Assembly (NCBI GenBank): GCA_025363655.1 | Contig: JANYDK010000091.1 | Span: 1 to 54,800, forward strand | Length of the DNA: 54,800 nucleotides | Origin: Deltaproteobacteria bacterium | GTDB lineage: Bacteria > Myxococcota_A > Polyangia > Polyangiales > JADJMO01 | Reading direction: 5' to 3' | Notes under the pieces: generated by a model | What the model was told of the DNA's origin: nothing | What the model saw: the letters and a program-made list of their open reading frames with translations, nothing else | Databases searched by the model: none | Part shown: positions 1 to 54,800 of the stretch, in pieces | Layout of the letters: the number at the start of each line of letters is the position of its first letter | How positions within the stretch are numbered: position 1 is the first letter of the stretch | Position numbers and translations under genes: made by a program

Positions 1-867
1 TCAGGGAGCCTTCGGCTTTGCCTTCTTCGCCGTCGGGGAGGTGTCGAGGACGATCTCCGAGAGCGGCGAGGCGTTGCCCGCCCAGTCGACGGCACGGACG
101 CCGACGTGGAGCGCCGGGGACAAGGGGAGGGCGGCCTGCCAGCTGCACCCGCTTTCTCCGACCGAGAAGAGACCGATGGCGGGGTCGACCCAGGTCGTCG
201 CGAGCAGCGTGAAGGGCTTGCCGACGTCGACGGAGGCGCCCGGCACGAGCCACAGCTCGTAGTGGAGGGAGCCGACGTCGGTGGCCGCGGGGCCGCTGAA
301 TTCGAGCGACGCGCCGTTGCCGCAGAGGTCGAGCGTTCCCGGGGGCGGCGCCGGCGCGTACGCGACGTGGGTCGGGCCGCTCCAAGCGGGCGGCGTGCGA
401 TCGTCTTCCATGCCGGTGCGCACGACGCGCACCAGTCGCGACGCATGCAACGGGCTGTCGTCGATCGCCCAGACCTCGTAGATCGATTGCGCTGCGAGGG
501 GCGCTTCAGGGACGAGCTCGATCGTCGGCCCGCCGCCACCGCCGAGCCCGAGCGTGACGGCGCGGGTGGCGAGCGCGATCGCCGATTTTTGCACGGTCGC
601 CGGTGTGCGCAGCTGGAGGCGGAAGTTTCCGAGCGGCGCGTGCTCGTCGTCGTCGGACACCGGCGCCGTCGGCCATCCCCTCGGCATCGTCACCACGACG
701 CGCGCGTTGGTCGGGATCTTCGTCGGCGGCACCGGCGACGTCGGCTCGAGGTAGGCCGCGCACGAGCAGGCATCGCTCCGTACCGCGATGGTCTCGACCG
801 CGAGCAGGACGAGCGAGACGAGTGGGACGAGTGGGACGAGTGGGGTGGCGACGGCTGCGCAGCGCAC
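1..867 (-). CDS. Exported Ig-like-domain protein, hypothetical
   Basis: A 288-residue exported protein from a GTG start; the stop codon is the first three bases of the window. The N-terminus is a signal peptide whose core is built from repeated Leu-Val-Pro triplets, followed by a Cys-rich stretch (DACSC). The rest is beta-rich with two Ig/fibronectin-like segments: one ends near VRVVRTG, the second ends in AVDWAGNASPLSEIVLDT, typical of bacterial Ig-like domains that close with a D-x-AGN turn. The Lys/Pro-rich tail is low complexity. No enzymatic motif is visible. The start lies only about 27 bp from that of the divergent lipoprotein gene. The longer frame upstream is antisense to two other genes and was discarded. 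Function unknown; probably a surface or periplasmic protein. Confidence 0.68.
   Translation of the reverse strand: MRCAAVATPLVPLVPLVSLVLLAVETIAVRSDACSCAAYLEPTSPVPPTKIPTNARVVVTMPRGWPTAPVSDDDEHAPLGNFRLQLRTPATVQKSAIALATRAVTLGLGGGGGPTIELVPEAPLAAQSIYEVWAIDDSPLHASRLVRVVRTGMEDDRTPPAWSGPTHVAYAPAPPPGTLDLCGNGASLEFSGPAATDVGSLHYELWLVPGASVDVGKPFTLLATTWVDPAIGLFSVGESGCSWQAALPLSPALHVGVRAVDWAGNASPLSEIVLDTSPTAKKAKPKAP
802..846. repeat. 9-bp tandem repeat in signal-peptide coding region
   Basis: Five units of GAGTGGGAC-like 9-mers, the last three nearly identical. They encode the Leu-Val-Pro triplets of the signal peptide on the minus strand. Being a multiple of three, copy changes would keep the frame. Confidence 0.8.
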
Positions 868-894
868 GAGGCGATGATATTCGTTTTCGACTCG

Positions 895-1362
895 ATGCGC
901 GTCACGTCCCTCGCGGTAGTGCTGGCGGTCGTCGTCCTCGGCTCCACCGCGTGTCGTCGCGCGCCGCGCGGCGAGGAGTCGACGACCCTCGGAAAGGCGA
1001 CCGAGTCGGCCCCGAAGACCGCGCCTCTGCCGGTGCCGTCGGCCGCGCCTGGTGAGGAGATCGGTCTCTTTCTCGAGTCTTACGCTCCGGGGAACAGCAC
1101 CGGCATCTCCTTCTATTGGCCGAACGATGCCTTTCGGCCCTGTCGACTCCTGGCGCAAAAGTCGGTGCCGCCGCAGCTCGGATTCGTCGAGATGACCTTG
1201 CGCATCGACGATGGCGGGGTGGTGACGAAGGTCGTGGTGCTCGGCAGCGAGGGGCTCGACTCGAAGGTGGTCGAGTGCGTCTCCGACGCCGGCCGGCACA
1301 GCAAGTTCTCCGAGCCCGACGGTGGCGAAGGCTCGATCTACGCCTACGTCGCGCTTCGCTGA
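895..1362 (+). CDS. Small predicted lipoprotein
   Basis: A 155-residue protein with a clear type II signal: MRVTSLAVVLAVVVLGS then the lipobox STAC. An in-frame ATG seven codons upstream (874) would add a poor leader, so the ATG at 895 is preferred. The linker after the Cys is Thr/Ala/Pro-rich. The C-terminal half (roughly residues 70-155) resembles the AgmX/PglI-type or TonB-C-like periplasmic modules of myxobacteria: a conserved RPC, MTLRIDDGGVVTKV and a Cys near the C-terminus, the latter two Cys possibly disulfide-bonded. It is divergent from the preceding exported protein and its 3' end overlaps the next minus-strand gene by 19 bp. Family assignment is tentative. Confidence 0.62.
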   Translation: MRVTSLAVVLAVVVLGSTACRRAPRGEESTTLGKATESAPKTAPLPVPSAAPGEEIGLFLESYAPGNSTGISFYWPNDAFRPCRLLAQKSVPPQLGFVEMTLRIDDGGVVTKVVVLGSEGLDSKVVECVSDAGRHSKFSEPDGGEGSIYAYVALR

Positions 1363-1976
1363 CCGCCGTTGGCCGGGATGTCCGATCGCCGTCCGCCGCG
1401 GAGCGCTTCGTCGAGGTTGGCGATCACCCGCCCGAGGCTCGCCATCGTCTCGGACTCGTCGTCGCCGAAAGCCCAGAACGAGATCATCACCTGCACGCCG
1501 AGCTGCTTTTTCGCGGGGCCCGGCATCGCCAGGTATCGCACCGGCATCACCGTCGTCCCGACGATGCCCCACTCGAGCTCGCGGTCGATGTCCGCGAGCT
1601 TGGCGTGGAGACGGTTCTTCCACTGCTCGACGCGTCGAGGGTCGAGGTTCTCGGCGAGCGCGCGAAACAGCACCATCACTCGTCCCGAACAGGCGAGCTT
1701 CTTCTCGATGCTCGCGTGCTCGTTGGGCTCGGGCCCAGAGAACGCACAGTCGTTGGTCTCGAGTCTCGACGATGGCCCGTTGAGCCACTCGAGCATCGCG
1801 TAGAAGCTCTCGATCGCCGCGTAGCGATCCCACGGCAGGAAGTCTTCGAGCGACGTCCGGATGAGTGCCGGCCTCTTTTTCAAGTCGTAGTAGCGGGCAG
1901 ACGAGTTGGTCACCGCGTCGGTCCACGGATGCGAGCGAGGCTCCCCCGCGAGCGCGCCGTCGTATTCGCAGGTCAT
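1344..1976 (-). CDS. Hypothetical protein, last gene of the sigma/kinase operon
   Basis: A soluble 210-residue protein without signal peptide or membrane segment. The first GTG (1979) is immediately followed by an ATG (1976), which I take as the start. It begins 10 bp after the kinase stop codon on the same strand, so it is probably the third cistron of an ECF sigma/kinase transcription unit. The sequence is mixed alpha/beta with a central hydrophobic strand (RVMVLFRAL) and Trp-rich patches; no family was recognised. It could be a kinase substrate, but only the gene order suggests that. Confidence 0.72.
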   Translation of the reverse strand: MTCEYDGALAGEPRSHPWTDAVTNSSARYYDLKKRPALIRTSLEDFLPWDRYAAIESFYAMLEWLNGPSSRLETNDCAFSGPEPNEHASIEKKLACSGRVMVLFRALAENLDPRRVEQWKNRLHAKLADIDRELEWGIVGTTVMPVRYLAMPGPAKKQLGVQVMISFWAFGDDESETMASLGRVIANLDEALRGGRRSDIPANGGQRSAT

Positions 1977-1986
1977 CACGGGCGGC

Positions 1987-4770
1987 TCACCAATCCTGCA
2001 ACATCCACACGTCGTCGTCGGAGGTCTTCACGGCGATCGCCAGCTGCTTGCCGTCGGGGGAGGCCTCGGTTTCGAGGAGCAGCCGCGGCGGGTCTTCCCA
2101 CAGTAGCGTCGGTTTCTCGCCGAAACGAATCGCATAAAGTCGGAATGCCTCGTCCTGGCACTCGGCGCTGACGAAGAGGCCGGCGCCGTCGGAGGCGAAC
2201 GTCGGCACCAGGGGATCGCACCCGCTGGGGAGCGAGACCTCGAACGACGCGCCGCCCTCGAGCGTGCGCACGGTGATGGGCCCGTTGGCGGAGGGGAGCG
2301 CGAGGCGTCGGCCGTCGGGGGAGAGATCCCAGAGGTTCTGTGCTGCGGTCGCGTGGGCGAAGCGAAAGCGCTCCTTGCCGCGGCCGGTGAAAGGATCGAG
2401 CGCGGTGAACACGAGAGCGTCGCCGTCACGCTCGCTGAGGAGGCACGACGCGTCCTTGGCACGCGGGCAGCGAAAGCGCATCTCCCACGGCTGCGGCCTC
2501 CCTGCGCCGGCGGGGTGGGAGAAGCCGAGCGTGGTCAGGAGCGGCGCGTTGCCGGTGCCGTCGAGGTGCGCGCGCATCAACGTCGGCTTCACCGCTTCGC
2601 CGGCGGCCACCGCCGGAAACTGCCAGAAGAGGAGGCTCGCGCCGTCCGGCCCGAGTTGGGACATCGTCTCCCACGCGGGCGTCGCCACCAGCGGGCGCGC
2701 GGGGCCGCCGGCGATCGCCTGCGCATAGAGGTCGAAGCTGCCGTTGCGATCGGTGAAGAAGAGGACGTCGGCGCCGTCGCGCGAGAACGTCGACGGTCGC
2801 TCGTTGCGGTCGGTGAGCGTGAGGCGCGTCGGTGGATGCAAGCGGCGCCCGCCGTCTTCCAGCGCGCCGAGGTAGACGTCGGTCTGCACTTCGAATCGCA
2901 CGAAGGCGATGCGCGTGGCTTCGGCGTCGGTGCTGAGGCGGCTCGCGTTGACGCCGACCAGGTGGGTGAGCTGACGTGCGGAGCCGATTGCGGCGCCCGT
3001 TTTGGGATCGACGTGGAGCGCGTGGAGGTTCGAGCCCGGCTCGGCAGGGAGCCACTCGGCGAGCGGATAGACGAGCTCGCCGGCCTTCGTCCAGACGAGC
3101 CCGCCGTAGCCACTGTCGTTCCACAGCCGCGGATCGGCGAGCGCGAGTTGCGGTGCGTGGCCGTCGAGGTCGACGCTCTCGATCGCCGTCGCCGCCAGCG
3201 AGTCGAAGCAGTGGCTCACGTAGGCGATGCGACCGCCGTCGGGCGACCAGGCGACTTCGCTGATGAAGCAGCCGTCCTTCTTCTGTACCAACGGGTGCGC
3301 GTCGCGCGGGCTCTCGAGCGAGAGATAACCGACGCGATCGGTGTCGGCGAAGGCGATGTGCTTGCCGTCTCCGGCGACCGCGAGGCCACTGAAGCGGCCT
3401 TTGGCGATCTCGGTGGTGGCCATCGTCGCGAGGTCGACCTCGATCAGCGCGTCGGTGCTCGAGGCGTAGAGACGCTTCCCCGAGGGCGTCCAGGCGACCA
3501 CCGCCGAGGGACCTCCGCTCGGGAGCTCGATCGCCCGCGGTGCCGGCGCGCCGAGCGTCTGCACGTAGAGCCCGGTCGCGTCCGACCACGCGAGCGACTT
3601 TCCATCGGGCGAGAGGGCAGCGTGCGCGATCGGATCGGCGGGGATGTTGGCAGTGAGACGCCTCAGCGTCGGCGTCGGCTTGGTGACGACCGGTGGCGGT
3701 GCGCTCGACGCTGGCAGGCGAGGGTCATGCACGTCGCGGGCTCTTCGCGACGAGACGCCGATCGCGACCGTCGCCGTCACCACGACTGCAGCGCCGGCAG
3801 CGACAACGAGCGGAAAAACACGGCCCTTGCGTCGCGTCGGCGCCGGCTTCGTCTCTCCGGCAGACGGCATTGCTGCGCGCAAGGCCGCGAGGAGCTCGTC
3901 ACCGTCGGCGAAGCGATCGGCAGGCTCGTGCTGGAGGCAGCGCGCGACGATGGGCGCGAACGGCATCGGCGCGCGCGCGGCGATCTCGGCCGGCGCCCGC
4001 TTGCGGACGCCTTCGGGCAAGGTGCCGGTGGCGAGCTCGACGAGCATCACGCCGAAGGAGAAGACGTCGGAGCGCGCATCCACCGCCGCGCCCATCGCTT
4101 GCTCGGGCGACATGTACGCCGGGGTTCCCGCGACCTGACCCGAGCTCGTCTCGCCTGAGGTCACCGCCTTTGCCAGGCCGAAATCGAGGATCTTCACCTG
4201 ACCGTCGCCCGACGTCATCACGTTGTCCGGCTTCAGATCGCGATGGACGATGCCCTGCTTGTGCGCACGCGCGAGCCCGCGGGCGATCTCGGTGGCGAAG
4301 TGAAGGAGCGCGTCCGGCGCGATCGGCCCGTTCTTCGACTGCGCGCGCAGCGTGGTCCCCTCGACGAGCTCCATCGCGATGAAGGAGACATTTCCGGTCT
4401 CGCCGGTCTCGCCGGCCTCGCCGGCCTCGCCCACCTCGTAGACGGCGGCGATGTTGGGGTGATTGACCGCGGCCGCACTACGCGCTTCGCGCAGCAGCAG
4501 CTCGCGCGCCTCGCGGTCGCGCACCGCCCGCGGCGAGAGGACCTTGAGCGCCACCGGACGTTGGAGCTTCTCGTCGATCGCGCGATAGACGACGCCCATG
4601 CCACCTGCGCCGATGCGCTCGACGACGCGGAAGTGGGCCAGCGTGCGGCCGACCAGATCGACCTGCGCGACGAGCGCTTCGTCCGGATCGATCGACGGCG
4701 CGCGCGCCACCTCGCGGAGGAGCTGCTCGAAGCTCTCGTCCGAGCCGGAGGAGCGAGCCTCTCCCGTCAC
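1987..4770 (-). CDS. Membrane Ser/Thr protein kinase with C-terminal WD40/TolB-like propeller
   Basis: A 927-residue PASTA-less Hanks-type kinase. Residues about 45-300 hold a complete catalytic domain: glycine loop GAGGMGVV (54-61), Lys76, HRDLKPDN with catalytic Asp177, DFG at 196-198 and SPEQ in the activation segment, so it should be active. A single transmembrane helix (about 318-341) follows a basic stretch. The outside portion (about 350-927) is a series of propeller blades with SPDG turns (for example LSPDGKSLAW, WSPDGGRIAY), as in TolB/WD40-like sensors. Residues 114-126 (GEAGEAGETGETG) are an insertion encoded by a 9-bp tandem repeat between the alpha-C region and the hinge. Its start overlaps the stop of the sigma factor gene (ATGA), indicating coupled translation. 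The pairing suggests that the kinase phosphorylates or otherwise controls the sigma factor. Confidence 0.93.
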   Translation of the reverse strand: MTGEARSSGSDESFEQLLREVARAPSIDPDEALVAQVDLVGRTLAHFRVVERIGAGGMGVVYRAIDEKLQRPVALKVLSPRAVRDREARELLLREARSAAAVNHPNIAAVYEVGEAGEAGETGETGNVSFIAMELVEGTTLRAQSKNGPIAPDALLHFATEIARGLARAHKQGIVHRDLKPDNVMTSGDGQVKILDFGLAKAVTSGETSSGQVAGTPAYMSPEQAMGAAVDARSDVFSFGVMLVELATGTLPEGVRKRAPAEIAARAPMPFAPIVARCLQHEPADRFADGDELLAALRAAMPSAGETKPAPTRRKGRVFPLVVAAGAAVVVTATVAIGVSSRRARDVHDPRLPASSAPPPVVTKPTPTLRRLTANIPADPIAHAALSPDGKSLAWSDATGLYVQTLGAPAPRAIELPSGGPSAVVAWTPSGKRLYASSTDALIEVDLATMATTEIAKGRFSGLAVAGDGKHIAFADTDRVGYLSLESPRDAHPLVQKKDGCFISEVAWSPDGGRIAYVSHCFDSLAATAIESVDLDGHAPQLALADPRLWNDSGYGGLVWTKAGELVYPLAEWLPAEPGSNLHALHVDPKTGAAIGSARQLTHLVGVNASRLSTDAEATRIAFVRFEVQTDVYLGALEDGGRRLHPPTRLTLTDRNERPSTFSRDGADVLFFTDRNGSFDLYAQAIAGGPARPLVATPAWETMSQLGPDGASLLFWQFPAVAAGEAVKPTLMRAHLDGTGNAPLLTTLGFSHPAGAGRPQPWEMRFRCPRAKDASCLLSERDGDALVFTALDPFTGRGKERFRFAHATAAQNLWDLSPDGRRLALPSANGPITVRTLEGGASFEVSLPSGCDPLVPTFASDGAGLFVSAECQDEAFRLYAIRFGEKPTLLWEDPPRLLLETEASPDGKQLAIAVKTSDDDVWMLQDW
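4394..4438. repeat. 9-bp tandem repeat inside kinase gene
   Basis: Five 9-bp units (CCGGTCTCG or CCGGCCTCG, the last degenerate as CCCACCTCG) encode the acidic/Gly GEAGEAGETGETG insertion of the kinase N-lobe. The frame is kept. Confidence 0.8.
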
Positions 4771-5402
4771 GCGCGCCTGGCAGCTTCCTCACGGGCGAGC
4801 ATCGCCCGCAGTCGCTCTTTGATGCGTTCGAAGCGTTTGCGGAGCCAGGCCGCGTGCTGCGTGCGCGTGGCCTCGTCCTCTACGCGATCGCCGAGCATGA
4901 TCGCGGCGACCTCGTTCCACGACATGTCGCGATCGATGCGGAGGACGAGGATGGTGCGATCGTCCGGCTCGAGCTCTTCGCGGAGCCTGCGCACTCGATC
5001 TTTGGTCTCGCTGCGGAGATAGGTGAGAGTCGTCGTGCGCACGCGCGCTTCGACCTCGAGGAGCTCGGGGTGATCGGAGATCGCCACGCGCTTTCGTCCG
5101 AAGGGCTCGAGTCGCGCGCGGTGGGTGGCGTTGCGCGCGAGCGTGTACATCCACGTGCGCAGCGAGCAGCCGAAGCGGAAGGCGGGGAGCCCGACCCAGA
5201 GGTCTTCGCAGACCTGCGAGAAGACGACGCTCGCTTCGTCTCGTGAGCCGGTGACGTTGGCGAGGAAACCGAGGACCTCGCCGCCGTACTCGCCGAGCAC
5301 GCGCGTCGCCACCTCGCGCAGTCGACCCTGCGCATGAAGGAGGTGGAGCTCCGCCTCGAATGCTTCGCGTGCCCCTTCCATCCCAGCGCGTATGTCGCAC
5401 AC
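4767..5402 (-). CDS. ECF-type RNA polymerase sigma factor
   Basis: A 211-residue sigma-70 family factor. Residues about 30-100 correspond to region 2 (GSRDEASVVFSQVCEDLW followed by FRFGCSLRTWMYTLARNA, the -10 recognition helix with its aromatic and Arg residues). Residues about 135-205 correspond to region 4 (LEPDDRTILVLR, then a helix-turn-helix around MSWNEVAAIML). There is no anti-sigma gene; instead the stop codon overlaps the start of a Ser/Thr kinase gene. Such pairs are known from kinase-linked ECF groups, where phosphorylation activates the sigma factor. A Met at residue 8 (5381) is an alternative start. Region 4 is longer than usual because of an acidic insertion (GDRVEDEATR). Confidence 0.9.
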   Translation of the reverse strand: MCDIRAGMEGAREAFEAELHLLHAQGRLREVATRVLGEYGGEVLGFLANVTGSRDEASVVFSQVCEDLWVGLPAFRFGCSLRTWMYTLARNATHRARLEPFGRKRVAISDHPELLEVEARVRTTTLTYLRSETKDRVRRLREELEPDDRTILVLRIDRDMSWNEVAAIMLGDRVEDEATRTQHAAWLRKRFERIKERLRAMLAREEAARRA

Positions 5403-5545
5403 GCCGCCTCGCAGTCAAGGGGGCGAAAAGGCATGACGCACCGGCTGCCTTGACGCCAAACCGGACAAAGCGGCAGGAGGCCCTCCCACGACCTCGCTCC
5501 GCCCTCATCGGGGCGAGCTTTCCCGCACCCCCGCGGAGGAGCCTC

Positions 5546-6508
5546 ATGAACGCCCATTCCTCTCTTCGTCGCCTCTCGTCGCTAGTTACGCTTGCCACGC
5601 TTGCCACGCTCGGCACGCTTGCAGGAGCCACCGCCCTCGGATGCGTCGCCGCACCGGTCGACTCCGACCTCGGCAGCAGCAGCGCGGCCTGCTCCACCCC
5701 GCCCGGCGGCAGCGCGCCTGGCGTCGACGACTACGCCTACTTCGTCGCGGTCCGCACCTGGCACGGCGTCCGCGTTGCGCAGCCCAACGGCGTTCGCACG
5801 CAGTGTGCCGACGGGCGGCTCGCCGACAGCTGCGAAGCCACCCTCGACCTCGCGCACATCAACGTCTCGGCCGCCGATGGCGAAAAAATCCTCTCGCAGC
5901 TCGGCGACGATCCGCGCGTCGCCACGCTCCTCTTCGTCGGCAAGACCGAGCTCGTGCGCGACGCCTACGGGCGCAAGGCCGTGAAGCTGTCGGTCTCCGA
6001 GGTGTGGCGCGCGCCCGAGCCGCGCGTGCTTTCGGGGAACGTCTACCACGTCTCCCACGAAGCCAAGCGTGCGCTCCTCGTCGGCACCTGGAACGAGAGC
6101 GACGTCGCGAAGCTCGATTTCGGGCACTCCCCGACGATGGAAGACTGCGACCCCGTCGGTGGTGAGACGGTCTGCGTGCAAACGCACGCCGGCGTGCTCG
6201 AAGACGCCGAGGCGCCCGCCGGTCTCGTCGTCTACGGCGAGCGCTTCGGCAACGGCACGCTGCGCATTCGTCAGTACTTCATCAAGATCGACGTCGGCCA
6301 GGCGCACCTGCCCAACGGCTATTGGTATTGCAGCGCCGATCAAGCGCAGTGCGACAACGGCGATTGCTACCTCGACAATCGCCAGTGCCACGTCGAGCAC
6401 GGCCACGGCCGCGGCCAGATCTACGGCCGCACCGGCGAGCCCGCGATTCAGCCGTGGTTCCTCGGCACGACGCAGCTCCTGGCAGGCGATCCGACGCGGC
6501 CCTACTAA
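5546..6508 (+). CDS. Predicted lipoprotein, myxobacterial family of unknown function
   Basis: A 320-residue exported protein with GGAGGA eight bases before the ATG. The leader ends in ATALGC, a lipobox; its hydrophobic core contains a LATLATLGTLAG repeat from a 9-bp tandem repeat. The mature part (about 70-180) contains YFVAVRTWHG, LDLAHINVS and ALLFVGKTEL-like elements that resemble a recurrent myxobacterial exported domain (DUF6748-like, from memory). The C-terminal part is Cys-rich (YCSADQAQCDNGDCYLD), probably disulfide-bonded, then His-rich. Function unknown; likely outer-membrane attached. A hairpin terminator follows. Confidence 0.78.
   Translation: MNAHSSLRRLSSLVTLATLATLGTLAGATALGCVAAPVDSDLGSSSAACSTPPGGSAPGVDDYAYFVAVRTWHGVRVAQPNGVRTQCADGRLADSCEATLDLAHINVSAADGEKILSQLGDDPRVATLLFVGKTELVRDAYGRKAVKLSVSEVWRAPEPRVLSGNVYHVSHEAKRALLVGTWNESDVAKLDFGHSPTMEDCDPVGGETVCVQTHAGVLEDAEAPAGLVVYGERFGNGTLRIRQYFIKIDVGQAHLPNGYWYCSADQAQCDNGDCYLDNRQCHVEHGHGRGQIYGRTGEPAIQPWFLGTTQLLAGDPTRPY
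5585..5620. repeat. 9-bp tandem repeat in lipoprotein leader
   Basis: Four units of GCCACGCTT-like 9-mers that encode the LATLATLGTL hydrophobic core of the signal peptide. Confidence 0.8.
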
Positions 6509-6519
6509 ATAAATCGACC

Positions 6520-6546
6520 GGCCCGTCGTCACATCGGCGGCGGGCC
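6520..6546 (+). terminator. Hairpin terminator after lipoprotein gene
   Basis: GGCCCGTCG pairs with CGGCGGGCC (one G-T pair) across a 9-nt loop, 12 bp after the stop codon, and is followed by the T-rich TTCTCT. Confidence 0.55.
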
Positions 6547-6643
6547 TTCTCTACCTCCTGCACCGCCTCGAAAGGCATGCGGACCCGTCGTGCAGTTGCA
6601 TGCGCGGGCCGCTCTCCACCGAGCCCTCTGCAGGAGTTCTCCC

Positions 6644-7516
6644 ATGCGTTCCCTCTCCGCGTCGTTTGCCTCGCTCGCCCTCGCTCTCGCTGGTTCCATC
6701 GCCCTCGTCGGCTGCGCCGTCGCCCCCGATTCCTCCTCGGACTCGGAGAGCACCACCACCGCCGCCGCCGAGCTCTCCAGCTTCGGCAAGGCCCTCGTGG
6801 GCTCGTTCACGCGCGCTCCGGGAGCGACCGGTCGCCTCAGCACGCTCACGCTCGACGCCGCGGGCACGTACACGGCTTCGGTCCAGGTCACCTGCATCAA
6901 GGCGCCGTGCAACGACGTCGCCGAGAGCGGCAAGTGGACGACGGATGGCACGCACCTCCGCCTCACGCCGAAGGGCTCCACGGTCACCACCGTCCTCGGC
7001 GTCAAGCTCCTCGACAAGAACTTCCTCCTCGAGCTCACGACCTCGACGGGCGCCGTCGAAGATCTCCGTCGCGTGCCTGCGACCTGCGGAGGCATCGGCG
7101 CGCTCACGTGTGCGTCGGGCCTGCAGTGCGTCTATCCCGACGGCCCGATTCACCCCGACATGGCGGGCGTCTGCCTCGAGCAGGGCGCGCGCGGCACCTC
7201 GTGCGGCGGCTTCAGCGGCCTCCCCTGCGAGAGCGGGCTCGCCTGCATCCGCACCTCGACCATCCCCGACAAGCCCGGCGTCTGCCGCGCGCCCGGCGAC
7301 GTGGGCACGGCCTGCGGCGGCTTCAGCGGTCTCCCCTGCAACGGCGATCTCGTCTGCGTCCGCACCTCGACGATTCCCGACAAGCCGGGCGTCTGCGAAG
7401 TGCGCGGCGACGTCGGCACCTCGTGCGGTGGCATCGCTGCGCTCCCCTGCTTCGCGGGTCTCACCTGCGTGATCACCGCCACGTACCCGGACGCGATGGG
7501 CGTCTGCACGAAGTAA
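6644..7516 (+). CDS. Lipoprotein with four tandem Cys-rich repeats
   Basis: A 290-residue lipoprotein (leader ending LVGCAV, Cys about residue 23) with a CAGGAG ribosome site eight bases before the ATG. Residues about 45-140 are a beta-rich lipocalin/META-like module: GSFTRAPGA, LTLDAAGTY and GKWTTDGTHL, as in small exported proteins that report a value per test. Residues about 148-290 contain four copies of a roughly 36-residue unit, CGG-x4-LPC-x3-L-x-C then PD-x2-GVC, six Cys each, linked by GT or VGT. The middle two copies are almost identical, so the array expanded recently. Such six-Cys units occur in myxobacterial surface proteins; the role is unknown. Probably co-localised at the surface with the preceding lipoprotein. 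Confidence 0.78.
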   Translation: MRSLSASFASLALALAGSIALVGCAVAPDSSSDSESTTTAAAELSSFGKALVGSFTRAPGATGRLSTLTLDAAGTYTASVQVTCIKAPCNDVAESGKWTTDGTHLRLTPKGSTVTTVLGVKLLDKNFLLELTTSTGAVEDLRRVPATCGGIGALTCASGLQCVYPDGPIHPDMAGVCLEQGARGTSCGGFSGLPCESGLACIRTSTIPDKPGVCRAPGDVGTACGGFSGLPCNGDLVCVRTSTIPDKPGVCEVRGDVGTSCGGIAALPCFAGLTCVITATYPDAMGVCTK

Positions 7517-7542
7517 TCAAGAGTCACCGTCACTCGCCGCTT

Positions 7543-7577
7543 CCTCGATCGCCTGCGCGCCAAGCATGCGATCGAGG
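7543..7577 (+). terminator. Possible hairpin terminator
   Basis: CCTCGATCG and CGATCGAGG form a perfect 9-bp stem with a 17-nt loop, 27 bp after the stop codon. There is no T tract, so it may be a weak or factor-dependent terminator. A short direct repeat, GGCACCTTGC twice, follows. Confidence 0.35.
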
Positions 7578-7721
7578 GGGACGGCACCTTGCACTTTGGC
7601 ACCTTGCTCTCGCTCAACTCGTGACGCACGGATGGCTCACCAAGCCTGTCCGTCAGCAGCGACTCTCGCGGGATTTACGCCGTTTGCGAGCATGGCGCGA
7701 GGCGTGCAGACCAGGCGCCCG

Positions 7722-8369
7722 ATGAAGACCTACCTCGCCGCGTTCCTCTTCGCAGGCACCACGTTCGCTCTCGTCCCGCCTGCGCGTGCTTCCGACGAAA
7801 GCGCCCCTGTGCCCTCCGCCGAGGCGACCCCCACCGCCGCCACGACGCCTCTCACCGAACGACACTTCGCCGTCGCCGCCAACCTCGGCGTCGGCACTGG
7901 CCAGGACCACGCTTTCGGAAGCGTCGGCGTCGATGGCACCTACTCGAACGGGCTCTTCCGCACCGGCGTCTTGGCCGAGAGCGCATCGACGCTCCTCTCC
8001 GGTTCGTTCACCACGCTGGGCGGTTTCGTCGGCTTCGGGACGATCTCGGACGACGCCACGACGGACGTGCAGGTCGGCCTCGAGTCGGGCGCTCACCTCT
8101 ATCGCAAGCTCGGAGCACAGCCGCAGAACGTGATCGTTTCGGGGGGCTCGGCCGACCTCTTCTACATGGGTTTCCGCGGCGCGCTCACCTTTCGCTTCGG
8201 CAAAGATCGCACGACCGGCCTCGGTCTCCTCGTCTACGTGCGCAACGACGTCGCCCGTACCAGCGTCCACGCGCGCGAGGCGATCGACGGGCCGCACTAC
8301 GTCGACGCGCAGGTCGACGCCGGACAGCTCACGTTCGGTGCTTCACTCCGGTTCATGGTGGCCTTCTGA
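7722..8369 (+). CDS. Outer-membrane beta-barrel protein, hypothetical
   Basis: A 215-residue protein with a type I signal peptide (cleavage probably after PARA, about residue 23) and an Ala/Pro/Thr-rich linker. From residue about 48 on, alternating hydrophobic beta-strands of 8-11 residues (FAVAANLGVGTG, LGGFVGFGTI, VQVGLESGAHLY, GLGLLVYVRND) end with an aromatic C-terminal residue (SLRFMVAF). These are the hallmarks of a small OmpA/OmpW-like outer-membrane barrel. No specific family was recognised. Confidence 0.75.
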   Translation: MKTYLAAFLFAGTTFALVPPARASDESAPVPSAEATPTAATTPLTERHFAVAANLGVGTGQDHAFGSVGVDGTYSNGLFRTGVLAESASTLLSGSFTTLGGFVGFGTISDDATTDVQVGLESGAHLYRKLGAQPQNVIVSGGSADLFYMGFRGALTFRFGKDRTTGLGLLVYVRNDVARTSVHAREAIDGPHYVDAQVDAGQLTFGASLRFMVAF

Positions 8370-8486
8370 CCAGACGTTCCGGCCTCACCAGCGGTGAGAA
8401 TACCGTCCGTCACTTGGCGCAGCAGCGGAAGCCGACGGTAGGCGTAGCTTCCTCCGCGCGCGCGGCAGGGGTCGGAGCGCGCTCAC

Positions 8487-8726
8487 ATGCGACGTTGGCA
8501 GTCTGCTTGTGATCGCGGCCGTCGTTGGCGAGGCGGGTATGAACGGCTGAGCGGACGGGGTGTCGAAAAATTCATCGCGTACGCCGAACGGTTCAACGTT
8601 CGCGTCGAAAATTTCAACGTTCGCGTGGAATTTTTCATCTCCCGCGTCGAAAATTTCAACGCCCGCGTTCCATTTTCCGACGCACGCGTCGATGGCCGGC
8701 GAGAGGCGATATACCGAAGAGCATGA
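8487..8726 (+). CDS. Small heptad-repeat protein, uncertain
   Basis: A possible 79-residue protein. The last four bases (ATGA) overlap the start of the next gene, as in translational coupling. Residues 26-67 consist of six heptads of the type V-E-x-F-N-x-R (VEKFIAY, AERFNVR, VENFNVR, VEFFISR, VENFNAR, VPFSDAR), encoded by perfect-length 21-bp units, and could form a short coiled coil. The opposite strand is also open with a similar heptad pattern, so the reading strand is unproven. No strong ribosome site precedes the ATG. Confidence 0.3.
   Translation: MRRWQSACDRGRRWRGGYERLSGRGVEKFIAYAERFNVRVENFNVRVEFFISRVENFNARVPFSDARVDGRREAIYRRA
8562..8687. repeat. Six 21-bp tandem repeats coding heptads
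   Basis: Six consecutive 21-bp units of the type GTCGAAAATTTCAACGTTCGC, diverged by up to about a third but never changing length. The AAAATTT core makes this the most AT-rich part of the neighbourhood. Both strands are open through the array. Confidence 0.8.
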
Positions 8727-10633
8727 GAAGCCATCCATTTCCCTATTTCGGTGAGGGGAGCACTCGGCCGATTCGCGCGAAGGATGGGCTGTTGTCGCTC
8801 GTGGTCTTCGCCTCGCCCATCTCGCGCGCCGAGGCGAAGGCGATCGCGGCGAGCGCGCCGGAGCCGATGCAGTCGTTCGTGAAGAGCGGCAGGCGTTGGT
8901 TGTCGCTGGAGACGACGGGCAAGCCTCCGCCGGCGAAGGTGGTCACGAAGTGGATCGAGGGCGTGCACCGCGCGCACCCGGTCGCGCTCTTCTTCGTCGG
9001 CTCCGATGGCAAGCGCGGCGCGTGGCACGCCGATACGGTGAAGCACTTCGCCGAGCGCGTGCGTCCGGTGGTCGAGGCGCTTCGTGAAGACGGCGAGAGC
9101 GATCACGCCCACTGGATTGCGACGAGCTTCCTCCGCGAGGGCGCGACCACCTCGTTCGAGGACATCCGCGCGCTCGCCGAGGAGGACCCGCAGGGATACG
9201 TCGGTGACGTCGGTCGGCGCTGCCTCCTCGCGATGCCGCTCGTGGAGGCGCTCGGGCCCGCGTCACTGTCCGCGCTCGGACCTTACGGCGAGCTTGGATT
9301 CTGGGCGTGCGCCTCGATCACGGAGCTGGTGGCCGACCTGCCTGCACACGCGCGGCATCTCGTCGCGCTGGCCGATGCATGCAAGCCCATGCGTGCATCG
9401 GCCGTGCAACATCTCCTGGTGATGGCGGCCATCAGCGCGATGCTCGACTCGGTGCCGCTGATGGTGAAGATCGAGCGCCCCGCGCGCACGCCGAAGACCC
9501 GTCCCGAATCGTTCGAGGCCGCGCTCGTCCTCGCGGGTCGCGCCGCCTCGCCGCTTGCACTGACCACCGGCCTCCTCGAAATGCTCGTCGACGCTGCGCG
9601 ACGCGCGGGTGGTGCGGCGCAGGCGGTGGCGTTCGGGGAGCAGCTTCTTCCGGCGACGCTGGCGGCGACGAACATCGATCCCACGACGCCGATCGAGGAG
9701 CAGAACCTCGTCAGACTCGTCGCGATCACGACGAAGCTGGCAGAGGATCAGTCGAACGCACCGAGCGCTTCGTTGGCGAAGATGCTGGCCAACGCGCCGC
9801 AGATCGAGCCTCCGGAGCAGGACGAGCACGAAAATTCGACGCATCCGCACCTCGCGCGTCTGAACACCGAACGGCTGACCGTGCGCTATCACGGCTCCCT
9901 CGAGCCCCAGCGCGTGGTCCTCGCGATCACCGGGTTGCCCCGTCTCGGCTTCGCGCGTCACTTCTGCGATGCTGTACGTGACGTCGTCGCGCTGATCAAC
10001 TTCGGTCTCGCCGGCGCCGATGTGTTCGCGCCCGAGCTCGGGCACGCCAAGATCGTCGACGGCAGCGACGCGAACGACCCTGGCCGCGACTTTCGCTGGA
10101 CGTTGGACGTGCGCGGCGTCGCGCCCGCATTTTGGGCGGTCGCGCTGCACCTCGTCGCCAATCCTCGAAAGTACTACTCGAAGTGCGAGGCCAAGGAGTG
10201 TCCGAAGCACATCTCGATCGTCGGCGACGTGCCGGTGGACGGGTCTCCGGCGAGCGCGACGACCGAACGAATGCTCGAGTGGCTGCGCGATCCGACGCCC
10301 GCATTTCGCGCGTTTCCAGAGCCGCCGTTCGCCATCAAGGCCGAAAAGCCCTCCAAAGCGGCGTTCATCGTCAAGCCAGAGCGGATGCACGCGGAGCTCG
10401 GCGGCCGCGTGCGAAGCGTCGCCTTCGCCCTGCGGTATTTCTTCACCGCGCATCCTCGGGGCGTCGGCGCGAGCCTGGTGGGCAGCCCGGATGTGGGAAA
10501 GACGCAGGTGAAGGTGTCGTGGTTCAAGACGCCGCTTCCTTCGAAGGTCACGCGCGGTCCGATCCTCAACATGGCGCGAAGGCTGCACTTCGAGGTGACG
10601 CCGCTCAGCACGGTGTCGCTCGCGAAGGATTGA
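8723..10633 (+). CDS. Orphan 636-residue cytoplasmic protein
   Basis: A large soluble protein without signal peptide or membrane segments. The N-terminal third (about 20-130) looks like a small alpha/beta domain (LLSLVVFASPISRAEAKAI, PVALFFVGSDGKRGAW). The middle (about 140-370) is all-alpha and Ala/Leu-rich, resembling a helical repeat. The C-terminal part (about 380-636) is beta-rich with two Cys (KCEAKECPK) that may bind metal and a GSPDVGKTQVKVSW stretch that superficially resembles a P-loop but lacks the full GxxxxGK[ST] spacing. I recognise no family. It may be coupled to the heptad-repeat ORF upstream by an ATGA overlap. Confidence 0.8.
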   Translation: MRSHPFPYFGEGSTRPIRAKDGLLSLVVFASPISRAEAKAIAASAPEPMQSFVKSGRRWLSLETTGKPPPAKVVTKWIEGVHRAHPVALFFVGSDGKRGAWHADTVKHFAERVRPVVEALREDGESDHAHWIATSFLREGATTSFEDIRALAEEDPQGYVGDVGRRCLLAMPLVEALGPASLSALGPYGELGFWACASITELVADLPAHARHLVALADACKPMRASAVQHLLVMAAISAMLDSVPLMVKIERPARTPKTRPESFEAALVLAGRAASPLALTTGLLEMLVDAARRAGGAAQAVAFGEQLLPATLAATNIDPTTPIEEQNLVRLVAITTKLAEDQSNAPSASLAKMLANAPQIEPPEQDEHENSTHPHLARLNTERLTVRYHGSLEPQRVVLAITGLPRLGFARHFCDAVRDVVALINFGLAGADVFAPELGHAKIVDGSDANDPGRDFRWTLDVRGVAPAFWAVALHLVANPRKYYSKCEAKECPKHISIVGDVPVDGSPASATTERMLEWLRDPTPAFRAFPEPPFAIKAEKPSKAAFIVKPERMHAELGGRVRSVAFALRYFFTAHPRGVGASLVGSPDVGKTQVKVSWFKTPLPSKVTRGPILNMARRLHFEVTPLSTVSLAKD

Positions 10634-10656
10634 AGGCGACGGAGGAGGGGCCCTAA

Positions 10657-12096
10657 TCAGCGGTTGAACTGCGCAAGACCCCAGGCGGCGTTGGCGGAAC
10701 CCGTGCTCGGCGTGGCCTCGAGATAGCGATACCCACCGACGACGATCGGTCCCTCGGGGCGGAGGGCGAGCGCGATGGCGAAATCGCCGTGATTCGGCGC
10801 CGGAAATGCAGCGGTCGCAGTACCGTCTCCGCTCGAGCCGAACGCCGTGTCGAGGACGCCGCTCGCGGTGTAGCGCAAGACGACGAAGCGTCCGGCGTCG
10901 CCGATGTCGGTGAAGCCCGCGACGACGATCTTGCCGTCGGGTTGTAGAGCGATGGCGTAGGCCTGAAGGTCGACGCCGCTCTTCGTGGTGGAGGCGATGC
11001 CGCCCGTGCCGAACGTTGCGTCGAGTTGGCCTGCAGCGTTCAGGCGGATGAGGGAGATGCCGAGCGGGCTGCCGCTGTTCGCGGCGATGACGAGCTTGCC
11101 GTCGGACTGCAGCGCCGCCGCCCAGGTCGAGGCCGTCGCGCTGAGCGTGGCGCTGGCCAGACCCGACGTACCGTAGGAGAGATCGACCGCGCCGTGGGCC
11201 CCGAGCTTCGTCGCGAGCACGTTCTTGCCGGCGTTGCCCGCCGCATAGAGCGAGCCATCCGAGCCTCGCACGAGTGCGCGCGAGAGGTTGTTCTTCGTCC
11301 CGGGAAACGGCGTGACGAGACCGCCGGTGCCGAAGGTGGAGTCGAGCGAGCCATCGGACGAAAGCGACACGAAGATGGTGTCGAACGTGCTCGAGGTCGG
11401 GCTCGTGATGCCGACGCCGACGAGGTGCCCGTCCGGCGTGGCGACCGCTTTGCGGATCGTGTCCTTCGATTTCGGCAGCGCGATCGTCTCCCACCCCTTG
11501 GTGGCGAACGTCGTGTCGAGCGCGCCAGCCGCGGTGAAGCGTGCCGCGATGGGCGCGTCGCCGTTGCCGAGGAGGATGATCTTGCCGTCGCTTGCGAGCA
11601 CGACGTCGGCGGCGAAATCCGAATATGCCGTGTCGAGTGTCACGAGCCCGCCCGTGCCGAAGGACGTGTCGAGCGCACCCGACCGGTCGAAGCGCGCGAG
11701 CGCGAAGTCGGTGCCGCCCGACGCGTTCATCACGTAGCCGGTGACCGCTAGTTTTCCGTCGCCCTGCAGCGCGATGGCCTCCGTCTGATCCTCGCTCGTC
11801 GACGGATCGTAGGTGACGAGGCCGCCCGTTCCGAACGACGGATCGAGGGCGCCCGAGGGACCGGTCGAGACCTCTGCGCCCGTGGCGTCGCTTCCTGCGT
11901 CACTGGCGTCGCCACCGACTTCGCCGCTGGCATCGGCTCCCATGTCTGCGCCATCGGAGTCGGGAACGGTCGAATCGTCGACGGTCGACGTGTCTGCTCC
12001 GGGCGCGGCGTCGGCGCCGGTGTTGTTGACGATGGTGCAACCGAGCGCGCTGGGCGCAGCCAAGAAGCCGAGAACAACCAGCCGATACATACTCAT
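10657..12096 (-). CDS. Lipoprotein with delta-60 repeats
   Basis: A 479-residue lipoprotein (lipobox SALGC, Cys about residue 20). I chose the ATG at 12096, seven bases after a GAGG, over an upstream GTG. An Asp/Ala/Ser-rich linker (about 25-85) precedes seven or so repeats of the delta-60 type (TIGR02608): L-D-x-S/T-FGTGG-hydrophobic, then A-x-A-x-x-x-DGK-hydrophobic-x-x-G (for example LDTSFGTGGLVTLD, LQGDGKLAVTGY, LQPDGKIVVAGF). These repeats form a beta-propeller-like fold and are common in exported myxobacterial proteins. A surface binding or scaffolding role is inferred. The gene is convergent with the orphan 636-aa gene, with 23 bp between stops. Confidence 0.87.
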   Translation of the reverse strand: MSMYRLVVLGFLAAPSALGCTIVNNTGADAAPGADTSTVDDSTVPDSDGADMGADASGEVGGDASDAGSDATGAEVSTGPSGALDPSFGTGGLVTYDPSTSEDQTEAIALQGDGKLAVTGYVMNASGGTDFALARFDRSGALDTSFGTGGLVTLDTAYSDFAADVVLASDGKIILLGNGDAPIAARFTAAGALDTTFATKGWETIALPKSKDTIRKAVATPDGHLVGVGITSPTSSTFDTIFVSLSSDGSLDSTFGTGGLVTPFPGTKNNLSRALVRGSDGSLYAAGNAGKNVLATKLGAHGAVDLSYGTSGLASATLSATASTWAAALQSDGKLVIAANSGSPLGISLIRLNAAGQLDATFGTGGIASTTKSGVDLQAYAIALQPDGKIVVAGFTDIGDAGRFVVLRYTASGVLDTAFGSSGDGTATAAFPAPNHGDFAIALALRPEGPIVVGGYRYLEATPSTGSANAAWGLAQFNR

Positions 12097-12226
12097 GGGC
12101 ACACCTCGGAAGTGAAGCTAACAGAGCTTTCGCGCTCTCGCCGACCGCTCACCCCTCGGTTCTCACCCTCCGGCGCATCTGGGAATCGAGGGGTCCGTTC
12201 GCGCCGTGACGCGCGAGGCTCGCGAG

Positions 12227-12550
12227 TCAGCCGCGGTAGGTCTTCGTGTCGTGCTCCCGGATGGGCAGGCAGGTGTCGCAGAGCTTGCCGCGCCCCTCGA
12301 CGTCGTGGAGCAAGGTCTCGTCGACGAGCTCGCCACACTTGCGACAGGCGATGCGGAGCGCACGGTTGACGACGAAGTTCGGACGCTTCGGGAGCTCTTT
12401 CTTGAACAGCTCGGCCTGCTCGTCGTGTGCGTCGGCTTCCGAGCCTCCCTCCCGACGTCGCTTGAGGTAGCGAGCGAGCCAAATGATGCCGAGAACGAGC
12501 GCCGCCCTGAGCAGGTACCAACTGAGCGAGTAGGGGTTCACTCCTCTCAT
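12227..12550 (-). CDS. Membrane-anchored zinc-ribbon protein
   Basis: A 107-residue protein: a single transmembrane helix (about 8-26, WYLLRAALVLGIIWLARYL), a basic and acidic linker, then a zinc-binding domain with C-x2-C (ACRKC) and a second pair (LCDTC) about 25 residues later. An upstream in-frame start (12613) would add an Arg-rich extension, so the internal ATG is preferred. The C-terminal domain faces the cytoplasm by the positive-inside rule. Function unknown. Confidence 0.65.
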   Translation of the reverse strand: MRGVNPYSLSWYLLRAALVLGIIWLARYLKRRREGGSEADAHDEQAELFKKELPKRPNFVVNRALRIACRKCGELVDETLLHDVEGRGKLCDTCLPIREHDTKTYRG

Positions 12551-12874
12551 TTCGCCGACAACATGGCAGCGGCGCAAGAGCAATGCGAGGCGCAGCGCCC
12601 GTGCAACCAGCATTCGTTCGAGGCCTTGCCTTGGACGTGGAGGTGACTCGTCGCGGGACGTACGGCGTCGAGCTCGCGACCATCGTGTCGGACGCTCCGT
12701 CGGGGGTGCGTCGCTACTATCCGATTCTCATCCGTGCGCCTTGATGAGTGGCTGCTGCGTCAGTCGCGCGGCGCAGTGAGCGAAGGCTCCGGCCGATACT
12801 CGTGCCGAAGCCTTCGCGATGCACGCCGGGTCGTGCGCTCGTCCGAGCGTCGATGCGCCAGGCGAGGGCCGGCT
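12551..12874. other. Gap between two minus-strand genes
   Basis: About 320 bp with no convincing gene. A plus-strand 53-codon frame (ATG 12583, stop 12742-12744) with a normal-looking C-terminus (YYPILIRAP) is open, but it lacks a clear ribosome site and recognisable homologues. Confidence 0.4.
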
Positions 12875-14926
12875 TCAATCCATCTTCGGGAACGGTCCGA
12901 TGTAGCCGACGTAGGACGCACGCGCGGCGGCGCTCGGCGCCTTCTCCGGATCGGACTCGACGTACGGGTGCTGGATCTGCACCTTGAGGTAGCCGTGCCC
13001 GCCGAGGTTCGGGTACCAGTACGCGCCGGTCACCTCGGCGCCGTACGGCGAGGTGAGGATGCGCGTCAGCTCACGGCGCTGCAGGTCGTACGCCCAGAGC
13101 GCATCGTTCTGGTGACCATCGGTGGTGTCCTCGCCGATGATCAACGTGCCGTAGCCGGTGACGAAGGTGATGTTGTCCGGATTGGCGATGCCAGAGAGTC
13201 CGCAGACGTTCGTCTTCGCCGCCGCGCCACCCTCGGCCGTCGCGGTCGCGTCGTAGTAAGGGCTGTCGGTTGGATAGGAACCAGCCTTTCCGCCGAGCGG
13301 ATCGAGCGGCATGCCCTCGACGAGCGCCGCTGCGCTCTCGGCGACGTAGTCGCTGCCGATGAGCGGGTTCTTGCCGAGGACGAGCTCGTAGACTGCGCCG
13401 CAGTAGTTCTGCGCCAGCTTGATGTGGTTGGGGCCACCGAGATCGCGGCTGGCGTTGTTGTCGAGCATCCCGCCGTTGATCTCGCTGAAGGAGACGAACA
13501 GTCGGCTCGTCTGCGGATCGAAGGTGAGGCCTTCGGTCTTGCGGAACTCGGTGGTGGCGCCGACGTAGGCCGCATAGCGACGGCTCTCGAAGCGTGAGGC
13601 GGCGAGCTCCATCCCGGTCTTCAGCAGCAAGCACTCGCGCCCGGTGTCGGCGTTGATCGCTTTGTAGCCGGCGCCGGCCGTGGTGCAGCTGCCGTCGGTG
13701 TCCTGCGTCTTGGCGTCGAAGATGTCGGAGAACTTGGTGCCGGCGTCGAGCAGCGCTTTCACCTCGGAGTCCTTCGCCGACGGGCCGAGCTTGATCCAGA
13801 AGAGGTCGGCCCGCCCGTTCGGCGCTCCGGCGGGGCTGGTCTGGAACCAACGAGCCGCGTAGAGCGTGCCTTCGGAGAGGTCGCCGGGAGTCTTGGCGAT
13901 GAACATGTAGAACGCGTCGTTGGTCCCGTCGTCGCTCAGGTAGACGGTCTTCTGGTCGGGCATCACGTGCGCCAACTCGAGCGCACGGCGACCCGCGGCG
14001 TAGTGCTTCTTCACGGTCGGCACGCCGCCGGCGTCGACCGAGACCTCGGTGACCCAGCCGTAGAAGTAGGGGTTGTAGACGGCCTTCATCTGCGCGAGCG
14101 TGGCCGTCGCTGGATCGAGGCCGAAGTAGCGGACGACGTTGGTGTTGAACGCGCCGACCGCGGTCACGACGTCTGCGCCGGTCTCGAAGGCGCGGGCGTC
14201 GCCCGGGTACTCCTCGGATCCGAGGTGCGTGCCCCACGGCGAGACGAAGCCGGCGCACGGGTTCCACGTGCCGTTGACGCTCGAGAAGTCGATGGGCCGC
14301 GAGTTGCTGACCGTGAGCGCGCCGGTCGCGGACTGCGTGACGTCCGAGAGGTACATGCCGCCGGGGAGCGTCTCGATGTGCGTGACCTCGAAGAGCTTGC
14401 CGGAGACGCTGAGGAGCGAAGAGAAGTCGTTGTAGTTGGAGACGAGCTCGGTGCCGTCGGCGTTCTTCACCACCGTCTTGTCCTTGGCGAGGATGCGTCC
14501 GAAGACGTTGCTCGCCGACGTGTCGCCGCTGCGGACCTCGATTTGATAGTCGAGCGCGACGTCCGTGCCGTTGACGGTGGCGCGCCTCGTGGCGACGAGT
14601 GCGGCCTTGTCGATGGTCGTCACCGGCACGGCCACCGGCTGGAAGCTGAGCGACTTGCCGCTTCCAGGAGGACCGCTCGGTCCGGTCGGCCCTGCCGAGC
14701 CCGCCGACCCCGGCGTTCCTGCAGCGCCGTCCTTGCCCGCGGTGCCGTCCTTGCCGCTGGTGCCATTGTTGCCGACCTTGCCGTCGGTGCCGTTCTGACC
14801 ATTCGCGCCGACGCTGCCGTCGCTGCCGTTGCTGCCGGAGCATGCGGCGAGCGCCGCGAGGATGATCGTACCGACGAGGGTGGTAGTCCGACGAAGGTGC
14901 AGGGAAGTGGTCAGTGTAGTCGTCAT
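12875..14926 (-). CDS. PhoX-type (DUF839) phosphatase-like lipoprotein with collagen-like linker
   Basis: A 683-residue lipoprotein; GGAGG lies nine bases before the chosen ATG and the lipobox is LAAC (Cys about 29). Residues about 31-90 are a collagen-like run of Gly-x-y triplets (for example GTDGKVGNNGTSGKDG). The remainder matches the PhoX/DUF839 family: GLTFDPQTSRLFVSFSE, NPDNITF, and GYGTLIIGEDTT followed by HQND and ALWAYDL. In PhoX, Glu/Asp and Cys residues bind a Ca/Fe cofactor that cleaves phosphomonoesters; a Cys is kept near residue 585 (NVCGLSG), but the cofactor set was not checked one by one. A Tat signal is absent, unlike classical PhoX, which fits lipoprotein export by Sec. 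It could act in phosphate scavenging at the surface. Confidence 0.87.
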   Translation of the reverse strand: MTTTLTTSLHLRRTTTLVGTIILAALAACSGSNGSDGSVGANGQNGTDGKVGNNGTSGKDGTAGKDGAAGTPGSAGSAGPTGPSGPPGSGKSLSFQPVAVPVTTIDKAALVATRRATVNGTDVALDYQIEVRSGDTSASNVFGRILAKDKTVVKNADGTELVSNYNDFSSLLSVSGKLFEVTHIETLPGGMYLSDVTQSATGALTVSNSRPIDFSSVNGTWNPCAGFVSPWGTHLGSEEYPGDARAFETGADVVTAVGAFNTNVVRYFGLDPATATLAQMKAVYNPYFYGWVTEVSVDAGGVPTVKKHYAAGRRALELAHVMPDQKTVYLSDDGTNDAFYMFIAKTPGDLSEGTLYAARWFQTSPAGAPNGRADLFWIKLGPSAKDSEVKALLDAGTKFSDIFDAKTQDTDGSCTTAGAGYKAINADTGRECLLLKTGMELAASRFESRRYAAYVGATTEFRKTEGLTFDPQTSRLFVSFSEINGGMLDNNASRDLGGPNHIKLAQNYCGAVYELVLGKNPLIGSDYVAESAAALVEGMPLDPLGGKAGSYPTDSPYYDATATAEGGAAAKTNVCGLSGIANPDNITFVTGYGTLIIGEDTTDGHQNDALWAYDLQRRELTRILTSPYGAEVTGAYWYPNLGGHGYLKVQIQHPYVESDPEKAPSAAARASYVGYIGPFPKMD

Positions 14927-15090
14927 GGTGGCGTGCCTCCGCGTGGGCGAGCCCATCGCTCACCCTGCGCACCGTCCTTGTAAGCGCCGACAATGACGAT
15001 TGGGTAGGAAGCGCGGAACGAGCACGTGACCACTTCGCGGCCTCGATTGCCCGAGCGCAAGCAACCGCGATTCATTCCTGGATGCGTTGC

Positions 15091-15660
15091 CTACTCGGCC
15101 ACTTGCAACGTGCCGTTGGCGGAGCAGGAGCTCGAGCAGGCTCGCTTTTCGTCCGTAGGGGCCTCCGCGTACGTGAACGTCAAGGCCGCGCCGTGCGTCG
15201 GCTCTCCGACGATGTGTTGCGCCGACCCCCAGTTGCAGCCGTCGGCGTAGAGGAAGCTGGTGCCGAGGCAGACTTCGAAGGTCGGCGCGTGCCACAGGCC
15301 ATTGAACGTGTGCTCTTGGAAGACGATCTGCGCGGCGCCGTCGGTGGCCGTGCAGTCCCATCGCAGGCGACCGACTTCCTTCTCCTTCACCGCGAGATCG
15401 ACATAGCAGCCGTTGGCCGTGGCGAGGCCGACCACCGTCACGTCGAGCTCGCAGGCGCCGGCGCCTGGCACCACGTCCGTGGGGACGCACAGCGAAGGGC
15501 TAGGCGCGCCGTCGACGGCGGCATCGGCGGCATCGGCGGCACCGGCGGAGGGAGCGTTGCGGGCATCGCCGCTGCTGCTGCACGCCGACACGAAGAGCGC
15601 GATCGGTAGCAGTGTCATCACTGGGAAGCGTGCTTCGATTCGTCGTCCGAACGCGCTCAT
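15091..15660 (-). CDS. Small predicted lipoprotein, Cys-rich
   Basis: A 189-residue lipoprotein (lipobox VSAC, Cys about 27). Its start overlaps the stop of the upstream transferase gene (ATGA), so the two are probably co-translated. A GAADAADAAVDG linker comes from a 9-bp tandem repeat. The mature part holds eight Cys (for example ACELDV, GCYVDL, DCTATD, VCLG, GCNWG, ACSSSC), suggesting a disulfide-stabilised beta-domain. Conserved partner unknown. Confidence 0.72.
   Translation of the reverse strand: MSAFGRRIEARFPVMTLLPIALFVSACSSSGDARNAPSAGAADAADAAVDGAPSPSLCVPTDVVPGAGACELDVTVVGLATANGCYVDLAVKEKEVGRLRWDCTATDGAAQIVFQEHTFNGLWHAPTFEVCLGTSFLYADGCNWGSAQHIVGEPTHGAALTFTYAEAPTDEKRACSSSCSANGTLQVAE
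15518..15544. repeat. 9-bp tandem repeat in lipoprotein linker
   Basis: Three units of GCGGCATCG/GCGGCACCG that encode the Ala-Ala-Asp triplets following the lipobox of the minus-strand gene. Confidence 0.75.
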
Positions 15661-16802
15661 GCGGCCTCCAAGATTTCGAACCGTTGCGCGCTGCCCTTGC
15701 CGTGCACGGCGCCGCTGCTGCTGCCGTAGATCTCACCGGCCCGGCCGAGGAGTTGCGGCCCGAGGGGGCGCGCGGTGTGGAGACAGATTGCCCCTAGTCC
15801 GCCATACGTGAGCTTCTTCATGCGCGCGAGGACCTCGTCGTCGCTCACCCGCGGAGGCACGCCGAGGTGAAGCGCGATTCGATCGTGGTCGACGGAGAAG
15901 ATCGGCCATCGCCAGAGAAACTCGGCGCTCCCCGAGCGAGGCAGGCGAATCCAGAACGAGGACTCACAGTCGAAGGTCGACAGCTCACCGCCCCGCCTGC
16001 GCTTGAACTGGAGCAGGCCGCCCTCTGGACGCGCGCAGGACGTCCCGAAGTCGAAGACGTCGTGCCCCGTCTCGGCGGCGTGCTGGAGGGCGCAGTAGGC
16101 GTTGAGCGTGTTGGCGTCGGCGAGCTTCTTTCCGTCGCCGAACACCGGTGACGGGTAGCCGAAGCGCACCGCCGAAAAGACCTTCTGATCGCCGTGCCGG
16201 TAGGAGAAGCCGACGTGCGCCGCCACCACCTCGCCCCCGAGCGAGACGAGCCCGAGGTAGCCGCTCTTGGCGATGCGTAAGATGTCCTCCTCGGCGACGA
16301 TCACCGCGCGGTCGCCGTGGCGGGAGAGCGCGAAGGGCACGAGCAGCTCGCGATGTACCCGCAGAATCTCCTGCTCGTCGGTGATCTGCCGCACCGAACA
16401 GCCCGACGAGAGCCGGCGGATACGACGACGCAGCTCGGGCTCGTAGCCGGCGAGGATCTGCTCGAGCGACGGCGCCAGCGAAACCATCGTTCGCATGATG
16501 CCCAGCACCCGCAGCGAGCCGGGGAGCGGCATCTCGGAGATCAGCGCCGCCTGCTCTGGCGACGCGACCGACACCGGATGGATCGTTCGATCGACGTCGG
16601 TGCTGCGCACGCCGAACAGGTCCGACGCGATCGGGAGCTCCCCGAGCCTTCCTACGTAGGCGATTCCGAACGGCGCCAGCCCATCTGGCTCGACGATCGA
16701 GACGCCCCACTCCCAGAGACGCGCCTTGGCGAGCGAACGCCACGCGTGTCGGAGACCGCTTCGGAGCTCGACCGGAAGGTGACTGGCGAGGGCATGGAGC
16801 AT
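15657..16802 (-). CDS. FemAB/GNAT-type acyltransferase
   Basis: A 381-residue cytoplasmic protein of the GNAT-fold FemAB/BioF2-like group. Two signature segments are visible: a central IL-x-GYEPELRRRIRRL (the Y-x-x-x-LRR-x-IRR element of this family) and, near residue 250-280, the FDFGTSCARPEGGLLQFKRRRGG strand-loop, where FemAB-like enzymes carry D-F-G-x-S and a GL-x-x-FK motif. These enzymes transfer acyl groups from acyl-CoA or aminoacyl-tRNA, often in cell-envelope or exopolysaccharide assembly; the substrate here is unknown. The start at 16802 is a choice, since the frame stays open to 16898. It overlaps the next lipoprotein gene and is divergent from the pseudokinase gene. Confidence 0.75.
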   Translation of the reverse strand: MLHALASHLPVELRSGLRHAWRSLAKARLWEWGVSIVEPDGLAPFGIAYVGRLGELPIASDLFGVRSTDVDRTIHPVSVASPEQAALISEMPLPGSLRVLGIMRTMVSLAPSLEQILAGYEPELRRRIRRLSSGCSVRQITDEQEILRVHRELLVPFALSRHGDRAVIVAEEDILRIAKSGYLGLVSLGGEVVAAHVGFSYRHGDQKVFSAVRFGYPSPVFGDGKKLADANTLNAYCALQHAAETGHDVFDFGTSCARPEGGLLQFKRRRGGELSTFDCESSFWIRLPRSGSAEFLWRWPIFSVDHDRIALHLGVPPRVSDDEVLARMKKLTYGGLGAICLHTARPLGPQLLGRAGEIYGSSSGAVHGKGSAQRFEILEAA

Positions 16803-17051
16803 GCGGAAGCACTCATTTCGGCGCGGCGGATGGAAAGGTGGAGAGCCCACTGGCCAACGCACGAAGCGTGCCCTCATCGCGAGTGCGGACGCGCTCACGC
16901 GCGATGTCGGCGCGAATGTGCCCGAGTTGATGTGACCAACCTTGCCGTCCCACCGCGACGATATGGCCCGCCCCTATGTGAGCGCCCGAGCGCACGCCCT
17001 GCGGAACGGCTGCGTGGTTCGCCGCGGAACGTCCCTTGCTCCCTCTCGGGC

Positions 17052-18413
17052 ATGATCGCGCCGCGCCACACCGATCCGCCGCGAATCGTGGCGCGCGCCG
17101 TGCCTCGAGAACGCTATCGCGTCGGCTCGCAGATCGGCGTTGGACAAAGCGGAACGGTCCATCGCGCGATCGACACGCTGACCGGCGAGACCGTGGCGAT
17201 CAAGCGGCTCTCGCCCGAGCTGCGGGGACGGAGCGACGTCGCTGCGCGCTTCGCCGAGCTCGGAGCGATCGCGCGGCGGGTCGAGAGCCCTCACGTCGTC
17301 CGCGTGCTCGAGATCGAGCGCGAACCGGATGGCGTCCCCTTCCTCGTCCTCGAGCTGGTCGAAGGGACCGACCTCGCGCGCTTGATCGAGACGGGCGCGC
17401 CGATGACGGCTGCGCGGGCGATTCATCTCGGGGTGCAGCTCCTCGAAGCGCTCGGCGCGGCGCACGTGATCGGGCTCTCTCACCGGCGGCTGGTGCCCAC
17501 GAACTGTCTCGTCACCGACGTGCCCGGCGACGCCGAGTTCGTCAAGGTGATCGGCTTCGACACCGGCGAGCTCGCCGCTTCGCTCGACGCGACGCACGAC
17601 TCGGAGTCGACGCGAGCGGCCCTCGCGTACTTCGCGCCTGAGCAGGTACGGAGCGCGCAGGCCGCCGACGATCGCAGCGATCTCTATTCGGTCGGCGTGC
17701 TTCTCTACGAGATGCTCACGCGCCGTCGGCCCTTCCAAGCAGCCGATCGGAACGGGCTCGTCCTCGCCATCTGCACCGAGCCACCGCCGCCGCTGCGAGA
17801 TGCGCGGCCCGATCTCTCCGTCGAGCTGTGCGCCGCGATCGAGCATGCGCTCGTCAAGGATCCGAACGCACGTCATCGCGACGCCGCCGCGTTTCTCACT
17901 GCGCTGCGAGCGACGCCGGAGTCGCGCGGCGATCTCGCTGTGCCCGGTGGTGCGCCCGTAGACGCCTTCGGTCAGACGATGATCGGCGATGCACGTCTGC
18001 TGCCGCAGGTGCCGCTCGTGCCGGTCGCCGCGCCGACGAGGGCAAAGCCGCGCAAGCTCCGAGCACGCCAGTTGCTCGTCCTTCTCGGGGCCTTCGTGCT
18101 CATTCCAGTGCTCGCCTTTGGCCTCGGCACGTTCGTGCGCGGGCGGGCGAGATCGTCGCACGCGCTCCCCTCGTGGCTCGTCGCCGAGGTGTCGCCGCCG
18201 CCTTCCCTCTTCGCGCTTCGGCCCGCCGTCACCCTCGAACCGACACCCGCGGCGTCGTCCGTCGTGTCGGTCCCCCCGCCTGCGCCCGCGCCGAATCCGA
18301 AGCCGAAGCCGAAGCCGACTGCGACGTGGATTCCGTCGATTTTCCTCCCACCCATCTTTGCACCCCTGCCGCCACCGCAAGGCTCGGGCGTGAAGCCGAA
18401 CGGCGGAGGCTGA
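17052..18413 (+). CDS. Membrane Ser/Thr pseudokinase
   Basis: A 453-residue protein with a Hanks-kinase fold. Glycine loop GVGQSGTV (29-36), VAIK with Lys51, and FAPEQ (194-198) are present, as is a YSVGVLLYEM alpha-F helix. However the HRD motif reads H144-R-R146 (catalytic Asp lost) and the DFG motif reads GFD at 168-170 (Mg-binding Asp replaced by Gly), so phosphotransfer is unlikely. A transmembrane helix (about 339-361) and a Pro-rich extracytoplasmic tail (PAPNPKPKPKP) follow. Lys51, Asn151 and the glycine loop being kept suggests ATP binding as a scaffold or allosteric regulator. Its divergent partner is the FemAB-like gene. Confidence 0.85.
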   Translation: MIAPRHTDPPRIVARAVPRERYRVGSQIGVGQSGTVHRAIDTLTGETVAIKRLSPELRGRSDVAARFAELGAIARRVESPHVVRVLEIEREPDGVPFLVLELVEGTDLARLIETGAPMTAARAIHLGVQLLEALGAAHVIGLSHRRLVPTNCLVTDVPGDAEFVKVIGFDTGELAASLDATHDSESTRAALAYFAPEQVRSAQAADDRSDLYSVGVLLYEMLTRRRPFQAADRNGLVLAICTEPPPPLRDARPDLSVELCAAIEHALVKDPNARHRDAAAFLTALRATPESRGDLAVPGGAPVDAFGQTMIGDARLLPQVPLVPVAAPTRAKPRKLRARQLLVLLGAFVLIPVLAFGLGTFVRGRARSSHALPSWLVAEVSPPPSLFALRPAVTLEPTPAASSVVSVPPPAPAPNPKPKPKPTATWIPSIFLPPIFAPLPPPQGSGVKPNGGG

Positions 18414-18518
18414 AGCTCGTGTCGGGTAGGCGCGACGCCGACGGCCGCCGCGAAAAAATGCAGCGTCTGTGGCTCGCCGAGCCGTGAGCCGATCCGTGTC
18501 CGCCTGAGCTCGTTCGCC

Positions 18519-19421
18519 TCAGAGCGCGGGTGCGCCGTTCGCGACCAGCACGGTCTCGAGCTCGGGGACCGGAGATCGCTTTTCGGGGTTCACGCACGTC
18601 GAGGCGTAAGTGGTGCTGCAGACGTAGTCGACCGTCGTGCAGAAAGGATCGCCGGTCCCGGACGACCCCTGGCGATCGATCCCTGGCCGACTGCCACCGA
18701 CCTTGCAGCACTCCGTCGAGTCCTTGCACGGGTATCGCACGCCGCCGTCGAGACCGACGACGATCGCCGCGACCTTCATCGTGCGCGTGTCGATGACGAC
18801 GAGGCGCGGAATTCCTTTGATGAGGTCCTTGCCGTCCTCGGTGGTCGAGAGGCGTTTCCGATCGACGACGACGTCGAAGTCGAGCTTCCGCTTCTTGATC
18901 CAGAGGTCCGTCATCGCCTGGTCGGCCACGGTCGACGGGACGGGTGAGTCTCCGAGCAAGACCTCGAGGAGACGTCCGCCGCGCTCGCGAATCTTGCCGT
19001 TCCACTTGGCGAGGTTGCCACTCCACTCTTCGCACCAACCGCACCAGCCGGAGTTGTCACCGCTGGTGATGTCGAGGAGGAGCCCACGAATCCCGAGCTT
19101 GCCGTCGGGATCGTAGTAGTCGTGCATGTGAAGCTTGGTCCAGTCGCCGGCAGCGTCGCGATACCCGTCCCACTCGAGGTCGGGAAAGACTTGGCCGAGG
19201 AGAATGCCGTAGGGCCCAGCTGGGTAGGCTGCTGCGGTGTCCGCATCCGCATCGTCGACAGTGGTTTCGGTCGCGGCGTCGATGCTCGCGTCGACTGGCA
19301 GCGCGCCCGAGTCCCCCGAGTCGACCGCGGCCGAGGAATTCTCGACCTTCGAGGCACAGGCGAGCGACGAGGCGAACACGGCGGCGACGAGGAGCGCGCC
19401 GAGCGACGGATGGCGGGTCAT
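18519..19421 (-). CDS. Thioredoxin-fold lipoprotein with CGWC motif
   Basis: A 300-residue lipoprotein (leader ending SLACAS). After an Asp/Ala-rich linker, residues about 110-200 look like a thioredoxin/TlpA-like domain with GWCGWCEEW (active-site C-x2-C in the W-C-x-x-C context). The C-terminal 80 residues carry additional paired Cys (YPCKDSTECCKVGG, FCTTVDYVCS, TCVN). Many myxobacterial redoxin lipoproteins share this build, so a periplasmic disulfide role is likely; target unknown. The start was chosen where the signal peptide begins, since the longer frame runs into antisense sequence. Confidence 0.78.
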   Translation of the reverse strand: MTRHPSLGALLVAAVFASSLACASKVENSSAAVDSGDSGALPVDASIDAATETTVDDADADTAAAYPAGPYGILLGQVFPDLEWDGYRDAAGDWTKLHMHDYYDPDGKLGIRGLLLDITSGDNSGWCGWCEEWSGNLAKWNGKIRERGGRLLEVLLGDSPVPSTVADQAMTDLWIKKRKLDFDVVVDRKRLSTTEDGKDLIKGIPRLVVIDTRTMKVAAIVVGLDGGVRYPCKDSTECCKVGGSRPGIDRQGSSGTGDPFCTTVDYVCSTTYASTCVNPEKRSPVPELETVLVANGAPAL

Positions 19422-19534
19422 TGCGTTACTTGTCTTGTGACAGTGGACGCCGTCAAGGATGGATCGTCGAGGCGTCGATCTCGCGCAGGGCTGGCGAACG
19501 CGTTGTTGTGCGAACGCAAGGTGTCGCGCTCCCC

Positions 19535-22108
19535 TCAGGCGTCGGGCGCGTCGGGCGAGCTTGGCGAGCTCAGCGCCGTATGCACGTTGCGCGCGAATTC
19601 GACGATGGAGAAAGGCTTCTGGATGAAGTGCACGCCGCGATCGACGACCCCGCGCGCGCCGATGACGTCGGCGGCATAGCCCGACATGAACAGGCACCGG
19701 AGACGGGGCTTCTTCACTTGAAGCGCGAACGCCAGCTCACGACCGTTCATCCCCGGCATGACGAGATCGGTGACGAGCAGGTCGATCTCGAGGGTACGGT
19801 CGTCGGCGATTCGCAGCGCGTCGGCCGGGCTTTCAGCCCTGAGAACGGAGTAGCCCATGGTGACGAGCTGCCTTGCCAGCGCGCTGAGGAGCAACGGCTC
19901 GTCCTCCACCAGGAGGATTCGTTCACCGCGGCCCAACTTGGGTGCGACCGCCGTGCCGACGTTGGGTGAGGCATTGGCGGGCGCCGCGCGCGGCAGGAAT
20001 ACGTCGAAGGAGGTTCCTTGGCCCCGTTCACTCGAGACCGCGACGTGCCCGCGGTTTTGCTGGACGATGCCGTACACCGTCGCAAGCCCGAGGCCCGTCC
20101 CCTCACCGACACGCTTGGTGGTGAAGAACGGTTCGAAGATGTTCGGGAGAACCTCGGCGGCGATACCTGCCCCGTCGTCGGTCACCGACAGTCGCACGTA
20201 GTCACCAGGCGTGAATTCTGGCCGTTCGGCGCAGTACTCTGCGTCGATGGTGACGTTGCTCGTGCGGAGCACGATGTGACCGACGTTGGTGATCGCGTCC
20301 TTGGCGTTGACGCACAGGTTGGTGACGATTTGATCGATTTGGGTCGGATCCATCTCGACGGGCCACAAGCTCGGAGCAGGCTGCCAGCTGACCTCGATGT
20401 CTTCGCCGAGGATGCGAAGCAAGAGCTTGAGCATGCGGGCCACCGTCTCGTTGAGGTCGAGCACTCTAGGCGCGATGGTCTGCTGGCGGGCGAAGGCGAG
20501 CAGCTGACGGGTCACGTCGCCGGCGCGACCACACGCCTCTTCAATCACCAGAAGGTCTTCGCGAAGCGGCAGCGACGGGTCGACGGCCTCGAGGGCGAGC
20601 CCGACGTGGGCCTGGATGACAGCCAACATGTTGTTGAAGTCGTGCGCGACGCCGCCTGCGAGGCGCCCCACCGCTTGCATCTTCGTCGCCTGTTGCAGTT
20701 GTCTCTCGAGCTTGGCGTTGCGCTTGTCGCCTACGTGCAGTGCCTCCTCGGTCTTCTTGCGGGCCGTGATGTCGAGGTGCGTTCCGGCCATGCGGAGCGC
20801 CGCGCCGCCGGCGTCGCGCTCGACGACCTTCCCTCGCGAAAGCACCCATATCCAGTGCCCCGCCTTGTGCCGCAAACGAAACTCGACGTCGTAGTCGGCC
20901 GCCACGCCCTCCAGGTGGCGCGTGAGCACAGCCTGTACGGAAGGAAGATCGTCTGGATGCAGAAGCGAACGCCACGTATCGACCTCGGGGGCCAGCTCGT
21001 CGACGAGATAGCCGAGTATCGCACACCATCGTGCGTCGAACACCGCGCGACCGCTCACGACATTCCAATCCCACAGTCCGAGATCGGCTCCCCAGAGGGC
21101 TACTTCTCTTCGCTGCTCGCTCTCGCGGAGCGTCGCCTCCGCGTGGAAGCGCTCGACCGCGACGCTCGCCAACTGCGCCCCACGCTCGAGGGTCGTGCGC
21201 TCGGAAGGGAGGGCCGCGCGAGGCTGGTCGAAATAGAAGGCGAAGGAGCCGAGAATACGTCCCGAAGTCGCCACTACCGGCACTGACCAGCAAGCGCGGA
21301 GGCCGTGTCGAAGTGCGAGGTCCTTGAAGTCTTTCCAAAGGGGGTCATTGGCGATGTCGGCGACGAGCACCGAGTTTCCGGTGAAGGCAGCGGTGCCGCA
21401 GGAGCCGACGCTGGGACCAATCTCGATTCCGTCGATCGCCAGGCAGAATGGCTGCGGAACGTTGGGCGCGGCTGCGTGGCGCAGGCGGCGGCCGTCCTCG
21501 TCCAGGAGAAGCACTGAACCGCGCATACCGAGGAAGAGCGCCTCGAAACCGAGAACGACCTGGGTCAGCACTTCGGCCAATGACTTGCCGCCCGTGAGTG
21601 CCTCCAAGACGCCACGGCCGTGCTCGGATTGCAGTTCGAGGGACTTGCGTTGGGTGATGTCGCTGAGCGCGACCCGCGTCACCATCGTGCTTTCATCGGC
21701 CCCCGACGCGGCCTCGAGTTGAGCCCAAATTGGTCCGTCGATGGCCATCAAACGGAGCTCGCACGACTGCCGGTCACCGGTCTCGGCGAGATGCTTTCGC
21801 AGGAGAGCCAACTGCTCTTGGTCGGGGGGAGCGACGAGGCTGGCGAGCGGCAGTCCGACCAGCGCGCCGGGCGCCAAGCCGAGCAGGTTCGTGACGGTGC
21901 GGTTGGCTCGGCGAATCTCTCCCTCGGCGTCCAACGTGACGTACCCGACGGGCGCGAGCTCGTAGAGCTCGAAATAGCGCGTTCTCGAGCTGATCAACTC
22001 CTCCTGCACACGCTGAAGCTCTTCTTTCAGTGCCTGCAGCTCGAGCTCGGGAAGGAGGTCCGGCGCCGTCGCATCGCTCGACGATTCGTCCGTACGGACA
22101 CTCGACAT
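19535..22108 (-). CDS. Hybrid histidine kinase (PAS-GAF-PAS-HisKA-HATPase-REC)
   Basis: An 857-residue cytoplasmic hybrid kinase; AAGGAGG ten bases before the ATG decides the start at 22108. Domains in order: a short coiled coil, PAS (about 46-155), GAF (about 165-320), PAS_3 type (about 340-453, with the ITARKK exit), HisKA with GGVAHDFNN and His489, HATPase with N box (NLCVNAKDA, about 600), DDGAGI (644-649), FFTTK and GTGLGLA (670-676), and a receiver domain (about 730-846) with acidic pair VEDE, phosphoacceptor Asp781 (LLVTDLVMPG) and Lys831. All catalytic residues are present. No membrane segment, so it senses cytoplasmic ligands or partners. It is divergent from the membrane CheA-like kinase, with 113 bp between the starts. 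The phosphate may pass on from its receiver to an unlinked Hpt protein. Confidence 0.93.
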   Translation of the reverse strand: MSSVRTDESSSDATAPDLLPELELQALKEELQRVQEELISSRTRYFELYELAPVGYVTLDAEGEIRRANRTVTNLLGLAPGALVGLPLASLVAPPDQEQLALLRKHLAETGDRQSCELRLMAIDGPIWAQLEAASGADESTMVTRVALSDITQRKSLELQSEHGRGVLEALTGGKSLAEVLTQVVLGFEALFLGMRGSVLLLDEDGRRLRHAAAPNVPQPFCLAIDGIEIGPSVGSCGTAAFTGNSVLVADIANDPLWKDFKDLALRHGLRACWSVPVVATSGRILGSFAFYFDQPRAALPSERTTLERGAQLASVAVERFHAEATLRESEQRREVALWGADLGLWDWNVVSGRAVFDARWCAILGYLVDELAPEVDTWRSLLHPDDLPSVQAVLTRHLEGVAADYDVEFRLRHKAGHWIWVLSRGKVVERDAGGAALRMAGTHLDITARKKTEEALHVGDKRNAKLERQLQQATKMQAVGRLAGGVAHDFNNMLAVIQAHVGLALEAVDPSLPLREDLLVIEEACGRAGDVTRQLLAFARQQTIAPRVLDLNETVARMLKLLLRILGEDIEVSWQPAPSLWPVEMDPTQIDQIVTNLCVNAKDAITNVGHIVLRTSNVTIDAEYCAERPEFTPGDYVRLSVTDDGAGIAAEVLPNIFEPFFTTKRVGEGTGLGLATVYGIVQQNRGHVAVSSERGQGTSFDVFLPRAAPANASPNVGTAVAPKLGRGERILLVEDEPLLLSALARQLVTMGYSVLRAESPADALRIADDRTLEIDLLVTDLVMPGMNGRELAFALQVKKPRLRCLFMSGYAADVIGARGVVDRGVHFIQKPFSIVEFARNVHTALSSPSSPDAPDA

Positions 22109-22221
22109 GTCGGCTGCGCCTCCTTCGTTGAAGCATGCCATCGATCGCGTCCGCGTAGGGATGCTTTCCAAGCGGCGCCTGCGCCATCGGGTGTCTCTGA
22201 TCGGAGCTATCCTCGCGCGGG

Positions 22222-24210
22222 ATGCGCCGGATGAAGTCACCCGCGGAGGAGACGGCGGTCGATCCCCTGCTCGTCGAGGCTGGGCTCGCGCGTGGAGCCC
22301 TGCGCGCGACGCCGTCGGTCAGCTTCATCATCGCGCCGCTCTACGTGGTCTTCGCCTTGGCGCACCCCTTCATGCTCCCTGCGGCCCAAGCGCGGGTGAT
22401 GACGCCGACCGCGGCCGCGAGCGCGCTCGTCCTCGTCGGCCTCGGCGGGTACATGCGACGTGGCGGGCTCCGGCTCGCGCGCTCCGCCTACGGACTCGAG
22501 AGCATCATCGCCATCGTCGTATGGATCAACGTCACGCTCCACGTCGCGGTCTCCCGCGAGCTGCACCAGGCGACCAACTACGCGCTCCTCGCCATTGGAA
22601 TCGGCGCGCTGCTCCATTCGATCCGCTGGTATTCCGCGCTGCAGCTGCTCACCGTCGCTTCGTTCGTCCTCGCGCTCCGCACCTCGACACCCTCGCCGCT
22701 GGCGACGCATTTCACCTTCTTGATGGTCTCGGCGCTCAGCATGTCGATCGCCATCTTCGTCGTGCGCCGGCTCGCCAACGTCCGCATCGAGACCCTCCGG
22801 TTGCGCGAGGCCGAGCAGCATCGGGCCCTGGAGCACCTCTCGGCGCGGCTCCAGGCGGTGCTCGACGCGATGCGCGAGGGCATCCTCGTCGTCGATCCCG
22901 ATCGTCAGGTGCGCGGGACCATCTCGCGCGAGACCGCGCGCATCCTCGGCGACGCCGCGCGCGAAGAGGTCGACGTGGTCGAGCTGCTCTACCCGGACGA
23001 TCCGAACGGAGTCGAGCGCGCGGCCTTCGAGAGCTGGCTCGATGCCGTCTTCGCCGAGTCGTCGTCGGCGTGGGAAGAGCTGGAGGGGCTCGCACCGCGC
23101 CGAGCGATTCTCCGCGCGGGCAAGCCCGATGCGCGACCAATCGCCTTGGAATTCCGACCGATGGTCGAGTCGGGGCGGGTCGCTCACGTCGTCGTGCGCG
23201 TTCGCGACGAGTCCGACAAGCAGGCTCTCGAGCGCGCGATGCGTGCGCAGCAGGAGTCGTTCGCGCTCCGTCTCGCGGCGATGCAGCGCCTCGTCGCGGG
23301 CGGAGGCCAGGCGTTCGTCGCCTTCCTCCGCGCTGCTCGCGGAAGGCTCGGTGATGCACGATCGCTCCTGGCGGGGGCGCCGTCGCGCTCGGATCTCGAC
23401 GAAGCGCTCGAACACGTTCACTCGCTCAAGGGCGAGGCGGACGCGTTCGAGCTTCCGGCGCTGCGTGAGGCTGCGCACGCGCTCGAAGACGCGATCGTCG
23501 CCTCGCGGACCGGTGACGCCTCGCTCCCGACTGCCCGCGCCCGAGCCGACGTGGTCGGCCAGGCCCTCGCCGAGGCCCAAGCGCTCTTGGTGCAGGCTTC
23601 GCCGCTCGGCGACGCCGTGCTCACGCAGACGACGGTGCAGGGCGCCGACGTCGAGCGGCTCTATGCGCTCGCCGGGCAGCGGAAAGACGAGCTCGGCGCG
23701 CTGGCTCGGAGCATGGCGGCGCGTCCTTTCGGCGAGCTCGTCGGCCTCCTTCCCTCACGCATCGCGCGCTGGGCGACGAGCCTCGGCAAGCGCGCCAGCG
23801 TCGTCGTCGAGGGGCGCTCGGTGCTCGTCCCGCCCTCGCTCGCCGACGTGCTCGGGAGCGTGCTCGCCCACCTCGCGAGGAACGCAGTCGTCCACGGCCT
23901 CGAGCTCCCAGATGTGCGTGTCGACGCCGCCAAGCTGGCCCATGGCCGTATCGAGCTCCACTGCGAATTGGCCGAGACCGGCGTACGCATCACCTTCTCC
24001 GACGATGGCAGAGGCGTGCCCGACGCGCTCCGCGATTCGATTTTCGCCGCCGGAACGAGCACGCATGCCGAGGTCGACACGCTCGCGGGTCGCGGGGTGG
24101 GACTGTCGGCGGCTCGCGCGGAGCTCGGCCGCGTCGGTCATCGCCTCCGCCTGGTCGACACCACTCCAGGCGCATCCTTCGTCATCGACGCGATCGACGC
24201 GATAGGATGA
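22222..24210 (+). CDS. Membrane sensor kinase of CheA type (Hpt plus HATPase, no CheW domain)
   Basis: A 662-residue protein. Residues about 35-185 hold about five transmembrane helices. A PAS-like domain follows (about 205-330, ILVVDPDRQVRG). Residues about 355-450 are an Hpt-like domain with phosphoacceptor His400 in HSLKGEAD. The ATPase domain (about 505-660) has LARNAVVHGLE (N box, Asn554), DDGRGVP (594-600) and GRGVGLSAAR (623-632), the CheA-style ATP lid. A CheW-like P5 domain is missing, so it is not a classical chemotaxis kinase. The stop overlaps the start of the receiver gene by four bases (ATGA), so the cognate pair is translated together. It belongs with the sensory genes to its right and lies convergent to the PYP-like gene. 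Confidence 0.87.
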   Translation: MRRMKSPAEETAVDPLLVEAGLARGALRATPSVSFIIAPLYVVFALAHPFMLPAAQARVMTPTAAASALVLVGLGGYMRRGGLRLARSAYGLESIIAIVVWINVTLHVAVSRELHQATNYALLAIGIGALLHSIRWYSALQLLTVASFVLALRTSTPSPLATHFTFLMVSALSMSIAIFVVRRLANVRIETLRLREAEQHRALEHLSARLQAVLDAMREGILVVDPDRQVRGTISRETARILGDAAREEVDVVELLYPDDPNGVERAAFESWLDAVFAESSSAWEELEGLAPRRAILRAGKPDARPIALEFRPMVESGRVAHVVVRVRDESDKQALERAMRAQQESFALRLAAMQRLVAGGGQAFVAFLRAARGRLGDARSLLAGAPSRSDLDEALEHVHSLKGEADAFELPALREAAHALEDAIVASRTGDASLPTARARADVVGQALAEAQALLVQASPLGDAVLTQTTVQGADVERLYALAGQRKDELGALARSMAARPFGELVGLLPSRIARWATSLGKRASVVVEGRSVLVPPSLADVLGSVLAHLARNAVVHGLELPDVRVDAAKLAHGRIELHCELAETGVRITFSDDGRGVPDALRDSIFAAGTSTHAEVDTLAGRGVGLSAARAELGRVGHRLRLVDTTPGASFVIDAIDAIG

Positions 24211-24623
24211 GCCGAGTGCCCGGCCACGTCCTCGTCATCGACGATCAAGAGCACGTGCTGGTGCGTGTGAGCAACGCGCTGCGCAGCGTCGGCGTCGAGG
24301 TCGTCGTCACCTCCCAAACGGTGGGCGCGGCGCGCTTTCTCCGCGGCTGCGAGCTTGTGCTCCTCGACTATCACATGCCCGGTCTCGACGGCGCCGCGGT
24401 GCTCGCGTCGCTCCGCGAGGCGGCCGCGAAGATGGACGATCGACCCCAATTCTACCTTTATACGAGCGATTCGAACGCCGCGAAGGACTGGCAGGCGGCC
24501 GGCTTCGACGGCATCCTCGCCAACAAAGGCGACGACGAGCACATGGTCTTGCAGGTGCAGGCAGCGCTCCGCGGGAGACGTCTACGTCAGGCGCGGCGGT
24601 CGAAGGCGCCTTTCGAGACCTGA
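24207..24623 (+). CDS. Single-domain response regulator
   Basis: A 138-residue receiver: acidic pair IDDQE (Asp12-Asp13), phosphoacceptor Asp54 in LVLLDYHMPGLDG, Ser/Thr near 87 (YLYTSDSN) and Lys107 (ILANKGDD). No output domain, as in CheY. It overlaps the CheA-like kinase gene (ATGA) and is its likely substrate. It ends 33 bp from the convergent PYP-like gene. Confidence 0.92.
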   Translation: MSRVPGHVLVIDDQEHVLVRVSNALRSVGVEVVVTSQTVGAARFLRGCELVLLDYHMPGLDGAAVLASLREAAAKMDDRPQFYLYTSDSNAAKDWQAAGFDGILANKGDDEHMVLQVQAALRGRRLRQARRSKAPFET

Positions 24624-24655
24624 GGCGACTGCGCACGCAACGCGTCGCCCTTCAC

Positions 24656-25642
24656 TCACCATGCCTCGAGACCGAGCCTCTCGGCGATGGCCCGTGGCTC
24701 GACACCCAATCTTCGCCACTCGCGTGCATCCGCGGCGCGTGGGCTCGAGCTCGCGACGAGGCGCAACATCGCGCCGGCCCGGCCGAACACCACGACCTCG
24801 ACCGCTCGACCGGTGAGGGCGGTCATGGCCGGTTGGAGAACTCGCTCGTAGAGCCGCTCGGCGAGGTCGATGGGAAGGTCGACACCTCGCAGCGTCATCC
24901 CGACCACGTCGTCCGCCTCCTCGACGAACTCGAGCTCGAGGCGGCCGAGCCCCTGGGCAGCCAGCGTGTCGTCGACCAGTGCGGCACCGAGCAGCCGCGG
25001 GAGCCGCGACAGCGGTTGCGAGTGATGGCGGCCCGCGAACCTCTCGAGCGCATCGGCAAGGAGGCGACCCCAGGCTTCAGCGCCACGATCGACGGCGTCG
25101 GTCAACGATGGATCCTTCCCGACGAGATCGAACGTCGTCGCCCAGAAGACGCGAGGCGGCGCCAAGGCGGAACCGAGCCCTCCGCGCGCCTGCCCGTCGT
25201 CGAGGTCGACGACGATGGGATCGACCGGGTCGAATGGGCGTCCGTCGTCCTTCAGCTCGCGGCGCGTGACGATGACGAGGACGCGCGACTGACCGGGCAG
25301 GTGGGCGAAGCTGACGACGACGTCCTGCGCGCCGTGATGGAAGTGGAAGCGAAAGCCGAAGCGCGCCACCTCGTCCGCGCGGGCCTCGGCGACGAATGCA
25401 CGGAAGCGCCCCTCGAATGCAGCGACGCGCGTGCACGGGGCGACCTCGTGGAACCAATTGCGCCCGAGGACCTCGTGCGGGGCTCGGCGCGAGAGCCGCG
25501 ACTCGTAGTCGTTGTAGAGGTGAACGTAACCTTCGTGGTCGAAGATCATGAGCCCGTAGGGAAGTGCGTCGACCTCTTCGCGGGTGAGCTGCGCAATGCG
25601 CTCGACGTCGAGGATTGCTTCGTCGTGCGTCGCCTGTTCCAT
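24656..25642 (-). CDS. Photoactive yellow protein-like PAS protein with C-terminal unknown domain (PYP-A)
   Basis: A 328-residue soluble protein. Residues about 10-135 match photoactive yellow protein closely: LPYGLMIFDHEGYVHLYNDYE, then NWFHEVAPCTRVAAFEGRF. Aligned to Halorhodospira PYP, Tyr42, Glu46, Thr50, Arg52 and the chromophore-binding Cys69 correspond to Tyr43, Glu47, Ser51, Arg53 and Cys70, so all five pocket positions are kept or conservatively replaced. PYP binds p-coumaric acid through this Cys and absorbs blue light. Residues about 165-328 are an unrecognised domain with alpha/beta stretches (LYERVLQPAMTALTGRAVEVVVF), faintly like V4R-type small-molecule-binding domains. It is 14 bp downstream of the receiver-like/DUF4388 gene, in the same orientation, so probably in one operon. 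Chromophore-making enzymes are not in the window. Confidence 0.83.
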   Translation of the reverse strand: MEQATHDEAILDVERIAQLTREEVDALPYGLMIFDHEGYVHLYNDYESRLSRRAPHEVLGRNWFHEVAPCTRVAAFEGRFRAFVAEARADEVARFGFRFHFHHGAQDVVVSFAHLPGQSRVLVIVTRRELKDDGRPFDPVDPIVVDLDDGQARGGLGSALAPPRVFWATTFDLVGKDPSLTDAVDRGAEAWGRLLADALERFAGRHHSQPLSRLPRLLGAALVDDTLAAQGLGRLELEFVEEADDVVGMTLRGVDLPIDLAERLYERVLQPAMTALTGRAVEVVVFGRAGAMLRLVASSSPRAADAREWRRLGVEPRAIAERLGLEAW

Positions 25643-25656
25643 GCTGGATTCCCTCC

Positions 25657-26790
25657 TCACCGACTGCTTGCGGCCGCGCTCGTCGTGCCGCGCGCTGCGG
25701 CGTCGATCGCCGGGCGAAATCCGAGCTGGTCGACCAGCCGGCCGAGGCCACCGAGGACGTCGTCGATGCGGCAGCGACCGAACTGGCCTGGACGCATCGC
25801 CTCGAGGCGCTCGAGGGCAATGGCGACCCAGGACGCGATGGGCGCGCCTCCTTCGAGGGAGAGCGTTCGTAGGCCCTCGACGAGGACGTTCCCGTTCGGT
25901 GCGACGCGAAAGTGGCCGAGCTGCGGCGCGCCGACCTGCGCAGCCACCCGGGCGAGCTCGACCTCTCGGAGGACGACGGCCTCGGGCAGCCAACGGCGAC
26001 CGCGGGCGATGACGGCGTTGATCATCGCGACCGCCAACGCCACGCGCACGCCGACCGCGCTGGCATCGAGGGCGCTCCGGTCGTCGAGCGTCGGCGCGGG
26101 CGGTGGGGGTTGCGCGAGACTCGGCTTGACCGCAGCGATGATGCGCGCGGCGGTCTCGGCATCGAGCGCCCCGAGCTCGTCGGTGTCGTCGACGGTACGA
26201 AACTCCACGCGGAAGCGGCCGATCTGCAGCGCGCCGAGGGCCTCGAGCGCGCCCCGACCTGTCAGGGCGTCGAGCGAACAGCTCGTCAGCAGCCCGTTAC
26301 GGATACGCAGCTCGCCGCGCTGTTCGCCTGCGCGAACGCGTACCACACAGTCTCGCCGTGCCCGCACCAGCGTGTCGACGAGGAGTGAAATCGACAGATC
26401 GGCGATGCTGCCGTCGAGCTGATGAACCATCGCCGCCGCCGTTTGAGCGTCGAGGATCATGCGTCGAACCGCAGCGACCAGTTCGGCGTCGGGCACGCCG
26501 AGCGTGATGGTCTTGCGTGCGCCATGGCCGCGAGCGCTCCGCTCGTCGATCGAGGGACCGACGAGCGCGAGGGGAACGAAGCGGAGATCTTCTTCGCGCC
26601 GCGCATGGTGGACGAGGCTGATGGGAAGGCCAGGGGCCATGGTCACGACCACCAGGCCGTCGATCGGCCTTCGTCTCGGGGAGGCGAGCCGCTCGGTTAG
26701 ATCTTCGACCCGGAATCGTCCGGCCGCGAGCGCCCGCCGGACGCGCGCGACTCCCTCCGAGACATCACCAGCGATCGTCACCGAAAACAT
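25657..26790 (-). CDS. Degenerate receiver plus DUF4388 (PATAN) protein
   Basis: A 377-residue soluble protein; GGAGG seven bases before the ATG. Residues 1-110 have the alternating beta/alpha pattern of a receiver (FSVTIAGD, DGLVVVTMAPG, VPLALVG, KTITLGVPDAELVAAVRRMI), but the phosphoacceptor position in strand 3 reads Val-Thr, so it is not phosphorylated. Residues about 120-200 are a DUF4388/PATAN domain (QLDGSIADLSISLLVDTLVRARRDCVVRV, then LRIRNGLLTSCSLDALTGRGALEAL). The C-terminus (about 215-377) is a helical region, possibly a second binding domain. PATAN domains couple receivers to partners in cyanobacterial phototaxis and myxobacterial signalling. It is the first gene of the minus arm that includes PYP-A. 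Confidence 0.78.
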   Translation of the reverse strand: MFSVTIAGDVSEGVARVRRALAAGRFRVEDLTERLASPRRRPIDGLVVVTMAPGLPISLVHHARREEDLRFVPLALVGPSIDERSARGHGARKTITLGVPDAELVAAVRRMILDAQTAAAMVHQLDGSIADLSISLLVDTLVRARRDCVVRVRAGEQRGELRIRNGLLTSCSLDALTGRGALEALGALQIGRFRVEFRTVDDTDELGALDAETAARIIAAVKPSLAQPPPPAPTLDDRSALDASAVGVRVALAVAMINAVIARGRRWLPEAVVLREVELARVAAQVGAPQLGHFRVAPNGNVLVEGLRTLSLEGGAPIASWVAIALERLEAMRPGQFGRCRIDDVLGGLGRLVDQLGFRPAIDAAARGTTSAAASSR

Positions 26791-26835
26791 GTCGTTCCTC
26801 CGATGAGCGAGAGCGCGCACTGGTTACGACAGACA

Positions 26836-26854
26836 TTGTACATACTATGTACAA
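26836..26854. promoter_or_regulatory. Perfect palindromic operator candidate between divergent PYP arms
   Basis: TTGTACAT-ACT-ATGTACAA is a perfect 8-bp inverted repeat with a 3-bp spacer, 46 bp upstream of the PATAN gene start and about 200 bp upstream of the roadblock gene. It is strongly AT-rich for this genome. TGTACA contains the T-n2-ACA element seen in CarH/LitR (B12-photoreceptor) operators, but other dimeric regulators bind such sites too. A second palindrome, TACATGTA, lies at 26923-26930. Confidence 0.6.
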
Positions 26855-27054
26855 CAACGACCGATGTTTCGGCGCGAGAGCTTGACCCGCGCTATCCGGC
26901 GCTCGCGTGATACGCGAGAAAATACATGTAGAACGCATGTGGCTCGCCCTCGGTGGCGGTGGGCGACGCTCTTACGAATCTACGATCAACCTTGAACAAC
27001 ACCGAAACGTTCCGGCGTCGCGTCACATCCATCGAGCCACTTGGAGGTCGTCCG

Positions 27055-27450
27055 ATGAATGTTCGTTTCGATCAAGAAATGTCCTCTCCTGATCCGATCG
27101 CGCGCGTGCTCGCAGAGATCATCTCCGGCAACGGCGAGGTGAGCGGGGCGTTCGTCGTCGACGACGATGGCGTCGTCTCGGGGTCCGAAGGCGCCAACGA
27201 GGAGGCTCTGGCTGCGGCCGTGGCGATGGTGGTGCCCTTGCGCGCCTTGCTCGACCGCGCGTCCGCCGAGCTCGGCGCAGGTCAATTCACAGTGACGACG
27301 CTCGAGGGAGATCGCGGCGTGTTGGCGATCGCAGACGTCGACGGTGCGCGCACGGTGGTGGTGCTCGGAGCCGCCGGAGCCGCGCCCGGAGCCCTCCGCG
27401 CCGACGCCTGTTTCGTCGCGGACCGACTTCGCTTCGCGGGTGCCCAGTGA
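27055..27450 (+). CDS. Roadblock/LC7-family protein
   Basis: A 131-residue protein with GGAGG eight bases before the ATG. The sequence fits the Roadblock/LC7 (MglB-like) fold: a first helix (PIARVLAEIISGNGEV), a strand VSGAFVVDDDGVVSGS, a helix rich in Ala/Leu (LAAAVAMVVPLRALLDRAS), and strands FTVTTLEGDRGVLAIADV and ARTVVVLGA. Roadblock proteins dimerise and act as regulators of small GTPases such as MglA. There is no GTPase gene in the window. First gene of the plus arm; its stop overlaps the next start (GTGA). Confidence 0.75.
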   Translation: MNVRFDQEMSSPDPIARVLAEIISGNGEVSGAFVVDDDGVVSGSEGANEEALAAAVAMVVPLRALLDRASAELGAGQFTVTTLEGDRGVLAIADVDGARTVVVLGAAGAAPGALRADACFVADRLRFAGAQ

Positions 27451-28472
27451 TCGAGCTGGCCTTTCTCGCGGGCGGCGCCGTCCTCGGCGGTGGCGTCGCG
27501 CACGTCGCCCACGTCCTCTCGCTCCGCTCGTCGGGCAAGAAGCTGAACGCGGCTCTCGTCGAGCACCGGCACGCACTCGCCGACGCTCGTCGACGTGGCG
27601 AAGACGCGACGGCGGCTCTGCGCTCGGAGCTCGTTCGTATGCGCGCGGTCGTTCCCAGCCTCGGCGCGGCCCCCATCGGCGTCGGCGAGGGCAGGGCCAC
27701 TCCCGTCGAGCTCGCGCGCATCGTCCAGCGCGTGCGCGGATTCTCCACGGCCGAGTCGGTCGTCATCGGCGGCAGCGACGGGCTGCCACGTACGCGCATC
27801 GAGCATCGCGACGAAGAGGCCCTCGCCACGCTCGCCACGCTCGCTGGCTCCTTCGCGCCCGCCACCGCGATCGAATTGGAGACGAGCGACGCGCGACACT
27901 TCGCCCTACGCGCACTTCCGCGCTGGACCCGTGACGCCTGGCTGGCCGCCGGCTCGCTCAGCCGCCCTCCATCTCCCGCGGTCCTCGACGCGGCCATCGC
28001 GTTCGCTGCGTTGCTCCGTGAGCCCGACTCGCCGCCAGCGCCGGTCGACGTCCTCGGCGGGGAGCTCGGGCAGCTCGGCCCCCAGAGCGCATTTCCGAAC
28101 GCGCGCGAGCTCGAGCACGCGTGTGCGACCACCGGCGCGGCGGCGATGCTCCTCGTCGACGGCGTCGAACCGATGTCGGCGACGGGCAGGGCGATCGCCT
28201 CGCTCGGCCGCATGACGCCCCTCGTCGCCCGCATGGCCGAGCTTCGCCAGAGCTCGGCGCGTCGATTGCGCGCCCGCGACGTGCTCCGCCTCGACGTGCA
28301 CCTTCCGGGCGGTGACTGCCTGACCTACGCGCCGCTCGCACCCGAGAGCGAGCGCTGCGTACTCGCCGTCACCCGCGCCGCAAAAATCAGCGACGCCGCG
28401 ATCGCCCGCCTCGCCGGGCGCCTGCGGCTCACCGAAGGCAACGCGTCTGCGATGGACAGGAGGATCGCATGA
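27447..28472 (+). CDS. Membrane-anchored protein with roadblock-like domains
   Basis: A 341-residue protein starting with a GTG that overlaps the preceding stop. Residues about 1-24 form an uncleaved membrane anchor (LAFLAGGAVLGGGVAHVAHVL). Residues about 30-65 look like a coiled coil rich in Arg/Glu/Ala. Two segments (about 90-160 and 225-325) have the roadblock-like strand order, for example TAESVVIGGSDGLPRTRIE and AAAMLLVDGVEPMSATGRAIAS, though both are divergent and the calls are tentative. It would display the roadblock fold at the inner membrane and could recruit the preceding roadblock protein and PYP-B. It overlaps PYP-B by ATGA. Confidence 0.68.
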   Translation: MIELAFLAGGAVLGGGVAHVAHVLSLRSSGKKLNAALVEHRHALADARRRGEDATAALRSELVRMRAVVPSLGAAPIGVGEGRATPVELARIVQRVRGFSTAESVVIGGSDGLPRTRIEHRDEEALATLATLAGSFAPATAIELETSDARHFALRALPRWTRDAWLAAGSLSRPPSPAVLDAAIAFAALLREPDSPPAPVDVLGGELGQLGPQSAFPNARELEHACATTGAAAMLLVDGVEPMSATGRAIASLGRMTPLVARMAELRQSSARRLRARDVLRLDVHLPGGDCLTYAPLAPESERCVLAVTRAAKISDAAIARLAGRLRLTEGNASAMDRRIA

Positions 28473-29137
28473 ACACGCCCACTCGAGGAAGGACGCTGCC
28501 GCCAGGAACCAACGACGCGATCCGTCAGCTCGTGCAGGAGCGCGACGCGCTGACCGAGCAGCTCGCGCAGCTGCGCCTCGAGCTCGCGGAGCTCCGGACC
28601 ACGCTTCTCCAACTGCAGCAGACGCCCCGCGCGGCTCCATCCGCTACATCTGGTCGCTTCGAGACTCCGCCCTTGCCAGCCATGCATCCACTCGATCCAC
28701 CCATGTCGGGTCTCTTCGCCACGGCAGGGTCGGGGGTCTCGGCGCCGCAGCAGGGCATCGACTTCGGCGCCGTCGCCAAGCTCTCACCGGCGGCGCTCGA
28801 TGCGCTTCCCTACGGCCTCATCACGCTCGACGCTGCCGGGCGGGTGCTCCACTACAACGACACCGAGGCGAGGCTGGTCGGTCTCCCCAAAGAGCGCGTC
28901 CTCGGACGCTCCTTCTTCGGTGAGGTCGCGCCTTGCACGCGCGTGCGCGAGTTCCAGGGACGCTTCGAGGAGCTGGTTCGCGATCCCGTGCGGGTCCGCG
29001 TGCAGACGTTCGACTTCGTCTTCCGCTTTCAACACGCCGAGCATCACGTCTCCATCACCATCACGCCGGCGCGCGTCCGAGGCCAATTCCACGTCGCGCT
29101 CGTGCGACGGGCCATTCTCGCGCGCTCGGGAGCATGA
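28469..29137 (+). CDS. Photoactive yellow protein-like protein with N-terminal coiled coil (PYP-B)
   Basis: A 222-residue protein. Residues about 20-52 form a coiled coil (QERDALTEQLAQLRLELAEL), a Pro-rich linker follows, and the last 120 residues are a PYP-type PAS domain: LPYGLITLDAAGRVLHYNDTE, then FFGEVAPCTRVREFQGRF. Tyr129, Glu133 and Cys156 align with PYP Tyr42, Glu46 and Cys69. Thr50 and Arg52 are replaced by Val137 and Leu139, so pocket chemistry should differ from PYP-A. The final strands (HVSITITPARVRGQFHVALVRR) complete the PAS sheet. It is the last gene of three overlapping plus-strand genes, whose start overlaps the previous stop (ATGA). The coiled coil suggests dimerisation or docking to the membrane roadblock protein. 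Confidence 0.83.
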   Translation: MNTPTRGRTLPPGTNDAIRQLVQERDALTEQLAQLRLELAELRTTLLQLQQTPRAAPSATSGRFETPPLPAMHPLDPPMSGLFATAGSGVSAPQQGIDFGAVAKLSPAALDALPYGLITLDAAGRVLHYNDTEARLVGLPKERVLGRSFFGEVAPCTRVREFQGRFEELVRDPVRVRVQTFDFVFRFQHAEHHVSITITPARVRGQFHVALVRRAILARSGA

Positions 29138-29145
29138 GGCGCGCG

Positions 29146-29212
29146 TTCTCGAACGACGACGCGCCGTGTCCGCCGAAAAGGCGAGACACGGCGCGTCCCT
29201 CGCATTCGAGAA
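29146..29212. terminator. Long bidirectional hairpin terminator
   Basis: Between convergent PYP-B and FAS1 genes. Inner stem: ACGCGCCGTGTC (29159-29170) and GACACGGCGCGT (29185-29196), perfect over 12 bp, closed by a CGCC/GGCG stem with a GAAAA loop. Outer stem: TTCTCGAA (29146-29153) and TTCGAGAA (29205-29212). No long T tract on either strand. Confidence 0.7.
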
Positions 29213-30214
29213 TCAGAGTCCGGCGGGAATCAGCACCTTGTCGATGACGTGAATGACGCCGTTGCTATTGGGGATATCGGTGAGGACGACGTTGGCGACG
29301 GTCGTCGTCGAATCACCGATCGTGACCTTGCCGCCCGCGAGGGTGAGCTTCAGCTTGTCGCCCTCGACGGTGGCCGCATCGCCCGTTTTCACGTCCTTTC
29401 CGTAGGCGACGGCGGGGAGGAGGTGATAGGTGAGCACCTTCGTCAGCTTGGCCTTGTCGGCGAGAATGGCGTTGAACGCAGTGTCACCGAGCGCAGCCTT
29501 CAAATCGGCGAAGGCCTTGTCGGTCGGCGCGAAGACGGTGAACGTGCCGGGCTTGCTCAGCGTGTCGACGAGACCGGCGGCCTTCACCGCAGTGACGAGC
29601 GTGGTGAACTTCACCGTGCCGTCGTCGTAACCGACCGCGGTGTCGACGATGGTCGGCAGGAGCACGCCGTCGATGACGTGAATCACCCCGTTGGACGCCG
29701 CGATGTCGGCCGTCGTGACGTTGACGCCGCCGTTGATCACCACCTTGCCGCCAGAGCCGTCGACCGAGAGCTTGGCGCCGGAGACCGTGTCGACAGGCGA
29801 GGCCGGCTTGCCGAGGATGTCCTTGGCTGCCACGGCGCCCGCGTGCACGTGGTACTCGAGGATGAACGCGAGCTCGGTCTTGTAGGGCGCCGACGTCAGC
29901 TCGGTGAGCAAGAAGTCGGGGACGCTCTTCTTGAACGCGTCGTCGCTCGGCGCGAAGACGGTGAAGGGGCCGGCGCCGCGGAGCGTCGACTCGAGCCCCG
30001 CCGCCTGCACCGCCGTGACGAGCGTTTTGAAGGTCCCGGCCCCGACGGCAGTGTCGACGATGTCCTTCGTCGTCGGGCTGGTCTCGCTGCCGGTGTCGGT
30101 CTTCGGGCCGCCTGTGTCGGCGGTCTCCGCCGGGCTGTCCGACGACGCGCTGCAACCGAACGAGGCGAGACCGACGACGACGATCGAGGCGAAAGAAAAG
30201 AGAGAACGACGCAT
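29213..30214 (-). CDS. Lipoprotein with two FAS1 (fasciclin) domains
   Basis: A 333-residue lipoprotein (lipobox SFGC, Cys about 21) with a Thr/Asp/Pro linker and two tandem FAS1 domains (about 50-190 and 195-333). Each has DIVDTAVGAGTFKTLVTAVQAAGL or its counterpart, the H1 motif FTVFAPTDKAF (FTVFAPSDDAF in domain 1) and the H2 motif NGVIHVIDKVLIP. FAS1 domains mediate adhesion and are common on bacterial surfaces. CGGAGG lies before the start. Convergent with PYP-B and upstream-adjacent to the photolyase; its promoter region contains an inverted repeat. Confidence 0.93.
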   Translation of the reverse strand: MRRSLFSFASIVVVGLASFGCSASSDSPAETADTGGPKTDTGSETSPTTKDIVDTAVGAGTFKTLVTAVQAAGLESTLRGAGPFTVFAPSDDAFKKSVPDFLLTELTSAPYKTELAFILEYHVHAGAVAAKDILGKPASPVDTVSGAKLSVDGSGGKVVINGGVNVTTADIAASNGVIHVIDGVLLPTIVDTAVGYDDGTVKFTTLVTAVKAAGLVDTLSKPGTFTVFAPTDKAFADLKAALGDTAFNAILADKAKLTKVLTYHLLPAVAYGKDVKTGDAATVEGDKLKLTLAGGKVTIGDSTTTVANVVLTDIPNSNGVIHVIDKVLIPAGL

Positions 30215-30290
30215 GGGGAAACCTCCGGGAGGGATGGGTAGAAGCGTCGATCGATTCGCCCGCGTCGGAGGTTCGGATGCGCGATCGTCG

Positions 30291-30305
30291 ATAGGTTTGT
30301 CCTAT
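30291..30305. promoter_or_regulatory. Short inverted repeat in FAS1 promoter region
   Basis: ATAGG-TTTGT-CCTAT lies in an AT-rich stretch about 75-90 bp upstream of the FAS1 start, in the gap from the photolyase 3' end. It could be an operator. The flanking TTGTTCACGTTGTGTAAT stretch is likewise AT-rich, but no confident -35/-10 pair was found. Confidence 0.35.
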
Positions 30306-30389
30306 GTTTGTTCACGTTGTGTAATTTGCGACCCTCCCCGGTCCAAATGCCGTCCGCGGGGGCGGGAGATGTCGGAATTTGGGAAGCGT

Positions 30390-32009
30390 TCACTTCTTCA
30401 CGCGAATCAAGCTGAGTTGTCGAGAGGCCGGCGGATGTAGCTCCTCGCCTCTTCCGAGCGTCGCTCGCACGTGCTCGAACTCGAGTGCGTCCAGCCGGCG
30501 TTCGTCCGCCGACCTCTTGGCGACGGCCGCCAGCGGAACGCGCATCCGCATGTTGGCGTGGAGTGCACGTTCATGGCGCGCCAAGAAAGCCCAGTAGAGG
30601 CGAGTCAGCGGGCAATTGGACTTCGGATCGAACCGGCAGCTGTCGCAGAAGTCACTCATTCGATTCACGTACGCGGCGCCCGCCACGTAGGGCTTGGTGA
30701 TCATCGTGTCGGCGGCGCCGTACGTCCCCATGCCGAGCACGTTCGGCTCGACGACCCAGTCGAAGGCATCGATGTACGCGATCCAAAACCAGTCGGTCAG
30801 CTCGCGTGGCGAGACGTCGAGGAGCTGCGCGAGGTTGGACAAGATCATGAGTCGAGTGATGTGGTGACTCCAGCCTTCGCGCCACACGTCGTCGACGACG
30901 CGATCGAGGCAGGCGAGCCCGCTCGGCTTGCCCCAGTACGCAGGCGGCAAGGCGTGGGTGGCGCCGAGCGCGGAAGGGTCGGCGTTGGGTGTTGGCGGGA
31001 GACCAGGAATCGCTCGAAAGCCGTCGGTGGCGCGATGGACGTGCCGCACGAATTCCCTCCAGCCGAGGATTTGGCGGACGAATCCCTCTCGGCTCGACAG
31101 CGGCAAAGGGAGCGACGTCGCGCGGGCGAGCACTTCGCTCGGCAAGAGCCGGTGCAAATGGAGGAGGGGCGAAATCCGGGTGTGGAAGAGCCCAGACGAC
31201 TCGACGCTCATCGCGTCCTCGAAAGGCCCGAACGTCGGCAGGCAGCTCTCCTCTGCCCACGCCCAGGCGCGACGTGCATCTTCGTGCGTCGCCGGGAGAG
31301 TCTCCAACTCGAGCCGACCGGGATGCTTGCCGAAGCGCGTGGTCACCAGCTCGCCGACCTCTCTCGTGATTTCGTCTGGAGAAAAGCGTGGGGGCGATGG
31401 CGGTTCGGGGTCTCCTCGCCACGGCTGTCGGTTGTCGGCGTCGTGACTCATGCGACCTCCGACCGGCGAGCTGCCTCCTTTTCCTTCCATCAAGATGCCG
31501 GTGCGGCGACGCACGGCGGCGTAGAATTTGTCCATCCTCCAGGGTGGACGTCCCTCGACGCCGGCGTGCGCGAAGTCTTCGTCCGTCGTCAGCCAACCCT
31601 CGTGGGGAAGCACCTCGATGGCTGCCGAATCGACGAGCGGCCAGAGGTCTTCACGCAGCTCGCGCTCGGCCGCTTCCATCATCCGGAGAGGGCCGAGCTC
31701 GGGCGTCAGGGGCGCGAGCGCGGCAGCATAATCTCCGCGCGACACCACATGACGTACCGCGACGCCGCGTCGGGCCTGCTCGAGGGCGAAGTGACGAAGG
31801 TTCGCCAGAACTAGGGCGAGCTTCTGCTGATGATAGGGCCTTCGCGCAGCCTTGTCGGGGCACTCGACGACGACGATACCGAGCTTGCCGACAGGCTCAC
31901 GCGAGAGCGGGCCGATCGCGGAAGTGAGCTGATCGTAGGGAACGAAGATCCAAGTTCGGTCCCGCTCGTCGACCGCATGACTCGCGAGCATTCGGCGGAA
32001 GGCAGACAC
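30390..32009 (-). CDS. Fe-S bacterial photolyase/cryptochrome (FeS-BCP, PhrB-like)
   Basis: A 539-residue enzyme of the deoxyribodipyrimidine photolyase-related class, which repairs (6-4) photoproducts using FAD and light. Signs: the N-terminal alpha/beta domain (IFVPYDQLTSAIG, HQQKLALVLANLRHFA), the helical FAD domain with SHHITRLMILSNLAQL, and four cluster-type Cys: Cys367, Cys455, Cys458 and Cys466. The 88-residue spacing between the first two equals that in PhrB, whose four Cys bind a 4Fe-4S cluster. Length fits the family (about 510 aa) with a slightly extended N-terminus; the start may be the Met at 31991. It is a light-dependent repair enzyme next to the PYP-type locus, which supports a light-exposed lifestyle. 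Transcribed toward the FAS1 gene, probably with its own promoter. Confidence 0.92.
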   Translation of the reverse strand: MSAFRRMLASHAVDERDRTWIFVPYDQLTSAIGPLSREPVGKLGIVVVECPDKAARRPYHQQKLALVLANLRHFALEQARRGVAVRHVVSRGDYAAALAPLTPELGPLRMMEAAERELREDLWPLVDSAAIEVLPHEGWLTTDEDFAHAGVEGRPPWRMDKFYAAVRRRTGILMEGKGGSSPVGGRMSHDADNRQPWRGDPEPPSPPRFSPDEITREVGELVTTRFGKHPGRLELETLPATHEDARRAWAWAEESCLPTFGPFEDAMSVESSGLFHTRISPLLHLHRLLPSEVLARATSLPLPLSSREGFVRQILGWREFVRHVHRATDGFRAIPGLPPTPNADPSALGATHALPPAYWGKPSGLACLDRVVDDVWREGWSHHITRLMILSNLAQLLDVSPRELTDWFWIAYIDAFDWVVEPNVLGMGTYGAADTMITKPYVAGAAYVNRMSDFCDSCRFDPKSNCPLTRLYWAFLARHERALHANMRMRVPLAAVAKRSADERRLDALEFEHVRATLGRGEELHPPASRQLSLIRVKK

Positions 32010-32097
32010 GGTCGCGACAGTAGCGCATCTCGTCGGCGACGCCTCGGCAACCGAGCGGAGCGAGATTGACCATTGGCGAAACGAGATGCTTCTTCGC

Positions 32098-33126
32098 TCA
32101 GCGAGAGGGCGCCTTCATTCGAAAGACGTCGAAGGTGCCGAGCTCGTTGGCCGCGAAGTAGATGTACCCATCGGCTGCCCACCAAGGTCGATCGACGGTG
32201 CCGTCACCGTCGGTCAGTTGGACGGCCGCGCCGGCTCCATCGGCAGAGACGACGCAGAGCTCTCCGCTCTCCTCGTCGATTCCCGGATGACGCCGGCAAA
32301 CGTAGGCCAGTCGACGGCCGTCCGGCGACCAAGTCGGAGAGCGGTCTTCACCTCCGTCACTCGACACCTGAATCAATCTTCCGGTCGCGAGCTCACCGAC
32401 GAATACTTTGGAGTGGCCGAGCTCGTCGGCGATGTAGGCGACGAGCTCCCCATTCGGCGAAATCGCCGGCTCGAATCCCTTCGCAAACAGCCGCGAAAGC
32501 TTCGGTGAATCGGCAGGCGCAACGGCAATGAAGGCCCCTGCGAGGTCTTCCAGAGGAATCAAGTAGTGTCGGGCCTGCTGCCTTTTCACCAACGGCGAGA
32601 GCGAAGACGCCATGAGCTTGCCGTCGACGGAGATCGCGATGTCTCTTTGGAACTGCCAGGCTGCCGAAGCTTCACCGAAGACGAGTGGCACGGCTGAAGT
32701 CTCGGTTCCACCGAGTCGATAGGCAATTCGAGAGGGATGCGGCAGCGATGCGGTGTAGAGCACGGAGAGGTCGCCGGGACCCCAAGTCGGGCGAACCGCC
32801 GCCTCGTCTCGTGCGGTGATGAAGCGCAGAGACGCCGGGTCGGCTCGACCTTCGGTCAACGCGAGCTCGGCAATTCTCGGATCCGCGCAACACGAACCGT
32901 CCGGTGCGCGCTCATGGACTTCCAAGAGGAGTCTCGTTCCGTTCTTCGAGACAGCCGGCGCCAATTCGTGATCAGTGGACGAGTAGACCCGCTCGATGGC
33001 AGTCCGACCCTCGGCCGCGCGCAAGCTTCTCGGGCCGCCTCGCATCGCGTCGCCCGTCGCCCCACACCCGAAAGGCAAGAGGGCAACGAGCAAGATGCCC
33101 GAATTCCAGAGCGGATGACCGAGCAT
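32098..33126 (-). CDS. TolB/WD40-like propeller lipoprotein
   Basis: A 342-residue lipoprotein (lipobox LPFGC). The mature protein has repeated propeller blades with PTWSPDGRRLAYVC, AISPNGELVAYI, PTWGPGDLSVLYT and PWWAADGYIYFAA, the D-x-x-P-x-W-SPDG pattern of PD40/TolB repeats. About five blades are present. The TTG immediately upstream of the ATG is a weaker start. Upstream is a degraded ATPase fragment whose sequence runs directly into the promoter area of this gene. Function: binding or sensing at the outer face, unspecified. Confidence 0.8.
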   Translation of the reverse strand: MLGHPLWNSGILLVALLPFGCGATGDAMRGGPRSLRAAEGRTAIERVYSSTDHELAPAVSKNGTRLLLEVHERAPDGSCCADPRIAELALTEGRADPASLRFITARDEAAVRPTWGPGDLSVLYTASLPHPSRIAYRLGGTETSAVPLVFGEASAAWQFQRDIAISVDGKLMASSLSPLVKRQQARHYLIPLEDLAGAFIAVAPADSPKLSRLFAKGFEPAISPNGELVAYIADELGHSKVFVGELATGRLIQVSSDGGEDRSPTWSPDGRRLAYVCRRHPGIDEESGELCVVSADGAGAAVQLTDGDGTVDRPWWAADGYIYFAANELGTFDVFRMKAPSR

Positions 33127-33162
33127 GCCCAAAGGATACCAGGGCGCGCGGAAAGGCCGCCG

Positions 33163-33512
33163 GAGCGAAGCGACGATCGCGTCGACGTCGTCCGCCGAGT
33201 CGCCCTCCAGCGTGAGCTCGGCGCGCGGTCGAGGAACAGCTGGGCAGCCGGGGACGCTTCATCGGTCTTGTCGAAGGAAGGCGGCGTGACGCTCCAACCC
33301 TGTTCGCCGGAGAGACCGAGGGGACTTCGCGACGTACAGAGGACGTGAATGCCAGTCGCCATCGGGAGGACTTCTCGGAGCAGGGACGCGACCTCTCCGA
33401 AGAAGCGCTCGCAGCCATCGATGATGAGTATCGACGCCCCGGCCTCGTTGCCGACTTCAGGGCTCTGCTGCGCGTCGTTCGAGCAGCCGCTGCCGAGCGC
33501 ATCACTCGGCAC
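33163..33512 (-). pseudogene. Remnant of an AfsR/LuxR-type regulator ATPase domain
   Basis: The frame from about 33512 reads ASILIIDGCERFF, then LPMATGIHVLCTSRSPLGLSGEQGW and AAQLFLDRA, which matches the Walker B to sensor region of NB-ARC/AfsR-type regulators (LLVLDNCEH, VLATSREPLGLPGE, VQLFVERA). After LFLDRA near 33222 the frame shifts; the continuing text AELTLEGDSADDVDAIVASL is in another frame. The P-loop, effector and winged-helix parts are all absent. Both ends are truncated, one by the lipoprotein gene and one by the 33540 gene. A decayed gene rather than a functional ORF. Confidence 0.7.
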
Positions 33513-33539
33513 GCCAGTTCTACTCGGTTCTACTCCTCT

Positions 33540-36422
33540 CTACTCCTTGCAGATCAGCGCTTGCGCCTTTCCCATCGGCTGCGGACCATAGTCCGAAACA
33601 CCCGTCACCAGTGCGCCGCCCAGGTGCGCGCCGGGCGTGGCCGTGTAGGCGAGGAGGAGCGTGTCGCTCTCGAAGCCACGTAGGCATCGCGTGCCGTCGG
33701 CGCGGAGGAGCTCGAGCGGGACGGCGTCGACGAGGACCTGCGGGAGGGAATCGGTGGTGATGGTGACGCGGACGCGGGAGCTCCAGCTCGACGCTCTGCG
33801 CAGCAGGCCACCATCACTTGGCGCGCAGCGCGGCAGCACGAGCGTCTTCGTGACGAAGCGCGGCTCGGGTGGATCGACTCCGAGCGGCAGGAGGGGCACG
33901 ACCGCCTCGGATTCGCGCGCGGAGAACTGGGCGAAGGGCGCGTCGCCCGAGGCGATGGCCAGGGCCGGACCGAGGCTCCAAGGGACGACGCGCGCCGTCT
34001 TGCTCACGCCGTCCCAGAAGCGGAGGCGGGCCGTGCCCTCGTCGAACGAGACGAAGCCGTCATGGCCCCGCGCCACGACGGATCCGAGTGGCAGCGGTGA
34101 GAGTCGCTCGGTGCCGTCGTCGGCGAGGAAGCGAAGCAGATCACCGTCCCGGAGGAAGACGCCGCCGGGGAAGACCGTCGGAGCTTCCTCGACGTGCAGA
34201 CGATCGCCGTGGAGGACGTGATGGACGACCGCGCCCGTCTGCGGAGCGACCCAGGCGATTTCTGCATTCCATGCGCCGTTGCCGAGGAGCCAGCCCATCG
34301 TCTGTGCGGGCGGCTGACCTTGGTAGACGAAGCGGGCGACGAGCGGCGGCCGAACGAGCTCGGCGATGGTGCGGGAGCTCGGAGCGGGCGGCGGGCCGAG
34401 GAGCGCCGTCGACTTCACCTTGCCGTCGAGCTCGCCCGTGACGAGCGCAAGCGCGCCGCTCTTCGCCGCAGCGACGGCCCCCCAATGCAGAGTTGGCGCC
34501 TCGATCCACGTCGGTCGACCGGTGACCGGCGTCGGCTTGCCTTGGACGACGCACTTCACGTCGACGAGCGGCGGCGACGTCCAATCGAGAGGACCGTCCG
34601 GTGGCGTGCTGGTCTTCCCCGGATCGATCGTCGTGGTGCTCGGCTTCGCGATTTCTGCCGCAAGAGGCTCGTCCCAACCGAGGCGATCGGCGGCGCGGAA
34701 GGCGCAGCCAGCGGCGTTGCAGTCGTAGCCGCGATAGGCATGCGGGGTCGTCACCGAGCCCCAGTGTGCACCGGCGTCGCTCGTCTCCCAGCTCGTCCAG
34801 GGTCCGACGGCGAGCCCGTGCTTTCCGATCAGTTGAGCGGGGAGGCCTTCTGGCAGCGACATGGGAGCGCCGAGCGGACGTCCCTCTTCGAGGTGCCAGA
34901 AGAGCGCACGGCCGAAGGCGACCACGTCTCCGTCTTTCGCCTCGATCTGGTCGAGGGGCACGAACGCACCGCCGTCGTTGTCGTCGTTGCCGTCATTGCC
35001 GTCATCATCGTCTTTGGTGCTCTTCGTCTTCGTCGTCTTCGCGGCCTTCGGTTGGACGACGAAGCCGGCGTCGCCGAGCGGTCCGACCGCGATCGACGAG
35101 CGGTGATCGACGAGCCAGAGACGCGCTTTCACCGCGTCGATCGCCGCGTGCGTCACCGAACCGAAGTCGGCAGGGAGATGGAGCGGCGTGAACGCGCCCG
35201 AGGCGCTGGTGCGGACGACGGGCGCGTCGCACGCTGCCGACCCCGCGCCGCTCGGGCAGCCGAGGACGATCACGAAGTGGCTTGGACCGACCACCACTTC
35301 GAGCCTCGACGCGGCCCCCGAGAGCGCGCGGAAGCTGCCCTCGTCGCGGAAGGTCGCGCCGCCATCGAGGCTGTGAAACAGGCGCGACGAGCCGCCGGGC
35401 TCACCGAACGAGAGCCAGAGGTCCTCGTCTTTGCCCGCGACCTCGGCGAGCCAAAGTGGGCTCGGCAGCTCGCGCGTCACCCACGGTCCGCCAAGCGGGC
35501 CGACGAGGAGGCGGCGCGATTCCTGTCGGCTGTCGACGATGCGCGCGATCTTCCGCACGACCAACGACCCGGTGACGACGGGCTCGTCGATCGTCGCCTC
35601 GTCCGCGTGCCACGTCGGCGCCGCGGTGAAGGTCACGGCGCCCGGAGCCTGCACCCGTAGCGTCTCCGGATCGAAGACGGCCATCGGTAGCTCGTCGTCG
35701 TGCGGACCGAGCCAGAGCCGATCGGCGCCATCGAAGACCACCGCCCAAGGAGCGTTGCCGGTGGTGGGAATCCGCGTCCAAGTCGCGCCGTCATCGCCGG
35801 TGGCGTAGGCGCGCTGCGGCCAGATCAGCGCGAGGCCGCGGCCCTTTCGATCGAGCCCGACGCTGCCCTTGCCCCACGGCACCGAAGGGAGCGAGAGCGC
35901 CGTCCAAGAGCGCCCGCCATCGACGCTGCGGTAGCCATGGCCGTCGAGGCCGATCTCGACGAGCGCGATCACGCCGGCGGCGGCATCGGCGAGGAGCGCG
36001 GCGTGATCAGGTCGATCGACCTCGAAAGGACCGGCGCGCGAGGCGACGATGGGCCCGAGCGGCTCGTGGCTGACCTGCACCGAGCCGTCGTCGATCACGA
36101 AGAGGAAGTCGCCCGACGGCTCCCGCTGGATCGCGCGGATCTCTCCTCCGACCAAGCTCGTCGCCGTATGCCAGTGACCATCGCCATCGCGGAGCGCGCG
36201 CCGGCCATCGGTCGAGCCGATGAGCTCGCCGGTGCCGACGACGAGGCGGGCCGAAGTCGTCAACGCGACCGGCGTGAGCGCCCACTGTGCCTGCTTGGCC
36301 GAGGGCGCGGCCTTGGCGGGTGCAGGAGCCGCGATCGGCTGCGCCTTCGGTCCGCAGGCGAGTCCGATGATGACGAGCGAGCCGGCGACGAGCCGAGGCC
36401 CGATGGACCCGCGGTGGCTCAC
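33540..36422 (-). CDS. Large lipoprotein with BNR/Asp-box propeller repeats
   Basis: A 960-residue lipoprotein (leader ending GLACG). The GTG start overlaps the TGA of the upstream gene (GTGA), so it is translationally coupled. Repeated Asp boxes S-x-DGG-x-[ST]-W are visible: SVDGGRSWTAL, ATGDDGATWTRI, HSLDGGATFRD and TSDAGAHWGS, as in sialidase/YCF48-like propellers. A DDDDGNDGNDDNDG run (near residue 490) comes from a 9-bp type repeat and may bind metal. The C-terminal third is beta-rich with paired Cys (RCAPSDG, TRCLRGF). Probably a surface propeller that binds or monitors something; the enzyme activity is not demonstrable. Confidence 0.8.
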   Translation of the reverse strand: MSHRGSIGPRLVAGSLVIIGLACGPKAQPIAAPAPAKAAPSAKQAQWALTPVALTTSARLVVGTGELIGSTDGRRALRDGDGHWHTATSLVGGEIRAIQREPSGDFLFVIDDGSVQVSHEPLGPIVASRAGPFEVDRPDHAALLADAAAGVIALVEIGLDGHGYRSVDGGRSWTALSLPSVPWGKGSVGLDRKGRGLALIWPQRAYATGDDGATWTRIPTTGNAPWAVVFDGADRLWLGPHDDELPMAVFDPETLRVQAPGAVTFTAAPTWHADEATIDEPVVTGSLVVRKIARIVDSRQESRRLLVGPLGGPWVTRELPSPLWLAEVAGKDEDLWLSFGEPGGSSRLFHSLDGGATFRDEGSFRALSGAASRLEVVVGPSHFVIVLGCPSGAGSAACDAPVVRTSASGAFTPLHLPADFGSVTHAAIDAVKARLWLVDHRSSIAVGPLGDAGFVVQPKAAKTTKTKSTKDDDDGNDGNDDNDGGAFVPLDQIEAKDGDVVAFGRALFWHLEEGRPLGAPMSLPEGLPAQLIGKHGLAVGPWTSWETSDAGAHWGSVTTPHAYRGYDCNAAGCAFRAADRLGWDEPLAAEIAKPSTTTIDPGKTSTPPDGPLDWTSPPLVDVKCVVQGKPTPVTGRPTWIEAPTLHWGAVAAAKSGALALVTGELDGKVKSTALLGPPPAPSSRTIAELVRPPLVARFVYQGQPPAQTMGWLLGNGAWNAEIAWVAPQTGAVVHHVLHGDRLHVEEAPTVFPGGVFLRDGDLLRFLADDGTERLSPLPLGSVVARGHDGFVSFDEGTARLRFWDGVSKTARVVPWSLGPALAIASGDAPFAQFSARESEAVVPLLPLGVDPPEPRFVTKTLVLPRCAPSDGGLLRRASSWSSRVRVTITTDSLPQVLVDAVPLELLRADGTRCLRGFESDTLLLAYTATPGAHLGGALVTGVSDYGPQPMGKAQALICKE

Positions 36423-37498
36423 GGCTGGGCGTACTTCTTCGCGATCTTCGCGCGACACGCAGTTGCGCAAAGGGCGCTCGTCTTCTCGCAACGCTCGAGG
36501 CAGGCGACGCCGTCGGGCGAGAGCACCGAACCCGCGTCGCCGTGCTTGGTGAGACAGGCGATGCTGCAGAGGCTCTGTCGGTCTCCGCACGCGTCGCAGT
36601 CGTCTCCCATGGCGAACCAGAGTGCCGAGCGCGCGAACGCCGGCTTCGGGTCGAGCGTGGCGCCGCAGGGCAGCCAGTAGCGGCCGACCGTGTGCTCGGG
36701 GTCGTGATCGCCGTAGCCGCCGGACTCGCTGGTCACGCGCAGCGTGTCACCTTCGCGAGAGACGACGACTTGGAGGCCGTGCTCCATCCAGTGTCCGGAG
36801 ATGAGGAGCGACTGTGCCGGGGCGGCGTTCGGCAGTGCGTGCACGTATCCGAGCCCCTCGGCGAGCGGCAGCGTGATGCCGAGCCGAGGGACGACGAGCT
36901 CGAGCCAGAGGTCGCCGCTCGTGGTGACGGAGATGCGTGCGCCGAGGGCGAGCTTGGGCCCGACGACGCCGGCGTCGCACGGCATTGCGTCGTGCGGAAC
37001 GGGTCCGGCCTGCCACGTCGGTCGCGCGCCGAGGAAGACCTCGTGCTTGCCGACCACGAGGCGATCGTCGTGGGCGACGAGGGCTGCCGCGTCGGCGCCG
37101 CACGTCAGCAACGCGGGCGCCGCCGGTGGATGTTGGTCATAGGAGTCCCAGTTGCCTGGCGCCGCGCTCTTCTTTTTCGTGGTGGCGTCTTCGACGGCGC
37201 ACGCCGCGAGGGCATCGAGCTGCACGACCTCGGCCTCGAAGCCAATCGATTTGGCCGCCAAAAACACGTGCGAGAGCTGGGGACGACCGACATCGACGCG
37301 CTGCTCGAACGTCACCGCGACGGTCGTGCCCGCGGCCACGCTCGAGGCGCTGGGCGAACCGGACGAGCTGGGCGATGCAGACGACAGCGGCGCCTTCGAG
37401 GCTGTCGATGTCGGACGCATCGGCGCCGCGCATCCAGCGAAGACCAAGCCGAGGCCGAGGAGCGTGCGACGACCCATGGACGCCAGCCTAGCCGACAT
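36419..37498 (-). CDS. Predicted lipoprotein, Cys-rich C-terminus
   Basis: A 359-residue lipoprotein. The leader MGRRTLLGLGLVFAGCAAP gives Cys near residue 23 from the Met at 37498 (Met at 37477 is an alternative). A Ser-rich linker is followed by a beta-rich body. The last 80 residues are Cys-rich (DDCDACGDRQSLCSIAC, ACLERCEKTSALCATAC), forming C-x3-C pairs like a small disulfide knot. The stop overlaps the start of the BNR lipoprotein gene (GTGA), so the two products likely function together. Unrecognised family. Confidence 0.77.
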   Translation of the reverse strand: MSARLASMGRRTLLGLGLVFAGCAAPMRPTSTASKAPLSSASPSSSGSPSASSVAAGTTVAVTFEQRVDVGRPQLSHVFLAAKSIGFEAEVVQLDALAACAVEDATTKKKSAAPGNWDSYDQHPPAAPALLTCGADAAALVAHDDRLVVGKHEVFLGARPTWQAGPVPHDAMPCDAGVVGPKLALGARISVTTSGDLWLELVVPRLGITLPLAEGLGYVHALPNAAPAQSLLISGHWMEHGLQVVVSREGDTLRVTSESGGYGDHDPEHTVGRYWLPCGATLDPKPAFARSALWFAMGDDCDACGDRQSLCSIACLTKHGDAGSVLSPDGVACLERCEKTSALCATACRAKIAKKYAQP

Positions 37499-37515
37499 GG
37501 GAAGCGGCTTCGCGC

Positions 37516-38241
37516 TCACAGCGACATGCGCGCGCCGATCGCGAACGTCCACGTCGTGTACCCCTTGGCGCTCACGGTGGGGTCGTCGTCGGTGCTGCAC
37601 GCCTTCGCCGTGCTGGCGAGGGAGACGTTCTCGAAGCAGCCCGAGAGGGCGAACGTGCGCGCAATCTCGAACGAAGGTCCGACGGAAAACAGGCGAGAGA
37701 GTCGATAGTCGATGCCGACCCCGATCGGGATCACCACACCTCGGTGCGCGATCTTGATGCCGTACGTCGCACTCTCGGAGCGAACGGGCGCATTGGATTG
37801 GATCACCTGTCGATCCTCTGCGTAGCCGACGCCCAGCGATGCCCAGGGCTCGAAGCCGCCGAACGCCGGGAGGTGCGCGCGGAGCGTCGGTCCGAGGCGC
37901 CATCCCCAACGACGGACCGACACGTTCGCCAACTCGGACTGTGAACTGGACGACAGGCGAAAGGCGGTGCTCAGTCCGATGGCGAGCAGGGGGACGAATC
38001 TCCACGACACCTGCAGCTCACCGGAAGGACCGCTGCCGTAGGTCAACGGCGTGCCTCTCGCGTCCCGGTACGTGACGTCGGCCGAGGTCCCGAGGAAGCG
38101 GCCTGGGGAGTCGACGACGGGCGAGCCATGGCCCGCGCCGGTCCAACCTGGGCGCAGTGAGAGCTCGAGCGCTTCGGCTTGGACAGTGCCGGCCAGTCCA
38201 ACGACGAGGGTGGAGATCAGGAGAACGGGCCGTACGATCAC
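37516..38241 (-). CDS. Outer-membrane beta-barrel protein
   Basis: A 241-residue protein with a type I signal peptide (VVGLAGTVQA, cleavage about residue 22) and alternating beta-strands: LELSLRPGWTGAG, LQVSWRFVPLLAIGLSTAF, WASLGVGYAED, VIPIGVGIDYRLS, ending WTFAIGARMSL. GTG start. Two Cys near residue 205 (SGCFEN, KACSTD). 18 bp upstream of the Cys-rich lipoprotein gene, same strand; they may form one transcription unit of envelope proteins. Confidence 0.75.
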   Translation of the reverse strand: MIVRPVLLISTLVVGLAGTVQAEALELSLRPGWTGAGHGSPVVDSPGRFLGTSADVTYRDARGTPLTYGSGPSGELQVSWRFVPLLAIGLSTAFRLSSSSQSELANVSVRRWGWRLGPTLRAHLPAFGGFEPWASLGVGYAEDRQVIQSNAPVRSESATYGIKIAHRGVVIPIGVGIDYRLSRLFSVGPSFEIARTFALSGCFENVSLASTAKACSTDDDPTVSAKGYTTWTFAIGARMSL

Positions 38242-38326
38242 GACACTTGAATCGCTCGACGCGCAGCGAAGTGCAATCCCTCGAGTTGCTTCATGTCAAC
38301 GGCCGGATCGGTTTTGGCCCGTGTGC

Positions 38327-39115
38327 TCAGAGCGTCTTGATCAGCCCGCCGTCAATCACGTAGTTCGAGCCGGTGACGTTGCCGGCGCGCTCGGAGGCGA
38401 GGAATGCGACGAGATTCGCGACGTCTTCGGGGGAAGTGAACCGGCCGGTCGCGAACCCGCCGATGCTGGCGATGACGTTCTTGCGCGCGGTGTCGGCGTC
38501 GACCCCAGTTGCCTTGGCCACCGTCTCGGCGACACCATCCTTGCCGAGCCACAGATCGGTGCTGACGGGTCCGGGCGAGACCGAGTTGATGCGGATGCCG
38601 CGCGGGCCGAATTCCTGAGCGATGGCCTTGCTCGCATTGACGAGCGCTGCCTTCGCCGCTCCGTAGTCGATGGTGCCGGCGTCCGGCTGGAAGAACGCGT
38701 TCACCGATGCGACGTTGACGATCGCGCCGCCGCCTTGCTTCACCATCACCGTCACCGCAGCCCGTGTCGCGCGCAGGGCGGCGAAGAAGTTCAACTGCAT
38801 CGCCCACTCGAACTCCTCGTCGCTCGTTCCGAGGAACCCGTGCAAACGGAGCCGCACCGCGCCAACGTTGTTGACGAGGATGTCGATGCGACCATGCTCG
38901 TCGACCGCGCGCTGGATCAACTGCGCGGGACCTTCCTTCGAGGCGAGGTCGACCGCGACGGCCGTCACCCCTTCGAGGCCGGCCAGGGCATCGATCGTTC
39001 GCGCGCCCGCGACGACGAGCGCGCCTTCCGCCGCGAGCGTCCGCGTGATCGCGAGACCGATTCCCTTGCTCGCTCCGGTGACGACGGCGACCTTCTTCGT
39101 GAGCTTCAGATCCAT
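38327..39115 (-). CDS. Short-chain dehydrogenase/reductase (SDR)
   Basis: A 262-residue classical SDR. TGASKGIG (13-20) for NAD(P) binding, NNVG (82-85), catalytic Ser137 (NVASVNAF) and YGAAK with Tyr151 and Lys155, and the C-terminal GRFTSPEDVANLVAFLASERAGNVTGSNYVIDGG typical of FabG-like enzymes. The absence of a basic residue right after the Gly motif leaves cofactor choice open. Probable small-molecule oxidoreductase; substrate not determinable. Confidence 0.93.
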   Translation of the reverse strand: MDLKLTKKVAVVTGASKGIGLAITRTLAAEGALVVAGARTIDALAGLEGVTAVAVDLASKEGPAQLIQRAVDEHGRIDILVNNVGAVRLRLHGFLGTSDEEFEWAMQLNFFAALRATRAAVTVMVKQGGGAIVNVASVNAFFQPDAGTIDYGAAKAALVNASKAIAQEFGPRGIRINSVSPGPVSTDLWLGKDGVAETVAKATGVDADTARKNVIASIGGFATGRFTSPEDVANLVAFLASERAGNVTGSNYVIDGGLIKTL

Positions 39116-39171
39116 GGGGTCGTGAACCTAGCCGCACGCGGCACGCTCGTCGACGAAGCGACCGACACCGC

Positions 39172-40935
39172 TCACGGCGTGTCGGTCAAATCCACGCTCG
39201 AATCCGGGGTCCCATCCCCATTGGTATCGATCAGCAGCTTCATCGTCTTCCCATCCCCCGCCCACGAGCCGTAGTCGAGATACAACGTGTCGGTGGGCTT
39301 GGCGCCGTTGCCGGTGTGTTTGAAGACCTGCGAGCTGGTGGCGTCCACGCGCGTCGCCTCGAGGTCGTAGCTCGCGCTCGCGTCCGCACCGACGAGCTTG
39401 ATCACGAGCTGCTTCTTCGCCAGATCGAGCTTCATGGTCACGTTCTGTCCAGCGCTCTCGCCATGGGCCTTGATGGCGAAGTCCCAGTCGGCGTCGGCGT
39501 CGATGGTGACGCCGAAATCGAGCGTCGGAGTCTCGCTCCCCGCGGTCTTGTAGATGATCTGCGTGCCGTCCTTCGACAGTTGGATGGTGTCCTTCTGCCC
39601 CGGATCGAGATTGATTCCGGTGATGTCGATGCCGAAGGCCGGCATGCTGATCGACACATCGGACATGGCCGCCGCCGTCAGCGTGGAACCGTCGAGCGAG
39701 ACGGTGAGATCGGAGCCGAAAGGCAGTAGGTAGATGGGCTCGAAGTCGTCCTTCCAGAGGTCATCCGACTTCTGCGTCACGTAGCGCGCGCCGCTGATTT
39801 CGTTGATGAGCGCGCCCGCAGCATCCCAGCCGATTCGCTTGCCGCTCGCGTCTTCGGTGATGAGCAAGTTGGCAGGGCCGTCGAGGAAGATCTCGCGGAA
39901 GCTGAAGGTCGAGCCCTTCACCGAACCGTCCGACGCCGCCGCGCCGCAGAACGGGCACTGCTGCGGCTTCAGGCGCGCGCTGGTCGACGTCAACGTCAAC
40001 GTCTTCGTCGTCGCGTCACCCTCGTAGAGGGAACCGGGCACGGTCGGCGAGGTGGAGGCGAAGTACTTCCAAGTGTCCGCCGTGACGTCGACCTCGAGCG
40101 TGCGCTCGTCGCCCGGGAAGTTGTTGTCGTAGACCGAGATCTTCGCCGGCGTCGCCGTGACATCGACCTTGTACGGCGTGATCGCGTGGCCGCCCTTGGG
40201 GCCGCGTTGATAGATACCCATCGTGAACGTCTCGGGCGCCGTCGGCGAGAGGCCTTCCTGCAGCTTCGCCAGAATCTCCTTCGGCGTCAGCGTGCGAATC
40301 TCCGCGCTCGCCGTCGGCTCGACCGCTTGGGTGACGAACCAATAGGCGATCTCGTGCTGAAGCTTGGTGTTGCTGGCGATGTCGAGACCGAACGCATTCG
40401 GCGCACTTCCGAAGTCGCTGACCTTGACCTTGCCGAGGAACATGAGCAGCGAGAGCGCCGCCATTCCCTCGCAGTGACCGCCGCCCATGCCGTCGTTCTG
40501 TTGGTTCATCCAAGTCTCGGCCGCCGGCGTCAGCGTGCACGTGCCGCCAGCAGTGCTGCTGCACGCGACGTCGCCGAACATGCGTTGCAGCTCGGCAGGC
40601 CCGAGGTTTTGATAGGGCGGGTCCTTGCCGTAGTTCTCGAACGGGAAACCGTTGGGCTTCGGGCGGAAGCCGAGATCGGTGAACGTGCCCGGCGTCGTCT
40701 CGGCCGAGCCGTCGTCACCCGAGTCATCGGGAGGCGCGGTGTCACTGCCCGGTGTGGTGTCGCTACCAGGTCCGCTGTCGGCAGGCGGCGTCGTGTCGTC
40801 GCCCGGCGCGGCGGTATCGTCGCCAGGGTTGCTGCTGCCGCCACCGCCGTCGCTGTTGCTGCAGCCGACGAGCGTCGAGATGGAGGAGAGCGGAAGGAGC
40901 GCGAGACAGACGAGCGTGAGAGAGAAGGGCCTCAT
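39172..40935 (-). CDS. Lipoprotein with Cys-protease-like motif region
   Basis: A 587-residue lipoprotein (leader ending TLVGC, Cys about 25), with an Asp/Pro/Gly linker. Residues about 145-300 contain NDGMGGGHCEGMAALSLL, then GPKGGHAITPYKVDV and KISVYDNNFPGDE: a Cys, a His and an Asp/Asn in the order and context of papain/C39-like cysteine peptidases or transglutaminases. The remainder is Ig-like, with FCGAA and a C-terminal Ca-type DTNGDGTPDSSVD loop. The start at 40935 follows a run of antisense frame, so it is chosen by the signal peptide. Proteolytic or ligase activity is inferred from motifs only. Confidence 0.72.
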   Translation of the reverse strand: MRPFSLTLVCLALLPLSSISTLVGCSNSDGGGGSSNPGDDTAAPGDDTTPPADSGPGSDTTPGSDTAPPDDSGDDGSAETTPGTFTDLGFRPKPNGFPFENYGKDPPYQNLGPAELQRMFGDVACSSTAGGTCTLTPAAETWMNQQNDGMGGGHCEGMAALSLLMFLGKVKVSDFGSAPNAFGLDIASNTKLQHEIAYWFVTQAVEPTASAEIRTLTPKEILAKLQEGLSPTAPETFTMGIYQRGPKGGHAITPYKVDVTATPAKISVYDNNFPGDERTLEVDVTADTWKYFASTSPTVPGSLYEGDATTKTLTLTSTSARLKPQQCPFCGAAASDGSVKGSTFSFREIFLDGPANLLITEDASGKRIGWDAAGALINEISGARYVTQKSDDLWKDDFEPIYLLPFGSDLTVSLDGSTLTAAAMSDVSISMPAFGIDITGINLDPGQKDTIQLSKDGTQIIYKTAGSETPTLDFGVTIDADADWDFAIKAHGESAGQNVTMKLDLAKKQLVIKLVGADASASYDLEATRVDATSSQVFKHTGNGAKPTDTLYLDYGSWAGDGKTMKLLIDTNGDGTPDSSVDLTDTP

Positions 40936-41085
40936 TCGGTCAGCGTATCCAGGGCGCATCTCCTCGCAACGGCCTCGTCGATATCCGTGCTCGCGGTGGG
41001 CACCGTCATGTCGGTTGCTGAAGGGGCGAGTCGCTCAGGGAGCGCCCGAGCGCGGCGACCGCCGATTGCACCCTTCGACGTCGAC

Positions 41086-41598
41086 TCATTTCGCCCCGGT
41101 GAACCACGGCGGCGGCGCGGTCGGGCGCATCCCTGGATGGGGAAGGAGCTTGCCTGCGTCGGTGATGAGCTCGGGCGCGGAGACGCGAAGGAATGCGTAG
41201 ACGACCGCCGCGCCGGAGACGGCCATTCGCCAGAACGGAGTCGCGGGCACGGCGATCGCGATGCGACGGGCATAGCCCTTGGGACGTTCGCGCATCGCCT
41301 CGAAGAGCCGCGTACGCGCGGGGGACTCGTAGCTGCGGAACGAGCGCCAGTCGTGCAAGATGGTGATGCCGCCGAGGCCTTCGGTCTCGTCGTGGCGGAG
41401 GATGGCGTCGACGCACCCGACCACGAAGTCGATCGATTCCGTCGTGCAGGCCTCGACCGTGCTCTGCGTCGCGAGCACGCCGCGTTGCAAGCGGAAGGCA
41501 TGACCGAAGGCGGGGGAGGTGCGCTGGGGTTCCCAGGAGTGGAAGGGATGACGCGGGCGCTGCAAGGTGGGCAAGAGGAGAGGGTAAATCGAGATCAC
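41086..41598 (-). CDS. Hypothetical protein
   Basis: A 170-residue protein from a GTG. Mixed alpha/beta, with GGITILHDWRSFRSYESPAR and a hydrophobic helix VSGAAVVYAFLRVSA, faintly like STAS/SpoIIAA-type myxobacterial proteins. No signal peptide. The Trp/Arg-rich center and Pro-rich C-terminus (MRPTAPPPWFTG) are unusual. Family unrecognised. Confidence 0.6.
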   Translation of the reverse strand: MISIYPLLLPTLQRPRHPFHSWEPQRTSPAFGHAFRLQRGVLATQSTVEACTTESIDFVVGCVDAILRHDETEGLGGITILHDWRSFRSYESPARTRLFEAMRERPKGYARRIAIAVPATPFWRMAVSGAAVVYAFLRVSAPELITDAGKLLPHPGMRPTAPPPWFTGAK

Positions 41599-41640
41599 GA
41601 GCGGGAAGAAGTCGTCGGTGCACGCGGAGAGTCATCGAGC

Positions 41641-41850
41641 TCAGCGCGGCCGTTCGACCAGGCTCTTTCGCTTCGCCGAGGGGCCGCGGAAGAGGAACCA
41701 GCAGGCGAGCTCGGCAGCGGGGCGAGTGGGCGGCGCAGCCGGTCGCGCCACCAGCGAGGTCGTCTTGCAGAAGCTACACGAGGCGAGGCTCGCACCCTCG
41801 GCGAGCGCGAGAGGACCGCTGCACGTCGGACAACGGAGCGCGAGGATCAC
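41641..41850 (-). CDS. Small zinc-ribbon protein
   Basis: A 69-residue protein from a GTG. Two C-x2-C pairs (RCPTC, SCSFC) 18 residues apart near the N-terminus form a zinc ribbon; the rest is basic and Pro-rich. Genuine small zinc proteins of this type are frequent in Myxococcota, but nothing beyond zinc binding can be inferred. Confidence 0.55.
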   Translation of the reverse strand: MILALRCPTCSGPLALAEGASLASCSFCKTTSLVARPAAPPTRPAAELACWFLFRGPSAKRKSLVERPR

Positions 41851-42169
41851 GGGCCCTGCTCACCGCCGCCGAGAGTGCCGCCTGCGCCGCCGGTCGCGCC
41901 GCCGAGAAGGGTGACGAGCGAACGGTTCACGCGCGTGGCAGTTTTTGGGAGAACGCCAAACGCTCGATCTCCGCAGCTGGTCCGGCGCGGAGCTCTAGGG
42001 GTACGTCGGCGTCCTCCTGCATGGTTTCCGCGCGAACGAGACCGAGAGGCCGACGTCCTCGAAGGAGATGGGACGGCGACTTTGCCGCGGGCGTGGGTTG
42101 AGTACTTTTTCACCATGAGCCAAGTGGCAACAAGCAGGAAGGACTCGGTGAACGCTGCTTCCAATAGGC
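41851..42169. other. Gap, no gene seen
   Basis: About 320 bp between the small zinc-ribbon gene and the beta-lactamase-fold gene. No frame with credible coding character, no repeat and no strong hairpin. Probably 3' or control sequence. Confidence 0.4.
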
Positions 42170-43624
42170 CTACCGCGTGCTGCGAGGCCTCTGCCACGCG
42201 TCGCGAGCCGAGCGGCCGGCCCACGTCCATGACGCAAGAAGCATCGAGACGCCTGCGAGCACCAGGTCGACTGGCCAGCCGCGAATTCCAAACGCGGCGG
42301 GTAGTGCAGGGGCACGCGCGGGGACGACTACCAGGACGATGAGCGTGGAAGTGATGGCGACAAGGCTCGCGACGATCGCGCGCAGCCGCGTGCGCAGCAG
42401 GCTCGCCATCGTACGCTGACCTCGTCGCAACGCCGCGCGTGCCATCACGGCGAGCGATAGCCACGACAACGTGGTTACTGCGACGAGCGCGCGGCTCCCC
42501 CACAAGTAGGGGTCGCGCCCGACGGGCTGCGCGGTTCGGCCGTCGACGATGGCGAGTGCGCCGCGACCGATATCACCGATGACTCCGGTGAATGCGTTCG
42601 TCATCACGCCGACGCCAAGACTATGCGCGGGATCGAGCACCATGAACATCGAGTGGGACGAGGCGCCGCTGTGCGAGATCAATACGCGCCCGTCGACGCT
42701 GGAGGTTCCCCAGCCCATCGCGTAGCGAGACGCCCCGTCGACGGTTCCGCCATAATGCGCCTCGTCGAGCGACGATTGTCGGAGGATGGATGGCCTCGAG
42801 ACGCCGAGGTGCGCGGTAAGCCAACGTCCGAGATCCGGAGCCGTGAGATAGACCTCCGCGGCGGGCGCGAGGAAGGCGCCGGCGCTGAGCGACTGTTCGA
42901 CGAGTCGACCGAACTCGGGTCCATAGCCGCGCGCCACACCTAGCGCCTCGGCGCGCGATCGCTCTGCGCTCGAACCGGTCATCGCCAACGGCTCGAAGAT
43001 CTCTCGAGAGAGGTAATGCTCCCAGCGCTCACCGGAGACCCTCTCGACGATGAGTCCGAGCGTCGCGTAGTTCATGTTCGAGTAAACGAAGCTCGCTCCA
43101 GGGCTATTGCGCAAGCGTATCGCAGCGAGCGCACGCACGCCGTTTTCCAGGGAGTCGCGAATGGAAGGATTCTGCCATACCACCGCGTGCGCGTTCTCCG
43201 GGAGACCACTGGTGTGGTTGAGCAGATGGCGGATTGTGATTTTCCGCGACGCAGGCTCATCGAGCACGCGAAACCAGGGCAAATAGCGCTGGACCGGAGC
43301 GTCCAGCTCGAGAAGGCCGCGATCGCGCAATTGTAGAATCGCAACCGCGGTGAACGACTTGGCTATGGATGCGGAGACGAAGGGCGTGTCGAGCTGAACG
43401 GCTCTTCCCGTCAGACGATCGGCGACGCCATACGTGCGCACCAAGACGACTCGATCCTCGTACGTCACTACCAGCGCGCCGCCTAGGAGCTCGTGCTCGG
43501 AGAGTTGTCGAGCGACCCACGCGTCGGCGCGCGCCAAGCTCTCCCGACTCGGCGCCTCTGCGAGCGCTTTGCCCGCGCATGTCAGGGAGCTCGCGACAAG
43601 TAGTGGTGCGATCCAGCGAATCAT
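42170..43624 (-). CDS. Serine hydrolase of the beta-lactamase/PBP fold, membrane-anchored
   Basis: A 484-residue protein. Signal peptide with SLTCAGKALA, then a beta-lactamase (class C)-like domain: SxxK at Ser86-Lys89 (SASIAKSF), Y-x-N at Tyr181-Asn183 (VYSNMNY), and H-x-G at His318-Gly320 (LISHSGAS). Three helices at the C-terminus (about 375-465) anchor it in the membrane, as in many serine hydrolases of the CubicO/EstB group. The in-frame Met 21 codons upstream would only add a basic leader. Peptidoglycan or ester substrates are possible; true beta-lactamase action is unlikely from the group. Confidence 0.9.
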   Translation of the reverse strand: MIRWIAPLLVASSLTCAGKALAEAPSRESLARADAWVARQLSEHELLGGALVVTYEDRVVLVRTYGVADRLTGRAVQLDTPFVSASIAKSFTAVAILQLRDRGLLELDAPVQRYLPWFRVLDEPASRKITIRHLLNHTSGLPENAHAVVWQNPSIRDSLENGVRALAAIRLRNSPGASFVYSNMNYATLGLIVERVSGERWEHYLSREIFEPLAMTGSSAERSRAEALGVARGYGPEFGRLVEQSLSAGAFLAPAAEVYLTAPDLGRWLTAHLGVSRPSILRQSSLDEAHYGGTVDGASRYAMGWGTSSVDGRVLISHSGASSHSMFMVLDPAHSLGVGVMTNAFTGVIGDIGRGALAIVDGRTAQPVGRDPYLWGSRALVAVTTLSWLSLAVMARAALRRGQRTMASLLRTRLRAIVASLVAITSTLIVLVVVPARAPALPAAFGIRGWPVDLVLAGVSMLLASWTWAGRSARDAWQRPRSTR

Positions 43625-44219
43625 GCGAGCGAGTGTTCGAGCGGCGAAGCCATTGGGTCGAGCGTACGGTGCGCGTCTTTCAACCATGCCAATTGGTTCA
43701 TCGCGAACCGACCAGAAATTCGCGATCGCGACGCAGCTCGTCGCTTTCCTTGCCGAGGGACAATCTTTGCGCCGTCCGACCGATTCGTGCGGGCATGCTG
43801 ATCCTCGCCGACGGGCTCGACTTCACGTGGACGCCGGGCAGGCACGCTCGACGACTGTCTGCACAAGACGGCTGCACCTGCGGCGATTTGGAGCTCACTC
43901 GACGGCCTGGGCTCGGTCGGCAACGCGACGGATTCCATCTCTCGGCCGGCGCGTGGACGTCGAGCTCCCTTTGGCACTCCCGCGATCGACGGTGACGACG
44001 AAGGCGTGCATGGCATCGAGGCGGTCCATTCGAGCTTTGCGGGATACGAGAGATGGATTGCAGTGGATAGCCATTCACGCAGCGGCCGCGCCGTGCACGT
44101 AGGTGCAATATTGCCCCCTGTGGCAGAAATGCGCGAGCCACTCCGAACCTCTACGCACGGAGCCGATCGTTCGTCGCGAGCGTGGACATTCCCACGCGCA
44201 CGGGCGAAAACCGAGGACC
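43625..44219. other. Gap upstream of RCK/CPA2 operon
   Basis: About 600 bp. Several overlapping frames are open on both strands, but none shows a recognisable motif or start signal. It includes GCAATATTGC (44104-44113), a perfect 10-bp palindrome within an AT-rich patch about 110 bp ahead of the antiporter operon, a possible operator. Confidence 0.35.
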
Positions 44220-45665
44220 ATGCTCGATCGAATCGTCGTCGTCGGGGCAGGGCGGACTGGAGAGTCGCTGCTGACGCGACTCTCGACGGTCGCGCCGCTC
44301 GTGGTGGTCGACACGTCGGCCGACGCGCTCGCGGCAGTGGTGGACGAAGCTGCCGCCCTACTCGCTGCGCGCCCGGCGGAGGGGAGCGAGCCGCACGACG
44401 CCGCGGCGCCAGCGCCCTTTCCAGTGACGAAGAACCACAACGACGGGACCTCGCGACTCGTGCTCGAAGATCTGCGCGGACCGCGGGGAGAACGCGCGGC
44501 CCTCGTGGCAGCGACCGGCGACGATCGCACCAATCTCGAGGTGTGCCGGCTCGGCGCCGAGCTCGACTACGGCCCGGTGGTCGCCATCGCCATCGATCCG
44601 CACGCCGCCAAGCAGTACGAGGTGCTCGGCGCTCGGACCATCGTGCGCGCGACGCTCCTCGGCGACGTCGTCGAGCGCGCGCTTCGTTACGACGGCGTCG
44701 CGGTGGCCTCCAGCGTCGGGCTCGGCAAGGGAGACATCCTCGAGGTGCGCGTGCTGCCCTCTTCGCCCTACGCGGGGACCCCTCTGTCGCAGCTTCGCGC
44801 CGACGGCTGGCGCGTGGCGGCGATCTACCGTCGCGGTGCTTTGGTGATCCCGACCGGCGGCACCACCATCGCCACCGACGATCGCGTGCTCTTGGTCGGC
44901 GACCCGGAAATCTTGCCTCGCGTCGCCGAAGACTTGCGCGCGGGAGTGCCTGATTTTCCGCTCCGATTCGGTCCCAATCTCGTCACCTTCCACCCGGGCG
45001 CCGTCGAGCCGCACGTCGAGTCGGACGCCATCGCGCTGGCGGCGAAGACTGCGCATCGCGGCGTCGCGCAGGTGAAAAACGAACCGAACGAGACGTTCGC
45101 CGCGCAGCTCGATCGACTGCACGCGACGCGTCCAGGGGTCATCGTCGCTGGTCGACTCGGTCGTGGGCTCGGCGCGCGTCTGCTCGGGCGAAGCGGCGCC
45201 GACGGCGAGCTCTGCGATCGGCTCCGCGTGCCGATATGGTTCGCCGGTGGAGAGCCGACCAAGCGACGCGTCGTCCACGTGGTCGCCGATGGCCTCGCGC
45301 CTCTGCGCCTCGCCGATGTCTCGATCGACCTCGCGCGCATGCTCGGCGCGACCTTCACGGTGATGATCGTCGAACCGCCGAAATTCTTCGGCGGCGCCGA
45401 GTCGCCTCTCGCGCAGACGGCCGCCGGCGTGGTCAAGCGCGCCGAGCTGCATCGGCTCGCGGCGGAGGAGATTCAGGCGCGTGGCAACCCGATCGCCGAG
45501 GTCGTCTCGCGCGCTCTTCCCGACGACCTGCTCGTGGTCGCACGTTTTGCCGGCTCGCGCGACTCCTTCTCGTCGCCCGATGTCGCGCTCCGGCTCGCGC
45601 GCAAGGCGCCGTGCGCGACGCTCGTCCTCACTGGCGAGGCGAGTGACAAGGTTTCGGCGACGTGA
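44220..45665 (+). CDS. RCK (TrkA-N/TrkA-C) regulatory protein with C-terminal Usp-like part
   Basis: A 481-residue cytoplasmic protein. Residues about 3-150 form a Rossmann-type TrkA-N/RCK domain (VVVGAGRTGES; ATGDDRTNLEVCRLGAEL), residues about 165-240 a TrkA-C domain (ILEVRVLPSSPYAGTPLSQLRADGWRVAAI), and residues about 250-480 contain a UspA-like segment (RVVHVVADG, TFTVMIVEPP). Such proteins gate K+ or cation transporters by NAD(H) or nucleotide binding. Its TGA overlaps the GTG of the antiporter gene, so it is almost certainly the regulatory subunit of that transporter. Confidence 0.85.
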   Translation: MLDRIVVVGAGRTGESLLTRLSTVAPLVVVDTSADALAAVVDEAAALLAARPAEGSEPHDAAAPAPFPVTKNHNDGTSRLVLEDLRGPRGERAALVAATGDDRTNLEVCRLGAELDYGPVVAIAIDPHAAKQYEVLGARTIVRATLLGDVVERALRYDGVAVASSVGLGKGDILEVRVLPSSPYAGTPLSQLRADGWRVAAIYRRGALVIPTGGTTIATDDRVLLVGDPEILPRVAEDLRAGVPDFPLRFGPNLVTFHPGAVEPHVESDAIALAAKTAHRGVAQVKNEPNETFAAQLDRLHATRPGVIVAGRLGRGLGARLLGRSGADGELCDRLRVPIWFAGGEPTKRRVVHVVADGLAPLRLADVSIDLARMLGATFTVMIVEPPKFFGGAESPLAQTAAGVVKRAELHRLAAEEIQARGNPIAEVVSRALPDDLLVVARFAGSRDSFSSPDVALRLARKAPCATLVLTGEASDKVSAT

Positions 45666-46873
45666 TCGAGCTCCTCGTCCTCGTGGCGGTCTCGGTGCTC
45701 GCGCCCCTCCTCGCGGCGCGGCTCCGCATTCCCGGTGCAGTAGGGATGATCCTCGCCGGCGTGGCCGTCGGACCTCTCGCGCTCGGGCTCGTGCACGACG
45801 GCGGTAGCGCGGCGTTCACCGCCGAGCTCGGCTTTCTCATCCTCATGTTCATCGCCGGCCTCGAGATCGACTTCGAAGATCTCCGCATCGCCGGACTCCG
45901 TGCGCTCGTCTCGCCGCTCCTCACGGCCCTCGGCGCGATCGCTGGCGCCGTCGGCGCTGGCCTCGTACTCCACCTCTCGGTCGCGCAGACGCTGGTGGTG
46001 AGCGCGACCAGCCTCGGCATGCCCATCGCCGTGATGCAGGAGAGCGGGACGTTGAAGACGCCGCTCGGCAAGCACGTCCTGCTCACCGCCTCGATCGGCG
46101 AGTTCCTCTCCATCCTCGCGATCACCGGCTGGCAGATCTCCTCTCGCGTCGGTCCGGGGCTCGCGCTCGTACGCGAGGTGGCGCAGGTCCTGGTCGCCTT
46201 CTTCCTCGCCGGAATGGCGATCCGCTGGGCGCGCGCGCTCGTCTGGTGGTACCCGCGCTTCTTCCAGCGCGCCGCCGACGATCACGCGTCGGCGGAGATC
46301 GGCGTACGCACCGGGCTCCTCATCATGTTCGCGTTCGTCGTCTTCATGAAGCTCTTCGGGGTCGAGGCGATCCTCGGCGCCTTCATCGCCGGTGCGCTGG
46401 TCGGCTTCGTCTTGCGCGACAAGGTAGCGCTCGAGCACAAGGTCGCGGCGCTCGGCCACGGCCTCTTCATCCCGGTGTTCTTCACCATGGTGGGGATTCG
46501 CTTCGACCCGCGCGCGCTCGACGGCGCGGCGATACGCACGGCAGCCATGCTCATCGGCATCACTTTCGCGGTGAAGCTCGTGCCGACGCTCCTCTTCGCG
46601 CCGCGTGCGCTGTCCTTCCGCAAGCGGCTCGCGGCCGGGGCGCTCTTGTCCGCGCCGCTCACCTTGGTCGTCGCCATCGGCACGGTCGGGCACGAAATCG
46701 GCGTTGTCGATACGCGTTCCCTCGCGTCGTTCGTGCTCGTGGCGCTGGTGCTCTCGGTGGTCTTTCCGGCGGTCTATCGAGTGCTCGCGCGCGATCCCTC
46801 CGCCCGAGGCCAGGCGCCGAACGGGGGCGAGCTCGCCAGCGCGAAGGGCACGGCCAGGGCATCGAGCCACTGA
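45662..46873 (+). CDS. CPA2-family cation/proton antiporter
   Basis: A 403-residue integral membrane protein with about 11-12 helices; GTG start overlapping the RCK gene. The CPA2 type is shown by RLRIPGAVGMILAGVAVGP in helix 2, FLILMFIAGLEIDFEDL, and ILGAFIAGALVGFV. The second half has FTMVGIRFDP and a final helix. Together with the RCK protein it likely forms a K+/H+ or Na+/H+ efflux system of KefB/Nha type, used in osmotic or pH homeostasis. No C-terminal RCK tail, which fits the separate subunit upstream. Confidence 0.92.
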   Translation: MIELLVLVAVSVLAPLLAARLRIPGAVGMILAGVAVGPLALGLVHDGGSAAFTAELGFLILMFIAGLEIDFEDLRIAGLRALVSPLLTALGAIAGAVGAGLVLHLSVAQTLVVSATSLGMPIAVMQESGTLKTPLGKHVLLTASIGEFLSILAITGWQISSRVGPGLALVREVAQVLVAFFLAGMAIRWARALVWWYPRFFQRAADDHASAEIGVRTGLLIMFAFVVFMKLFGVEAILGAFIAGALVGFVLRDKVALEHKVAALGHGLFIPVFFTMVGIRFDPRALDGAAIRTAAMLIGITFAVKLVPTLLFAPRALSFRKRLAAGALLSAPLTLVVAIGTVGHEIGVVDTRSLASFVLVALVLSVVFPAVYRVLARDPSARGQAPNGGELASAKGTARASSH

Positions 46874-46876
46874 GGC

Positions 46877-47314
46877 TCACGAGCGGGGCGAGCGGTCGAG
46901 GTGCCGGGCGAAGCCGTCGAGAATGCGCCCGAAAATGAGACTGATTCCGCGCTTCAGGGCCCAGCCGGTGAGGGGGATTCGCGAGCGGAACGAGACTCGC
47001 CAGGTGACACGGGTGCCTCGCCCCTCGGACGCGAACAGGACTTCACCTCGATGGTCTGCCAGCGGGAAACCGCCCGCCGAGATTCGATATCGCATCGAGT
47101 GTGGCGGCTCGAACGCAGTCACCTCCTCGCGCAAACCGCCCGCTCGTGCGAAAGCGCGCACGCACCCCACGCCGTTCCGCTCGGGGCTCCCTTCGCGCGT
47201 CAGGCGCACCGGCCCGAGCCCGGCCCAATCGCTCCAGCCGACGTGATCGGTGTAATGTCGGAAGACCTCCTCGATCGGATGGTCGATCAAGCGCTCGACC
47301 TCAGCGTGGTTCAC
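46877..47314 (-). CDS. SRPBCC-family (polyketide cyclase-like) protein
   Basis: A 145-residue START/Bet v1-like protein: EVERLIDHPIEEVFRHYTDHVGWSDWAGLGPVRL in the first strand and helix, then GCVRAFARAGGLREEVTAF, MRYRISAGGFPLADHRGEV and TRVTWRVSF. It binds hydrophobic ligands in a cavity in this family. GTG start, since no other start lies upstream within a plausible distance. Convergent with the antiporter gene, 3 bp between stops. Confidence 0.83.
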   Translation of the reverse strand: MNHAEVERLIDHPIEEVFRHYTDHVGWSDWAGLGPVRLTREGSPERNGVGCVRAFARAGGLREEVTAFEPPHSMRYRISAGGFPLADHRGEVLFASEGRGTRVTWRVSFRSRIPLTGWALKRGISLIFGRILDGFARHLDRSPRS

Positions 47315-47501
47315 GAGGCTTCTTCGGTGGTGAGGGTCATTGGGGGAGGAGAGTAGCAGCTGGTTGGCGGCGATCGCGACGATGCCTGTGCGGGCGGTCG
47401 TGTCGACATACCGAGCGGCTTTCTCGTCTTGGTGCTGGTCGCGATGGCTTCGTCGTCCGTTGGATCGAGCGCATGCAGAAGCCCGAGAGTACGATCGCGC
47501 G

Positions 47502-48113
47502 ATGCGCGCACGCGGCATGGCACTGGTCCTCGGGCTTCTCGCCGCCGTCGCCTGTTCGACGTCGCAGAAGGCTCCCAGCCCGGCGCGAATCGAGACTCTC
47601 GCCGCGGAGACCAAGCCGGTCGCGCAGGAGGGCGACGAGCTCTTGGGCACGAAGGCGCACGAGTGGTCGGTCGATCACTGGATGAGCTCGCCTCCGCTGC
47701 GGCTCGCCGATCTGCGCGGCCGGGTGGTCTTGGTCCGCTGGTTCATGTCCACCGAGTGCCCGTTGTGCTCGGCGACGGCCCCCAGCCTGCGGGCGTTCGA
47801 CGAGGAATTCCGCGATCGCGGATTGAGCGTGATTGGCCTGTATCACCACAAGGACGACGCCCCGCTCGAGCCGGCAAAGGTCGAAACCTACGTACGCAAG
47901 TATGGATACGAATTCCCCGTGGCCATCGACACCGATTGGCGCACGCTGAAGGATTGGTGGCTCGATGGGCACTCGCGCACGTTCACGAGCGTGAGCTTTC
48001 TCATCGACAAGCAGGGGACGATTCGCTTCATCCATCCCGGGGGCAAGTACGAGCCGGGGGGCGTGGACGAGCGTCGGATGCGTGCAAAGCTTGAGCTTCT
48101 GCTTTCGGAGTGA
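47502..48113 (+). CDS. Redoxin-family lipoprotein (TlpA/AhpC-like)
   Basis: A 203-residue lipoprotein (leader ends AVAC, Cys about 20). The thioredoxin-like fold has RVVLVRWFMSTECPLCSATAPSL: an active-site C-x2-C (CPLC) in the TlpA/peroxiredoxin position. Later parts, IGLYHHKDDAPL, FPVAIDTDW, RTFTSVSFLIDKQGTIRFIHPGG, match this family. It reduces disulfides or peroxides outside the cytoplasm. The 54-codon upstream extension is low-quality frame, so the ATG before the signal peptide was chosen. Confidence 0.86.
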   Translation: MRARGMALVLGLLAAVACSTSQKAPSPARIETLAAETKPVAQEGDELLGTKAHEWSVDHWMSSPPLRLADLRGRVVLVRWFMSTECPLCSATAPSLRAFDEEFRDRGLSVIGLYHHKDDAPLEPAKVETYVRKYGYEFPVAIDTDWRTLKDWWLDGHSRTFTSVSFLIDKQGTIRFIHPGGKYEPGGVDERRMRAKLELLLSE

Positions 48114-48153
48114 CGCGCAAAACGACACTCCCCGTGACGCTCGAAATGTCTCC

Positions 48154-48924
48154 TCAGCGGCCGAGGGTCTCGACGAGCAGGCGGGCCGTCTCTTCGCCGG
48201 AGAAGTTCTGCTGTCCCGTGATGAGGTTCCCGTCACGAACGGCGTAGCCGCGCCAGAGGCCAGCTTGGATGTAGTTGGCGCCGATCTTCTTCAGCTCGTC
48301 CTCGATGCGCCAAGGCATGAGGTGCTTGCCTTCCGGGAGCGCCTTCATCTGCCAAACGGCGTTGTCCGCAAAGTCCTCCTCGACGTTCGCGAAGCCGGTG
48401 ACCGTCTTGCCCTTGGCGAGGTGCTCACCATTCGAGAGCTTCGCGTAGCGAAGAATCGCCACGCCGTGGCAAAGCGCGACCGCGATCTTTCCTGCTTCGT
48501 AGAACTTCGCGAACTTCTCGTGCAGGGCGGTGGCCTTCTCGAACGTGAACATCGGCGCCTGGCCGCCAGCCACGAGGATGGCGTCGAACGCAGCGACGTC
48601 GATCTCACTGACGGGCTTGGTCTTCTCGACCCGCGCGGCGAGGCGGGGGGTCGCGATGAACCCCATGCTGATCAGATCGCTGGCGGAGTAGCCGCTCGGG
48701 TCGCGCGGATCGCTCATCCCGTCCGCCTCGCACTTGCCGCCATCGGGGCTGAAGATCTCCACCTCGTAGCCGGCTTCCTCGAGCACGTAGTACGGATGCG
48801 TCAGCTCGCTCCACCAAAAGCCGACCGGCCACTGGGTCGTCGTCGAGACGGCAGGGTTGGCGATGACGATCGCCACGCGCTTCTTCTTCTTGGGACTGAC
48901 GACGTTCGGGTCCTTGAGGCTCAT
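48154..48924 (-). CDS. DJ-1/PfpI superfamily protein (Hsp31/glyoxalase-III-like)
   Basis: A 256-residue protein. Nucleophile Cys in ALCHGVAIL, the G-x-x-x-P-G-like AGGQAPMFTF oxyanion loop, and AIVIANPAVST in strand 1 fit the class I glutamine amidotransferase-like fold. Long members of this group act as Hsp31-type chaperones or methylglyoxal glyoxalases. An ATG two codons upstream (48930) competes; GGAG seven bases before the ATG at 48924 decides. It is divergent from the reductase gene and shares the palindrome-rich intergenic region, so the same LysR regulator may act on both. Confidence 0.88.
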   Translation of the reverse strand: MSLKDPNVVSPKKKKRVAIVIANPAVSTTTQWPVGFWWSELTHPYYVLEEAGYEVEIFSPDGGKCEADGMSDPRDPSGYSASDLISMGFIATPRLAARVEKTKPVSEIDVAAFDAILVAGGQAPMFTFEKATALHEKFAKFYEAGKIAVALCHGVAILRYAKLSNGEHLAKGKTVTGFANVEEDFADNAVWQMKALPEGKHLMPWRIEDELKKIGANYIQAGLWRGYAVRDGNLITGQQNFSGEETARLLVETLGR

Positions 48925-49023
48925 GTGCATCTCCTGCTTGCGCGATACGCCGGTTCATTCCGACGCAGGACACAGTCGGCAGTCGGTCGGTGATCGTCAA
49001 CGCGTCGAAATGAAGGTTGAAGA

Positions 49024-49104
49024 TGCACGGCGTGCAACTCGAAGCCGGTCTCGAGCTTCGCCCGCGGTCACGGCCGTGACGGACCTCGAGTTGCACGGCG
49101 TGCA
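49024..49104. promoter_or_regulatory. LysR-type operator region with two T-N11-A palindromes
   Basis: Between divergent DJ-1 and reductase genes. Two copies of TGCACGGCGTGCA (49024-49036, 49092-49104), each a palindrome with the T-N11-A form of LysR-type boxes, sit inside a 19-bp near-perfect inverted repeat (arms 49024-49042 and 49086-49104, one mismatch). Between them lies GTCACGGCCGTGAC (49067-49080), a perfect 14-bp palindrome. A LysR gene is found 1.4 kb away on the same strand as the reductase gene. Confidence 0.68.
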
Positions 49105-49177
49105 CATCGAACATGCACGGGAGTGACTTCTCGCGAGTGCCTCGAACGCGCAGAATGGGTTTCGAGGAGCAACGATC

Positions 49178-50449
49178 ATGCGGATAGGAATCATCGGAGC
49201 TGGCCAGGTGGGCAAGACGCTGGGACTCGCCTGGGCGAATGCCGGGCACGAAATCGTCTACGGCGTGCGGGAGAGCGGACTTCCCGCTCCGCACGCTGGG
49301 GCGACCACCGACTCGGTGCGAGGTGCGGCCGTCGCGGGCGAGGTCGTCGTGCTCGCGACTCCCTGGGCGGTCGCCGCCGACGCTCTGCGTGCGGCCGGCG
49401 ATCTCGGAGGAAAGCCGCTGCTGGATGTGACCAACCCGATCGGTCCTGGGTTTGCTCTCACCCACGGTCATACGACGTCGGGCGCGGAAGTGGTGGCGCG
49501 CCTCGCGACCAACGCACGCGTCGTCAAGGCGTTCAACACGACGGGCCTCGAGAACATGGCGAACCCGCTTTTCGGGGAGCGGCGCGTGGTGATGCCGGTC
49601 GCGGGCGACGATTCTTCCGCGGTGGATGTGGCCGTGAGACTTGCCTCGGACATCGGCTTCGAAAGCGTCGGCCTAAAGGGCCTTTCGCGGGCGCGCGAGC
49701 TCGAGCCCCTGGGTCTATTGTGGATCAAGCTCGCGCTCCAGTGGGGAAATGGCCGCGACATCGGCTTCGGAATTTCGCGGCGCAGCGCGAGTTCGCCGAC
49801 ACCCGCGATCGCACCGAGCGCGCAGCCGCGCAGCATCGTCATCGTCGGCATAGGGAACATCGGTGAGGCGTTGGCGCGCGCCTGGCTTCGCGCCGGACAC
49901 GATGTCCGGGTAGCGGTGCGGGACGCCTCCTCGAAGGAAGTCGCAGGCCTCGTTGCTCTCGGCGCCAAGGCGGTGCCCGTGCCCGGTGCGGCCGACGGGG
50001 CCGATGTCGTCGTCTTCGCGATCCCGGCGGGTGCGGTCGTCGACGTCGCGAAATCGATGGGTTCCCTCGAAGGAAAGGTCGTCGTCGATTGCACCAACGC
50101 CATCGCCAAGGGGTTCACCTTGCAATACGGCCACACGACGTCGTCCTCGGAAGAGATTGCGCGCGCCCTCCCTGGCGCCAAGATGGTCCGCTCGTTCAAC
50201 CAACAGGGCGCCGAGGTCCTTCGAAATCCGTCATTCGGAGGCGTCGCGGCAACGAACTTCGTCGCGGCAGACGACGACGACGCGCGCCACTTGGTGCGCG
50301 ACCTTTCCGCCGACGTCGGCCTCGACTCCGTGGAGGCTGGCCCTCTGTCATCAGCGCGGGTTCTCGAGCCCATCACGCTCTTGTGGATCGCGATGGCACA
50401 AAAGATCGGCACGCGTGAATTCGGCTTGTCGCTGATGCGCCGAAGCTGA
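49178..50449 (+). CDS. Tandem-fused NADP/F420-type oxidoreductase
   Basis: A 423-residue protein made of two copies of the pfam03807-type NADP/F420 oxidoreductase fold. Copy 1 (about 1-205): GIIGAGQVGKTLG, LDVTNPIG, VVKAFNTTGLENM and LGLLWIKLA. Copy 2 (about 215-423): IVGIGNIGEALA, VDCTNAIAKG, MVRSFNQQGAEVL and ITLLWIAMA. Each has its own GxGxxG fingerprint. The usual family size is about 210 residues per chain, so this is a gene fusion of two paralogues. It is next to a DJ-1 protein and followed within 10 bp by a LysR gene, suggesting a redox or detoxification operon. Confidence 0.88.
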   Translation: MRIGIIGAGQVGKTLGLAWANAGHEIVYGVRESGLPAPHAGATTDSVRGAAVAGEVVVLATPWAVAADALRAAGDLGGKPLLDVTNPIGPGFALTHGHTTSGAEVVARLATNARVVKAFNTTGLENMANPLFGERRVVMPVAGDDSSAVDVAVRLASDIGFESVGLKGLSRARELEPLGLLWIKLALQWGNGRDIGFGISRRSASSPTPAIAPSAQPRSIVIVGIGNIGEALARAWLRAGHDVRVAVRDASSKEVAGLVALGAKAVPVPGAADGADVVVFAIPAGAVVDVAKSMGSLEGKVVVDCTNAIAKGFTLQYGHTTSSSEEIARALPGAKMVRSFNQQGAEVLRNPSFGGVAATNFVAADDDDARHLVRDLSADVGLDSVEAGPLSSARVLEPITLLWIAMAQKIGTREFGLSLMRRS

Positions 50450-50459
50450 GGAGCTGCAT

Positions 50460-51422
50460 ATGAAAGTCTCTGCGGTGGACTTGAATCTCTTGGTGGTGCT
50501 CGATGCAATCCTCCAAACCGGGAGCGTGGGTCGCGCGGCCGAGCAAGTCGGTCTCACCAAGCCAGCGATGAGCCACGCTCTCGCACGTCTCCGTGAGCAA
50601 TTGGGCGACCCGGTCCTCGTGCGCGCCGGACAGGAATGGCACCTCAGCGAACGTGCCCTCGCGATGCGGGAGGAGGCGCGCGACGTCGCCGAAAAGGCCA
50701 AGTCGCTCCTGAGCCGCGAGGCCCTCTTCGATCCAGCGAGCTCCCGTCGCGAGTTTCGAATCCACGCGACGGACCACATGCTCGCCTTGCTCGGCACCGG
50801 CATTGGTGGAGCGCTCGCGCGTGAGGCGCCCTCGTGCTCGCTGCGCTTCCTCCCGATTCAGGGTGACGACGCGGCGCCCTTGCGCGGGGGTCAAATCGAC
50901 TTGGCGCTCGGCGTTTTTCCCGACTTGCCGCCCGAATTTCGCACCCAGGCGCTCTTCCAAGAGCGCTTCGCATGCGTCGTCCGCAAGGGGCATCCCCGCG
51001 TGAAGGGGAAGATGAATCTGAAGTGCTTCCTCTCGATGAAGCACGTGCTCGTGGCGCCGCGCGGACGCTCGGGCAGCACCGTCGACACGGCACTCGCCGA
51101 GCGGGGACTGTCGCGCGAGGTGATGCGCTTCGTACCTTATTTCGTCGTCGCCCTCGACATGGTGTCGCGGACCGATTGCGTTCTCACGGTGTCGGAGCGG
51201 CTCGCGACGGCGTACGCGGCGCGCTTTGGCCTCCAAGTGCTCAAGCCGCCGCTCGCGCTTCCGGTCTACACGATCTGTCAGGTGTGGCATCCGCGGGTGG
51301 ATGCCGATCCTTCGCATCGCTGGCTCCGCCGCTTGGTGGTGCAGGCTGCGGCGGAGCTCGCGGGGAAGCCTGCTGCCAAGGGCAAGGCCGAGCGCAAGGC
51401 CGCGGAAGCGCGTCCCGCCTGA
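50460..51422 (+). CDS. LysR-family transcriptional regulator
   Basis: A 320-residue regulator. N-terminal winged helix-turn-helix: DLNLLVVLDAILQTGSVGRAAEQVGLTKPAMSHALARLREQLGDPVLVRAG. The C-terminal effector domain (about 90-300) has RREFRIHATDHM and DLALGVFPDL. The last 25 residues form a basic Lys/Ala tail. It follows the reductase gene by 10 bp, with GAGGAGC before the ATG, so it is probably co-transcribed. It is the obvious candidate to bind the T-N11-A palindromes at 49024-49104 and control both divergent genes. Confidence 0.93.
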   Translation: MKVSAVDLNLLVVLDAILQTGSVGRAAEQVGLTKPAMSHALARLREQLGDPVLVRAGQEWHLSERALAMREEARDVAEKAKSLLSREALFDPASSRREFRIHATDHMLALLGTGIGGALAREAPSCSLRFLPIQGDDAAPLRGGQIDLALGVFPDLPPEFRTQALFQERFACVVRKGHPRVKGKMNLKCFLSMKHVLVAPRGRSGSTVDTALAERGLSREVMRFVPYFVVALDMVSRTDCVLTVSERLATAYAARFGLQVLKPPLALPVYTICQVWHPRVDADPSHRWLRRLVVQAAAELAGKPAAKGKAERKAAEARPA

Positions 51423-51565
51423 CGGGTCACGAATGGCACGTCGTTCACCAGGTACAGCGGCCATCCTGGCTCTTCTACTGCTCTCGCCTGGCCTGCTACG
51501 TTGCCGAGGCCCGTCGAATCGATGGCGTCGCCGACGAAGATCAATCCGTAACGTGGGGGCTCGAC

Positions 51566-51803
51566 ATGGGGGAGATGAAGAAGAACGTGCGCGCGCGCCG
51601 TCGGTAAGGGAAAGACCAAACGCGGCGTCCTGCGCACGATCTCCGACGTCACGTGCGATGGCTGCGGCATCGTTCGTCAGCTCGAGTCGCAAGAGATGCT
51701 GGTCAGCGATGCGGGCTCGATCAACTGTCCCGAATGCGGCGACGAGCTGATCGCGTGGAACGGCACGGTCATGTACAGCCTGGTGACGAAGCCGGCGAGC
51801 TGA
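51566..51803 (+). pseudogene. Zinc-ribbon small protein gene with apparent +1 frameshift
   Basis: From ATG 51566 the frame reads MGEMKKNVRARRR and stops at 51605-51607. One base later in phase, an intact frame reads GKGKTKRGVLRTI, then VTCDGCGIV, and INCPECGDEL and ends at 51803. This second frame has no start of its own, while the first has no zinc-binding part. The junction lies in the CGCGCGCGCC run at 51590-51599. One extra C would restore a 79-residue protein. It is either a recent frameshift, an assembly error, or a recoding site at CGG-TAA. Confidence 0.6.
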
Positions 51804-51893
51804 CCCGCACTCGTCGGCATCCGCGACGCGCTCGGTGCGTGCGCGATGGGTGGGGTGGCGGGAAAGTGGGTGGGAAGAACCCGTCAACGAAAC

Positions 51894-51930
51894 AGGCCGT
51901 CCCGGGCTGAGCCACGGAACGGCCTTTTTT
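51894..51930 (+). terminator. Rho-independent terminator, copy 1
   Basis: AGGCCGT pairs with ACGGCCT (51919-51925), with an inner GGCTGAGCC stem-loop, followed by a T6 run on the plus strand. On the minus strand it is the terminator just past the tRNA 3' end. Confidence 0.8.
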
Positions 51931-51945
51931 CTCGCTGATTCTCAG

Positions 51946-51987
51946 TGGGCGTTACGTGATTTGAACACGTGACTTCAACCGTGTGAA
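51946..51987 (-). pseudogene. tRNA-Val(CAC) 3' half, copy 1
   Basis: On the minus strand positions 32-73 of a tRNA can be assigned: anticodon loop TTCACAC (anticodon CAC, Val), the 3' side of the anticodon stem, variable loop AAGTC, T stem ACGTG/CACGT with loop TTCAAAT, acceptor strand AACGCCC and discriminator A. CCA is not encoded. The D arm and 5' acceptor are absent, so it is a fragment. Confidence 0.72.
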
Positions 51988-52346
51988 GGAGACCGAAGGC
52001 GTTTCAGCGAGGTTCCCAGAGCCATTTTCCTGCGCCTTTCCGTTGCTGGGGCGTTCCCGGAAGTTGCCAGAGTTTTCGGGGAGGGGTGGGAAAGTGGGTG
52101 GGAAGATTCGGTGATGGATCAAGCCTCGGGACAGCTGGACAACCGGGCATCCGGCAGGCGTGCCGAGGTCGTCGACGTCGCTTACGAATCGCCGCGAGCG
52201 CTATTCGCCAAACACGGACTCGTCACGACGATGCTGGAGCAACGGCGATCGCGAGTCGAATGAACTACCATGCAAATGCTGCCCCACGTCGTCGTAGTGA
52301 AGTGGAGGGAACGAGCCTCTCACCACCTCGCGAAGGAGCCCACGCC

Positions 52347-53735
52347 ATGTCCGACCACTTCGACGAGATCATCATCGGCGCGGGCCAATCCGGCCCTTTC
52401 CTTGCCGAGAAGCTCGCGAACAGCGGCCGTCGCGTCGCGCTCGTCGAGCGCCGCTGGCTGGGTGGAACGTGCGTGAACGACGGCTGCATGCCGACCAAGA
52501 CGATGATTGCCAGTGCGCGCGCCGCGTGGGTCGTGCGCAACGCCGGGCGCTGGGGCGTGCGCACGTCCGGCGAGGTGACGATCGATTGGCCCGCCGTAAA
52601 GGCGCGGAAGAACGCCGTCATCGCGAAGTCGCGGGGCGGGCTCGAATCGTGGCTCGGCAACACCAAGAACCTCGAGATCGTCCTCGGCGAAGGTCAGTTC
52701 CTCGACGCGCGTACCGTCGTCGTCAGCGGCGACCGGACGATGACCGCCGATCGCATCTTCCTCAACACCGGCTGCAAGCCCATCGTTCCGTCGATCCATG
52801 GGCTCGCCGAAATCCCCTTCCTCACGAGCGAAACGATGATGGACGTGCCGGTCGTCCCGCGACACCTCATCGTCCTCGGCGGCAGCTACATCGGCCTCGA
52901 GTTTGCGCAGATGTTTCGACGCTTCGGGAGCGAGGTGACCGTCGTCGAGCGTGGCGAGCGCATCGCTGCGCGTGAAGACGAGGACGTGAGTGCCGAGCTG
53001 CAGCGCATCCTCGAGGGCGAGGGGATCGCGTTTCGACTCGGCGTCGAGGTACGCGTCGCGAAGGCGGCCGATGGCGGCGTCGAGATCGCGGTCGGCGCCC
53101 CTCGCAGCGAGTCGCTCGTGCGGATTGCCGGCAGCCACGTGCTCGTAGCGGTCGGGCGGTCACCGAGCACGCGAAGTCTCCGCCTCGAGCGCGCTGGTGT
53201 GGAGCTCGATCCACGCGGCTACGTGCAGACCGACGACGAACTGCGCACCAACGTCCCGCACATCTTCGCCCTCGGCGACGTCAACGGGCGCGGCGCGTTC
53301 ACGCACACGTCCTACGACGACTTCCACATCGTCTTGGCGAACCTGCTCGGCGCCGGCGGTCGACGGGTGAGCCAGCGGATCCCCATCTACGCCCTCTACG
53401 TCGACCCGCCGCTGGCGCGCTGCGGGATGAACGTCGCGCAGGCGCGCGCCTCGGGGCGGCGTGTGCTCGTCGGTCGGCGACCGATGTCGCGCGTCGGTCG
53501 CGCCAACGAGCGTGGCGAGAGCGATGGCTTCATGCAGGTGCTCGTCGACGCCGACACTCGGAAAATACTCGGTGCGACGCTCCTGGGCATCGAGGCCGAC
53601 GAGGCGATTCATGGCATCGTCGACGTCATGTACGCCGACGCGCCTTACGAAGTGCTGATGCGCGCGGTGCACGCACACCCGACGGTCTCGGAGTTGATCC
53701 CGACGATCCTCGAGTCGCTGGCGCCGCTGGTCTGA
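52347..53735 (+). CDS. Class I pyridine nucleotide-disulfide oxidoreductase (mercuric-reductase-like)
   Basis: A 462-residue FAD enzyme. FAD site IIIGAGQSG, redox-active disulfide GGTCVNDGCMPTKTM (C-x4-C), NAD(P) site IVLGGSYIGLEFA, second FAD motif IFALGDVNGRGAF, and a C-terminal HAHPTVSE with the His-Glu pair of the glutathione-reductase/lipoamide-dehydrogenase group. The N-terminal HMA domain and the C-terminal Cys pair of MerA are missing, so true mercury reduction is doubtful; RclA-like or lipoamide-dehydrogenase-like roles are possible. GGAG nine bases before the ATG decides the start over a longer open frame. It is the only gene between the two 106-bp direct repeats. Confidence 0.9.
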   Translation: MSDHFDEIIIGAGQSGPFLAEKLANSGRRVALVERRWLGGTCVNDGCMPTKTMIASARAAWVVRNAGRWGVRTSGEVTIDWPAVKARKNAVIAKSRGGLESWLGNTKNLEIVLGEGQFLDARTVVVSGDRTMTADRIFLNTGCKPIVPSIHGLAEIPFLTSETMMDVPVVPRHLIVLGGSYIGLEFAQMFRRFGSEVTVVERGERIAAREDEDVSAELQRILEGEGIAFRLGVEVRVAKAADGGVEIAVGAPRSESLVRIAGSHVLVAVGRSPSTRSLRLERAGVELDPRGYVQTDDELRTNVPHIFALGDVNGRGAFTHTSYDDFHIVLANLLGAGGRRVSQRIPIYALYVDPPLARCGMNVAQARASGRRVLVGRRPMSRVGRANERGESDGFMQVLVDADTRKILGATLLGIEADEAIHGIVDVMYADAPYEVLMRAVHAHPTVSELIPTILESLAPLV

Positions 53736-53812
53736 AGCGCGAGCGGAGCGGAGGACGAGCGTGCCGAGGTCGACGACGAGTGGGCCAAATGTCGAACGCG
53801 AGCGATTGCCGC

Positions 53813-53918
53813 CAACGAAAGAGGCCGTCCCGGGCTGAGCCACGGAACGGCCTGTTTTCTTGCTGATTCTCAGTGGGCGTTACGTGACTTGAACACGTGA
53901 CTTCAACCGTGTGAAGGA
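53813..53918. repeat. 106-bp direct repeat, copy 2 (tRNA-Val 3' half plus terminator)
   Basis: Counterpart of 51885-51990; four mismatches. The hairpin is at 53822-53853 with GTTTTC instead of the T6 run, just past the oxidoreductase gene. Confidence 0.85.
53874..53915 (-). pseudogene. tRNA-Val(CAC) 3' half, copy 2
   Basis: The same 42-nt tRNA 3' half as copy 1, with the T loop changed by one base (TTCAAGT) but the T stem, acceptor strand and anticodon loop unchanged. The sequence further 5' (higher coordinates) does not contain the missing 5' half. Confidence 0.72.
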
Positions 53919-53938
53919 ATCTTGCCGGCGTATTTGAG

Positions 53939-54021
53939 CGTGTTTCCCCGTGACCAGCCGTGACGGAGGGTGAGAATTCTCGGTGTTTCCGTGACAGAGC
54001 GTGACGGGCGGTGACGGTCAG
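53939..54021. repeat. Two 41-bp units, each with three GTGAC motifs spaced 10 bp
   Basis: GTGAC or GTGAG occurs at 53950, 53960 and 53970, and again at 53991, 54001 and 54011, exactly one helical turn apart in both triplets. Both triplets are preceded by GTGTTTCC. GAGAATTCTC (53972-53981), a perfect 10-bp palindrome, separates them. The form resembles iterons or arm-type recombinase sites. Confidence 0.72.
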
Positions 54022-54031
54022 GTGGTGCGGA

Positions 54032-54061
54032 AGGTGGTGCGTTTTCGGAAACGCACCACCT
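54032..54061. other. Perfect 13-bp hairpin
   Basis: AGGTGGTGCGTTT and AAACGCACCACCT flank the 4-nt loop TCGG. An extra AGGTGGTGCG copy at 54020-54029 precedes it as a direct repeat. No T tract, so not a typical terminator; possibly a protein-binding hairpin of a mobile element. Confidence 0.6.
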
Positions 54062-54077
54062 CGTCTGTGTCCGGTCA

Positions 54078-54284
54078 TCAAAAACAGCGGAAGGCCCCCA
54101 CGAGGCGTAGGAAGTCGGCTTGCTTCTCCTCGTCACGGCCCGGACCGTACCTGACCTTGTAGGCGGCATCGAACATGAGGCTCACCTTAGCGTAGGTGAG
54201 CGGATCGCAGACGACCCTCTTCGCGATGATGTCGCGGGCGACCCGGTAGGCCCTATCCTCTTTGATGTCTTCCTCGATCCCCAT
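54078..54284 (-). CDS. Small hypothetical protein in island region
   Basis: A 68-residue frame with start ATG at 54284. Balanced charged residues, a DEEKQADFLRL helix and YAKVSLMFDAAYKV; no motif. Codon use is less GC3-biased than that of neighbours, as expected for transferred DNA. No ribosome site is visible, hence the moderate confidence. Confidence 0.42.
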   Translation of the reverse strand: MGIEEDIKEDRAYRVARDIIAKRVVCDPLTYAKVSLMFDAAYKVRYGPGRDEEKQADFLRLVGAFRCF

Positions 54285-54485
54285 GACCGAAGCTTAGGCC
54301 GATCCATCCGGACAGATCCAGGCGAGCTGAGCCCAGGGAAGCGTCTGGCTTTGCCCCCCGTGCTTGGAGAAAGCCCTGGAAGACAACGCCCATGACCACC
54401 AGGCGTGTGTCCGAATCAGCGAAGCGATCGACAATTACCTTTTCTGAAACTAAGTGTAGAGCGCAACTGGGGTGCTCGCTGAGGG

Positions 54486-54656
54486 CTAGTGCACCGCATG
54501 CGAGATCCGCGCAAGCATTCGGCGGTGTGAGCGGATGATCGCGTTGGCAGGTTTGGTCCACGCGAACGGCGTGGGTTCTTCGTTCCAATGGGTCATGTAT
54601 GCATCGATGTGCTGACGCAGAGCGGTCTTGCTCGGGAAGTCGCTGACGCCGAGGAA
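54486..54656 (-). pseudogene. IS630-family transposase C-terminal fragment
   Basis: The reverse-strand frame reads FLGVSDFPSKTALRQHIDAY, then MTHWNEEPTPFAWTKPANAI and a terminal helix to a TAG at 54486-54488. The order L/I-x3-I-x-x-[FY]-x3-WN-E-x2-PF-x-WTK is the C-terminal signature of IS630 transposases. The catalytic DDE part is absent. Confidence 0.72.
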
Positions 54657-54675
54657 TTGCGGCTCTCCGAGAGGT

Positions 54676-54800
54676 TTAGTGGAAGCTCGGCACGGCGTGC
54701 GCTGGGCGCAGCGTGAGGCCTGAGCAGCAGAGGAAGAGCATCGCGATGAGGCTCGAGGCGCTGTGCAGACCGTAGGAGCGACGGGTGATGGTGCGCGCCT
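54676..54800 (-). pseudogene. ISL3-like transposase C-terminal fragment, runs off window
   Basis: The reverse-strand frame reads RTITRRSYGLHSASSLIAML and FLCCSGLTLRPAHAVPSFH to a TAA at 54676-54678. The RRSYG and SLIAMLFLCC elements resemble the C-termini of ISL3-type transposases. The rest lies beyond the window edge, so it may be intact there. Confidence 0.5.

Follow-up and report, generated by a model that had tools for sequence, protein, structure and literature searches.

Two back-to-back PYP-family gene arms, one with a PATAN partner and one with roadblock partners, in a myxobacterial genome

The window analyzed here is a whole contig of 54.8 kb from a genome of 9.0 Mb, probably of the order Polyangiales. 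Five genes lie in it in two divergent arms (Table 1), where an earlier note on this DNA had placed them, and the observation made in that note was confirmed as a whole. In the minus arm, a DUF4388/PATAN gene is followed after a 14 bp gap by the PYP-A gene. The plus arm runs from a small roadblock gene through a membrane protein gene to the PYP-B gene, and two 4-nt overlaps join the three genes, as had been reported. The start codon of the small roadblock gene is uncertain, and an in-frame GTG is also found at 26953. A divergent region of 0.26 kb, which includes a perfect palindrome, separates the two arms, and neither arm encodes a kinase.

Table 1. Features of the divergent PYP locus, with positions in the window.
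Feature	Position	Strand	Basis or remark
PYP-A	24656-25642	-	TIGR02373 and fold match to PYP 1mzu
DUF4388/PATAN protein	25657-26790	-	DUF4388 in 10/10 family members; adjoins PYP gene in relatives
Perfect 19-bp palindrome, TTGTACATA-C-TATGTACAA	26836-26854		Divergent promoter region; candidate operator
Small roadblock/LC7 protein	27055-27450	+	PF03259 above cut-off
Membrane-anchored tandem roadblock protein (P3)	27447-28472	+	AlphaFold model, two predicted roadblock-fold domains
PYP-B	28469-29137	+	TIGR02373 and PDB 1mzu match

Both PAS domains had been assigned to the PYP family, and profile, structure and residue comparisons agreed with this assignment. The TIGR02373 profile matched PYP-A with 79.7 bits (E = 1.9e-22) and PYP-B with 88.1 bits (E = 4.7e-25), both under the equivalog cut-off of 143.05 bits. 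As 62 of 184 genomes of the order contained a match to this profile and only one of the 184 a match above the cut-off, the cut-off suits the order poorly. The best PDB matches of both proteins were PYPs, with the PYP domain of Ppr at the top (PDB code: 1mzu; 9.1e-20 for PYP-B); the model of PYP-A matched this structure at 1.7 Å with 39% identity. The pocket triad consists of Y43, E47, and C70 in PYP-A and of Y129, E133, and C156 in PYP-B. The equivalent Tyr/Phe42, Glu46, and Cys69 (H. halophila numbering) were kept in 74 of 74 strong TIGR02373 domains of the order (E of 1e-14 or better, bar a few truncated or frameshifted copies), a set that was itself gathered with the PYP profile and leaves aside the broken copy in L042. 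As a control, 12 weak PAS hits of the order were inspected, and the triad was absent in all of them. Cys69 was also kept in 129 of 129 domains of a wider set, which was partly chosen by patterns including the pocket residues, so that the count of 74 is the less biased figure.

In the main text of Xing et al. (2022; PMC9664959), Cys69, the site for thioester-bound p-coumaric acid, defines the PYP family, Tyr42 and Glu46 form the hydrogen-bonding pair, and the Myxococcota are given as the likely origin of the family. The criteria for membership are Cys69 together with Tyr42, Glu46, or both; Cys69, Tyr, and Glu are all present in both proteins. By this definition, the sequences place PYP-A and PYP-B in the PYP family, and both are probably blue-light sensors. 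When 130 PYP domains, some of them chosen by patterns with pocket residues, were placed in a tree, PYP-A belonged to a V4R-linked clade (support 0.935) and PYP-B to a roadblock-linked clade (support 0.928).

A possible supply of chromophore was sought in the genome. No tyrosine ammonia-lyase (TAL) was found in it, and its sole aromatic lyase scored as HutH (658.7 bits, cut-off 539). Together with scores far under the PYP equivalog cut-off, this would suit an alternative in which the PYP-like domains have lost light sensing via p-coumaric acid and the conserved Cys binds another ligand or senses redox. However, the missing TAL is weak evidence, because just 5% of published pyp operons include TAL, as given in the main text of Dohmen (2025; PMC12826048). 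Furthermore, Glu46 and Cys69 are invariant, Tyr42 is swapped only for Phe, a residue that functional PYPs are also known to have there, and a photolyase-type gene stands 1.2 kb from the locus. We regard the loss of light sensing as quite unlikely. The photolyase-type gene (30390-32009, minus strand), a light-linked gene past PYP-B, is related to deoxyribodipyrimidine photolyase (PF04244, 1.3e-43). PYP-B itself is adjoined by the gene of a fasciclin-domain protein (29213-30214, minus strand); a fasciclin-like protein is also encoded beside the PYP of G181 (L072 7387-8808), the sole PYP over the TIGR02373 cut-off.

In the minus arm, the DUF4388 match of the PATAN protein was weak (0.003, below the cut-off). 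The domain was found in 10 of 10 members of its family, with 5.8e-9 as the best value. When the family profile was run against the 184 genomes of the order, 10 proteins were recovered at E of about 1e-130 or better, and the next DUF4388 protein followed at 6e-10. The gene directly downstream of each of the 10 encodes a PYP, in seven cases with a 4-nt overlap, and the PYPs linked to these proteins form one subclade of the tree (support 0.969). The carriers include Sorangium cellulosum So0157-2, So ce26, and So0008-312, Polyangium fumosum, two more Polyangium strains, and one Byssovorax MAG. A degenerate receiver had also been proposed in the N-terminus of the PATAN protein. No support was found for this candidate: the N-terminal region gave no Pfam match and, as a profile, no PDB match at E ≤ 10, and it is absent from the Polyangium members.

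PYP-A has a feature that the earlier description did not include. Its PYP domain (residues ~15-130) is followed by a C-terminal domain (residues ~160-325), which by profile comparison is probably a diverged V4R-like domain. V4R (PF02830) was matched in 11 of 20 PYP-A relatives (best 3.8e-15), with no direct match in the PYP-A of the window, and the C-termini of the PATAN-class PYPs aligned with the kinase-class V4R domains at an hhalign probability of 92%. PYP-V4R fusions are already known from the main text of PMC12826048.

A second type of pair was found for this receptor. Twelve genomes of the order and some additional MAGs have a Ser/Thr kinase gene with a PYP-V4R gene directly downstream of it, the two mostly overlapping by 4 nt. 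Of these kinases, 11 were aligned; their HRD, DFG, and lysine motifs are intact, and they are apparently active. In the tree, the PATAN-linked subclade stands beside kinase-linked and solitary PYP-V4R proteins, and the Corallococcus and Archangium PYP-V4R genes that were inspected have neither a PATAN nor a kinase partner. The two types of pair are alike in that homologous PYP-V4R genes are placed directly downstream of a partner gene; they differ in the partner, a PATAN protein in the one type and, in the other, a kinase whose HRD and DFG motifs are intact. As a sister lineage carries the kinase in the place of PATAN, the partners have been swapped. The earlier proposal of scaffolds rather than kinases therefore fits this locus but cannot be extended to the PYP-V4R lineage as a whole. 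A kinase gene also occurs nearby in the window: an Hpt-HATPase kinase, which matches PAS weakly and probably has membrane segments, is encoded together with a single receiver at 22222-24623 (plus strand), convergent with PYP-A. These two genes were left out of the proposed system because the kinase had homologues near other PYPs in only two cases (L077, L033).

In the plus arm, the small protein matched Robl_LC7 (PF03259) at 5.3e-7 with 29.7 bits (cut-off 23) and an archaeal roadblock protein in the PDB at 1.3e-4, in line with its earlier annotation. The membrane protein P3 (341 aa) gave no Pfam match. Its AlphaFold model (pLDDT 79.5) has an N-terminal hydrophobic segment, a long helix, and two domains (residues 86-189 and 219-340). 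Domain 2 of the model matched M. xanthus MglB (PDB code: 6hjm; Z 10.0, 2.5 Å, 115 residues), and Rag/Ragulator domains were matched similarly; both domains were assigned to the roadblock fold, with its elements in the order alpha-beta-beta-alpha-beta-beta-beta-alpha, domain 1 by topology only. At the sequence level, roadblock matches of P3 were weak, including the match to the small roadblock protein of the same arm (hhalign probability 17% or less). The model predicts two roadblock-fold domains in P3, consistent with the membrane-anchored roadblock-like protein that had been described. PYP-B is composed of an N-terminal coiled-coil-like segment, a linker, and a C-terminal PYP domain, a layout shared by its homologues. 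Coiled-coil-like N-termini occur in PYP-B homologues, and a hydrophobic N-terminus is present in 8 of 8 homologues of P3.

Strong homologues of P3 were found in nine genomes of the order, in all nine beside a PYP-B gene. The copy in G110 is truncated, and the full-length homologues also adjoin a roadblock gene. In G009 the order is rearranged to PYP, roadblock, short gene, and membrane protein, yet the parts stay together. One more homologue, from another class in a 379-genome sample of the phylum, again lies with a roadblock gene and a PYP gene, and two MAGs, one from the Kofleriaceae and the other labelled Acidobacteria, have similar loci. Genes in the relatives were called with a simple codon-usage caller, and many relatives are MAGs, whose genome labels can be wrong. 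Because each arm recurs across genomes, chance is excluded for the arms.

These observations led us to consider what the locus may do. We see an even chance that it comprises two back-to-back PYP-family light modules, in each of which the PYP is made with dedicated signal-carrying proteins. For the chromophore, binding, targets, and light response of such modules, we infer the following scheme. In the minus arm, PYP-A would bind the PATAN protein, and light would alter how the latter is held. By analogy with PixD-PixE, the PATAN protein would then be freed or presented to a target, for which the type IV pilus extension motor is the likeliest candidate; the V4R domain of PYP-A may add a small-molecule input. 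In the plus arm, P3 and the small roadblock protein would form a membrane scaffold, Ragulator-like or MglB-like in layout, on which PYP-B would dock, perhaps via coiled coils, and light would alter what the scaffold recruits. The genome does encode PilB (over the cut-off). The locus itself contains no pilus or polarity gene, which counts against the proposed mechanism, as do the missing TAL, the PYP scores under the TIGR02373 cut-off, the weak DUF4388 match of the window copy, and the assignment of P3 to roadblock by model rather than by sequence. A full photoreceptor system free of kinases and nucleotide second messengers, with PYP-B remodelling a Ragulator-like scaffold and PYP-A releasing PATAN so that both act jointly on motility polarity or pilus motors, is in our judgement unlikely; if true, it would be the first light-controlled roadblock system.

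The roadblock arm could alternatively be a light-controlled GAP, GEF, or sink for MglA that steers gliding or pilus polarity. The resemblance of domain 2 of P3 to the MglB fold of M. xanthus and the presence of an mglBA pair elsewhere in the genome (L124) are consistent with this reading. However, the conserved arms were seen to contain no GTPase gene, and the MglB of this genome could not be aligned with the small roadblock protein; many roadblock proteins, moreover, bind no GTPase. We hold a role of this arm in MglA control to be somewhat unlikely, and a link of the locus to a polarity GTPase to be possible.

We then asked how closely the two modules are related to one another. The divergent five-gene locus is found only in this genome (G000) among the 184 of the order, and the locus consists of two separable modules that are usually apart in other genomes. 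What is conserved is the gene group of each arm. The arms might accordingly be unrelated light modules, neighbours by chance here and each working alone as in the relatives; that PYP-A and PYP-B come from separate clades agrees with this, and we place its probability just short of even. Several observations point the other way. A PYP-V4R arm occurs in 7 of 9 genomes with the roadblock arm and in 13 of 37 other PYP-bearing genomes (Fisher p = 0.026, uncorrected for ancestry and with G140, which has a kinase-PYP-V4R locus, left out). Other loci (L055, L047, and L182) also pair two PYP units. Finally, the arms share one promoter region with a unique palindrome. A palindrome of 19 bp is not expected by chance, and none was found in shuffled sequence. 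It was absent from the loci of the other genomes. No sigma-70 promoters were found, a search that is uninformative for a GC-rich myxobacterium. Taken together, the PYP family, the conserved arms, and the lack of kinases in them are the parts of the earlier interpretation that stood, while the receiver found no support and a single conserved system gave way to two modules.

Other PYP loci with further arrangements were recorded. L182 (1089-5369), in the MAG labelled Acidobacteria, contains V4R, PYP, roadblock, tandem roadblock, and second PYP genes in one run and is a second case of two PYPs together with scaffold genes. L047 (7740-10528) looks like a mixed locus in decay: it holds a PYP-kinase, a PYP-B, a tandem roadblock gene that is truncated, and a fragment of V4R. 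In L055 (5782-9204) and L042 (8332-10738), a PYP-histidine kinase gene beside a BLUF gene is divergent from a single-domain PYP gene with a PAS-GGDEF protein gene; the PYP-kinase frame is broken in G012 (L042). In L081 (7364-8914), a PYP domain is fused to a dual-specificity-type protein phosphatase domain, and the layout of L082 is similar.

PYP is among the best-studied photoreceptors. How it passes on its signal is described as an important gap in the main text of Dohmen (2025; PMC12826048). PYP partners reported in the main texts of PMC9664959 and PMC12826048 are HK, MCP, GGDEF/EAL, PHY, V4R, REC, and BLUF; neither PATAN nor roadblock proteins nor stand-alone Ser/Thr kinases are mentioned as partners in these main texts, and the supplementary neighbour tables may list them. 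Full texts were searched for bacterial photoreceptors that carry a roadblock domain; only a general Myxococcus review was returned, most subscription papers being outside the scope of this search. The corresponding search for PYP with V4R and a kinase returned only PMC12826048, and a literature search for roadblock, DUF4388, and PATAN together gave unrelated text matches only. As far as the readable literature extends, the locus joins a known receptor family to output partners absent from it, in keeping with the earlier statement that no described system combines these parts. PATAN, roadblock scaffold, and Ser/Thr kinase are three recurrent types of PYP partner in the supposed phylum of origin of PYP, and these recurring pairings are candidates for its missing signalling partners. 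Sequenced strains of Sorangium cellulosum and Polyangium carry the PATAN pair, so that the question becomes directly testable. Should light control the roadblock scaffold or a PATAN switch, optogenetics would also gain a new part.

Among systems that have been tested, PixD-PixE of Synechocystis is the nearest parallel; in it, the BLUF protein PixD holds the PATAN protein PixE, and blue light is thought to free PixE for the pilus motor PilB1, reversing movement (PMC7690835). Both there and in the minus arm, a blue-light receptor is paired with a PATAN protein; the receptor here is a predicted PYP rather than a BLUF protein, and PixE has a CheY-like receiver, whereas none was detected here. With the PYP photoreceptors of H. 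halophila and R. centenum (PYP and Ppr), the two receptors share the PAS fold and the Tyr42/Glu46/Cys69 pocket, and the PYP-V4R layout has been reported. MglA-MglB and Ragulator/LAMTOR share the roadblock fold with the plus arm, and Ragulator is membrane-tethered, like the scaffold predicted here. Unlike both of these systems, the plus arm has no GTPase gene, carries its two predicted roadblock-fold domains in one membrane-anchored chain, and is coupled to a photoreceptor gene.

Follow-up and report, generated by a model that had tools for sequence, protein, structure and literature searches.

Two direct repeats near the right end of the window, by which we mean the whole stretch of 54,800 nucleotides that was analyzed, are very probably att sites, each consisting of a displaced tRNA-Val(CAC) 3' half and a terminator left behind by successive tyrosine-integrase integrations at a single tRNA gene. 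The window is an entire contig (C79) of this genome (G000), and the assembly searched amounts to 9.0 Mb in 150 contigs. Between the two candidate att cores lies one recognizable gene, encoding an oxidoreductase.

Copy 1 (51885-51990) and copy 2 (53813-53918) are identical at 102 of 106 positions by direct comparison within the window, exactly as first counted, with four mismatches at 51893, 51926, 51933, and 51960; a repeat-finding tool stretched the pair to 51881-51990 and 53809-53918, at 95% over 110 bp. The copies are in direct orientation and enclose a segment of 1.9 kb. Read on the minus strand, both run CCTTCACACGG...CGCCCACT, which is the 3' half of tRNA-Val(CAC), and continue into a hairpin set between A-/T-rich flanks that folds stably in both copies (Table 1), in agreement with the original prediction of a tRNA 3' half plus terminator in each. 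The copies cease to be homologous exactly at the crossover point within the tRNA in one direction and shortly past the terminator in the other. The window holds no third copy of the repeat and, according to ARAGORN, no intact tRNA. Additional att copies or arm clusters were not found in the rest of the window either, and the far end of any element to the left of copy 1 is thus unseen.

Stable hairpins and a conserved T arm might also be taken as marks of functional RNA elements, made of a tRNA-like T arm and a terminator and transcribed in their own right. We give this reading almost no credence, since neither copy has a tRNA 5' half and hence a complete acceptor or D stem, and the T-loop change in copy 2, like a one-base deletion in the third copy described below, is what would be expected of unused displaced ends.

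Table 1. Features at the right end of the window, with strand and the basis of each assignment
Feature	Position	Strand	Basis
Arm-like repeat TCTTCCCACCCACTTTCCC, downstream (tRNA sense) of copy 1; candidate arm site of an older left-hand element	51852..51878	-	Direct repeat D7 with 52080-52106
Copy 1 terminator hairpin, part of putative att core	51885..51944	-	RNA fold -30.4 kcal/mol, z -5.4
Copy 1 tRNA-Val(CAC) 3' half, putative att core; position 30 to discriminator plus one or two bases	51945..51990	-	51 bp, 98% to C51:89034-89106
Two arm-like repeats TTCCCACCC on the upstream side of copy 1 (tRNA sense); may be the right-end arm site of the oxidoreductase segment	52080..52106	-	At 52092, 52104
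FAD-containing oxidoreductase, PRK06370-type; probable cargo of the segment	52356..53732	+	Pfam Pyr_redox_2 and Pyr_redox_dim; NCBIfam NF004992
Copy 2 terminator hairpin, part of putative att core	53813..53872	-	RNA fold -27.9 kcal/mol, z -4.8
Copy 2 tRNA-Val(CAC) 3' half, putative att core; one T-loop change vs intact gene	53873..53918	-	96% to C51 tRNA 3' half
Two arm-like repeats CGCACCACC of another type on the upstream side of copy 2 (tRNA sense); may be the right end of a later element	54021..54061	-	At 54029, 54041
End of IS630-type transposase frame	54486..54800	-	Similarity to C51 copy alone; no Pfam match of its own

The intact tRNA gene and the 3'-half copies

A search of the assembly found a single intact tRNA-Val(CAC), at C51:89034-89106, with nearly the same 3' half as the window copies. 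Its match to copy 1 (98% over 51 bp) runs from C30/C31, the two bases at the end of the anticodon stem's 5' strand, to just after the discriminator. The original prediction had the 3' half right, and its start at tRNA position 32 has to be moved two bases earlier. The genome therefore contains an intact tRNA of the same identity whose 3' end matches the fragments, and the identity begins at a recognized crossover sublocation, the anticodon loop (position 30-32). The terminator of copies 1 and 2 differs from the sequence beside the intact gene, which on its 3' side has a different sequence with another set of short repeats; this makes it probable that the intact tRNA is itself followed by yet another element. 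The stretch of C51 from the tRNA to the contig end has genes for an Abi_C-domain protein of the abortive-infection type, located just downstream of the tRNA (L008 10628-11539), and for an IS630-type transposase.

One further copy of the repeat, a third tRNA-Val(CAC) 3' half with a one-base deletion, was found elsewhere in the genome (C105:3691-3795, 96%). The similarity there extends beyond the core: all 237 bp of copy 1's arm-core-arm module are matched at 86%, between unrelated flanks and with IS remnants adjoining on C105. Conservation from arm to arm in such a setting would suit a module that spread through homologous recombination or as a segmental duplication, with no integrase acting at these sites. 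We regard this as quite improbable, because the homology between copies 1 and 2 ends exactly at the crossover point and just past the terminator, and because the arms in the flanks are of two types, which is what separate integrations would leave behind.

Integration at the tRNA is thus the reading we prefer, with the intact gene and the window copies on separate contigs (C51 and C79) in this genome and the corresponding tRNA and fragment on one contig and one strand in two relatives, G003 and G004. The original prediction expected the intact tRNA to the right of 54800; in this assembly it is on C51. The last 150 bp of the window (54651-54800) recur at 98-100% identity at the ends of contigs C53, C127, C56, C26, and C58, and also in others, so that assembly break points fall in or near IS sequence, and the repeat is apparently the terminal part of an IS630-type element at which the assembly breaks. 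Over 47 bp, the frame at 54486-54800 is 83% identical in nucleotides to the terminal part of the C51 gene for a DDE_3 transposase. Since the two IS sequences differ (83%), the IS630 ends of C79 and C51 give no grounds for claiming a link between these contigs.

Integrases and arm-like repeats at the same tRNA in relatives

The tRNA-Val(CAC) 3'-half sequence is present in all four of the other genomes of the same family with which we compared this one. G004 has an intact tRNA that starts near C2:33225 and, 61 kb away on the same strand, a 3' half at C2:94639; in G003 the corresponding positions are C184:3110 and C184:26049, again on the same strand, 23 kb apart. In both genomes the tRNA is closely followed by a tyrosine integrase gene whose 3' end faces it. 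The two integrase proteins are 48% identical; their matches to Pfam Phage_integrase are weak and do not exceed the curated cut-off, and the one from G003 matches PHROG integrase families (E 4e-32). In each genome an island is bounded by the intact tRNA, with the integrase beside it, and the displaced 3' half downstream. A third relative, G001, has a partial copy with integrases of the same family on both sides. Every partial copy matches the tRNA from position 30-32 on, with unrelated sequence upstream. Elsewhere in the order, matches to the query are essentially limited to the tRNA-Val 3' half, which occurs once in nearly every matching genome.

Short tandem repeats recur at similar distances on the two sides of these cores. 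At the ends of the G004 island, GCATGCAGACCACC repeats at -118 and +111 match at 19/20, and at those of the G003 island GGAGCACCAC repeats at -115 and +124 match at 18/20; shuffled controls for such pairs reached maxima of 15-16 (16 for G004, 15 for G003). Copy 1 is flanked in the same manner by TTCCCACCC repeats at -118 and +110 from the core (19/20; shuffle maximum 16), so that the distances are alike across islands and copy 1 (-115 to -118 and +110 to +124). A 20/20 match links the left arm at the intact tRNA of G001 with the right flank of that genome's partial copy. The CGCACCACC repeats of copy 2, which best match the left arm of the G003 island (17/20), are confined to the outer (right) side of the copy, and no arm repeats were found on the inner side. 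By their position and pairing, these short repeats are candidate integrase arm sites.

No integrase gene or fragment was found between 51000 and 54800, where tblastn gave chance-level matches only; this bears out what was first said of the window, and the relatives' islands do have a tyrosine integrase in the interval. A near-complete gene of the G003/G004 family, the only one in this genome, lies on C60; it has an in-frame TAG stop and no adjoining tRNA half. It is accompanied there by genes for a phage-type exonuclease and a Sak4-like annealing protein (L051 5425-9829), and we take the locus for a prophage-like element in decay; no att site was found for it. A C-terminal remnant of a same-family integrase lies at about 14316-14501 on C78, beside a tRNA-Gly-like gene and CACC-rich repeats (L062 1321-1690), from which it follows that the family may use other tRNA genes too. 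An integrase gene also adjoins the tmRNA gene at the end of contig C142 (C142:1-1499; L014), and that tmRNA gene is likely to be another integration site. The terminator sequence of the att cores had no match in viral contigs.

The crossover in the anticodon loop that leaves tRNA 3' ends behind and the succession of integrations that had been proposed are thus well supported, by the intact tRNA and a third copy in this genome, by islands with an integrase at that tRNA in G003 and G004, and by arm-like repeats at fixed distances.

A model of stacked integrations and the place of the oxidoreductase gene

A tyrosine integrase would cross over in the anticodon loop of tRNA-Val(CAC), and the attP of the incoming element would bring a tRNA 3' half with its terminator, restoring the tRNA and shifting the old 3' half to the element's far end. 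Because the cores carry the terminator, each arrival could restore transcription termination as well. The order of events, the function of the arm sites, a deletion beside copy 2, and the linkage to C51 are all parts of the history that we infer. Proceeding in the direction of the tRNA, an older element with TTCCCACCC arms would have come first, its near end now forming the left flank of copy 1. A unit bearing the oxidoreductase would have followed, its far end marked by copy 1 and carrying TTCCCACCC arms. Third would have come an element with CGCACCACC arms, most of it lying beyond 54800, which displaced copy 2 from the tRNA; reading along the minus strand, copy 2 would be the far end of the youngest element seen. 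In the simplest view, a deletion beside copy 2 would have taken away the near end of the oxidoreductase unit.

The oxidoreductase scores 664.7 bits against NCBIfam NF004992 (cut-off 629). Homologues at E<=1e-100 are absent from the four same-family genomes, and homologues 53-65% identical occur in scattered genomes from other families of the order, with two more at 40-42%; this patchy distribution fits a horizontal acquisition. Its GC3 of 0.87 is usual for the window (0.83 +/- 0.04), so composition gives no sign of recent import. ARAGORN found no intact tRNA in the stretches surrounding the homologues. To the left of copy 1, PfpI and LysR genes are close neighbors, as they also are in G004 (contig C66), away from the tRNA-Val copies, and this adjacency neither supports nor excludes their status as cargo. 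Beside them, at 49178-50446, is a gene resembling F420-dependent NADP oxidoreductase, in which two Rossmann halves, 663 bp from each other, form an internal repeat.

If the 1.9-kb oxidoreductase segment were a complete minimal cassette, integrated in trans by the integrase of another element, then the stack would grow by one-gene insertions. Near-identical att cores in direct orientation at both boundaries, arm repeats at the standard distance at the copy-1 end, and the patchy homologues of the gene, absent from the same-family genomes, would all suit such a cassette. The copy-2 end, however, has no arms, whereas the relatives' complete islands have them at both ends, and a comparable one-gene unit occurs in no other genome examined, the relatives' islands measuring 23 and 61 kb. 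We therefore consider a trans-mobilized cassette unlikely. Its generalization, in which tRNA-Val(CAC) would be a landing platform for tiny one-gene cassettes dependent on trans-acting integrases, a tRNA-based counterpart of the integron array, is in our estimation very improbable.

The claim that the oxidoreductase is the cargo of a complete small element was an over-reach, given the lack of arm repeats at the copy-2 end and of an integrase. For the same two reasons, a deletion remnant or a leftover of the cis-mobilizable type is likelier than an intact tiny element, and most likely the segment is the residue of a larger element that lost DNA by deletion beside copy 2. Its att-type flanks and its want of integrase and transfer genes are those of a CIME, and as a CIME-like unit it might still be movable in cis. 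We do not file the interval 51885-53918 as a complete mobile island, because the integrase is absent from it and the tRNA and the copies are on separate contigs; it works like islands at tRNA sites, from which it probably derives.

With stacked integrations as the best explanation, tRNA-Val(CAC) emerges as a hot spot for integration, where stacked elements, arm-like repeats in pairs, and a single integrase family occur across the five genomes compared from this bacterial family. It would account for an isolated oxidoreductase gene as probable island cargo, and it suggests that att cores carrying a terminator can preserve both the tRNA 3' end and termination through repeated insertions.

Relation to known tRNA-site and tandem islands

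When an element integrates at a tRNA gene, its own 3' half rebuilds the gene and the old 3' half goes to the far end (Islander, PMC4383910). The anticodon-centered site A accounts for 2083 of the 3919 islands in that collection, which also lists 125 tandems (PMC4383910). The relatives' islands resemble this class in their intact tRNA, the fragment in the same orientation, the tyrosine integrase beside the tRNA, and the crossover in the anticodon loop. The window interval departs from it in having no integrase, and at 1.9 kb it is below Islander's 2-kb floor and would be rejected there (PMC4383910); unlike in that class, moreover, the repeated core in the window consists of the tRNA half together with a terminator that travels with it.

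The tandem ssrA islands of Dehalococcoides, of which the 15 integrase-less members have been discussed as cis-mobilizable elements, offer a similar picture: displaced 3' fragments line up downstream of a single RNA gene, and some of the units lack the integration module that others have (PMC3146451). There a serine recombinase acts at a site in the tmRNA T loop, whereas here a tyrosine integrase would act in a tRNA anticodon loop. Compared with the CIMEs related to ICESt1 and their accretion (Pavlovic et al. 2004, as cited in PMC3146451), the window segment differs in having no inner arm at copy 2; it shares with them the cargo between att sites, the lack of recombination genes, and the neighboring elements at the same site. 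The known class to which all of this belongs is that of tRNA-site islands with an anticodon-loop crossover, here in stacked form.
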